A stretch of 41,090 nt of DNA from Thermoflexibacter ruber (GTDB lineage Bacteria; Bacteroidota; Bacteroidia; Cytophagales; Thermoflexibacteraceae), in NCBI RefSeq assembly GCF_900113045.1, contig NZ_FONY01000044.1:1-41090 (forward strand), written 5' to 3'. Position numbers and translations under genes: made by a program. The notes beneath the pieces are model-generated. The model saw nothing but the letters and a program-made list of their open reading frames with translations. It made no database searches and was not told the DNA's origin. Below are positions 1-41,090 of this stretch, in pieces (the first letter of the stretch is position 1; every line of letters begins with the position of its first letter).

Positions 1-2
1 AT

Positions 3-326
3 ATTACTGCACTAAAAGAAGAATTTGCAGAAAGAAACTTGCACTTAATCACTAAGTTAAGAGCTAATATGAAGAAAAATCAAGTATTAACAGAACCACA
101 AGCCTATTATTTAAGGCATAGAGGATTGATAGAAACTGCTTTCGATGTACTTAAAAATCAACTAAATATAGAACATTCAAGGCACAGAAGCCCTAAAAAT
201 TTTCTTATTAATTTGCTGGCAGGCTTAATTGCTTATACATTTTTGGAAAAAACACCAAACATAAAAGCATATCCACAAAAATTAGAGGACAAACAAATTG
301 TATTTATTCAAGAAAATGTAAAATAA
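3..326 (+). CDS. IS982-family transposase, C-terminal fragment (5' end outside window)
   Basis: The reading frame is open from base 3 and closes with TAA at 324-326, giving about 107 residues. IS982 transposases are DDE enzymes of roughly 290 residues, so about two thirds is missing upstream. The visible part has the family's C-terminal landmarks: a segment around LITKLRANMK, then IETAFDVLKN, which carries the final catalytic Glu, then IEHSRHRSPKNF and NLLAGLIAYTF. The TTG at 39 is internal and not a true start. The stop codon overlaps the terminal inverted repeat, as is usual for compact IS elements. Confidence 0.85.
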   Translation: MTALKEEFAERNLHLITKLRANMKKNQVLTEPQAYYLRHRGLIETAFDVLKNQLNIEHSRHRSPKNFLINLLAGLIAYTFLEKTPNIKAYPQKLEDKQIVFIQENVK

Positions 327-3300
327 TTCACGTTAATATTAGTAAAGCAAGAGGGAAATACAGTGGCAGTAGAGGTACTTCCAAGACGCAAAGCGGTGTT
401 ATTTGCCATAGTAAAAGTTCCTGTGGCGTTTCCTCTGATTTGAAATCCATTATCAACTACATCTCCATTGAGAATGGTAAAGTTTCCAGCAATACTAATT
501 CCTGAGTTGAGCGTAAGGAGTTTCCCGGGAGTTGTTGTGGATTTGTCAATTATAAGATGATAAAAAGGGCTGGTACTACAGCTACACTCCGTACAACTCG
601 CTGCTGGGGGTTCAGGAACTCTAATGACTTGATTATTGCCTTTACCGTCAAAAGTTACTGTTCCTGTACCAGCAATAAAAGTAGCTTGGGGCAGACTGGA
701 ACTTGGGGCTGGAGTACTGATTAGCCAGTCCCCTTCTATATTGATGTTTCTGTTGTTTGCATTCAAAGTACCGTATTGCAAAGTCAATCTTCCATTGGCA
801 CCATTGTCAATATTAGCATCATCTTGCAAGACCCAAGTGTCGTTATTATTGAATAATAAATTGCCAAAAAAGCGAGTTCCTTTGGTGGTAATGGTTTTAG
901 TAGTCGTAACAGAAGAACCCAAAAACTCTAACCTTCCTGCAAAGTTGTTCGTAGTTTGCATCCCATTCCATTCCAAAGAGCCATATATTTGGATAATAGT
1001 GTTTGTATTCCCAGCAATTGTTCCTGCTCTTGTATTATTTTGCCAAGTCATATTCCTACAAAAAACAACATATCTATTTACCGTACAAATCCCACCAGAA
1101 GGGAAAGAATTATCTGTAAAAAAAACATTGTCATTGGGTGTAGGAATGCAGCCAGAGGCAGGTCCCCCATCACTAAAAGACCACTTAGCACCGTCTGTCC
1201 AGTTTCCACTTCCCCCAATCCAATAAAAATCTCTTGGCATGATAGCACTCGGAAAACTTATATTCAGGTTGTTACCAATATCAGAACTAAACTCTGCAGT
1301 TACAGCACCTGTACCTGTGGCATTAATGTCTTTTATTATTACATATTGCCAAAGTTGATTTTGAGTAAAGTTCAGGTTAGCTCTTACTCCATTGATGTTG
1401 GAGCTAAGACTTATCCAAGATTGGCAGTCCACAATTGCATTTAAAAGATTATTAATTACTGTAGTCTGACCACCTGCAAATCTGATTATGTCGTATCTAT
1501 TTAAAGTCAAATTATCAAAAGTACTGTTATTATCGCTAAAAGTAACAAGTGTGTTTTCATCTACCTCTACATTTTTAAATGTATTCACTCCTGCAAAAGT
1601 AAATACACCATTTCTGCCTATGAAAAGCAAAGTTCCTGCTGAGGCAGTAGAAAAATCTACATCTCCGTTAAAGGCAACAGAGGCATTAATACCCGCTCCT
1701 GCATTGTCCCCAAAAGTTACATTCTGGTTAAAGTTTGCACCACAATTAAAATTCACATTGTTATTGAGCCAAAAACTTACTAAACCATCAAATCTATTAT
1801 TGCTGGTAACTGCACTACCATTAAAAGTTGCATTGACATTATTTTCAAAAGTAAGATTACCACTAAAAATTTTGGGAGAAGTCCCATTGAATACTATACT
1901 CTGTTTTTTTACCGTAATTTCTTTGAAAGTAATTGTTTCGGTTCCTGTTGAGCTATTTACTGTAACTGTACGTGCCGTCGGGTCTATATTAGAAAATAAA
2001 AAATTAGGAATAGTTTTAGTCGTTGTTCCTACTTCTATGGTGATATTTCCGTTATTGCTAAAATCCAGCGTAGAGGTGCCTTCATTGATAGTAATATTTG
2101 TCCCTCTCAAATCAAGGGTAGTTCCCCCTAAAGTCAGCGTAACATTTGAGCCTGTAAAGTTAATATTCCTTGCCACGTCAGCAGGATTATTTGCGTTGAT
2201 TCGCCCACATACTACATTTTGATTGTTCATATTCCATGTACCTGCAAAGGCTTCAATGTTGTTGATGACATTCATCGCATCATTGAGTTGCCACTCTCCA
2301 CCAATACCTGCAAATCGAATAGTATTAAAGGCTTTACCTGCCATAGTGATAGTATTGCCGGGGGCAGTAGAAGTAAAAAATACACTGCCCGAGAAATCTC
2401 CTGCTGTTCCTGTTTGTATCATAGCAGGCGAAAGCACGAGGGAACCTGCAATATTTAGGCGATTAGTACCTCCCATTTTAGGGTTATTGGTTACACCCGT
2501 CCAGTCCATATTTCTGCAAAATGCTTCTAAATTGATAGTAACTGTTTGTCCTGCTGCAGTAAAGGAGTTAGCATCAAAAAATACATTGTCAATAGAAGTA
2601 GGCGGGCATGCACCGCCAGCCCCTCCTGAAGATAGCGACCAATTAGCCGCACTATTCCAATTTCCGCTCCCCCCAACCCAATACAAGTTGCGGCTGGCTG
2701 TAGGGAAAGAGATATTCAGATTATTACCCAAGTTAGCACCTGTTACTGTAAGTATCCCTACGCCTGTTTTATTTATATCTCTCACAGATGTAAAATTCCA
2801 CGTCTGAGTAGTAGCCAAATTCACATTAGCTCGCACTCCTGCAATATTGGAACTTACAATGATGGGATTGGCACAGGAAGCACTCATCGTAAAAACGCCA
2901 CTGACTACAGACGGTGCAGTAGTACTAAAACGCCAATTTACTCCTGCATCAATGGTTACGTTTGTAAAATTGTTAATCCCTGTATTGGAGAAAGTAATAG
3001 TAGAAGAAGCACCTACGTTAATTGTATTGGCAAAGGTTTTATTGGAGGCACCTGAAAAGTTAATGATACTATTCGTTCCGATATTTAATGTATTATTAAA
3101 AATAACTACCCCTGTAAAGTTAGCGGCTGTGGTATTATTTCCAAAAGTAACTGATTGATTAAAAGTATTGGTATTATTAAAAGTAGCTGTCGCTCCCGTA
3201 CCAAAAGTAACCGTTCCATTAAAGACGGAGGCAGTAGCCCCTCCATTGAAAACAGCAGTTATGTTATTTGCAAAAGTGAGATTACCATAGTTTTTCTGAC

Positions 3301-4225
3301 CATTGCCAGTTACTGTAAAAGTCGCATTATTCTGATTCACGCTAATATTTCTGTATGTAATCAACTCTGCCCCGTCTTCACCAGCAAGAGTAATATTATT
3401 AGAAGAATTAAAAATAAGTGAAGGAATTGTTTTTGCTCTTAGTCCAGGGATAACAGACACTGCTCCAGTGTTGGTAAAAGTGATATTGGCAGCTACATTA
3501 GAAACTACAGTCAAAGAGTCATCATTCCCTCCTAAACTCAATACCTCTCCTGAGCCAGTAATAGTAACTGCGGAGCCTGACAGATTGAGAGTTCGTTTCT
3601 TGTTATGGCTTTCATCTGTAATAAGCCTACTACATGTTACCCCCACATTATTAGTATTCAATATACCTTCTAACAAACTCAATGTACTATTGACCATAAA
3701 ATTATCCTGTAAAACATACCCTACATTAGGCACACCTGTACTCACGGTAAAGCCCACATTAGTAAAGCTCTGCCCCGCAGAGGTAATAGTTTGTCCTGCA
3801 TTAAGAGCCGAGAAAATAACTTTGCCTGCAAAAGCATTACTCATTGCAGCGATAAATGTCAAGTTACCATAAATGGTCAGCGTCAAAGAGGCACTACCCG
3901 TCAGAATAGGGCTATTGGCTGCCCCTACCCAAGACATATTCCTGCACTGCGCATTGATATTAATAGTTACTGTTTTACTTGCAGGCGAAGGGAAAGAATT
4001 GGCATCAAAAAATACATCATCACCGATAGTAGGTGGAGTAAGATGAAAAATACCACCTCCCGAAGTAGTAGCCCAATGACTTACATCGCTCCAATTTCCA
4101 CTACCACCTACCCAATAATAATTTGCACCTATTACGCTATGGACATTAATCAGTAAAATAAGTAGCGACAAGGAATATTTTGAAAAACAATATCTTCTTT
4201 TTTTATTAGCCGTAAACATTAACAT
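308..4225 (-). pseudogene. Secreted modular repeat protein, 3' end truncated by IS982
   Basis: The frame encodes 1305 residues with an N-terminal signal peptide (basic KKRR, then a hydrophobic stretch ending near VIGA). It has three similar modules of about 485 residues starting near residues 36, 512 and 998. Each opens with YW(V/I)GGSGNW followed by a (D)NVFF segment and a C-R-N-M-x-W motif. Modules are joined by a conserved linker containing GNNLNISFP. Proteins of this type in Bacteroidota are very large, secreted through the type IX system and often end in a gliding-motility C-terminal domain. No such sorting domain is present: the frame runs into IS982 at about 335, and the last eight or nine residues are IS-encoded, so the product is probably unsorted or unstable. 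ATG at 4223-4225 or 4217-4219 could be the start. The many Asn/Thr-rich beta-type segments suggest a surface or adhesin-like role, which is inferred. Confidence 0.75.
323..335. repeat. IS982 right terminal inverted repeat
   Basis: The sequence ATAATTCACGTTA is the reverse complement, with one mismatch, of TAACGTGAGTTAT at 40753-40765. It marks the outer end of the left IS copy and overlaps the transposase stop codon. Confidence 0.75.
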
Positions 4226-4461
4226 AGGCGTATATTTTTAAAAACACTTTACTTTTAAAGCATCTCTACTAACATGTTGTATAATAAAGTAAAAGGATAG
4301 TTTGTTAGGTTTGTGTAAAAAGCAAAGGCATTTATATACTTATACCTTTGTTACAAATATAACGAAATTTTTGCTAAGTAGATATGCCCTAATAGGGACT
4401 AAATGATAGAAAACAATAAAATCTTGAATATTTCCTAATAAAATCACAAAAAAGTACAAAG

Positions 4462-5373
4462 CTATGCCAAACCATTTATGTCCCAAATAGAAATACTCTT
4501 ATCATCGGAACAGGCAAGCAAAAGACTATCCACCCAGAGCAATTTATTTACTGAAGTACTATGCCCTGCATGCCTTGCTTTGTCTATGACTTTCAAAAGT
4601 TTAAACTGCTGAGCATCCCATAGTTTGATAGACTTGTCTTTGCTACAAGTGGCAAAATATGGCAAGGTAGGGTGGTAGGCAATATGATTAATGGTGAACA
4701 AATGAGCCACAATAGATTCTGTGAGTGAATAGTTGTTATTCACTGCCCATACTTTCAAATGTGCATCTCTACTACCACTTAGCAAATATTGATAATCAGG
4801 AGAATATATAAGAGAAAAAACAGAATTTTGATGGGCGAGGATTTCATGTTTTAAAGCTAAGGTACTCAAATCCAATATCCTAATAAAGCAATCGCTATAA
4901 CCCACAGCAAGTTCCCGCAAAATAGGGTTGATAGCTATACACCTAATACTTTTCTCGGAAAATTTTATATGAATATTAGTAGTCAAATTATTGACATTCA
5001 AGACTGAAAGCGTACCATCTCCACAACCTACAAATAATGTTTCTTCATAAAGCTGAACATCAAATATTGCTGATTGAGTAATAGACGCAGAGGTAATCTC
5101 TTTATTATTCTCTAAGTCAATCAAATGCACCCCTGCATAGTTTTGTCCTACAATGAGCCTGTTAGTTCCCTTTATGAAATATATGCCATAAACAGAATTA
5201 GGAAATCTTGCAATTAAAAAACCATTTTCTGTATCTTTCAAATCCCATTTCACTACGAATCCATCGCTACCCGCTGAGAATACCTCCTTGGTAGTATTAC
5301 CTTGTACTAAAGCGTAAATACTATCTCGATGTCCCGTAAGCAAATGATGTTTTCGTACAGCGATTTTACTCAT
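4462..5373 (-). CDS. WD40 repeat protein (seven-bladed propeller)
   Basis: This 303-residue protein has no signal peptide and is expected in the cytoplasm. Seven WD-type units can be read, with GH or AH near the start of several and W-D, L-D or W-A endings, for example GHRDSIYALV...VVKWDL, AHQNSVFSLI...LKVWAV and SIKLWDA. They fill the protein from about residue 12 to 300, enough for one closed propeller with no extra domain. Such proteins act as protein-interaction scaffolds, and no catalytic function is implied. The gene is transcribed divergently from the TPR-CHAT gene at 5583 across about 210 bp. A -7 type element lies at 5418-5425. The partner is unknown. Confidence 0.85.
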   Translation of the reverse strand: MSKIAVRKHHLLTGHRDSIYALVQGNTTKEVFSAGSDGFVVKWDLKDTENGFLIARFPNSVYGIYFIKGTNRLIVGQNYAGVHLIDLENNKEITSASITQSAIFDVQLYEETLFVGCGDGTLSVLNVNNLTTNIHIKFSEKSIRCIAINPILRELAVGYSDCFIRILDLSTLALKHEILAHQNSVFSLIYSPDYQYLLSGSRDAHLKVWAVNNNYSLTESIVAHLFTINHIAYHPTLPYFATCSKDKSIKLWDAQQFKLLKVIDKARHAGHSTSVNKLLWVDSLLLACSDDKSISIWDINGLA

Positions 5374-5417
5374 TATTCATCTATAAGATTCTTCCCAAAA
5401 ATTTCTAAATGTAATTG

Positions 5418-5425
5418 CAAAGTTA
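5418..5425 (-). promoter_or_regulatory. Candidate -7 element of the WD40 gene
   Basis: On the minus strand this reads TAACTTTG, a full match to the Bacteroidota TAnnTTTG element, about 45 bp upstream of the ATG at 5373. No clear TTTG -33 element is present at the expected distance, so support is partial. Confidence 0.4.
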
Positions 5426-5582
5426 TGACTTGCATGTTAAAATAGCATCGCATTTTTTTATACTTTATTTACATATTTCTCCTATTTTTTTTAACTTAGT
5501 AAATTCTTTAAGAAACATTTTGAAAACCAAAGCTAAACATCTCTATTTACACGACTTAAAACTTACTTAGCACATAAATATT

Positions 5583-8500
5583 ATGAAACCGATAAAGTTT
5601 TTATTAGCTTTTCTCCTACTTTTTATTGTTTGTATCATTGCTGAGCCTTTGTCTTTTGCCAAAAAGCGTGAGCCTATCCCTATGAAGCAGTTTGACGCTA
5701 CTCTGGCAATTTGTGAAAGATACTACGATGATGGGGAGTACGAAAAAGCCTTAGACCAATGCACACGCATGGTCAATAAACTGAAAAGACAATCCTTAGG
5801 CTATGCAGTGGCATATATCCAACTCTACCAAGCCAAATACTATGAGGCAATGGGCAACTATCTCAAATTTGAGGAAACCATACGCGACTTATTAAAAAAT
5901 AAAAAACTTATCGGGGGGCAGAACGCAGAGTTTGCCTACGGCTTGGCGCAGTTAGATGTAGCTGGCTTGTATGCCGAATATTCTTACATCAATCGGGCTG
6001 AATTATTTTTAGACAGCGCAATTACCGCCTTGAAACTCAAAGTAGATGCTAACGGCAAGGTAGGTATGCCAAGCAATGACGACAATATCAAAGCCAATGT
6101 GCTTACTACCTATGCCAAGATTTACTACGAGAGAGGACAGATAGACAAGTTGCTCAGAATCATGCCTGAACTCATCAAGGCTAAAGAAGCACTGATTTCT
6201 GACCAAGACCAACGCTACTATGATGTTGTCAATCAGGAATATACTACCAAGGTCTTAGACCCTATAGAGATAGATCGCCGAAAAAATGAAGCAGCAGAGA
6301 TGATGACACTTTGGGGAGATGTTTTGCGACTAAGAGGCGATTACAAAGGAGCAGAAAAGCAATTGGAAAAAACTGATGAATGGATAAAACAGAACCTAAA
6401 CAAACGGTCTATTGCTTACATTCGCAATCAGCACATTATGAATCTATTGAAAATCGACATGGGAGAGCGAAAAGAAGTTACTCAAAAAATGATGGAAAAA
6501 AACTTCTTTACTGCGGAAAAGCGAGTGAGTACGGTGCATAAGCTATACTTGCAAATCCATGAAAGTATGATAGACAACTACATAGACAGTAGATACATCA
6601 AAAGAAGTAAAAAACAACGATGGGAACTACGCCAAAATACAAAAATGTACTATGGGGTGGATAGAACTCAGCATGCTGTTTCTCAAAGATTAGATGCCAA
6701 AGCAGATTTTAGGTCACAAGACTATAAAAATGCCTATAACGACTTATTAGCACTCTACCAAAATGCAATCAAAGTCCCAACAAACCATATAGAAAGAGTA
6801 CATCTCTTGCAGCTACTTTACGAAGTTGCCTTAGCCTACGATAAATACCAAGAAGCCCTTGTTTACCTAACCGAGCAGATAGAAACCATAGAAAGAGTCT
6901 TAGGTAAGCAATCTCTGCGCTATTACTATGCCCAAATGGAGTTAGCAAAATATAATGCCACTTACACTAATAAGTTTGAGGAAACTAAGAAAATTATAGA
7001 CATGAATTTCTTTGGAAAAATTGCCCAACAAATCACTAAAGAGCATAAGGATTACACAAAGTTTTTAAATCAATTAGCTGATTATCATATTCTTACCAAT
7101 AGGTATGATTCCTCAGATTATTGGCAAAAGCAGGCAGTACAAATTGTAGAGAAAAAGTTTGGCAAAGAGCATATAGAGTATGGAACGCAGTTAGCCCGTC
7201 TTGTAAAAATACAAATGCTCAGAGGCAACTATACCGAAGCAGACAAAAATGCAAACATGGCTTTAGAGATTTATCGGGCAGAAGAAAGAAGAAACAATAA
7301 AAACGTACTCAATAAAATCTTCACAGGCAACCAAGACCGCCTTTTCAATGCTATGTACGCAGAAGTATTGCAAACTGCTGCTTCTTACTATGCTACTGTG
7401 GGGCTTTTTGGGAATGCCCAAAGTGCTTTGACTTTGGCGAACCGCTTATTTAGCAAATCTAATACCTCTATTGCTAACTCCTCTGCCTTAGACGAACTGG
7501 CTTACCTCTATATCAAAATGGAGCAAACCGAAAAAGCAAAAGATATTTTAGAAAAAGCAGAAAGTTTTAGAAAACAGCGATACGGCGAAAATAGCCGTTT
7601 TCTTATCAAGCCCTATAACCAATTAGCAAGGGTATATCTCTTTGAGGGGGATTATATCAAGGCAGATGAATACGTAAATAAGGCTTTGACCATTGCTGTT
7701 AAAGAGTTTGGGGAGAATGGACTGCAAACTACTGAAAGTATTACTATATTAGCAGAAATCGGGGCAGCAGCAGGCGATTACGAAAAAGCCAAAGTAGAAA
7801 TCACTCGCGCCCTTGATATTTTGACTAAGGAATTTGGCAGAGATAATATCATCATTGCTAATCCACTGAACGAGTTAGCTATTATTCGCTTCTTGAACGG
7901 TGAAAATCTAAATGATATTGAAAAACAGCTGGCAGAAGTCAAAGGCATCATTTCCAAGACTTTAGGAACTACTAACCCGCTCTACGCCAAGGCAGCAGTA
8001 ACTTTGGCAAGTGCCTACATAGAAAACAAAAAATTTGATGAAGCCCGCAAAGAATTGGACGAGGCAAGCAAGATTTGGGTACGCATTTTTAAAAATAACC
8101 GCAATACAAACAATGCAGAAATTTTTGAACTTTTAGGGGACATAGAATCCAAAAAAGCAAACTATAAACAAGCCGAGTACAGATATTTGGAGGCAAGAAA
8201 AATTTACGCCACTGTCTTGAATACCCGCCACCCACTTTATACTCGCTCCTTGAGTAGATTGGCGCGCTCCTCTTTCAGTGCAGGCGACTTACTTAAATCT
8301 CAAAGATACATAGATGAAGCCATTACCCAATACAAGTATTACATTACCAACTTCTTTCCTGCCCTTAGCGATAGAGAAAAAGTTAAATATTGGGGGGCTA
8401 TCAGACGAGATTTTGAGTTTTACGACAACCTTTTGGCGAAACGGGCTAAAACAGACCCAGGCGCTATTGCAATCATGTATAACAATAAGTTATTGACTAA

Positions 8501-9929
8501 ACCCTTGTTAGCAGGTTCTACCCAAAAGATTCGCAATGCCATTGACCAAACTAAAGATAGCACCTTGATAAAAAGCTATGACAGGTGGATTGAGCAAAAA
8601 ACTTACTTGACTAAGGTGCTGGCAATGAGCAATGAACAGCAAAAAGAAGCCAATGCTGACCCCAAGAAAATTCAAAAAGAAATAGAAGATTTAGAAAAAG
8701 TCCTCAGCCGTAAGTCAGATATTTTTAAGTCCAAAGAGAAAGAAATTACGTGGACAGAAGTACGTAATGCTTTGAAAGCAGGAGAAGTTGCTGTAGAAAT
8801 AGTGCGATATAATTATTTCGATAAAGCCTTTACCGACTCAGTAGTGTATGCCGCTTTGGTACTTTTCCCTAATGAACCCAAAGCCCCTAAGCTTGTGCCT
8901 ATTCCAGAAAGTAATAAGCTGGAAACCAATTATATCAAACTCTATCGCAATGCAGTCAAGTTTGGTATCCAAGACAAGCAATCCTACTTGCGTTATTGGA
9001 AAGCTGTAGATGATGTCATTCCCCCTAACTCGAGAGTTTATCTGTCAAGCGAAGGTGTTTATCCTCAAATCAATATAGAAGCAATGCTCAAAGAAGACGG
9101 AAAGTATGTAATTGATGACGAGAATATACTCTTGCTGACGAGTACACGCGATTTGGCAGAGGCAAATAAAGCAGGCAAGGTAGCCAATGATATTATCATC
9201 GTAGGAAGCCCTATTTTTTACTCTGATTTAAAGCCAGAAGACTATTTGAAAATTAATAATAGAAAAATTCCACAACTTCCCGGTACATACACAGAAATTC
9301 AGGGATTAGCAGACTTGCTTAAGCAGTCTAATAAAATGCCTAAGGTCATGCTTACTACCCAAGCCAATGAGGATTCACTGAAAACACTACTCAAAACTCC
9401 TCCTAAAGTATTGCATATTGCCACACATGGATTTTTCGAGCCAGACTTGGTAGATAATAGTTCTGAAAATTTGTTAAGTTCACAAAGAGCAGTAAACAGC
9501 CCTTATTTGCGTTCAGGTATTCTCCTTTCCAATGCAGGCGAACTCATGGCAGAAGGCAATGTATATCAGTACAATAGAGCCGCAGGTGTATTTACTTCGT
9601 ATGAGTGGAGAGATATGAACTTAGACGGTACTCAGTTAGTCGTCATGAGTGCTTGTGAAACAGGGCGTAGCGATGGCAAAATTGGGGAAGGGGTGTACGG
9701 ATTGCAACGTGCCTTGCAAGAGGCTGGTGCAGAAAGCCTGATTATGAGTTTGTTCAAAGTAGATGATGATGCTACCCAAAAACTCATGCAAATCTTTTAC
9801 AAAAATTGGCTTGTCCTCAACCAAGATGTAAGAGTTGCCTTTGTTAATGCAAAAAAAGAATTGCGTGAAGATAAGAAATTTGCTGACCCGCGATTCTGGG
9901 GAGCATTTGTCATGATAGGAAAGAGCTAA
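5583..9929 (+). CDS. Secreted TPR-CHAT protein (caspase-like CHAT domain)
   Basis: The 1448-residue product starts with a clear signal peptide (KPIKF, then a long Leu/Ile stretch ending around PLSFA), so it is expected outside the cytoplasm. Residues from about 35 to 950 are helical tetratricopeptide-like repeats with recurring D-Y-x-K-A patterns. A charged coiled linker (about 1020-1060) leads to a C-terminal CHAT domain (about 1065-1447). The predicted catalytic pair of this clan CD peptidase-like fold is intact: His1282 in HIATHGFF and Cys1358 in VVMSACETG. CHAT domains are related to caspases and separase, and some have been shown to be site-specific proteases; the substrate here is unknown. 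A long hairpin (9938-9983) follows the stop. A second protein of the same architecture lies at 27832-31254. Confidence 0.9.
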   Translation: MKPIKFLLAFLLLFIVCIIAEPLSFAKKREPIPMKQFDATLAICERYYDDGEYEKALDQCTRMVNKLKRQSLGYAVAYIQLYQAKYYEAMGNYLKFEETIRDLLKNKKLIGGQNAEFAYGLAQLDVAGLYAEYSYINRAELFLDSAITALKLKVDANGKVGMPSNDDNIKANVLTTYAKIYYERGQIDKLLRIMPELIKAKEALISDQDQRYYDVVNQEYTTKVLDPIEIDRRKNEAAEMMTLWGDVLRLRGDYKGAEKQLEKTDEWIKQNLNKRSIAYIRNQHIMNLLKIDMGERKEVTQKMMEKNFFTAEKRVSTVHKLYLQIHESMIDNYIDSRYIKRSKKQRWELRQNTKMYYGVDRTQHAVSQRLDAKADFRSQDYKNAYNDLLALYQNAIKVPTNHIERVHLLQLLYEVALAYDKYQEALVYLTEQIETIERVLGKQSLRYYYAQMELAKYNATYTNKFEETKKIIDMNFFGKIAQQITKEHKDYTKFLNQLADYHILTNRYDSSDYWQKQAVQIVEKKFGKEHIEYGTQLARLVKIQMLRGNYTEADKNANMALEIYRAEERRNNKNVLNKIFTGNQDRLFNAMYAEVLQTAASYYATVGLFGNAQSALTLANRLFSKSNTSIANSSALDELAYLYIKMEQTEKAKDILEKAESFRKQRYGENSRFLIKPYNQLARVYLFEGDYIKADEYVNKALTIAVKEFGENGLQTTESITILAEIGAAAGDYEKAKVEITRALDILTKEFGRDNIIIANPLNELAIIRFLNGENLNDIEKQLAEVKGIISKTLGTTNPLYAKAAVTLASAYIENKKFDEARKELDEASKIWVRIFKNNRNTNNAEIFELLGDIESKKANYKQAEYRYLEARKIYATVLNTRHPLYTRSLSRLARSSFSAGDLLKSQRYIDEAITQYKYYITNFFPALSDREKVKYWGAIRRDFEFYDNLLAKRAKTDPGAIAIMYNNKLLTKPLLAGSTQKIRNAIDQTKDSTLIKSYDRWIEQKTYLTKVLAMSNEQQKEANADPKKIQKEIEDLEKVLSRKSDIFKSKEKEITWTEVRNALKAGEVAVEIVRYNYFDKAFTDSVVYAALVLFPNEPKAPKLVPIPESNKLETNYIKLYRNAVKFGIQDKQSYLRYWKAVDDVIPPNSRVYLSSEGVYPQINIEAMLKEDGKYVIDDENILLLTSTRDLAEANKAGKVANDIIIVGSPIFYSDLKPEDYLKINNRKIPQLPGTYTEIQGLADLLKQSNKMPKVMLTTQANEDSLKTLLKTPPKVLHIATHGFFEPDLVDNSSENLLSSQRAVNSPYLRSGILLSNAGELMAEGNVYQYNRAAGVFTSYEWRDMNLDGTQLVVMSACETGRSDGKIGEGVYGLQRALQEAGAESLIMSLFKVDDDATQKLMQIFYKNWLVLNQDVRVAFVNAKKELREDKKFADPRFWGAFVMIGKS

Positions 9930-9937
9930 TTTTCATA

Positions 9938-9983
9938 CTTAGAGCATGGTTAGTACAGTTCCAATAGCTGACCATGCTCTAAG
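9938..9983. terminator. Hairpin between convergent genes, possible bidirectional terminator
   Basis: A perfect 13-bp stem (CTTAGAGCATGGT at 9938-9950 with its complement at 9971-9983) encloses a 20-nt loop. It lies just after the TPR-CHAT stop codon and just before the stop of the opposing DUF547 gene. The downstream T tracts are weak on both strands, so termination is likely but not certain. Confidence 0.65.
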
Positions 9984-9984
9984 T

Positions 9985-10683
9985 TTATTCTGTTAAAAAA
10001 TTTTCCATTTGTGCTTCCCAGTTATACTCCTTGAAACTGATAGTATAATCTTTCAAGTTTTGATTGAACAAGTTACCTAATATATTTTTAATCCCTTTTT
10101 TGCCACCAAAATCTCCCTTGAACCAACCCAATATCTTTGAAGTATATATTTGCTTTTTTACTTGGTCTATTTCTGTTTCAGCAAGTAAAAAAGAGCGAGT
10201 AACTTTTTCCAATTGTTCATTGATTTTTTCATATCGGTAAAAAGCAATAGGCGGACAACTTTTCGCCCCACAGTTCAAAGCAAAGTGAATGCGGTAATCA
10301 ATCGTTTCTACAGCCAATTTTTTTATGAGCGAAGAAGCAAAAATATTTTTCACATATCCTAAACCATACTTCCATGAGTATTTTCGCAAAATACCATGCT
10401 CAACGTCGTCAAGGCTAAAATGCGTATTGGCAATAGGAATCAGCTTTGCTGTAAAAATTTCAGGTTTGCGTTTTTGTTCTCTTGTATAAAGTAGCTGATA
10501 ATAAGCATTATAAATATTTATCCAAAATGTCTTTTTGGCATTATCATCAGAAAGTCCATCTTTGAGTATATCAGTTGAAAGGTTAAATATTTCTTTTTCA
10601 ATAGGTTGTGTTTCTTTTTTTGTTTTTACAAACAGTAAGAGCTGCTCGGAAAGCTCGACAAGTCGTAGATTGGTAGGTTGCAT
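9985..10683 (-). CDS. DUF547 domain protein
   Basis: A 232-residue protein is predicted from the ATG at 10681-10683. An in-frame ATG at 10767 would add 28 residues that look neither like a good signal peptide nor like the usual family start, so the shorter form (MQPTNLRLVELSEQLLL) is preferred. DUF547 signatures include the KKTFWINIYNAYYQLL segment, the SLDDVEHGILR segment and IHFALNCGAKSCPP with its paired cysteines. The biochemical role of DUF547 is not established, although its fold has been compared with cysteine-protease or transglutaminase-like folds. It is the last gene of the minus-strand run beginning with rpoN. Confidence 0.8.
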   Translation of the reverse strand: MQPTNLRLVELSEQLLLFVKTKKETQPIEKEIFNLSTDILKDGLSDDNAKKTFWINIYNAYYQLLYTREQKRKPEIFTAKLIPIANTHFSLDDVEHGILRKYSWKYGLGYVKNIFASSLIKKLAVETIDYRIHFALNCGAKSCPPIAFYRYEKINEQLEKVTRSFLLAETEIDQVKKQIYTSKILGWFKGDFGGKKGIKNILGNLFNQNLKDYTISFKEYNWEAQMENFLTE

Positions 10684-10776
10684 TGCAATATTTTTTTGTT
10701 GAAATTGGGGACAGAAAGCTATGTACCAATGAATAGATAAACTAAAAATTATCTGTATAGTTCCCATTTTGTATTT

Positions 10777-11679
10777 TTACATAGCGTACTCATATATCAG
10801 TTTTGATACTTCAGAAAGCATTTTCGTTCCTTTGTCAAAGTCCTCCATTTTTCGTGAGAGCAGGACTAACACATACTTTTTTCCGTTCGGTAAGTAAACA
10901 ATAGCAGAGTCGTGATGCACGCCTGTAATCGTACCTGTTTTGTGAGCAACTTTGACCTCTTGGGGCAAAAGTGCGGGAATTACATCGTTGAATTTTTGAT
11001 TTAAGAGAATTTTTCGCATTTCTTCACACGCCTTTACATTCAGTACCTGATTCATTGCTATTTTCTCCAGCAGCAAAGCCAAATCGTAGGCAGTAACTGT
11101 ATTATTCATGCCTTTTCCAAAAGCTTTGCTATCTTCCACACCTCTAAGCACTTTCATTTGATTAATACCTAAGGAATGTAAGGTTTGTGTTACATTTTCT
11201 GCCCCCACTATTTCTATGAGCATATTGGTAGCAAGATTGCTACTCACTGTAATCATCTCATAAACAAGCTGATAAATAGTGCGTTTCTGTCCCAAGCTGC
11301 TATAAAGCACCTCCTCGCTGTCATCAGCTACATCTAAGCTATAAGCACTGCTATCTACAATGCTTTTAAATTCATTTTTTAGTGTTAAGGAATCTGTCAA
11401 AGCAAACTTTCCCTCCTGTGCCTGCTTGAATACTTCTAACATCACTGCCGTTTTCATGGTACTTGCGGCATGAAAATCGGTAAAAGCGTTAATAAAAAGT
11501 GTATCTGAGGGATTATCTAAGTCTTTGTAAGCTAAGGCAAATTCGCCTTTAATGCTGGCAAACTTGGCTTGTATTTGTTTTTTTAGGTCGTTCATTTTGC
11601 TATGCTTTGGCTCGCATGAAGTAATAAGAAATAACAGCGAAAGCAATATTTTAGTAAGAGCAGGAAAATTATTTGGCAT
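10777..11679 (-). CDS. Class A beta-lactamase-like serine hydrolase, lipoprotein
   Basis: The 300-residue product has a lipobox (I-T-S-C, Cys22) after a hydrophobic N-terminus, so it should be a lipoprotein in the cell envelope. The penicillin-recognising serine hydrolase motifs are present: SxxK at Ser73-Thr-Met-Lys76, an SxN-type motif at Ser146-Ser-Asn148, Glu182 in an omega-loop-like RGVEDSKAF segment, and KTG at 247-249. The order and spacing fit class A beta-lactamases. Many environmental Bacteroidota homologs of this type are untested, so beta-lactam hydrolysis is likely but not shown; peptidoglycan-related activity is the main alternative. It lies 21 bp after the lactonase-like gene and about 93 bp before the preferred DUF547 start. 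Confidence 0.8.
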   Translation of the reverse strand: MPNNFPALTKILLSLLFLITSCEPKHSKMNDLKKQIQAKFASIKGEFALAYKDLDNPSDTLFINAFTDFHAASTMKTAVMLEVFKQAQEGKFALTDSLTLKNEFKSIVDSSAYSLDVADDSEEVLYSSLGQKRTIYQLVYEMITVSSNLATNMLIEIVGAENVTQTLHSLGINQMKVLRGVEDSKAFGKGMNNTVTAYDLALLLEKIAMNQVLNVKACEEMRKILLNQKFNDVIPALLPQEVKVAHKTGTITGVHHDSAIVYLPNGKKYVLVLLSRKMEDFDKGTKMLSEVSKLIYEYAM

Positions 11680-11700
11680 TTTTCGATTTTCTAATTTTTA

Positions 11701-12684
11701 TTACTTTACATAGCGTAATCCCCTGTTTTTGAATTTGATGCGATAAATGCTTGTGTTACAGGTAGCATACAGAGTTTTTCCATCAGTATCTCCCCAACCA
11801 ACATTGGCAGCAGTTTCTGCGAACTGTACAGCACCGAGATATTTCCCTTTGGGGGAAAAAATCATCACTCCGTCGGGACCTGTGGCATATACATTACCTT
11901 TGACATCTACTTTCATTCCGTCCATGTGTCCTTTGCCATTAATAGCAGAAGCATCAAAAAACAATTTCTTACTTTTTACCGAGCCGTCTTTATTGAGAGT
12001 ATAGCTAAACCATTTTTTGCTGATGTCTGCTACATAAAGCGTATTGCCATCTGGGGAAAGCACAATTCCATTAGGTTTTGCCAAAGTACTATCTATTACA
12101 TAAAGTTGTCCATTGGCATAGCGATATACTCCATTAAAACTGATTTCTCGCTGAGGTTTATTGCTATTTTTTTCCAAGCCCCATGAAGGGTCGGTAAAGT
12201 AAATGGTTCCGTCTTTTCTACAAACAATATCATTCGGGCTGTTTAGTTTTTTCCCTTGATAAGCATTGGCTAATACAGTTTGGGATCCGTCTTTCTCTAC
12301 CCTTACTACTTGCCTGTTTCCATGCTGACAGAGCAGCAATCTGCCTTCTTGGTCATACGCTAAGCCATTCGTTCCTATCTCGCCTGTGGGAGAGTCTGTG
12401 CCAGAATAGCCACTTTTTTCCATAAAGACTTCTGATTTACCATTTGCATCTATTTTATAGATGCGATTGGCAGGAATATCGCTAAAAATCAGGAATCCAT
12501 CTCTATGCCACAAAGGCCCCTCGACAAATATAAAACCGCTTGCTACTTTTTCAGCTTGAGCATCAGCACTGATGATTTTATCAAAGTCTTTGTCTATTTT
12601 TTTTACCGTTCCTGACTGGGCGTACAAGGAAGCCAAACTAAACAAGTGGAGTAGAAAATAAGTGGTCAGTTTTTTCATTTTCAT
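11701..12684 (-). CDS. SMP-30/gluconolactonase-like (LRE family) exported protein
   Basis: The 327-residue product begins with a signal peptide (KKLTTYF, then Leu/Ala-rich, ending near LYAQ). The body is a six-bladed propeller of the SMP-30/gluconolactonase/LRE family. The metal-site positions are visible: Glu55 in FVEGPLW, Asn151 in SPND, Asn205 in KPNG and Asp220 in YVADIS. Family members hydrolyse sugar lactones or related esters using a divalent metal; the substrate of this periplasmic version cannot be told. It starts 40 bp after rpoN in the same direction, and the beta-lactamase-like gene follows after 21 bp, so co-transcription is likely. Confidence 0.85.
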   Translation of the reverse strand: MKMKKLTTYFLLHLFSLASLYAQSGTVKKIDKDFDKIISADAQAEKVASGFIFVEGPLWHRDGFLIFSDIPANRIYKIDANGKSEVFMEKSGYSGTDSPTGEIGTNGLAYDQEGRLLLCQHGNRQVVRVEKDGSQTVLANAYQGKKLNSPNDIVCRKDGTIYFTDPSWGLEKNSNKPQREISFNGVYRYANGQLYVIDSTLAKPNGIVLSPDGNTLYVADISKKWFSYTLNKDGSVKSKKLFFDASAINGKGHMDGMKVDVKGNVYATGPDGVMIFSPKGKYLGAVQFAETAANVGWGDTDGKTLYATCNTSIYRIKFKNRGLRYVK

Positions 12685-12724
12685 TATTTCAGATTAATAT
12701 AACAAATAGGAAAGACGTAACTTA

Positions 12725-14236
12725 TTACAATTCCTTTCGCAAGCGAGCCACAGGAATATTCATCTGTTCGCGATACTTGGCTACTGTCCTGCGTGCAATG
12801 TTATAGCCTTTGTCATTGAGCATTTTTTCCAATTTATCATCAGAGTATGGCTTGCGTTTGTTCTCATTATCAATGATTTCCTTCAAAATGTACTTGACTT
12901 CTTTACTACTTACGTCTTCGCCTGAATCGGTCGTGATGCTTTCAGAGAAAAAGTATTTGAGTGGATAGATACCAAAGTCTGTTTGCACTGTTTTGCTATT
13001 AGCTACCCTTGATACCGTAGAAATATCCATATTAATTTTGTTAGCAATGTCTTTCAAAATCATAGGGCGCAGTTTGCTCTCATCGCCTTCCAAAAAATAA
13101 TCATATTGATATTCTACAATCGCATTCATCGTTTTTAGCAATGTCTGCTGTCTTTGTTTGATAGCATCTATGAACCACTTTGCTGCATCTAATTTTTGCT
13201 TGACAAAGGTTACAGCCTGCTTCATAGACTTATCTTTCTTGCTACTTTTCTCATACGTATCGAGCATTTCTGCAAACGAACGGCTAATACGTAGGTCTGG
13301 GGCGTTCCTTGCATTGAGCGAGAGTTCGAGCTTCCCACTATTATTTTTCAAAATAAAGTCTGGTACTACGTATTGGGTTTTAGTATAAGTAGTTCCACTC
13401 TCTCCCGGCTTGGGATTCAGTTTGATAATGACATTGACAGCTTCTTTAAGTTCTTCTTCTGTAATATCCAAGCGTTTTTCTATTTTTGGATAGTGTTTTT
13501 TAGTGAACTCCTCAAAACACAAGGCAATAATTCTTAGTGCATTGTGTACAGCAGGGTTATTTTGGTCTTTGCGTTTGAGTTGGAGTTCTAAGCACTCTTG
13601 GAGGTTGCGTGCTGCGATGCCTGGTGGGTCAAAAGTCTGGATTTGCCTTAATACTTGTTCTACCTCTAACTCATCGGTTTCTATGTTTTGAGTAAAAGCT
13701 AAGTCATTGACAATGCCTTCCAATTCTCTACGAATGTAACCTTCATTGTCTATGCTTCCGATGAGTTGAGTACCGATGATGAACCTACGCTCATCTAAAT
13801 CCAGATATTCCAACTGCTCCATGAGCGAATCTATCAAAGAATCTTCCATGCGGATAGGCATTTCCTTATCCTCTTCCATGCTTGGACCGTCACCTTGCAT
13901 TTTGTAGCCTGCATCATCATCATTGAGATACTCCCCTACGCTGATTTCCTCTATGCTTTCTGTATCTTTGGAAAAGTCATCTTCGTTGTCTAAGACTTCA
14001 TTATCTATATCCCCCAAATCATCGTCAAACTCATCGGTAGTATCATCAGTGCTATCCACTTCATTTTCTCCAAATTCCTCATCGTTTCTGCCTTCCTCCA
14101 AGGCAGGATTGCTGGAGAGTTCTTCTTCTATACGTGTTTGCAACTCAGCAGTAGGAATCTGTAACAGTTTAATAAACTGTATCTGCTGAGGAGATAGCTT
14201 TTGGGTAAGTGTTTGTATTTGACCTAACTTCTGCAT
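12725..14236 (-). CDS. rpoN: RNA polymerase sigma-54 factor
   Basis: This 503-residue protein matches sigma-54 along its full length. The N-terminal activator-interacting region is rich in Gln and Leu (KLGQIQTLTQKLSPQQIQF, then IEEELSSNPALEE). Residues from about 50 to 115 form a long acidic stretch, a core-binding domain follows, and an HTH lies around 395-430. The RpoN box ARRTVAKYRE is at 481-490. Sigma-54 recognises -24/-12 promoters and needs AAA+ enhancer-binding activators, none of which is encoded in the window. The gene heads the minus-strand run and is preceded by a good Bacteroidota promoter at 14326-14356. The long Asp/Glu insert is larger than in proteobacterial RpoN. Confidence 0.97.
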   Translation of the reverse strand: MQKLGQIQTLTQKLSPQQIQFIKLLQIPTAELQTRIEEELSSNPALEEGRNDEEFGENEVDSTDDTTDEFDDDLGDIDNEVLDNEDDFSKDTESIEEISVGEYLNDDDAGYKMQGDGPSMEEDKEMPIRMEDSLIDSLMEQLEYLDLDERRFIIGTQLIGSIDNEGYIRRELEGIVNDLAFTQNIETDELEVEQVLRQIQTFDPPGIAARNLQECLELQLKRKDQNNPAVHNALRIIALCFEEFTKKHYPKIEKRLDITEEELKEAVNVIIKLNPKPGESGTTYTKTQYVVPDFILKNNSGKLELSLNARNAPDLRISRSFAEMLDTYEKSSKKDKSMKQAVTFVKQKLDAAKWFIDAIKQRQQTLLKTMNAIVEYQYDYFLEGDESKLRPMILKDIANKINMDISTVSRVANSKTVQTDFGIYPLKYFFSESITTDSGEDVSSKEVKYILKEIIDNENKRKPYSDDKLEKMLNDKGYNIARRTVAKYREQMNIPVARLRKEL

Positions 14237-14325
14237 ACTACGCCATGAGTGAAAATCGTTAATGGTTCAAGTTTTAATCCTTCGTTTTTATTTTTAAAGG
14301 ATGGATTATGATAATTTCTATTTTA

Positions 14326-14356
14326 CAAACTTAGTAGTTAAGTTTTAAAAAATCAA
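14326..14356 (-). promoter_or_regulatory. Predicted promoter of rpoN
   Basis: On the minus strand TTG at 14354-14356 is followed after 20 nt by TAAGTTTG (14326-14333), fitting the Bacteroidota TTTG-N19-21-TAnnTTTG pattern. The predicted 5' untranslated region is about 80 nt. Confidence 0.55.
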
Positions 14357-14416
14357 CTTATTGGCTTGATTTTTGTTAAAAGAAGATTTCTATTTTTGTT
14401 AAAAAATCTTATATTT

Positions 14417-14896
14417 TTAAAAAATTTTAGCCTTCCTTCTAAAAATCTTATCAAAAGAAAGGGAAATATTGCTGGAGTTGTCTATGATATTTCCTTGTGT
14501 AAAAGTCTGTTTTTGAAGTGTATTGCCTGTAAATACCTCAACAATTTCTAAGTTAGGAATCACTAACCAGCAGGATTTGACCCCTGCATTAAAATATTCT
14601 TCAAACTTGTCTATGAGTTCTTGTACCCCTTGGGTCGGGGATAATATCTCTATAATCGTAATTGGGGCTGACTTGACCGTAATCTCATCATGCCGCCAAT
14701 TTTCCTCACTAATTGGGTAGATAGCAATATCAGGCTCGTAATTTTTATCATTCATTTGGATAGAGAGTTCAGTAAAAACATCATAAACTTGCTCATAGCC
14801 AATATTAAGCAAAGTTGTAATTCGCCCTTGAAGTTTTGAATGATTTTTGCTCGGCATATCTATACTGACCTCTATATTTTCCTTGACTATACTCAT
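14417..14896 (-). CDS. Uma2-family PD-(D/E)XK nuclease-like protein
   Basis: A 159-residue protein of the Uma2 (DUF820) family, which has a restriction-endonuclease-like fold. Visible elements are Asp56 in YEPDIAIY, Glu83 in TIIEILSPTQ, Lys97 in DKFEEYFNAG and the final SCWLVIP strand. Uma2 proteins are abundant in cyanobacteria and Bacteroidota; nuclease activity is assumed from the fold and rarely demonstrated. The gene follows the AAA ATPase gene after about 43 bp in the same direction and may be co-transcribed with it. Confidence 0.8.
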   Translation of the reverse strand: MSIVKENIEVSIDMPSKNHSKLQGRITTLLNIGYEQVYDVFTELSIQMNDKNYEPDIAIYPISEENWRHDEITVKSAPITIIEILSPTQGVQELIDKFEEYFNAGVKSCWLVIPNLEIVEVFTGNTLQKQTFTQGNIIDNSSNISLSFDKIFRRKAKIF

Positions 14897-14939
14897 TTTG
14901 TAGCTTTTTCACCAAAGATAAGTAATTATACAGATTAAT

Positions 14940-16043
14940 CTAAGAAGTAAAGCCTATTTTTTTCCTACTGTTTGTGATAGGTTGTATGTGTACTTCATTT
15001 TGATTATAAATCTCAGTAAGTAAGGTATCTTTCTCTATCTCACTATTGTAGCCCAGAGAATCTGCTAATTTTTTAGCTTTATCTTTTTGCAATTCCTTAA
15101 ACTCATAAATCGCTATCAATCTCCCTTTACGCATGAGTGCCTTGTCTATGCGGGTAATGTGCGTATTGAAAGTACACAAAATCTGAATGTTAAGGCAGTC
15201 AGAGAGTAAACCATCAGTAATATTGAGCAAGTTAGAAATAGCCGCACTGCGCGAACTTCCTCTGTCCTCTATGATATTTTCCGCATCTTCTATTATCAAG
15301 ATAGAATTGGAGTTAGAAATGAGCAAGGGCAAAAAATCTGGCGAAGCAATCTTAGGAGCAAACTCTGGTGGAATATAAATCATTTTCTTGTTAATCAAGG
15401 AAGTAAGATAGCGAATATAGCTGGTTTTACCTGTTCCGGGTAGCCCGTGCAGTAGTACCAAACCCTTGTCATCTTGGGTTTGCAAACGTTTGAGTATAAC
15501 CTCATGGATAGGTAGGAAATCATCATTATAATTCATAGCAAGGTCTATGTTGCTCTTTCGTACTTCAAAATCTCGCAAAGCCAAGTAACCATGACTTTCG
15601 TAAAGCAAAAATATCTTGCTCTCTGCTTTGGGAATCTCACTACAGTCTTTGATGACTCGTGTAATTTTTTGTAAATCTTCCTCATTGACCCTATCATCAT
15701 ACAAAACTTTAGTTGTATCGGCATTATCATCATAGCCAAAATAAACTAATAAATTAGGGTGGATAGTAACTAAAAAAGAACGCAGATGGCGTTTGTCTTC
15801 TTCTTTGCTGTAGCGACGATACGTCCAAATCTGTTCATGAGAAAGTTGATAGGTTTCTTTGAGGGTAGCTAATAGTTTTTCTCCATCTATGTCCTCTGCA
15901 AAAGATAAAATATTGGGGAGAAATTCATTAGTGCTAATAAAAAGCTGACCCGGATTAAGTTGGGAATTGTAATCTATGATGTCTTGCAGGTGGTACTGAA
16001 CAGCTACGTTTGGGTGTATTTTCTTTAAAATATGATTTTTCAT
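14940..16043 (-). CDS. AAA family ATPase, BCS1-like
   Basis: The 367-residue protein has an N-terminal domain of about 175 residues without a recognised family, followed by an AAA module. The Walker A motif is HGLPGTGKTS (199-208), Walker B is ILIIEDAE (248-255), and a sensor-type segment ILCTFNTH leads to RIDKALMRKGRL, which fits the arginine-containing end of the second region of homology. This arrangement resembles BCS1-like and other small AAA remodelling ATPases. No membrane segment or signal peptide is seen. The substrate is unknown. A strong promoter match (16079-16108) precedes it, and the Uma2 gene follows. Confidence 0.85.
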   Translation of the reverse strand: MKNHILKKIHPNVAVQYHLQDIIDYNSQLNPGQLFISTNEFLPNILSFAEDIDGEKLLATLKETYQLSHEQIWTYRRYSKEEDKRHLRSFLVTIHPNLLVYFGYDDNADTTKVLYDDRVNEEDLQKITRVIKDCSEIPKAESKIFLLYESHGYLALRDFEVRKSNIDLAMNYNDDFLPIHEVILKRLQTQDDKGLVLLHGLPGTGKTSYIRYLTSLINKKMIYIPPEFAPKIASPDFLPLLISNSNSILIIEDAENIIEDRGSSRSAAISNLLNITDGLLSDCLNIQILCTFNTHITRIDKALMRKGRLIAIYEFKELQKDKAKKLADSLGYNSEIEKDTLLTEIYNQNEVHIQPITNSRKKIGFTS

Positions 16044-16078
16044 CAGGTTCTAATATGGGTTAAAAAAATAGCCAGCTA

Positions 16079-16108
16079 CAAATTTAGTATTTTTCAAAAC
16101 TTTAACAA
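16079..16108 (-). promoter_or_regulatory. Predicted promoter of the AAA ATPase gene
   Basis: Minus-strand TTG (16106-16108) is separated by 19 nt from TAAATTTG (16079-16086), an almost ideal Bacteroidota promoter. The expected transcript start is about 29 nt upstream of the ATG at 16043. Confidence 0.6.
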
Positions 16109-16137
16109 TTTACCTCAACCAAAATCAGTAAATTTCG

Positions 16138-16145
16138 TAACTTTG
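16138..16145 (+). promoter_or_regulatory. Candidate -7 element of the exported protein gene
   Basis: TAACTTTG fully matches TAnnTTTG and lies 75 bp upstream of the ATG at 16221, back to back with the AAA promoter. No convincing -33 box is seen. Confidence 0.45.
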
Positions 16146-16220
16146 AAAGACCTAACTAAAATAAACATACGCATTATTGATTTAGTTAATCGTTCAAAGT
16201 GTGTTAAAAATCCGTATAAG

Positions 16221-17711
16221 ATGAAATATTTAGGCGTAATAGTTTTTTTTCTTGCTCATCTATTTTCTTCTTTCACCTTCGCCCAAGACCACCAAAGGAT
16301 AGAATTTGAAGCAAAATACCAAGCAGATAAATTTAACAATTTTCAGCTTGTTCCTCTCAAAAAACAAGGTTTTGTCTTGTTCAGAGAACATACCAAACAA
16401 AAGGGTAATTGGGTTTTTAGTCTGTATGATACCTGCTTGAATAAACAATGGGAGAAAAATATCCAAGTAAATCCCAAGTTTGTCTTCCAAGCTAAGCAAA
16501 GAGATGGAGAAAATATTTATCTGCTCTTTACTAAATATCAAAAAAGTGATTTTCAAATAGTTCAGTTCAATACGCTTACGCTTCAGCTCAGTTTGCATAC
16601 TATACAAGGTTTGAAAAAATTTGGTTTTACAGGTTTTAGAGCGATGAACAATGCCTTTTTTGTCAGTGGGGTCATTGGACAAACTGCTTTGGTCTTGTAT
16701 TTTGATTTGTTAGAGAAAAAAACAAGGGTGTTACCTGCTTCTTTGACAAAGGATTTGGAAATAGACAGCATAGAAAAAGACAGCCTCAACAATGTGCTGC
16801 ATTTTACTATTGCAAGTGAAAAACGCACAGACTATGAGTTACTTATCAAATCCTTTGACACCCAAGGTAACTTAGTCAATGAAATCAAAGTAGGCAATAC
16901 TAATGAAAATAAACTGATTTCAGGAAAACTCTCCGTCTTGGACAACGGGCAAAAAATTGTTATAGGAACTTACTCTGACGGTTCTTCTTCTTTGGCTGAT
17001 GGAATTTATATTGCTGGTTTCCAAGAAAATAATACCCAAGAATACATACAGTTTTATCCTTTTTCTCAATTTGAGCATTTTTTTGATTTTATTCCCAAAG
17101 ACTTTCAAAGGAAAGTTTCTAAGAAAAAACAAAAAAATAACACCCTCAAAGGCAAAGATGTACGCCTGCAATATCGCCTTTTAGTCCACAGTCCTATTTT
17201 GCGGAAAGAGGATATTCTGCTCATTGCAGAGGCTTACTTCCCTTTGTACCGCTACAATCCCAAAGTAGATTGGCAGGGAAGGCGCGAGGGGGTAACTTCT
17301 GAAATTGTTTTTGATAGCTACCAACATACTCACGCTTTGGCGTTGAGTTTTAATAGAAAAGGAAAATTGCTCTGGGACAATATTTTTAAAATAGAACAAG
17401 TCAAAAACAAGGATTTACAAAAAATTATCCAAGTGCGTGTCCGTAAAGATAGTTTGGTTTTGCTCTATGGAGCAGAGGGCTTTATCAAATCCAAAACCAT
17501 TGAAAAACAATCAGTAAAAGACAGCGAAACCAAAGTGCCTATTCCTATCAACTCTCCACACGACCAAATCAAAAAAACGTACAGCAATGAAATTGCTTTT
17601 TGGTATGAAAAGCATTTTTTGGCTTGGGGATACCAAGCTATTGGCAATGAAAAAGGTACACCTAATGCTAAGAACCGGAAAGTATTTTTTGTGGCGAAGG
17701 TATTGTACTAA
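16221..17711 (+). CDS. Exported protein of unknown function
   Basis: The ATG at 16221 is chosen because it opens directly into a signal peptide (MKYLGVIVFFLAHLFSSFTFAQ), although the frame is open from 16032. This start gives 496 residues. I do not recognise the family. The mature part is rich in Lys, Gln, Phe and Leu and alternates short beta-like strands, which suggests a beta-propeller or similar repeat fold in the periplasm or outer membrane; that is an inference from composition. No catalytic motif, lipobox or C-terminal sorting domain was found. It diverges from the AAA ATPase gene and converges on the oxidoreductase gene across a repeat-filled gap. Confidence 0.75.
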   Translation: MKYLGVIVFFLAHLFSSFTFAQDHQRIEFEAKYQADKFNNFQLVPLKKQGFVLFREHTKQKGNWVFSLYDTCLNKQWEKNIQVNPKFVFQAKQRDGENIYLLFTKYQKSDFQIVQFNTLTLQLSLHTIQGLKKFGFTGFRAMNNAFFVSGVIGQTALVLYFDLLEKKTRVLPASLTKDLEIDSIEKDSLNNVLHFTIASEKRTDYELLIKSFDTQGNLVNEIKVGNTNENKLISGKLSVLDNGQKIVIGTYSDGSSSLADGIYIAGFQENNTQEYIQFYPFSQFEHFFDFIPKDFQRKVSKKKQKNNTLKGKDVRLQYRLLVHSPILRKEDILLIAEAYFPLYRYNPKVDWQGRREGVTSEIVFDSYQHTHALALSFNRKGKLLWDNIFKIEQVKNKDLQKIIQVRVRKDSLVLLYGAEGFIKSKTIEKQSVKDSETKVPIPINSPHDQIKKTYSNEIAFWYEKHFLAWGYQAIGNEKGTPNAKNRKVFFVAKVLY

Positions 17712-17828
17712 AATACGGAGTATATGCGAATGGTTAGGTTTCAATAGAGCTTTTATTATTTGATTTTCAATGAATTACTTTCTTAGGCTTAGATGGTTAA
17801 TTTATCTAAATTGTTACTAACTACTTAT

Positions 17829-17935
17829 GGAACACAGATAATACTAATTTTGCAGATAAAACACTGATTTTTGCGTAATTTATTAGTGAAAATCCATATA
17901 ATCTGTAAAATCTATGCTCTGAGGTTATTATGCAA
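17829..17935. repeat. Decayed intergenic repeat (GGAACACnGATnA type)
   Basis: In the 451-bp gap between convergent genes, a segment beginning GGAACACAGATAATAC and continuing through a CAGAT...CTGATTTTT part ends in an opposite-facing AATCTGTAAAATCT part. It resembles the segment at 25325-25421. Imperfect elements of this style recur between genes in Bacteroidota, which is from memory of the phylum and not searched. Confidence 0.45.
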
Positions 17936-18010
17936 AAAAGTTATTCAATTAACTTACTGATTATACGTAAGTAAAAACTCTAATAAATATCTGTTCCTAC
18001 TTTACTCTCC

Positions 18011-18085
18011 GCCTTCGTTGGTCTTTTGACCAGCGAAAAGGCTACAAAGCGCAGAGATATGTTTGTTGGTGAAAACATCAACAAA
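18011..18085. repeat. Tandem hairpin pair in intergenic repeat
   Basis: Two hairpins follow one another. The first (18011-18042) has arms around CGTTGGTC and GACCAGCG with a TTTT loop, extended by GCCTT and AAGGC. The second (18062-18085) has arms TTTGTTGGTG and CATCAACAAA with an AAAA loop and one G-T pair. No T tract follows either. Their position between convergent stops could still help end transcription. Confidence 0.6.
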
Positions 18086-18091
18086 GGAATT

Positions 18092-18148
18092 AGAAATAAG
18101 TAATCAGCCCAATACACTTACACAAATGTATTAACTTTTCTTACAATC
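18092..18148 (-). repeat. 57-bp repeat, copy 1 (inverted relative to copy 2)
   Basis: The reverse complement of this segment matches 25484-25540 at 53 of 57 positions; all four differences are transitions. Similarity stops abruptly at both ends. It lies 14 bp past the 3' end of the oxidoreductase gene. Read on the minus strand it contains TACATTTG, a TAnnTTTG match, pointing toward the hairpin pair and the exported protein gene. Confidence 0.8.
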
Positions 18149-18162
18149 CTATATGTTTTATG

Positions 18163-19350
18163 TTAAAATAGAAACTTAGTTTGGGATTGAGCGAACTTTG
18201 TATCATAAATTGCCTCTATACGCATTTGGGCATAACCAGCACTTGTAGTCATGCCCTTGCCACCTATACCCGTGCAGATAAATATTTTATCTGAAATAGT
18301 GTGTTCAAAAATTCCCTCAGGGTGCGAGGCATAATAGCCTACCCAATAGCTTTGCATCTGCCAAGTAGGGAGGTCTAAAATCTGCTTCGCTTCGTCTATC
18401 ATCAAATCGTTCAAATAAGTATTGATGCCAAAATCCAATGATTCTGTGTCTTTTACCCCGGCGTACTCGTGTGTATCGCCTATGATGATAGAACTGTCTA
18501 TTCCTTGCTTAAATAAAATATGGATTCCGTATCTTTGGAGTTCAGGTTTAGGATTTTCTGCCAAAACTTTTTCGTAAGAGGGGCAAGCATGAAAAGCCTC
18601 ATACCTGCGAATAGTAAGCCCCGTAAGAATAGCCCCTTGCAGATTGACCTCGGGCATAGGAACGGTTCGCATCATTTGTAACTTGCACAATTTGATGCCA
18701 CTATTGGCAAAAAGTTCGGGAAAAAGGATTTTAAATTCGCTTCCATTACAGATAATGACTTTTTCTGCTGTGTATTTTTGCCCTTTGCTATCTATGACTT
18801 CGCAAAGCCCGTCTTGAATGTCGCAGTGTTTGACAAGTGTAGTATGCAAAAAATCTAAGTGATAGTCATGTATCAGAAAATCAATTACTTTTTGAATCAT
18901 CTCTCTTGGCTCAACGGTGAGTTCTTGTGGGAAATACAAGCCTCCTACGCAATAGCTTTCTTTTAATCGGTCTATTTTAGCTAAACATTCCTCTTTGTCC
19001 AACAAATAAGAGGCATATTCTTTTTCTTGGTAAATTTGATGCAACTCATTGATTAACTGCCACTCTCCTTCGTTGGAGGCGATATAAGTTGCCCCATTTT
19101 CTCTGACGGTAATATTGGTTTTTCTTTGAATTTCTTTATAAACCTCTAAACCTATCTTTCCATACTTCCACCAAGGTTCCTCTTGCCCAGAGGGGACAAC
19201 CTGCCCAAAATTACGAACACTGGCAGAGGAAGGGGTATTGTCTTTTTCTATCAGCAAAACAGAAAGCCCTTTTTTAAGGGCATGGTAGGCATGAAAAGTC
19301 CCTAATGCTCCCCCGCCAATAATGATGAGATGGTATTTTTTTGAATACAT
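18163..19350 (-). CDS. FAD-dependent oxidoreductase of the phosphonate-associated DAO family (TIGR03364-like)
   Basis: The ATG at 19348-19350 is preferred, giving 395 residues, because it places the dinucleotide-binding motif IIIGGGALGTFHA at the usual N-terminal position; the frame is open for 31 more codons upstream. The LLIEKD strand and the GGKGMTTSAG motif near the C-terminus fit the D-amino-acid oxidase/glycine oxidase fold. Its neighbours, a DUF5690 protein and a phosphonatase-like hydrolase, match the known association of this oxidoreductase clade with phosphonate genes. The expected reaction is oxidative deamination of an aminoethylphosphonate-type compound to the aldehyde used by the hydrolase. 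The substrate (AEP, an N-methylated or a 1-hydroxylated form) cannot be decided from sequence. Confidence 0.8.
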   Translation of the reverse strand: MYSKKYHLIIIGGGALGTFHAYHALKKGLSVLLIEKDNTPSSASVRNFGQVVPSGQEEPWWKYGKIGLEVYKEIQRKTNITVRENGATYIASNEGEWQLINELHQIYQEKEYASYLLDKEECLAKIDRLKESYCVGGLYFPQELTVEPREMIQKVIDFLIHDYHLDFLHTTLVKHCDIQDGLCEVIDSKGQKYTAEKVIICNGSEFKILFPELFANSGIKLCKLQMMRTVPMPEVNLQGAILTGLTIRRYEAFHACPSYEKVLAENPKPELQRYGIHILFKQGIDSSIIIGDTHEYAGVKDTESLDFGINTYLNDLMIDEAKQILDLPTWQMQSYWVGYYASHPEGIFEHTISDKIFICTGIGGKGMTTSAGYAQMRIEAIYDTKFAQSQTKFLF

Positions 19351-19530
19351 AAACGGTAAATTTTTAGCTAAAATTAAAATACTTGGCTTAGATAAAAAGG
19401 CATAAATGAGTATATTTAACAAAAAGTTCTTATTGAGAGGCAAAGATTCTTTTTAAGGCTTCCCTTCCTTCAAATTCAGTTCAAATAAGGTGCTTACATT
19501 GCGATTGAAAGATTATAAAAAACAAATACA

Positions 19531-20835
19531 TTGAAACTTATCAAGCAATTCCTTTCTAAATCATCTACTTATGCTTTTGTCATCTATGCAAGTTTGGCGG
19601 CATTTAGCACCTATTCTTGTATGTATGCCTATCGCAAGTCATTTTCTGTCGGAATTTTTGAGGGAATGGAGTTTGGGGGCATAGACTATAAAAGTTTGCT
19701 CATTATCGCCCAAGTATTGGGTTATATGTCCTCTAAGTTTTTGGGAATCAAGATTATTTCCGAAATGAAATCCAGCAGTAGAATGTGGGCAATTCTTTTA
19801 CTCATAGGTTTTTCAGAGTTAGCATTGGTGGGTTTTGCTTATATCCCTACTCCTTATAATATTATTTGTTTGTTTCTGAATGGCTTGCCTTTGGGAATGA
19901 TTTGGGGCTTGGTATTCAGTTACTTAGAAGGGCGAAAAACTACAGAAATCTTGGGAGCAGTCTTGTCTTTGAGTTTTATAGTGGCTAATAATATTGCTAA
20001 ATCGCTTGCTCAAACCCTGCTCCAACAAGGGATTTCAGAGTTTGCTATGCCGTATTTGGTAGGGCTAATCTTTGCTGTGCCTTTGTGCATTTCTGTCTTT
20101 TTGCTTAACCAAGTCCCCCCCCCAACTCAAGGAGATGAAGCAGAAAGAGTAAAAAGAGTGCCTATGAACGCACAAGCACGTTGGCAGAGTTTCCAATCTT
20201 TTGCTTTTGGGCTTACCTTGCTGATAATCAACTATATGTTTTTAACTGCTTATCGAGATTTGCAAAGCAATTTTGCCTCTAATATTTGGCTTGCTTTGGG
20301 CTATGCAGAAGTTCCCTCTATTTACATTACTACTACCTTGCCTATTACCTTGATAGTGTTGGCAATGATGGGTTTGCTTTACTTGGTCAAAGACAATTTC
20401 AAAGCCCTTTTGTCCATTCAAGGCATGATTATTTTGGGCTTACTCATGATTGGTTTGGGAACTTTTGCTTTTGAGCAAGGATTTATTTCAGGGGCATCAT
20501 GGGTAATTATCACAGGTACAGGGACTTATCTTTGTTACATTCCTTTTAACTGCTTTTTGTTTGAGCGCACTATTGCTTCTTTTAAAATTGTAGGAAATGC
20601 AGGTTTTTTTATCTATCTGGCAGATTCTTTTGGCTACTTGGCGAGCGTAGGAACTTTGCTTTACAAAAACTTTTTTGAAACCCAATTAAGCTGGTATCGC
20701 TTTATTATCAACAGCAGTTATGCGCTTACTTTTGTTGGCTTAATAATTTCAATATCAACAATTTTATATTACTTGCATAAGCAGAGAACGTTAGTAAATA
20801 AAATAATTTTATCTTCTGAAATTCAACTAAACTAA
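19531..20835 (+). CDS. DUF5690 family membrane protein, MFS-like candidate phosphonate transporter
   Basis: The start must be the TTG at 19531, because an in-frame TAA lies at 19516-19518 and the next Met (about residue 30) is already inside the first membrane segment. The 434-residue protein has about 12 hydrophobic segments split by a charged central loop (PPPTQGDEAERVKRV, from about residue 195), the layout of a major facilitator transporter. DUF5690 has no established function; its place between an oxidoreductase and a phosphonatase-like gene suggests import of their substrate. The central loop is encoded by a C9 run (20115-20123). The hydrolase gene starts 5 nt after its stop, so translation is probably coupled. 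Confidence 0.75.
   Translation: MKLIKQFLSKSSTYAFVIYASLAAFSTYSCMYAYRKSFSVGIFEGMEFGGIDYKSLLIIAQVLGYMSSKFLGIKIISEMKSSSRMWAILLLIGFSELALVGFAYIPTPYNIICLFLNGLPLGMIWGLVFSYLEGRKTTEILGAVLSLSFIVANNIAKSLAQTLLQQGISEFAMPYLVGLIFAVPLCISVFLLNQVPPPTQGDEAERVKRVPMNAQARWQSFQSFAFGLTLLIINYMFLTAYRDLQSNFASNIWLALGYAEVPSIYITTTLPITLIVLAMMGLLYLVKDNFKALLSIQGMIILGLLMIGLGTFAFEQGFISGASWVIITGTGTYLCYIPFNCFLFERTIASFKIVGNAGFFIYLADSFGYLASVGTLLYKNFFETQLSWYRFIINSSYALTFVGLIISISTILYYLHKQRTLVNKIILSSEIQLN
20115..20123 (+). other. C9 homopolymer within DUF5690 gene
   Basis: Nine consecutive C residues span codons GTC-CCC-CCC-CCA in a strongly AT-rich genome. The frame is intact at this length. Such a tract is prone to replication slippage and to sequencing error. 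Confidence 0.9.
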
Positions 20836-20840
20836 TTGAT

Positions 20841-21530
20841 ATGAGCATAAAATTAGCGGTCTTTGACATAGCGGGTACTACCGTTAAAGACTCCAACAAT
20901 GTGCATGAAGCGCTACAAAAAGCCTTGCAAAGAGCGGGTTTTCATTTTACAGTAGAGGAGATTAATCCTTACATGGGTATTCCTAAGCCTTTGGCTATCA
21001 AATATCTATTAGAACAACGCCCTACAGCTAAACACTTGGTGGAGGACGAGGATTTTATTCAGGAGGTACACAAAGATTTTGTAGCAGAAATGTTACTTTT
21101 TTACCAACAAGCGGCAGAAGTAATAGAAAAGCCTTTTGCCTCAGAAGTTTTTAAAACATTGAAAAGCAAAGGCATCAAAGTAGCCTTAGATACAGGATTC
21201 TCAAGAGAAATTACTGATGCTATCATTCAGAGATTAGGCTGGGACAAGGGCGGTTTGATAGACTTTTCAGTAACGAGCGATGAGGTAGCGAATGGCAGAC
21301 CATATCCTGACCTTATTTTTAAAGCCATGCAGATAGCAGGTATTGATGACAGTCAAGAAGTTGCCAAAATAGGTGATACATCTTCCGATTTGCAAGAAGG
21401 CACTACGGCGGGTTGCAAGTATGTGATTGGCGTTATTACAGGAGCATTTAGTAGAGAAGCTCTTGAAAAAGAACCACATACGCATTTGGTAGCTGATTTG
21501 AGGGAAGTTTTGACTATTGTATTAGCATAG
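20841..21530 (+). CDS. Phosphonatase-like HAD hydrolase (PhnX-like, TIGR03351 type)
   Basis: This 229-residue protein has the marks that set phosphonatases apart from other HAD enzymes. Motif I is FDIAGTT (nucleophile Asp9, with AGT in place of DxDx). A cap-domain lysine, Lys49 in YMGIPKPLA, is placed to form the Schiff base with an aldehyde. The usual HAD lysine is replaced by Arg153 in NGRPYPD, and acidic residues Asp179 and Asp183 lie in GDTSSD. Thr118 in ALDTGFSR is motif II. The reaction should be C-P bond cleavage of phosphonoacetaldehyde or its hydroxy form. Unlike classic PhnX, no PhnW transaminase is nearby; the FAD oxidoreductase would supply the aldehyde. Confidence 0.85.
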   Translation: MSIKLAVFDIAGTTVKDSNNVHEALQKALQRAGFHFTVEEINPYMGIPKPLAIKYLLEQRPTAKHLVEDEDFIQEVHKDFVAEMLLFYQQAAEVIEKPFASEVFKTLKSKGIKVALDTGFSREITDAIIQRLGWDKGGLIDFSVTSDEVANGRPYPDLIFKAMQIAGIDDSQEVAKIGDTSSDLQEGTTAGCKYVIGVITGAFSREALEKEPHTHLVADLREVLTIVLA

Positions 21531-21537
21531 ATAAATG

Positions 21538-21880
21538 TTATACTCAAAATAAAATGATTTTTCAATCCCCTTCTCTTGCTGAGAAAGGGACTTTGGTTCT
21601 CTGACATTTTTTCCAATGAACAATACTATATCTAACTTTAAGCCCGTAGGGCTGTCATCTTGGTAGAAAAAGGTAAGCCCAACCTCCAGCAACTCCGTAG
21701 GCGTGAAATATGCCACCGCTACGCGGTTTTATTCATTATTTTCTACAAAAATAGCACACCTACGGTGTTAGTCAAAGGCAGATGAAAGTCCAATGCTTAT
21801 ATAAGTTTTACACAGAAAGTGTCAGAGAACCGGGACTTTGGAGTAAAGAAAATTTCAAAACCACTTTTGATTGAGTATAA
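21538..21880. repeat. MITE-like element with Bacteroidota REP-type core
   Basis: Perfect 10-bp terminal inverted repeats (TTATACTCAA at 21538-21547, complement at 21871-21880) enclose a 16-bp subterminal pair (21595-21610 and 21816-21831, one mismatch). The core (about 21641-21768) has the CCGTAGG...GTAGAAAA pattern on both sides of a CCGTAGGCGTGAAATA and CCGCTACGCGG centre, resembling repeats common between genes in this phylum. It lies between convergent genes and begins 8 bp after the hydrolase stop. No open frame of note is inside. Confidence 0.7.
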
Positions 21881-21982
21881 AAGCACATTTGTCCAATTCT
21901 AAGTATTTACAAAACAACACACATCACCCAAAAATTGTACCTTTATAAAAGTTAAAACTTCATAAAGGTACAGTGTTTTTAT

Positions 21983-24900
21983 TTACCTTCTTCGCTCGCT
22001 TTCAATAATTTGCTGATATAATTTTTCAAAAGAATCATTGTATTTTTTATACAAACCCTCGTAGAGTTTAAGGCGTTCCTTAGCAGTTTGCAGTTCTTTT
22101 TCATCAAAATCGCCTTGACTTACGCTTCCCTTCTCCAAAGAGGCTTTCTCCGCTTCTAACTTCTCTACTCTTCCTTCTTGCCTTTGCACCAGCCTACCGT
22201 AAAGCACAGATAATTGGTTCAATATCAACAAACTTCTATCTTTAAGGCTGCTATTGCCAAAGTTGCTAATTCTGTTTTTAGCCAAATATTCCAATACTTC
22301 CATTGACCTCCTGCCAAGTGTATCGGCTAAGTCCTGAGCGCGTTTGTCCTCTCCAAGTAAGTGGAAAAGCTCGACATAGCGAGGGATATAGTAATCATAA
22401 GGAATACTCTTATCTGGGATTTGTGCTAAACTCCACTCTAATACTTCTTTTGCCTTGTCTTCTTTTCTTTCTACATAAAACTGATACGCTAAGCGATAAA
22501 AAGCATTGCGTTCATTTGCTCCAAACTTTTTGTATTCCTCATCATGGTAAACATTAGGGTCGTCAAAACCTCTAAATTGGAATTTCTTGATATTTTCATA
22601 CATAATGCCTGTATCTACTTCTCCTAAATCCCCTCCATCAGTTCTGTAAGGCACGATGCGGTATGCCAAACCTTCCATTTGCAGGTAGTTTCTTAGCTCT
22701 ATTGCTGTGGTATTAGCAGAGGTATTATTAAAGTAAAGAGGTCTTTTCCAATCGCTTGTAGCTAACATGTCCAAAATCATCAAGTCGCTTTTGAACAAAG
22801 CCCCGCTTCCTTGACGCAAGCCAAAACGCATTTGACGGACTATTCGCGATTTCTTATTCTCCGGAACAACATTCATTTGAGCCACTGCCGCACTATCCAC
22901 ATTCAGCACAAAGTTCTTAGAAGGCAAACTTGCTGTACTTCCCCCACCTTGCAATTCTACCATAATGTTTGGATTAGATTCTTTTACCCACTTCATGTAA
23001 GTCTTTAAGTCTATGCCCGCAGCCAACTGCTTGTATTCTGTTCTATCTAAATAAGGCACATAGTCATTTGTTCCTGATTTGTACTGGTCATATTCCAAAG
23101 AAATAGGCAGAGGTTCAGATTCATACATCTGACGTTTCAATTGGTTAATGTACCAGTCTGTACTCAAATAGCTCAATACCACTACCCTCACGTCTGTCCT
23201 AAATCCTTCTACATCTTGCACATACCAAAGAGGGAAGGTATCGTTGTCCCCGCCTGTAAACAAGACAGCATTGGGCGCGCAACTTGCTAAGGTATTTCTC
23301 GCTTGGTCTATGGAATGGTAGCGATTGGAGCGGTTATGGTTATCCCACCCTTTGGCACCCATGATAGTAGGTACAACCATGCAAAGTGCAGTAGCTATCG
23401 CAGGGCGGATAGTATCATTTTTTATCAACTTTTTAAGCCACTCACTAATGCCAATGACCCCAAAGCCAATCCACATTGCAAAGGCATAAAAAGAACCTAC
23501 ATAAATATAATCTCTTTCTCTTGGCTCCACGGGCGGCGAGTTCATGTAAAGCACCAAAGCAATGCCCGTAAGGAAAAATAGCATCATGACTACGGCAAAA
23601 TTTTTCTCGTCTTTGCTCAATTGGAAAAACAAGCCTAACAAGCCCAAGACCAAAGGAAGCATATAAAAATTATCTCTTGCTTTGCTTCTTGCCGCTTCGG
23701 GAGTTTTGTCATTGCTTGGGTCAAAAGGCGTCAACCAGCCAGCCTCTTTGTCGTCCCCATCTCTGCCCGCAAAGTTCCAAAGGAAATAGCGGAAATACAT
23801 GTGTCCAAGTTGATACCTAAACAAATAAGTCAAGTTGTCTATAAAATTTGGTTTTTTCCTACTTTCTGGAATATTTGCCCATTCTCTGTATAGTTGCGGG
23901 TGGTCTTCGCCTTGGCTGTGCATACGTGGCAAAAGCATTTCGTTAGAATACACTGCTTCTGTTTTGTAATCATAAATTTCGTACTTGTCTTTTCCCTTGC
24001 GGTACAAAGGCTCTTTTTGTACGACTTCTAATCTTTCAGAGGCAAAAGTACGTCCGTAAAGCAAAGGTCTATCGCCGTATTGCTCTCTTTTCAAGTAAGA
24101 TACGAAAGACATCACGTCTTCTGGATTGTTTTCGTCTATAGGAGGGTTGTAGTTAGAGCGAATCAGCACTAAGCCATAAGAGGCATACCCTATCAGCACA
24201 AAAGCAAAACCCAACAAAGCAGTATTTAAAATTTCATTTTGTTTTTTAATGGAATAAATAATGCCGTAAACCACCGCACCTAAAAATAAGATAGCAAAGA
24301 ATAAAGCCCCAGAACCAAAAGGCAAGCCAATGCCATTGACAAAGAAAACTTCAAACTTCCCTGCAATAGTCGGCAAACCGGGAATGACAAAATACATAAT
24401 AAGGATAATGATGCCCCCACTAATTGCCATAGTGCTTATCAAGCCCCAAAGGGTGATGGTAGGATATTTTTTATAGTAATAGACCAAACCTAAAGCAGGA
24501 ATAGTTACCAAGTTGAGCAAGTGAACCCCAATGGAAAGTCCCATCATATAAGCAATGAGAATCAGCCACTTATTTGCCAATATAGGATTGTCTATGGTTT
24601 CCCATTTGAGCATCGCCCATACTACGAAGGCAGTAAAGAAAGACGACATACCGTACACCTCTGCTTCTACGGCAGAAAACCAAAAAGAATCAGAGAAGGT
24701 ATAAGCCAACCCGCCTACTACCCCTGCACCTATCAAAGTAATCTGCTGTCCTAAGCTATATTCTCCATCATTTTCAGGAGCGGGAATTAGCTTTTTCCCT
24801 AATAAAACAATAGACCAATAAAGGAAAAGAATAGTAAAGCTACTTGACAAGACAGAAATCATATTTATCCAAAACGCTACTCTTTCCACCTCTCCCATAG

Positions 24901-25099
24901 CTAAAAAGGAGAACATTCTGCCCATGAGCAAGAAAAAAGGCGCACCGGGGGGGTGAGGCACCATGAGTTTGTAAGAAACAGCGATAAACTCCCCACAATC
25001 CCAGAAACTTGCTGTTTCCTCGACAGTTAATACATATACAGTAGTGGCAACAATACATACAAGCCAGCCGACTATGTCATTTAGTTTTTTGAAACTCAT
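21983..25099 (-). CDS. DUF2723 membrane protein (GT-C type, TMEM260-like)
   Basis: The 1038-residue protein has about 11-13 hydrophobic segments within the first 600 residues and a soluble C-terminal half ending in a charged coiled coil (about 970-1035). After the first membrane segment comes VEETASFWDCGEFIA, with acidic residues Asp34 and Glu37 where GT-C glycosyltransferases keep catalytic acids, followed by PHPPGAPFF. DUF2723 includes human TMEM260, an O-mannosyltransferase, so protein O-glycosylation is a reasonable but untested role. The C-terminal half has TPR-like helices (KEVLEWSLAQIPD). The gene is monocistronic, with a -7 element at 25146-25153. A C7/G7 run encodes the PHPPGAP motif. 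Confidence 0.85.
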   Translation of the reverse strand: MSFKKLNDIVGWLVCIVATTVYVLTVEETASFWDCGEFIAVSYKLMVPHPPGAPFFLLMGRMFSFLAMGEVERVAFWINMISVLSSSFTILFLYWSIVLLGKKLIPAPENDGEYSLGQQITLIGAGVVGGLAYTFSDSFWFSAVEAEVYGMSSFFTAFVVWAMLKWETIDNPILANKWLILIAYMMGLSIGVHLLNLVTIPALGLVYYYKKYPTITLWGLISTMAISGGIIILIMYFVIPGLPTIAGKFEVFFVNGIGLPFGSGALFFAILFLGAVVYGIIYSIKKQNEILNTALLGFAFVLIGYASYGLVLIRSNYNPPIDENNPEDVMSFVSYLKREQYGDRPLLYGRTFASERLEVVQKEPLYRKGKDKYEIYDYKTEAVYSNEMLLPRMHSQGEDHPQLYREWANIPESRKKPNFIDNLTYLFRYQLGHMYFRYFLWNFAGRDGDDKEAGWLTPFDPSNDKTPEAARSKARDNFYMLPLVLGLLGLFFQLSKDEKNFAVVMMLFFLTGIALVLYMNSPPVEPRERDYIYVGSFYAFAMWIGFGVIGISEWLKKLIKNDTIRPAIATALCMVVPTIMGAKGWDNHNRSNRYHSIDQARNTLASCAPNAVLFTGGDNDTFPLWYVQDVEGFRTDVRVVVLSYLSTDWYINQLKRQMYESEPLPISLEYDQYKSGTNDYVPYLDRTEYKQLAAGIDLKTYMKWVKESNPNIMVELQGGGSTASLPSKNFVLNVDSAAVAQMNVVPENKKSRIVRQMRFGLRQGSGALFKSDLMILDMLATSDWKRPLYFNNTSANTTAIELRNYLQMEGLAYRIVPYRTDGGDLGEVDTGIMYENIKKFQFRGFDDPNVYHDEEYKKFGANERNAFYRLAYQFYVERKEDKAKEVLEWSLAQIPDKSIPYDYYIPRYVELFHLLGEDKRAQDLADTLGRRSMEVLEYLAKNRISNFGNSSLKDRSLLILNQLSVLYGRLVQRQEGRVEKLEAEKASLEKGSVSQGDFDEKELQTAKERLKLYEGLYKKYNDSFEKLYQQIIESERRR

Positions 25100-25145
25100 T
25101 GAGTTAAGTAATTATATAATAAGATAAGATGCTACAACTTTTGCA

Positions 25146-25153
25146 CAAAGCTA
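25146..25153 (-). promoter_or_regulatory. Candidate -7 element of the DUF2723 gene
   Basis: Minus-strand TAGCTTTG matches TAnnTTTG 47 bp upstream of the ATG at 25099. No -33 box is evident. Confidence 0.4.
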
Positions 25154-25324
25154 TAAAAGTTTCTGTAAAAGAAAAAATATAGTACATTTACATTCAGATT
25201 CACACTAATTATAAAACAATAGCGAAACAGACGAACAGTAGGCAAGTAATGGGTGATGATTACAATTGTATGATGGTATTTTATCTACCTGTTATTAATT
25301 TGATGAGAAAAGTGTTTTTTGAAT

Positions 25325-25421
25325 AAAAATCTGTATTTATCAGCCCAATCCGTATTATCGGTGTTCTGTTTTGGAACACTGATGACACAGATTGTACCGA
25401 TGAAAACGGATTTTTTTAACA
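25325..25421. repeat. Decayed intergenic repeat, second copy
   Basis: This part of the 463-bp gap has GGAACACTGATGACAC and continues to ACGGATTTTTTT in the same direction as the copy at 17829. It is preceded by an opposite-facing arm (CAGCCCAATCCGTATTATCGG), giving a loose palindrome. Confidence 0.45.
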
Positions 25422-25483
25422 CATAAAATTATCATACATTTAAAAGCACCACCCTTTTACTTTTTAGTATAAATAGTTACTAA

Positions 25484-25540
25484 GATTGTAAGAAAAGTTA
25501 ATACATTTGTGTAAACGTATTGAACTGATTACTTATTTCT
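25484..25540 (+). repeat. 57-bp repeat, copy 2, overlapping a candidate promoter
   Basis: This is the inverted partner of 18092-18148 (53/57 identical). It ends 22 bp before the start of the cyclic-nucleotide-binding gene and contains TACATTTG (25502-25509), a -7 match suited to drive that gene with a leader of about 47 nt. An element carrying its own promoter is one explanation; a shared regulatory site is another. Confidence 0.8.
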
Positions 25541-25562
25541 CCTGAAAAATAGTAAATAGGCA

Positions 25563-26984
25563 ATGATGAGAAAAAATCATAGTATTATCAGGGCATTGCA
25601 AAATTGCGAGCTTTTTAAGCACTTGCCAGAAAATGAATTAGAGGTGATTGCCTCAAAGGTAAAAATGCGCCAATTTTTTCCTGATGAGGTCATCGTTTGG
25701 CAAGGTAATCCCAGCGATAGTTTATTTTTAGTTACCAATGGTATCGTAACGGTCAAGCGCATTATCAACGAGAATGAGGAGCAGATTCTCAACTACCTGA
25801 TGGCAGGCAATACTTTTGGAGAAATTGGGATTTTAGAAAATAAGCCTCGTTCTGCAACAGTTGCCGCTTTGAGTGATGTTGATGTAGTGGTTATTAGGAG
25901 GGCTGATTTTATAGATATTTTATACCAATTCCCATCTGTAGCGATTGAGTTGGCAAAAATGTTGGGCAGATACTTGGTAGATTCCAACCGCCGCCGTAGC
26001 AGAGGCAATTCCAATATCAAACTTATTTTACTTTTTGATGTCTTTGGTAGCTTAGGAGCAACCAGTGTGGGCATAAGCTTAGCCAAAGTATTGCACCAAC
26101 GCACCAAGCATAAAACAGTTTATACGGAATACCCTGTCCCTCAAAAGCTCATCGCAGACTTGCACATAAGCAGAAAAGAAAAAATCTACCAGCACCCCGC
26201 AGGTTTTGATATTTTGCTTTCTCAAGAAGAAAGATTCTTTTCTGACAAAGTCAAAACTACCATGATGCTCGACACGCTTATCAATGATTATGAGAATATT
26301 ATCATTACCCTGAATGAAAATATAGACGAAAACCAAGATGGGATAGTCGACCAGGATATAGCTATGATGCTCGATTATGCCAAACAAATTATTATGTTCT
26401 GCCCTCCCGAACCAAGTGTTTGGGGACATGTCGAGGAGATTCAGAAGAAACTACGCAAACGCATACGCACTAACGAAACAAATATTTTTACTCTTATCAA
26501 TTATTGTAGTAAGGAGTACAAGGACGTAGCCTTTCCTTACCCTGTAGATTTTCAACTACCCTATCTTACTGCTTTCCCCCCGCTGCGCGATATGCACGCT
26601 AAGGAAGTATCTATTCCTACCCCTTTGTTGGATATTTTTGGTACTTTGGCGGATAGGCTGGAGCGAACCAACAATATTGCTATGTATATCCCTACTACGG
26701 TAGATGTGGACAAGCAAATAGATACTACGCTTTATGTAGAAAAAACTTTGAAGTTTTTTGGAGAAAGGTTTGGCGGCGCTACCAGCAAGCAAGCGCAAGG
26801 CGTTTGGAATAGCGAACAGGTAGGACTGGTTGGGGAAACTGTTTTTATTGTCAATTCGTATGTTACCCAAGCTGATTTGAACAAATATTTGGACGAGGTC
26901 ATAGATTACGTCAAAGAGATTAAGGTAGAGTTGAAACAAGAAGCTATGGCATTAGAAGTAAACCAGAAACTTACATTGATTTAA
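25563..26984 (+). CDS. Cyclic-nucleotide-binding protein fused to a degenerate MinD/CpaE-like domain
   Basis: The 473-residue protein starts with a complete cNMP-binding domain (about 12-140) whose phosphate-binding cassette FGEIGILENKPRSATV (Glu87, Arg96) is intact, so ligand binding is likely. No HTH follows. Instead residues about 150-360 resemble a MinD/ParA/CpaE-type P-loop domain: strand IKLILLFDV, then GSLGATSVGISLAKVL, a central YENIIITLNENID strand and QIIMFCPPEPSV. The Walker A lysine is missing (Ala166 in GSLGATS), so ATP hydrolysis is doubtful. A C-terminal alpha-beta region (about 385-473) is unrecognised. The next gene begins 1 nt after its stop. It could be a signal-responsive scaffold or regulator; the partner is unknown. 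Confidence 0.75.
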   Translation: MMRKNHSIIRALQNCELFKHLPENELEVIASKVKMRQFFPDEVIVWQGNPSDSLFLVTNGIVTVKRIINENEEQILNYLMAGNTFGEIGILENKPRSATVAALSDVDVVVIRRADFIDILYQFPSVAIELAKMLGRYLVDSNRRRSRGNSNIKLILLFDVFGSLGATSVGISLAKVLHQRTKHKTVYTEYPVPQKLIADLHISRKEKIYQHPAGFDILLSQEERFFSDKVKTTMMLDTLINDYENIIITLNENIDENQDGIVDQDIAMMLDYAKQIIMFCPPEPSVWGHVEEIQKKLRKRIRTNETNIFTLINYCSKEYKDVAFPYPVDFQLPYLTAFPPLRDMHAKEVSIPTPLLDIFGTLADRLERTNNIAMYIPTTVDVDKQIDTTLYVEKTLKFFGERFGGATSKQAQGVWNSEQVGLVGETVFIVNSYVTQADLNKYLDEVIDYVKEIKVELKQEAMALEVNQKLTLI

Positions 26985-26985
26985 T

Positions 26986-27792
26986 ATGCAAAAAATCAAT
27001 CTTATAGATGTGGGTGCTTTAGACGGTTTTGACTTGCCATGGAAAAGACACCAAGACAAAATCGGTTTTGCCCTTACTTTTGAGCCAAACGAACAGCCCG
27101 TTTTTGGAGAAAAAATTATCAAATACAACTCTGCGATTTGGGATTATGATGGCGAAGGTAAGTTCTACATTATTGGGAGCATTGGACAAGGCTCATCACT
27201 TTTAGAACCTAACTATGAGTGGGTGAGAGAAAACTTTGACCAAATCAGAAAAGAAGGTAACATCAAATTTAATGATACTTGGTGGGAAAGAACAGTAATA
27301 AAAAAAACTGAAATGCTCAAAGTCAAGCGATTGGATACTGTTTTAACAGAAGTAAATGAAAAGCTACAAAGCGAAGGCAAATCTCCTATCCGATTTCACT
27401 TCCTTAAAAGTGATACACAAAGCGGGGAATACTATGTACTAAAAGGGGCAGAGAGTTTTCTCAAAAATGATTGTATAGGTTTAGAAATAGAGGCTTTTCG
27501 CTACCCTATGTATAAGGGCGTGGTCATTGATACAGAAGTAAAAAAATATTTGGAAGATTTGGGCTTTGAGCAAATCGGTTGGACAGGCTATATGTATTCC
27601 TTTCATGCTGCTTGCGATTACCTTTTTGTGAAAAAGAATCCTAAAAATACCGAGGAGAAAGTCCTAATTGAACTTGTCAAGTCAGTTTATCAGCCTAAAG
27701 GCAAAGATGGTATCATTAAAAAAGCCTCTCTATATGAAAAAATACACCATAGAGTAGATAAGTTGAGCCACTTCTTAAAAAAGTTCGTCTAA
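26986..27792 (+). CDS. FkbM-type SAM-dependent methyltransferase
   Basis: The 268-residue product has the SAM-binding motif NLIDVGALDGF at residues 5-14 and the FkbM hallmark FLKSDTQSGEYYVLKGAESFL, followed by IGLEIEAF. FkbM-family enzymes O-methylate sugars and secondary metabolites, so a surface glycan is the likely acceptor. The start lies 1 nt past the stop of the cyclic-nucleotide-binding gene, which implies translational coupling. The final 50 residues are basic and may be an extra helix. It converges on the second TPR-CHAT gene with a 39-bp gap. Confidence 0.8.
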   Translation: MQKINLIDVGALDGFDLPWKRHQDKIGFALTFEPNEQPVFGEKIIKYNSAIWDYDGEGKFYIIGSIGQGSSLLEPNYEWVRENFDQIRKEGNIKFNDTWWERTVIKKTEMLKVKRLDTVLTEVNEKLQSEGKSPIRFHFLKSDTQSGEYYVLKGAESFLKNDCIGLEIEAFRYPMYKGVVIDTEVKKYLEDLGFEQIGWTGYMYSFHAACDYLFVKKNPKNTEEKVLIELVKSVYQPKGKDGIIKKASLYEKIHHRVDKLSHFLKKFV

Positions 27793-27831
27793 TACATGTG
27801 AAGTAACTTTAAACAAACTTTCAATGCTTTA

Positions 27832-30800
27832 TCACAAGCTATTCCCTATCATTACAAAGCCGTTCCAGTAATAAGGCATGGCATACTTCTTATCTTTGAG
27901 CAATCTTAACTTGGAGCGACGCAAGGCTTCTGACTTGCTCATTTTTCTGTTTCTTGAAAGTTGAGTGTAAAAATCTACAACCAATTCTTTGGTAGCCGTA
28001 TCAGTAACTTTCCAAAGAGAAACCATGATGTTTTTTGCTCCTGCATAGAGAAAACTGCGCGCCAAGCCAACTATACCTTCTCCTTTGATTACTTTGCCAA
28101 GCCCTGTTTCACAAGCACTTAGCACTACCAAGTCTGCATTGAGTTGGAGGTTATATACTTCGCTTGAGTGAAGAATTCCGTCCTCTTTATCATTATTTTG
28201 CTTGTAAAGAATGATACCTGAAAGTGCAGGATTTTGTGTATTGACAAAGCCGTGGGTGGCAAAGTGAATGTATCTATAATCTTTTAAGTCCAATCTTTTT
28301 AATGCCCCTTCTGTGGCTTTCTCCCCTTTAAAAATTTCTCTTTTATTTTTATCAAAAAGTTGGGCTATTTCATCTACTTCCTGCTCGGTAGCGGGCAAGG
28401 GATTGAGAAACTCCTCTTGGTAATCTCGGCGAGCATTTTCGTTCAAATCTATTGGCAATACTTCTAAATCAGATTCTGATACTTGTTTAGTGCTTTTCTT
28501 AGCACTCATGGGCGTAGCCAAAAGATTTCTTGTTCTGTTTTTAAAAATAGGAGCAAATGCCAAATAATCATGCTGAGGTGTTTGGGTTTGCTCAGACTTA
28601 TTGAGCAAAAGTAAAGAAGAATACGAATAAGCAAAATTGTACTTTTTTAATAAGTAAGGCATCTCAGCAAAGTTGTCTATGGCTATATTCTTCTTTTCGA
28701 GTTTCTTTGCATCTATCAATGCCTCTAAGGAAACAATGCCCAAAACTGCATCAGGAATAATGAGCAAGTTTTTTCCAACTATCAAATTTTCAATAGGTTC
28801 TATCAGTTTTCTGTAAAGTTTTATCCCATAGTCATACGCAGGCTTTTCCAATTTATAGTACAAACTGCCTCTAAAAGCTCTCAAATCTTTCTCAAAAGTA
28901 GGCTCTTTGGTAAGTTGGGTTACATGATACCCTTTTTCTGAAAGTGTGAAAATATAAATAGATTCATTCCCAACGAAATACTCTACTAAGGTAAGTTTTT
29001 CTTTTTTCTTGTCTTTCTTGAGGGTATTTTCTAACTCATGGAAATCCACATCGCTTACTTTGTATTTCAAATCGTAGTATTTGGGGTAGGTTTTTTCCAA
29101 GTGGGCGATGAGTTGGTCATACTTGGTCTTATACTCAAAAATCTTTGCTTTCAAAGTCTTGACTTTGTGTTTATCTGCACTTTCTTTGCTGACTTCTTCT
29201 TTGGTCAGTGCCTTATCTAAGCGATGCAGTTCTTCCCTTAGCTCATATTCTTTGCTTAGGAGGCTGTCTGGGATTCCTGCTATTTTGCGTGCTTGAACAT
29301 CAGCTATGGCACTTCTGAGGACACCTGCCTTACTTTTTTCAGAAAAGATAAATGCCTCTTGGTAAAATCTCTTGTCATTGAGCATATTGGAGAGTTGCAA
29401 GCACAGTTTAATTCCCTCTTCGTAGATAGGTACGGTATATTCTGCCAAAAGAATCTTTGAACCTTCGGACTTGTAGCTATTACGCATTTTTTCAATCAAG
29501 TCCGTAGCAAGTTCGTAATGTGCTAAAGCATGATTCAAGCAATTCACTTTGGTTTCGTTAGGTACAGCACATTTCTTGAGCAAGCGAGCCTTGCTGTCCA
29601 AGACTTTAAGCAATAAGGGTTCTGAGAGCGTTTTTTCTATGGAAGGCAAAGCAAGGAAGTTAGTATCCTCAAAGTCAGGAATAAGAGCTGTCATAGCCTT
29701 TTGCAAATAGTGCAATGCTTCCATGTCTTGGTTCATCTGCTCCCTAATTCTGGCTAAGTGGTAGTAGTCTTCGGCTACCGCAGGGTGTTTCTTACCTAAG
29801 ACTTTTTCATAGACTTTGATGGACTTCAAAGTATAGTCTATGGCGAGTTCCCAGTTGTGGGCTTTCTGTGCTAACGCTCCTAACTGGCTATAAATCTTTC
29901 CTATATATGGGTGTTCCTTGCTTTTTAGTACATTGCTGTAAATGGCTAAGGCTTTCAAAAGATGCTCTTTTGCCAAAGAATCCTGCCCTATTTCCTTAAA
30001 AAGAGACCCCAAACTGCTATAAATAGAGGCTGTAGTAGGGTGATTTTCTTTCAAAGATTTTTGAGCAATATTTAAAGCCTCTTCATAATATTTCTTCGCC
30101 TTTTCGTACTCTTTTTTCGTGAAATGTGTATCTCCTAAGTGTAATAGATTTTCTGCCTTCTCGGGGTGATGGGTATGGAGTTTTTCTTGGCGAATTGCTA
30201 AGGCTTTTTCCTGATAATGAATAGCTTGGTCTATATCTCCTTTGGAAGCATACGTAACTCCTAAGTGGTCAAGCACACTTGCATATTGCTCTGAGGGTAT
30301 ATCTTCTAAGGTTTGTAAGGCTTTCTGCTCATATTCCAGTGCCGCATCAAACAATCCGCTCTTTTGCTTGCTAATACCAATGTTCAGGTTTGCTTTGGCG
30401 ATGTGGCTAAGATTATTCAAAGAATCCTTACGCCAGAAATTCAGTGCTTTTTCTTGGTAAACTGTAGCAGAGTCGTATTCTCCTTTGGCATCAGCAATGA
30501 GTCCTGTAATGTGCCAATTTAAAGCTATCATCGCACTGTCTTTGCTGTATTGAGTAGCTTTTCGCAGATATTCAAGGGCTTTTTCGTAATCTCCTATTTT
30601 TTGGTAGTTGTCTGCAAGGGTTTGAATAATGGAGGCAAGGGTAACTACGTCTTTGGATTTGTTCTTTTGCAGTATTTTCAAAGTCCTGTCCATACTTTCT
30701 GCGGCTTGGTAGTAATAGCCCGAAGCTAATAGTATTTTACCTTCATTTAAGTAGGCATCTGCCAATTTTTTCCATGAAGGCTTAGATTTATCTACTTGCA

Positions 30801-31254
30801 AGCGTAAAGCAACTGCTTTATTTGCATATTGCATGGCTAAGTCGTAGAGGTGGAGTTTTTCTACGATTTTGGATTTCCAAAGGTAAGCATCAGCCGAGAG
30901 GTCTAAGGCAAGGGGACGCATAGACATTCCCACTTTGGCTAATTTTCTACGTTCTATGGTTGCTAAAACACTGTCAATAAAAAACTTAGCAGGTTCGTAA
31001 TTTCCTTTTTCAAAATAATTTTTTGCCAAATTACTTAAACATACCGCATGCAGGGTGTAGCGCCCTCTCTTAGCAAACTCGGGAGCAGCTTGCAAAAAGT
31101 AGGTATTGGCACTATCAGTGCGTTGTTTATTTTGGAAGTGGAGTGCTTTGTAATAAAGATGATATGCTCTGTCCAACTTGTTAGGCTTTACCTCTTGCCC
31201 ATACACATCTAAACAAAGTACAACCCACAAAAACAGTAGCAGTTTTAATTTCAT
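27832..31254 (-). CDS. Secreted TPR-CHAT protein, second copy of the architecture
   Basis: The 1140-residue product has a signal peptide (KLKLLLFLWVVLCLDVYGQ), a long array of TPRs (about 30-530) with regular Y-x-x-A-L-x-Y-x-x-K-A-L units of the kinesin-light-chain style, a coiled linker (about 650-720) and a C-terminal CHAT domain (about 740-1138). The catalytic pair is His1001 in HFATHGF and Cys1048 in VVLSACETGLG. Its TPRs are cleaner than those of the 5583 protein, and the CHAT domains differ in loop lengths, so these are not recent duplicates. Its location should be periplasmic or outer-surface. The 682-bp region upstream is long and structured. Confidence 0.9.
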   Translation of the reverse strand: MKLKLLLFLWVVLCLDVYGQEVKPNKLDRAYHLYYKALHFQNKQRTDSANTYFLQAAPEFAKRGRYTLHAVCLSNLAKNYFEKGNYEPAKFFIDSVLATIERRKLAKVGMSMRPLALDLSADAYLWKSKIVEKLHLYDLAMQYANKAVALRLQVDKSKPSWKKLADAYLNEGKILLASGYYYQAAESMDRTLKILQKNKSKDVVTLASIIQTLADNYQKIGDYEKALEYLRKATQYSKDSAMIALNWHITGLIADAKGEYDSATVYQEKALNFWRKDSLNNLSHIAKANLNIGISKQKSGLFDAALEYEQKALQTLEDIPSEQYASVLDHLGVTYASKGDIDQAIHYQEKALAIRQEKLHTHHPEKAENLLHLGDTHFTKKEYEKAKKYYEEALNIAQKSLKENHPTTASIYSSLGSLFKEIGQDSLAKEHLLKALAIYSNVLKSKEHPYIGKIYSQLGALAQKAHNWELAIDYTLKSIKVYEKVLGKKHPAVAEDYYHLARIREQMNQDMEALHYLQKAMTALIPDFEDTNFLALPSIEKTLSEPLLLKVLDSKARLLKKCAVPNETKVNCLNHALAHYELATDLIEKMRNSYKSEGSKILLAEYTVPIYEEGIKLCLQLSNMLNDKRFYQEAFIFSEKSKAGVLRSAIADVQARKIAGIPDSLLSKEYELREELHRLDKALTKEEVSKESADKHKVKTLKAKIFEYKTKYDQLIAHLEKTYPKYYDLKYKVSDVDFHELENTLKKDKKKEKLTLVEYFVGNESIYIFTLSEKGYHVTQLTKEPTFEKDLRAFRGSLYYKLEKPAYDYGIKLYRKLIEPIENLIVGKNLLIIPDAVLGIVSLEALIDAKKLEKKNIAIDNFAEMPYLLKKYNFAYSYSSLLLLNKSEQTQTPQHDYLAFAPIFKNRTRNLLATPMSAKKSTKQVSESDLEVLPIDLNENARRDYQEEFLNPLPATEQEVDEIAQLFDKNKREIFKGEKATEGALKRLDLKDYRYIHFATHGFVNTQNPALSGIILYKQNNDKEDGILHSSEVYNLQLNADLVVLSACETGLGKVIKGEGIVGLARSFLYAGAKNIMVSLWKVTDTATKELVVDFYTQLSRNRKMSKSEALRRSKLRLLKDKKYAMPYYWNGFVMIGNSL

Positions 31255-31572
31255 CTTAGCTTTTGGTTTAAAGAACCTAAAAATCTATCCGAATAAACGC
31301 AAATATGATGACTAAGGACTATTTAAGTCATAAAAAAAGTGTAAGTATAATGTAAGATTTTTATTTTTTATAAAATGTAAATTACACAAAATACTTAGGC
31401 AAGAAACTAAAAATAGTGATATTTCTTGGAATAGTACAAATTAAAATTTTTTTAATCTAAAAATTAGTCGCAAAAAATGTGTTTAGGATAATTCCTTTTG
31501 ACAACTTACTATGGTAGCTTTTAAAGGGAAATTAAATCAATTTGCTTGCGCTTAGATTTGCCTATTTTTAGT

Positions 31573-31616
31573 AAAGAGGGAACTTTTATATTTGTAAAAA
31601 GTCCCTTTATTTTTGA
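31573..31616 (+). terminator. Terminator-like hairpin without an assigned gene
   Basis: Arms AAAGAGGGAACTTTT (31573-31587) and AAAAAGTCCCTTT (31596-31608) pair with two bulged A residues and are followed by ATTTTTG. No plus-strand gene ends nearby, so it may close an unannotated short transcript. Apart from this, 31255-31570 shows only AT-rich sequence with no open frame that I can support. Confidence 0.35.
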
Positions 31617-31624
31617 GTCATTGT

Positions 31625-31654
31625 TAAGTAATTCAACTTTCTCAAACGTTCTTT
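31625..31654 (+). repeat. Bipartite motif, copy A
   Basis: TAAGTAATTCAAC, a 9-nt spacer and CGTTCTTT. The same two blocks with the same spacing recur exactly 210 bp downstream (31835-31864), while the spacers differ. Confidence 0.6.
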
Positions 31655-31779
31655 AAAATTAATTAGACATTTTTGAATATTTGTATTAAAATAAATTGTT
31701 ATGTCAAAGTAAAAAGATACATCAAACCTCTAACAGAATCCCGACTTGCAGAGTTGTAATAAGGTTATAAATACAGGGA

Positions 31780-31818
31780 AAATAATCTTTTACGCAGACC
31801 TGTCAGGCGATTATTTTA
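31780..31818. repeat. Hairpin upstream of cruF
   Basis: A 9-bp perfect stem (AAAATAATC with GATTATTTT) encloses an inner CGC/GCG pair and the small palindrome CCTGTCAGG. It lies between the two copies of the bipartite motif. It may be a decayed intergenic repeat or a leader structure. Confidence 0.4.
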
Positions 31819-31834
31819 AGTAGTCAAGGGTAAG

Positions 31835-31864
31835 TAAGTAATTCAACAAAAATAATCGTTCTTT
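31835..31864 (+). promoter_or_regulatory. Bipartite motif, copy B, upstream of cruF
   Basis: TAAGTAATTCAAC-N9-CGTTCTTT, 72 bp before the cruF start. The conserved blocks with a variable spacer suggest a binding site for a regulator or a duplicated promoter part; this is an inference. Confidence 0.4.
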
Positions 31865-31936
31865 CAAAATTTGTAACTAATTTATAACTAATACTTTATA
31901 ATTTTAAAAAGAACGCATAAAAAAGTTGACTTAAGT

Positions 31937-32599
31937 ATGACCATTTATATTTTAAATCGTGCCATTACGCTAAATTTCTTTTGGACAGCAAGTTTAGTAC
32001 TATCTATGCACTTCTTTGGCTTTTTCTTGATGAATTGGGAAGTAACAAGGTCTTTTTTTGAGGCACTTACTCCCGCTAACTTACTTGTTTCTGGCTTTGT
32101 ATTGTTGGCATTCCACCCATCTTGGAGTAGAAAGTTTACTCTTGCTTGCTTATTAGTATTTTTGGGTGGTTTCTTTATCGAGGTAGTAGGGGTACATTCA
32201 GGGCTTATTTTTGGAGAATACGTCTATGGAGAAGCCTTAGGAATTAAGATATTAGGTGTGCCTCTTACTATTGGGTTAAATTGGTTAGTGCTGATTTATG
32301 CTACGGCATCTTTAGTAGCAGATTGGCAAGTCCCTATCATCTTTAAAGCATTCATTCCTGCTGTCTTAATGACCACCTTAGATTATTTGATTGAGCCTGT
32401 GGCTATTGTACATGATTTTTGGCATTGGTTTGGACACCCCGTCCCACTGAAAAACTATGTAGGCTGGTTTATCTCTGCTTATGTATTAGCATGGGTATTT
32501 TTCTATCTCGACGCACCTAAAAAAAACCGAATGGCTTATGTTATTCTTTTGGCTCAACTATTTTTCTTTGGTATGCACTGGCTTTGGGCATTTGACTAA
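31937..32599 (+). CDS. cruF: Carotenoid biosynthesis protein, CruF-like 1',2'-hydratase
   Basis: This 220-residue integral membrane protein has about seven hydrophobic segments and the conserved features of the CruF (DUF422) family, including FFIEVVGVHSGLIFGEYVYG, GVPLTIGLNWLVL and the DYLIEPVA segment followed by WHWFGHPVPLKNYVGWF. CruF adds water to the 1',2' double bond of acyclic carotenoid ends, a step toward hydroxylated monocyclic carotenoids such as those of flexixanthin or myxol type in Cytophagales. Other carotenoid genes are not in the window. menD follows 70 bp downstream in the same direction. Confidence 0.85.
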   Translation: MTIYILNRAITLNFFWTASLVLSMHFFGFFLMNWEVTRSFFEALTPANLLVSGFVLLAFHPSWSRKFTLACLLVFLGGFFIEVVGVHSGLIFGEYVYGEALGIKILGVPLTIGLNWLVLIYATASLVADWQVPIIFKAFIPAVLMTTLDYLIEPVAIVHDFWHWFGHPVPLKNYVGWFISAYVLAWVFFYLDAPKKNRMAYVILLAQLFFFGMHWLWAFD

Positions 32600-32669
32600 A
32601 TAAATATTTTTATTGCTCATTCCCTTTAAATTCATATTTTTACGTTGCAGAGATAGCTATACAAATTTC

Positions 32670-34421
32670 ATGTTACCTTTTATGTATCCTTATCAACCCA
32701 TCATTAATATCGCCGAAATCTGTTCTCAACATGGTTTGAAGCAGGTAGTTCTTTCTCCAGGTTCCAGATGCGCCCCACTTACTATTGCTTTTGCTCGCCA
32801 TCCTGAAATTAGTACTTATATTATTCCTGATGAGCGCAGTGCCGCTTTTATTGCTTTGGGCATGGCACAGCAACTCAACCAACCCCTTGCTTTGCTCTGT
32901 ACCTCTGGTTCGGCAGGTTTGAACTACTACCCTGCTATTGCAGAAGCTTATTACCAACAAATTCCGCTTTTAGTATTGACTGCGGATAGACCCCCAGAGT
33001 GGATAGACCAAGCCGATGGGCAGACGATTCGCCAAAAAAATATGTATGCCAATCACATCAAGGCAAGTTACGAACTGCCTGTGGATTACTCGCATCCTGA
33101 CGCAGTTTGGCAGATAGAACGCACAATGAATGAGGCAATTAATCTATGTAAGGCTTACCCTCCAGCCCCTGTGCATGTCAATTTGCCCTTTAGAGAACCC
33201 CTCTACCCACCTGAAAACTTTGAAATGAAATTTGATAAAAGTGTAAAGATTTTTAAAGAAACAAAGAGCGTTCCTACTTTGCCACAAAATGCCTGGGAGG
33301 AGATTTTAGAAGTATGGAATCTGGCAGAGAAAGTATTGGTAGTGGGTGGGCAGAATAGATTGGATACTGAATTGTGCGATGGCTTGCAAAGTAAATTGGG
33401 CATCGTACTTATTGCAGATGTTATTTCAAACTTGCACCCTTGCCCGATAGATAAAATCCATTTCCAAGATATTTTTTTAGCTAACAAAGAAATCCAACAA
33501 AAATTGGGACAAGCCGATTTGCTGATTACTTTTGGGAAATCTGTGATTTCTAAAAACTTAAAATTGTATCTAAGGAATCAAAAACCGAAACATCATTGGC
33601 ACATACAAGAGGCGGGAAATGTCCCTGATACTTTTAAAAGTCTGAGCAGGGTGATTAGAACTACACCTACTTATTTTTTTAATAATCTTGCTCAAAAGCA
33701 AAAAACTAAACCTCACATTATGGGAAGAAGACTTGCATACCTCAATTCATGGACAGAGCAAGAAGTTTCGTTCATCAATCGTCTAATACTTCCCATAGAT
33801 TTCTCAAAAAATATTGCTGATATTTTTGAAACATCAGCTTTTAATGAGAAACCTTTGTCTGAGCTGGAGGTAGTGAGTGCAATCATGAAAAATATTCACC
33901 ATGCAAATTTGCATTTGGCTAATAGCATGACGGTTCGCTATGCCAACTACTTGCAACTGCCCTCCAATAGCAGCGTAGAAGTATTTGCTAATCGTGGGAC
34001 AAGCGGCATAGACGGTTGCCTTAGTACAGCAGTAGGTCATGCCTTAGCCCAACCTGACAGAATGAATGTGCTAATTATAGGAGATTTAGCATTTTTTTAT
34101 GACCGCAACGGACTATGGCACAACTACCTGCCTAAAAACCTAAAAATTGTTGTCCTGAACAATCACGGGGGGGGTATTTTCAAAATGATAGATGCTGGTA
34201 GAGTCCCCGAGGCTGATGAGTATTTTGTAACCAAACAATCCCTTAAAGCAGAACGCACTGCGATTGATGCAGGCATAGAATACTTTTACGCTAATAGTAG
34301 GTCTGATTTTCAAAAAGTTTTAAAAATATTTTTGCAAACCAATGAAAAGGCTCAGCTATTAGAAATCGAAACCTATATAGAGGAGAATATGCAAATTTTA
34401 AATGAATACAAGAAAATATAG
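32670..34421 (+). CDS. menD: 2-succinyl-5-enolpyruvyl-6-hydroxy-3-cyclohexene-1-carboxylate synthase
   Basis: MenD is a thiamine-diphosphate enzyme that joins isochorismate and 2-oxoglutarate in menaquinone synthesis. The start at 32670 (583 residues) is preferred over 32613 because it puts the catalytic Glu of PDERSAAF at residue 55, as in the E. coli enzyme. Other markers are LSPGSRCAPLT, the CTSGSAGLNYYPAI segment, ADRPPE, and the cofactor motif GDLAFFYDRNGL ending in LNNHGGGIF. The NNHGGGIF codons contain a G8 run (34167-34174) with the frame intact. The gene lies downstream of cruF and converges on a glycosyltransferase gene with a 13-bp gap. Confidence 0.96.
   Translation: MLPFMYPYQPIINIAEICSQHGLKQVVLSPGSRCAPLTIAFARHPEISTYIIPDERSAAFIALGMAQQLNQPLALLCTSGSAGLNYYPAIAEAYYQQIPLLVLTADRPPEWIDQADGQTIRQKNMYANHIKASYELPVDYSHPDAVWQIERTMNEAINLCKAYPPAPVHVNLPFREPLYPPENFEMKFDKSVKIFKETKSVPTLPQNAWEEILEVWNLAEKVLVVGGQNRLDTELCDGLQSKLGIVLIADVISNLHPCPIDKIHFQDIFLANKEIQQKLGQADLLITFGKSVISKNLKLYLRNQKPKHHWHIQEAGNVPDTFKSLSRVIRTTPTYFFNNLAQKQKTKPHIMGRRLAYLNSWTEQEVSFINRLILPIDFSKNIADIFETSAFNEKPLSELEVVSAIMKNIHHANLHLANSMTVRYANYLQLPSNSSVEVFANRGTSGIDGCLSTAVGHALAQPDRMNVLIIGDLAFFYDRNGLWHNYLPKNLKIVVLNNHGGGIFKMIDAGRVPEADEYFVTKQSLKAERTAIDAGIEYFYANSRSDFQKVLKIFLQTNEKAQLLEIETYIEENMQILNEYKKI
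34167..34174 (+). other. G8 homopolymer in menD
   Basis: Eight G residues encode the conserved Gly-Gly-Gly of the cofactor-binding region. It is a slippage-prone tract in an essential-looking gene, so it is also a likely place for sequencing error. The frame is intact here. Confidence 0.9.
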
Positions 34422-34434
34422 AAACTACTTTCTC

Positions 34435-35640
34435 TTATTTTATTTGCTTTAACTCTGCTAACAGACTTTCTAAAATTTTGGCTCTGTCAAACTCCTCCAA
34501 TGCAAGCTGTCGACTGCGACTGCCTATAGCCTGCTTTTCTGAAAGTGTCATTTTTGAAAGTGTTAAGATATTTTTTTTCAATGAGTTAAAATCATTGGGA
34601 AGGCTAACAAAACCTAATTGGTGTTGTTCAACGAGAGAGGCACCTTCGCCTCCCCCACAAAACAAAATAGGTAAACCAGTGGCCATCGCCTCGTAAATCT
34701 TGGAGGGTACTGTCCCTAAAACCACTGCCTTCTGAGCAATGAGCATCGCATCAAAGGTAGGTAAAAGCTTGGCAACTTCTTCATGCTTGACAGCCTCATG
34801 TAGGGAAATCCCTACCTCAGGATTTGATGCCACAAACTTAGCGATTTGATTTTTCTCATACCCATCACCAAAAATATGTAGTTCAGCATTTAATTCCTTA
34901 AAATTCAGGTTTTTACAAATAGATAGAATACCCTGAGCAATTCCAAGCAAACCTGCATATACTATTTTCAAAGGAACATTTCTCTGCTCAATGAAAGTTA
35001 GTGGTTGGAAAAGTTGGCAATCTACCCCCGTTCTATATAGAAAAGTAGGAGTTTGAGGCGCAAACTGTCCAACATACGTCAAAATTTCTTGTGATTGACC
35101 TATGCAAAGTTTTGCACTACGATATAAAAATTTTTCAATGGCATGGGCTATACGGTAAAGACCATTTTTAGAGATTTTTCCTAAATCTAATAAGGCACGA
35201 GGCCATAAGTCAGAGATGTTCAGAACAAATCTTGCTTTGTAAAAATTTGATAAAAAGTACGCCGACAAGGCTAAGAGCAAAGGAGGTGATTGGACGATGA
35301 CTATATCAGGCTTTTTTTGCCTTTTAAAAAAAATAGAAAACAATACAGAAAAAGAAAGGCTTGCCATACTTAGCAAGCGAGTTGTTAAATTATTGGCATT
35401 GGACGGGTAAAGTGGGAAATGCCTTACTAAGACCCTTTCATCATAGACTTGATAAAAAAAATAAGAGGAATAAGTTGGGAAAATCTTTCCCGTTGGATAG
35501 TTAGGCATAGCAGTCAAAACCTCTATTTGATACCCTGCTTTGGAAAGCCCCTGTGCCATATACCTCATGCGAGAAGCACATGCCCCCTGCTCAGGTGGAT
35601 AGTTAGGAGATATAATAAGAATATAACGGCTATTAGACAC
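34435..35640 (-). CDS. Glycosyltransferase family 4 (WbuB-like)
   Basis: A 401-residue GT-B glycosyltransferase. The N-terminal domain opens with ILIISPNYPPEQGACASRM and includes VLTAMPNYPTGKIFP, both typical of WbuB-like enzymes that extend surface polysaccharides. The C-terminal nucleotide-sugar domain has KIVYAGLLGIAQG, LHIFGDGYEK and PSKIYEAMATGLPILFCGGGEGA, with Glu residues placed as in the EX7E motif. A hydrophobic region near 85-135 may bind the membrane. The sugar transferred is unknown. It probably belongs, with the GT2 gene and the ABC permease, to surface glycan assembly, though an S9 peptidase gene lies between. Confidence 0.88.
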   Translation of the reverse strand: MSNSRYILIISPNYPPEQGACASRMRYMAQGLSKAGYQIEVLTAMPNYPTGKIFPTYSSYFFYQVYDERVLVRHFPLYPSNANNLTTRLLSMASLSFSVLFSIFFKRQKKPDIVIVQSPPLLLALSAYFLSNFYKARFVLNISDLWPRALLDLGKISKNGLYRIAHAIEKFLYRSAKLCIGQSQEILTYVGQFAPQTPTFLYRTGVDCQLFQPLTFIEQRNVPLKIVYAGLLGIAQGILSICKNLNFKELNAELHIFGDGYEKNQIAKFVASNPEVGISLHEAVKHEEVAKLLPTFDAMLIAQKAVVLGTVPSKIYEAMATGLPILFCGGGEGASLVEQHQLGFVSLPNDFNSLKKNILTLSKMTLSEKQAIGSRSRQLALEEFDRAKILESLLAELKQIK

Positions 35641-35829
35641 TGAAAAGTTGCTAAAATACTGATTAGGCTACAAAAATGAGAAAAATATAAAAAAAGATAG
35701 AGCTATGACTGACAAATTTGTTTGGAAAGTATCATAAACCTATTACTTAATATACATAAAAAAAATTATTACTATCTTGCTAAGCAAGTTTTTACAAACA
35801 TCTTAGTTCTCGAATTAACTATTTGATTT

Positions 35830-38694
35830 ATGAAAAAATTACTATTTATTTTACTCCTACTTTATTGCTTTGCTGCCTCAGCACAGCAAAAAGGTGGCAA
35901 GCAGACTGCACTCGTCAGCACTAAAAAGCCACTGACCCACAGCGTATATGACTCTTGGAAAGAAATTGGCTTTCGTGCAGTTTCTAATGATGGGAGTTGG
36001 GCAGTTTATACCGTCAATCCCCAAGAGGGAGACGGGAAGGTAATTTTTTATAACCTGAAAACCAATCAGATAGACTCTGTCCAAAGAGCTTCTCAAGTAG
36101 AGATTTCCCAAGACAATCAGTTTGTTGTTTTCAAGATTGCTCCCCCTTTGAAGATTATGAAGGACTTGAGACGACAAAAAAAGAAAAAAGAAGACTTACC
36201 CAGAGATACTTTGGGGATTTATAACTTGCAGACTAAGCAGTTGGCAAAAGTAGCGAACTTAAAATCTTTTAAACTTCCCGAAAAAGCAGGGGCTTGGCTT
36301 GCCTACCAAATAGAGCAAATAGAAAAAAAGGAAACGCCTAAAAAAGACACTGCCAAAGAAGTAAAAAAAGAAGAAGCTAAGAAACCTGCTAAACCCAAGA
36401 AAAAGGAAAGCGAAGAGAATGGTTATCGCCTTGTAATGAGGAAGTTAGCCAATGCTAAGGAAACAACTTTTGACTTTGTGAAGGAATATAAGTTTGACAA
36501 ATTTGGAAAAAATCTAATTTTCAGCACTACGGGCAATGACAGCACCTTGTTGGCAGGGGTGTATGTCTATGACCTGCAAAGTGAAAAACTGAAACCGCTT
36601 TTCAGGGCTAAAAAAGGTAATTTCAAGAACTTAGCCTTTGATGAGAGTGGCAGTCAAGTGGCTTTTGTCGCAGACTTGGATACGACTAAGACGCAAGTTC
36701 GCTATTTCAAACTCTATCATTGGAAAAATGGACAAGATTCTGCTTTGGCAATTGCTGATACTACAAATATTACCAAAGGTCTGTTGGTTAGTGAACACTA
36801 CGTGCCTAATTTCTCCCAAAACGGGGCAAAGCTATTTTTTGGTATGGCGAATAAACCTGTGGTGCAGGATACGACCTTGCTTCCAGAGGAAATAGTAAAC
36901 TTAGATATTTGGCATTGGCAGGACGATTACATCCAGCCACAACAAGGCAGAAGATTGGAGCAGGACAAAAAACGCTCCTATCTTTCTGTTTATCATGTAG
37001 ATAGTAAGAGAATAGTGCAGTTAGCCACCAATGAAGTTCCCTCTATTAGTTTAGCCAATGAGGGCAATGCCAACCTTGCTTTGGCAAGTTCAGATGTCCC
37101 ATATCGCCGCCTGACCAATTGGGACATCTCGGGTTTTGAAGACTTGTATTTACTTGATTTGCAAACAGGTAATAAAAAACTGATTCAACAAAAAATCAAA
37201 GGCGATGCGGCAATTTCTCCGCAAGGAAACTATGTGTATTGGTTTAGCTTGCCTGATACGGCTTGGTTTACCTATTCAGTGAAAAGTGGGCAAATTTTCA
37301 AACTCAATCAAGGATTAAAAGAAAAATTTGCAGATGAAGAAGACGACCACCCCGACTATCCTCTCGAGTATGGCTTTGCAGGTTGGACAGAAAACGACCA
37401 AACTTTTTTAGTCTATGACCGCTATGACATTTGGGCTTTTGACCCCGAAAATCGCAAAGCCCCAGTGAATCTGACCCAAACAGGTAGGAAAGAAAAACTC
37501 GTTTTCCGCAACATTCGCCTTGACCAAGAGGAAAAATTTTTCAAAGCAGACCAAACGCTTTTACTTTCAGTTTTTGATGAAACTACCAAGCAGTCAGGTT
37601 ATTACAGCTTAAATCTGAAAGACAATAGCAAGCAAAAACTGCTTATGGACAACTATCGCTTTTCTACTTTCCAAACTCGCAAGGCAAAAGATGCCAGCGT
37701 ATTGCTATTCACCAGAGAGAGTTTTAAAGACTATCCAGATTTGTATGCTACTGATTTGACTTTCAAAAACATAAAGAAAATTTCAGAAGCAAATCCACAG
37801 CAAAAAGACTATGCTTGGGGCAGTGTAGAAATGTACTCTTGGCTTTCCTTAGACGGTATTCCTTTGCAAGGTTTGCTTTACAAGCCAGAGAATTTTGACC
37901 CGAAAAAGCAGTATCCAATGATGGTGTATTACTACGAAAAAAACTCAGACAATATTCATAATCACATCGTTCCTGCGCCTATTCGCTCTGCCATTAACTA
38001 CACTTACTTTGTAAGCAATGGTTATCTTGTTTTTGTTCCAGACGTAGTTTATCGCATTGGCTATCCTGGGGAAAGTGCCTATAACTGCATCATGCCTGCC
38101 GTTACCAGCCTGATAGAAAAAGGTTTTGTAAATAAAGAACGTATTGGTATTCAGGGGCATAGCTGGGGAGGCTACCAAAATGCCTATCTCATTACCAAGA
38201 CCAACTTGTTCAGAGCCGCAGAGGCAGGCGCGCCTGTGAGCAATATGGTTAGTGCTTATGGTGGAATCCGTTGGGAATCAGGGTATAGCCGTATGTTCCA
38301 ATATGAAAAAAGTCAAAGTAGGATAGGTGGAACTTTGTGGGAAAAACCTTTGAGATTTTTAGAAAACTCTCCTATTTTCTTTGCAGACAAGGTAAATACG
38401 CCCCTTTTGATGATGCACAATGACGAAGACGGGGCTGTGCCTTGGTATCAGGGTATTGAGTATTTCATGGCATTGCGAAGGTTGGGAAAACCTGTATGGA
38501 TGCTGAACTATAACAAAGAAGCACATGGACTTACCCAACGTCAAAACCGCAAGGATTTTGCGATTCGTATGTACCAATTTTTTGACTATTACCTCAAAGA
38601 TGCCCCCATGCCCGAATGGATGAAAAAAGGCGTGCCGATGCTTGAAAAAGGTGTAAACAAGGGTTTGACCCTGATGAATGAAGAAAAAGAATAA
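35830..38694 (+). CDS. S9 family serine peptidase (prolyl oligopeptidase type)
   Basis: The 954-residue protein has a signal peptide (KKLLFILLLLYCFAASAQ), a propeller-like N-terminal part with WD/PD40-style strands, a Lys/Glu-rich insertion (about 160-200, KKETPKKDTAKE) and a C-terminal alpha/beta-hydrolase domain. The catalytic triad is readable: Ser778 in GHSWGGY, Asp867 in HNDEDGAVP and His899 in EAHGL. It should act outside the inner membrane on peptides or dipeptides, in the manner of DPP-like enzymes. The Lys-rich insertion is unusual for the family. The C-terminus lacks a recognisable type IX sorting domain, so periplasmic location is favoured. Confidence 0.93.
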   Translation: MKKLLFILLLLYCFAASAQQKGGKQTALVSTKKPLTHSVYDSWKEIGFRAVSNDGSWAVYTVNPQEGDGKVIFYNLKTNQIDSVQRASQVEISQDNQFVVFKIAPPLKIMKDLRRQKKKKEDLPRDTLGIYNLQTKQLAKVANLKSFKLPEKAGAWLAYQIEQIEKKETPKKDTAKEVKKEEAKKPAKPKKKESEENGYRLVMRKLANAKETTFDFVKEYKFDKFGKNLIFSTTGNDSTLLAGVYVYDLQSEKLKPLFRAKKGNFKNLAFDESGSQVAFVADLDTTKTQVRYFKLYHWKNGQDSALAIADTTNITKGLLVSEHYVPNFSQNGAKLFFGMANKPVVQDTTLLPEEIVNLDIWHWQDDYIQPQQGRRLEQDKKRSYLSVYHVDSKRIVQLATNEVPSISLANEGNANLALASSDVPYRRLTNWDISGFEDLYLLDLQTGNKKLIQQKIKGDAAISPQGNYVYWFSLPDTAWFTYSVKSGQIFKLNQGLKEKFADEEDDHPDYPLEYGFAGWTENDQTFLVYDRYDIWAFDPENRKAPVNLTQTGRKEKLVFRNIRLDQEEKFFKADQTLLLSVFDETTKQSGYYSLNLKDNSKQKLLMDNYRFSTFQTRKAKDASVLLFTRESFKDYPDLYATDLTFKNIKKISEANPQQKDYAWGSVEMYSWLSLDGIPLQGLLYKPENFDPKKQYPMMVYYYEKNSDNIHNHIVPAPIRSAINYTYFVSNGYLVFVPDVVYRIGYPGESAYNCIMPAVTSLIEKGFVNKERIGIQGHSWGGYQNAYLITKTNLFRAAEAGAPVSNMVSAYGGIRWESGYSRMFQYEKSQSRIGGTLWEKPLRFLENSPIFFADKVNTPLLMMHNDEDGAVPWYQGIEYFMALRRLGKPVWMLNYNKEAHGLTQRQNRKDFAIRMYQFFDYYLKDAPMPEWMKKGVPMLEKGVNKGLTLMNEEKE

Positions 38695-38711
38695 TGAAAA
38701 TCAAAAAAAGT

Positions 38712-38753
38712 TTTAGCCTTTGCAAGTTCTGATATTGCTTTGCAAAGGCTAAA
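38712..38753 (-). terminator. Intrinsic terminator of the GT2 gene (maybe bidirectional)
   Basis: A perfect 14-bp stem (TTTAGCCTTTGCAA at 38712-38725, complement at 38740-38753) with a 14-nt loop. On the minus strand it is followed by a run of seven T residues, as expected for a terminator of the gene ending at 38805. On the plus strand it lies 18 bp past the peptidase stop but has no good T tract. Confidence 0.75.
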
Positions 38754-38804
38754 TGATTTGATAAGTAGTCGAGCAAAAATAAAAGTCTTTAATCAGCGTA
38801 CAAT

Positions 38805-39773
38805 CTATGATTCCCGCCACCTTAAAAACAACTTATATAAATGATAAACAGATATTTTGTATTTTGATAGCAAAATAAAAAATCTATCTTTCCAACTCAA
38901 TAATTGCATTTTTTGCAATATTTCTGCAAATTTGAAAACCAAGTCAAAATTTTCGGTAAAAAAGCTCAGCCGCAAATGATAACGTACAGAAATAGCTAAG
39001 GCAAGGTTTTCTTCTTGGGTTTGATTTTGAGCGAGGGCTTTTTCATGGATTTTGAGCGTAGAAAGCAAGTGTTTGTTATTTCTTTTTAGATAAAATGCCT
39101 TGCCGTGAGAATGTTTTAAAATTCGTTTTTTTACCAATATATCATTGATAAAGAAGTACTTGTATTTTTTTGATGTTCGTGCCCAAAAGTCATAGTCTTC
39201 ATAACTTAGGCTTTGGTCATAGCCTCCTATTTCCTCTAAGACTTTTTTTCTTATCATCATGCTTGGCGCACTGATGAAAGATTTTGCTAAAACCTTTGTA
39301 TAAACTTCCCCTGATGGCACTTTTTGCAGTAATTTTCCTGTTTTATCTCTTTTGTAAAACTGACCTATTACTTTTGATTTTTCATCTATCAAATGTACAT
39401 CAGAGAATACTACGCCATACTCCTCTCCTAACTTTTCAAAATGATTTACTTGGCTTTCAATACAATGCGGAAGTAGCACGTCATCACTTGCCAAATCAAT
39501 TACGTATTTTCCCTCTGCCTGTGCCAAACCAATATTAAAAGCCTTACAGTTGCCTACATTTTCAGTTAAACGAATAAACTTAACTTCTTCATTATTATTT
39601 TGATTATTAACAAATTGTTGAATAATTTTTACACTTTCATCATTACTTGCATCATCTACAACAATCAGTTGGATAGGCTGGTAGGTTTGAGCCAACACTG
39701 AAGCCAAACTTTCCTCTACGTAGGGTGCATGATTATAGCAAAGTGCAATGACGGAAACTAAGGGCTTGTCCAT
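38805..39773 (-). CDS. Glycosyltransferase family 2
   Basis: The start at 39771-39773 (MDKPLVSVIALCYNHAPYVEE, 322 residues) is preferred over 39833, since it gives the normal family N-terminus and leaves room for divergent promoters. GT-A features are present: LIVVDDASNDES, NVGNCKAFNIGL and the DxD-like DLASDDVLLP, then a GGYDQSLSYEDYDFW acceptor-domain signature. No membrane segment is seen. Such enzymes add single sugars to glycans or lipids; donor and acceptor are unknown. It is divergent from the polysaccharide export permease. Confidence 0.9.
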   Translation of the reverse strand: MDKPLVSVIALCYNHAPYVEESLASVLAQTYQPIQLIVVDDASNDESVKIIQQFVNNQNNNEEVKFIRLTENVGNCKAFNIGLAQAEGKYVIDLASDDVLLPHCIESQVNHFEKLGEEYGVVFSDVHLIDEKSKVIGQFYKRDKTGKLLQKVPSGEVYTKVLAKSFISAPSMMIRKKVLEEIGGYDQSLSYEDYDFWARTSKKYKYFFINDILVKKRILKHSHGKAFYLKRNNKHLLSTLKIHEKALAQNQTQEENLALAISVRYHLRLSFFTENFDLVFKFAEILQKMQLLSWKDRFFILLSKYKISVYHLYKLFLRWRES

Positions 39774-39799
39774 TTTTTCTTTTTCTTTCAAAAAAATGC

Positions 39800-39807
39800 T
39801 ATTTTTG
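39800..39807 (+). promoter_or_regulatory. Candidate -7 element of the ABC permease gene
   Basis: TATTTTTG matches TAnnTTTG 51 bp upstream of the ATG at 39859. No clear -33 box was found. It falls upstream of the preferred GT2 start, supporting that shorter start. Confidence 0.4.
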
Positions 39808-39858
39808 CTAAAATTAGAGATTTTATTCTTCAAGACGAGTTTTGAAATTAAATAATGT

Positions 39859-40713
39859 ATGAAAGAACAGCAAGAGCAATGGACGGAAATTATTAGTGGA
39901 GAGCATTATTGGTTAGATTTGAAGTTGAAAGAAGTTTGGAGGTATAGAGATTTGATTCGTCTATTTGTTTGGCGTGATTTTGTTGCCGCTTACAAGCAAA
40001 CCTTGTTAGGTCCTCTTTGGCACTTTATCAACCCCTTGATAAGCACCTTGATATATACCATTATTTTTGGGGTGATAGCCAATATTGACATGGGAGGCGT
40101 TCCTCCTTTTCTTTTTCAGTTAGCAAGCGTTACTTTTTGGGGATATTTTGCTCGCTGTTTCAGTGTTACTCAGATTACTTTTCTGGGCAATGCGGGTATT
40201 TTTGGCAAGGTGTATTTCCCTCGCTTGACTGTACCTATTGCGGGTGTTATCTCTGCTCTTATCCAGTTGGGTATTATGCTATTGATTTTTTTTACTGCTT
40301 GGCTGTATTATAAGTTTACGGGTAGGAGTGTGCATGTTGAACCTTTGGGCTTGATGCTGCTTCCTGTCCTATTGCTAATTACTTCACTCATGGGCATGGG
40401 CTTAGGGGCAATCGTAGCGGCTCTTACTACCAAATACCGCGACCTCAACTTATTTGTAAGCTACGGCATATCCTTGCTGATGTATGCCTCCGCTGTGGTC
40501 TATCCCCTTTCTGCCGTTCCTGAGAGTTTCAGAATTTATGTTACTATCAATCCTATTTCGTATTTGATGGAGGGCTTTCGCTATACTTTTTTAGGATTTG
40601 GGATATTGGATACTTGGGGGCTATTGTATAGTGCGTGTTTTGCCATAGTGATTTTCTTTATTGGAATTGTAGCTTTTAACCAAACAGAAAAAGACTTCAT
40701 TGATACTGTTTAA
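39859..40713 (+). CDS. ABC-2 type polysaccharide/polyol-phosphate export permease (Wzm-like)
   Basis: This 284-residue membrane protein has an amphipathic N-terminus, the RDFVAAYKQTLLGPLWHFINPL motif typical of Wzm/TagG-type permeases, and about six membrane segments. It would move a lipid-linked glycan across the inner membrane together with a Wzt-like ATPase. That partner is normally the next gene; here an IS982 copy begins 39 bp after the stop, so it is either beyond the IS or elsewhere. Nearby glycosyltransferases fit a surface polysaccharide locus. The C-terminal FNQTEKDFIDTV end is typical and complete. Confidence 0.92.
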   Translation: MKEQQEQWTEIISGEHYWLDLKLKEVWRYRDLIRLFVWRDFVAAYKQTLLGPLWHFINPLISTLIYTIIFGVIANIDMGGVPPFLFQLASVTFWGYFARCFSVTQITFLGNAGIFGKVYFPRLTVPIAGVISALIQLGIMLLIFFTAWLYYKFTGRSVHVEPLGLMLLPVLLLITSLMGMGLGAIVAALTTKYRDLNLFVSYGISLLMYASAVVYPLSAVPESFRIYVTINPISYLMEGFRYTFLGFGILDTWGLLYSACFAIVIFFIGIVAFNQTEKDFIDTV

Positions 40714-40752
40714 AAATTCTTGCAGTGGTGTTTTGTTAAAATACATTAAAAA

Positions 40753-40765
40753 TAACGTGAGTTAT
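40753..40765. repeat. IS982 left terminal inverted repeat
   Basis: TAACGTGAGTTAT pairs, with one mismatch, to the repeat at 323-335 of the other IS copy, marking the outer end of this element. Confidence 0.75.
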
Positions 40766-40827
40766 TGAGGTAATTGCTTAAAAGTCAATTTTTTATGATA
40801 AAAAATGTTCAATATTAATAAATATAG

Positions 40828-40835
40828 TATATTTG
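40828..40835 (+). promoter_or_regulatory. Candidate transposase promoter -7 element
   Basis: TATATTTG, a full TAnnTTTG match, 25 bp upstream of the transposase ATG at 40861. No good -33 box was seen. Confidence 0.4.
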
Positions 40836-40860
40836 AAAATTACACTAATCAAAGAATACT

Positions 40861-41090
40861 ATGTACTTAATATTGAACACAACAAAACTAATAGAAATTT
40901 ACATTACTTGTGATGACTTTGCTAAAAAATTTCAACAGTATCAATTAAGTCAAGGACAAGTTGTACCACAAGAAAAAATGTCTTGTTCAGAAATCATGGC
41001 AATTGTGATTTATTATCATATATCAGGCATGAAATGTTTCAAATATTACTATCAAAGTATTATTAAAGGCTATCTAAAATCTTATTTTCC
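40861..41090 (+). CDS. IS982-family transposase, N-terminal fragment (3' end outside window)
   Basis: From the ATG at 40861 the frame stays open to the window edge (76 codons). The IEIYITCDDFAKKF start and the SCSEIMAIVIYYHISGMKCFKYYY segment ending in YFP are the standard N-terminal features of IS982 transposases. The DDE catalytic residues lie beyond the edge. Together with the left fragment, the middle third of the protein (about 100 residues) is not visible in either copy. Confidence 0.85.
   Translation, partial: MYLILNTTKLIEIYITCDDFAKKFQQYQLSQGQVVPQEKMSCSEIMAIVIYYHISGMKCFKYYYQSIIKGYLKSYF

Follow-up and report, generated by a model that had tools for sequence, protein, structure and literature searches.

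The window, that is, the whole stretch of 41,090 nucleotides that was analysed, contains a compact cluster of three genes with the following features.

18163..19350, minus strand: FAD-dependent oxidoreductase of the PbfD/TIGR03364 family (TIGR03364, 380.1 bits; Pfam DAO, PF01266)
19351..19530, between the divergent genes: intergenic region, presumed from the sequence to be the site of both promoters
19531..20835, plus strand: DUF5690 membrane protein with a TTG start and a modelled MFS fold (PF18943, 502 bits; AlphaFold2 model; fold matches in the PDB)
20841..21530, plus strand: PhnX-like HAD hydrolase (TIGR03351, 216.2 bits; alignment to PhnX 1rql; catalytic residues)

All three open reading frames were confirmed where the sequence-only reading had placed them. 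The DUF5690 and HAD genes are both on the plus strand, separated by 5 bp, and the oxidoreductase gene diverges from them on the minus strand. The oxidoreductase reading frame as listed extends to a TTG at 19443; its start is probably the ATG at 19350, which gives a protein of 395 amino acids and leaves 180 bp in front of the DUF5690 gene. A promoter scan of positions 17700–22100 found 16 promoters against 13.4 expected, which is the chance level. The cluster had been described as lacking a PhnW transaminase and a C–P lyase, and the genome agrees: its best PhnW match is 35.5 bits (cut-off, 400.8), and PhnJ of the C–P lyase gave no match. A second, unlinked copy of DUF5690 is present in the same genome.

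The score of the oxidoreductase is well above the TIGR03364 family cut-off of 285.1 bits. PbfD enzymes oxidise N-methyl-aminoethylphosphonate (N-methyl-AEP), and some also take plain AEP (PMC10590968). For the window enzyme, the predicted reaction is oxidation of N-methyl-AEP, AEP, or both to phosphonoacetaldehyde. The HAD hydrolase falls marginally below the cut-off of the PhnX-like family TIGR03351 (218.9 bits) and fails that of PhnX itself (TIGR01422; 119.5 bits against 220), and it aligns with the solved PhnX structure (PDB 1rql) with an E value of 1.6e-22. The claim that it has all diagnostic residues holds for the Asp9-x-Ala-Gly-Thr motif, Lys49, and Arg153, of which Asp9, Lys49, and Arg153 align with Asp12, Lys53, and Arg160 of 1rql, but not for the whole active site. 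Asp12, Ala14, Thr16, Met49, Lys53, Thr126, Arg160, Asp186, and Asp190 of 1rql are retained, whereas Cys22, His56, and Tyr128 are replaced by Asn19, Ala52, and Phe120. The position of His56 is Ala or Val in all 56 PhnX-like sequences compared. Judged by these residues, the hydrolase is a PhnX-like sister enzyme that has kept the nucleophile, the Schiff-base lysine, and the arginine and has lost His56. Its predicted reaction is cleavage of phosphonoacetaldehyde, yielding acetaldehyde and phosphate. The pairing with a hydrolase that lacks His56 raises the question of how the Schiff base forms in PhnX-like enzymes.

DUF5690 passes the gathering cut-off of PF18943 by a wide margin (502 bits against 25). 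Its AlphaFold2 model has a pLDDT of 92 and a pTM of 0.89, and in a Foldseek search of the PDB the best 12 matches are all of the SLC37A4/G6PT antiporter, with identities of 13–19%. In VIA-align, G6PT is also the best match (Z 32.8, rmsd 3.3, 362 aligned residues), but NorA is level with it (Z 32.0), and URAT1 and OCT1 reach 31.3. The PDB matches listed are MFS transporters, and the model has a major facilitator fold. Because NorA ties with G6PT, this fold indicates MFS and not the OPA family specifically.

Arg35, Lys54, Gln61, Lys69, and Arg242 are invariant in all 110 DUF5690 sequences. A profile alignment with seven OPA proteins (E value of 4.7e-5, probability of 68) places Arg35, Lys36, and Lys69 on Arg45, Lys46, and Lys80 of GlpT; one of eight control subsets of other MFS proteins reached a score of 39.4 against 45.7 for OPA. 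Arg242 meets Arg269 in helix 7 of GlpT only under a forced global alignment. No MFS or OPA profile HMM matches DUF5690, and because TIGR00881 is not matched at E values up to 1, we do not file the family as an OPA member. The DUF5690 profile found nothing among the PDB sequences at E values up to 10. Its hhalign scores with single E. coli proteins are weak (33 for UhpT, the best, and near 24 for XylE and GlpT), and with a profile of four GlpT-like cluster transporters it aligned over residues 27–71 only (E value of 0.0098).

Among 296 genomes, DUF5690 is present in 29, TIGR03364 in 23, and TIGR03351 in 21. DUF5690 occurs in 21 of the TIGR03364 genomes and in 20 of the TIGR03351 genomes (hypergeometric p values of about 1e-23 and 4e-23, respectively, which ignore the relatedness of the genomes). 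In 17 of the 21 genomes with both TIGR03364 and DUF5690, the two are on one contig, at most about 10 kb apart. The family is accordingly not one that mostly occurs apart from these genes, a finding that would have spoken against the proposed role. Among at least 595 loci, 80 named ones were taken as the closest to the window protein; 58 of these 80 have a phosphonate gene within 10 kb of DUF5690, and 52 have one within 1.5 kb. One of these (L169) is linked by a 132-bit local match only (110 bits with TIGR03351), without which the count is 57. In the phylum sample, excluding the window, 20 of 29 DUF5690 loci have a phosphonate gene. None of 20 arbitrary regions has one.

DUF5690 also accompanies other phosphonate routes. 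It adjoins PhnW, PhnY, and PhnA in L093 and L267, PbfA and PhnW in L107 and L122, PhnW and PhnX in L123 and L145, and a Phn-HD gene in L168 and other loci, so it appears to accept more than a single compound. The phosphonate-linked copies are scattered over a 110-row tree, and nine of 13 named loci judged by their record titles to lie outside Bacteroidota are linked (three of these nine by Phn-HD alone); a single-genus artefact was therefore rejected. The tree comes from a quick search, was midpoint-rooted for drawing, and carries long-branch warnings for L095 and L108, so we make no claim about its deepest split.

All three sampled genomes that have TIGR03364 or TIGR03351 but lack DUF5690 encode in the same stretch a transporter that, among the NCBIfam models, matches TIGR00881 best. 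Neither the 80 named loci nor the 29 DUF5690 loci contain a transporter of this type at an E value of 1e-30. The three transporters (L117–L119) are mutually 62–87% alike and thus do not represent three independent swap events, and that of L117 is about 6 kb away from the TIGR03351 gene. AepP of P. putida BIRD-1, an MFS permease related to GlpT (27.75% identical), is required for the use of AEP as a nitrogen source (PMC8316502).

The genome context, the modelled fold, and the conserved residues support the route outlined in the sequence-only reading, namely import, oxidative deamination, and C–P cleavage, with DUF5690 as the candidate importer. We consider it likely that DUF5690 is the inner-membrane importer of a compact aminophosphonate-utilisation module and works like AepP or GlpT, possibly exchanging its substrate for phosphate. 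It would carry a two-carbon aminophosphonate (AEP, N-methyl-AEP, or a hydroxy relative) inward over the inner membrane, with Arg35 of helix 1 and Arg242 of helix 7 gripping its phosphonate moiety; phosphate from inside the cell may exit in exchange. PbfD would oxidise the imported compound to phosphonoacetaldehyde with release of ammonia or methylamine and H2O2, and the PhnX-like enzyme would form a Schiff base via Lys49 and split the C–P bond to give acetaldehyde and phosphate. A plausible but doubtful extension is that DUF5690 constitutes an MFS family, so far unrecognised, whose members exchange aminophosphonate for phosphate and replace AepP across Bacteroidota and some Proteobacteria. With PbfD and a His56-independent PhnX-like enzyme it would then form a minimal cycle, one phosphonate entering for each phosphate that leaves, by which aminophosphonates supply the cell with nitrogen and carbon rather than phosphorus.

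In 22 of the 80 named loci, some of which are cut short by contig ends, no phosphonate gene is nearby; a clade of six copies in the tree (L089, L091, L092, L187, L191, and L199) has none either. Of the 18 genomes that carry an unlinked DUF5690, 10 have neither a PhnX-type match nor a PhnW match over the cut-off. PhnW matches below the cut-off occur in genomes with unlinked copies (303 bits in G065, 229 in G354, and 108 in G283) and also in nine of 14 control genomes. We rejected the unlinked copies as a disproof of the role, as Chitinophaga (G356) and Sediminibacterium (G368) have a second DUF5690 within a phosphonate cluster. The Arenibacter genome that holds L266 also has a DUF5690 elsewhere.

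DUF5690 might instead import organophosphates or phosphate generally, its linkage reflecting broad phosphorus scavenging. Such a role would suit the unlinked copies, three of which adjoin what appears by eye to be a PHP-type phosphatase-like gene, and the PF01663 phosphodiesterase-family genes (C5 in 12 and C8 in nine of 38 stretches) and SusCD genes that are frequent neighbours. It nevertheless seems unlikely: the commonest neighbours are aminophosphonate enzymes, albeit in a set of stretches partly chosen for them, and the phosphodiesterases could free aminophosphonate from lipids or glycans. DUF5690 might also sense aminophosphonate or phosphate outside the cell without transporting it. UhpC, a GlpT paralogue (38% identical), senses glucose-6-phosphate, and arginines that bind anions within an MFS fold would suit a sensor too. 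Genes resembling two-component regulators by eye (C10) are present in six of the 38 stretches, but they have no constant place beside DUF5690, and a one-component HTH-cupin regulator (C3) is more frequent (13/38). In addition, GlpT-like transporters, though possibly sensors themselves, fill the place of DUF5690 in the three sampled clusters without it, and we regard a sensor as highly improbable. It is also quite improbable that DUF5690, in place of importing the substrate, exports phosphate or a different product of the pathway. The routes yield surplus phosphate, phosphate export during growth on AEP has been reported (PMC8316502), and the arginine pair would bind phosphate; however, the swap partners resemble the importers AepP and GlpT, an argument drawn solely from the swap, and an antiporter would both import and export, which is the reading favoured here.

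The enzymatic half of this aminophosphonate module is not new, because a PbfD2 and PhnX route without PhnW has been published for M. fucicola (PMC10590968). The new element is DUF5690 as a phosphonate-linked MFS family, very probably the importer. In a literature search that did not extend to supplementary files, bioRxiv, or the majority of subscription journals, we found no paper naming DUF5690 or PF18943, and none of the papers listed on phosphonate transport together with MFS, SusC, PbfD, or Flavobacterium was seen to name the family. One paper (PMC8115612) reports plant-associated Bacteroidota as lacking common organic-phosphorus transporters, and one of its figures names "inner membrane Po transporters" next to phosphonate genes, so that part of the link may already have been noticed. 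If DUF5690 is the importer, an unnamed, widespread Pfam family would gain a function, surveys could count aminophosphonate uptake in Bacteroidota with a single marker family, and SusCD clusters currently attributed to sugars might be accounted for.

Compared with the M. fucicola route, the window likewise replaces PhnW by oxidative deamination followed by a phosphonoacetaldehyde hydrolase, whereas it differs in having a TIGR03351-like hydrolase and a gene for DUF5690. DUF5690 resembles SLC37A4/G6PT and GlpT in its best Foldseek matches, in the equivalents of Arg45, Lys46, and Lys80, and, in the forced global alignment, putatively in that of Arg269, but differs in its low identity in the Foldseek matches and in leaving TIGR00881 unmatched. 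With AepP (PMC8316502), known here from its published description, it shares the MFS fold, the alignable part of the phosphate-binding signature, and a location in AEP clusters, where GlpT-like genes fill its slot when it is absent; unlike AepP, it matches no MFS or OPA profile.

The sequence-only reading claimed three genes in the window, and all three are real:
18163-19350, minus strand, FAD oxidoreductase of the PbfD family (TIGR03364, 380.1 bits against a cut-off of 285.1), divergent from the other two genes
19531-20835, plus strand, DUF5690 membrane protein (PF18943, 502 bits against a cut-off of 25)
20841-21530, plus strand, PhnX-like HAD (TIGR03351, 216.2 bits against 218.9; TIGR01422, the PhnX family, 119.5 bits against 220)

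The DUF5690 and HAD genes are 5 bp apart. These three genes were the sole matches when the full window was scanned with 14 local profiles for the usual cluster genes (E 1e-8); SusCD, an HTH-cupin regulator, a phosphodiesterase and Phn-HD gave none. The proposed absence of PhnW and of C-P lyase holds across the genome, which is 99.64% complete: the best PhnW match reached 35.5 bits (cut-off 400.8), and PhnJ had no match. An HTH and cupin regulator, a candidate pathway sensor, recurs near such clusters (at L085 6567-7169 and in 12 further loci).

In a phylum sample of 296 genomes (E limits of 1e-20 for DUF5690, 1e-50 for TIGR03364 and 1e-35 for TIGR03351), the three families were carried by 29, 23 and 21 genomes, respectively. 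The expected co-occurrence was found, as DUF5690 is present in 21 of the 23 TIGR03364 genomes and 20 of the 21 TIGR03351 genomes, on the same contig and within ~10 kb in 17 of each. At these limits, both enzymes are missing from eight DUF5690 genomes. In one of the eight, G126, DUF5690 adjoins PhnW, PhnY and PhnA, each scoring above its cut-off, as well as Phn-HD (local profile); in another, G014, PhnW and PbfA are present (local profiles). The PbfD of G119 is on a separate contig, and its DUF5690 adjoins PbfA (over cut-off) and PhnW (local profile). Because routes without any other mutual enzyme, e.g. PbfD with PhnX-like and PhnW with PhnY and PhnA, share this membrane protein, a transport role is suggested.

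Among the 80 named loci, the nearest to the window DUF5690 of at least 595, a phosphonate gene lies within 10 kb in 58 and within 1.5 kb in 52, whereas 22 have none within 10 kb. Among the linked ones are loci of Caulobacter, Brevundimonas, Bowmanella and a Deltaproteobacteria bin. In the phylum sample, 20 of 29 DUF5690 loci were linked (window left out, its own paralogue counted in). Twenty arbitrary 20-kb stretches from 11 sampled genomes contained no phosphonate gene past thresholds; the nearest miss was an aldehyde dehydrogenase at 194.7 (threshold 200), and a single SusC/SusD pair was seen. In a quick-search, midpoint-rooted tree of 110 DUF5690 sequences, the 79 linked ones are dispersed throughout, with 16 changes versus 27.3 in shuffles. 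One cluster, L163, holds two DUF5690 genes (1359 and 4789) with PbfD, PhnX-like and Phn-HD.

TIGR03364 or TIGR03351 occurs without DUF5690 in 3 of the 296 genomes (G215, G258 and G179), and in all three the cluster stretch carries a transporter that, among NCBIfam families, scores highest with TIGR00881 (organophosphate:phosphate antiporters, OPA) and next with glpT. The TIGR00881 scores (195.5, 170.1 and 163.3 bits in stretches L117, L118 and L119) are all below the cut-off of 407.75; GlpT R45 and R269 are kept in each, and the gene adjoins PbfD in L118 and L119. No such gene was found in the 80 named loci or the 29 DUF5690 loci (E 1e-30). Since the three proteins are mutually 62-87% alike, the swaps perhaps represent two independent events. 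Arenibacter (L266) has PhnA-PhnY-PhnW and then a GlpT-like gene, and Chitinophaga (L267) reads PhnA-PhnY-DUF5690-PhnW. PhnW in L266 (7425-8724) is apparently two adjacent ORFs, perhaps by a frameshift or stop.

With the AlphaFold2 model of DUF5690 (pLDDT 92, pTM 0.89), ranks 1-12 of a Foldseek search against the PDB were all human G6PT/SLC37A4, and GlpT was rank 30. VIA-align Z scores were 32.8 for G6PT (rmsd 3.3, 362 aligned), 32.0 for NorA and 31.3 for URAT1 and OCT1. These results point to a predicted MFS fold that leans to OPA. A seven-protein OPA profile aligned to residues 25-125 (E 4.7e-5, probability 68), pairing R35, K36 and K69 with GlpT R45, K46 and K80. The score was 45.7, compared with 19.9 for all other-MFS proteins pooled and 19.6 and 20.8 for reversed controls, and it was 39.4-42.8 when members were left out. 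Because one of eight other-MFS subsets also scored 39.4, in its case across the C-terminal half, the alignment is suggestive only. GlpT binds phosphate with R45 and R269, and R242 of DUF5690 falls on R269 only in a forced global alignment. R35, K54, Q61, K69 and R242 are invariant in all 110 sequences; the Pfam match starts at residue 37, downstream of R35. The importer role proposed for DUF5690 is a well-supported new assignment: it is very probably an aminophosphonate importer, and the chance that this putative importer exchanges phosphate appears about even.

We searched 18 genomes with unlinked DUF5690 for PhnX and PhnW. At 1e-15, seven matched PhnX or its PhnX-like sister, and PhnW exceeded its cut-off in two (eight combined); neither occurred in the other ten (G080, G115, G122, G065, G275, G283, G366, G353, G354 and G370). 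Sub-cut-off PhnW-like matches in G065 (303 bits), G354 (229) and G283 (108) have similar counterparts in 9 of 14 control genomes. Besides the unlinked gene, G356 and G368 each carry another DUF5690 copy within a phosphonate cluster, and a DUF5690 remnant in G369 adjoins its own PbfD/PhnX-like cluster. Such a remnant, at L271 11388-11693 (residues 317-419 matched), adjoins a PbfD/PhnX-like/SusCD cluster, and that genome also carries a full-length unlinked copy (L120). Elsewhere in the window's genome lies another, unlinked DUF5690 (L083, G000:C61, 9120-10487; 48% identical). It adjoins a gene that by eye is probably a sodium:solute symporter, and no phosphonate gene was found over ~9 kb on its upstream side or ~3 kb on its downstream side, where the stretch ends. 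A PHP-type gene (histidinol-phosphatase-like by eye) lies directly upstream of the unlinked copies in L120, L124 and L126. Unlinked paralogues may have a different substrate.

The window HAD aligns to solved PhnX 1rql (E 1.6e-22) and retains D12, A14, T16, M49, K53, T126, R160, D186 and D190. The earlier claim of a full diagnostic set stands for D12, K53 and R160, which together with D186 and D190 are kept in 56 of 56 PhnX-like sequences, the window's among them, but not for H56, which is replaced by Ala in 49 of these and Val in seven. H56 is kept in 11 of 12 lower-scoring, PhnX-type sequences, and nine of the ten of these scanned exceed the TIGR01422 cut-off (L169 is the exception). PMC11203657 lists His56 among residues directly involved in catalysis. 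PhnX-like enzymes must either manage without His56 or have a substrate that differs slightly.

According to PMC10590968, PbfD enzymes oxidise N-methyl-AEP to phosphonoacetaldehyde, PbfD2 of M. fucicola also converts AEP to this product, and A. baumannii PbfD1 carries the TIGR03364 annotation. The PbfD and PhnX pair without PhnW is therefore already published there, and the window's two enzymes add a new member to a known route. According to PMC11345257, the top-expressed SusCD pair of laminarin-grown Maribacter forsetii adjoins an alkaline phosphatase, an FAD-dependent oxidoreductase and a phosphonatase-like hydrolase; because of these neighbours, the locus may be a phosphonate cluster instead. 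PMC8316502 describes AepP as having the GlpT residues essential for Pi binding and reports it together with PhnWAY, PhnWX or putative catabolic genes across several phyla, with Kriegella aquimaris as a Bacteroidetes example. DUF5690 is not a member of OPA as judged by sequence, but it probably works like one.
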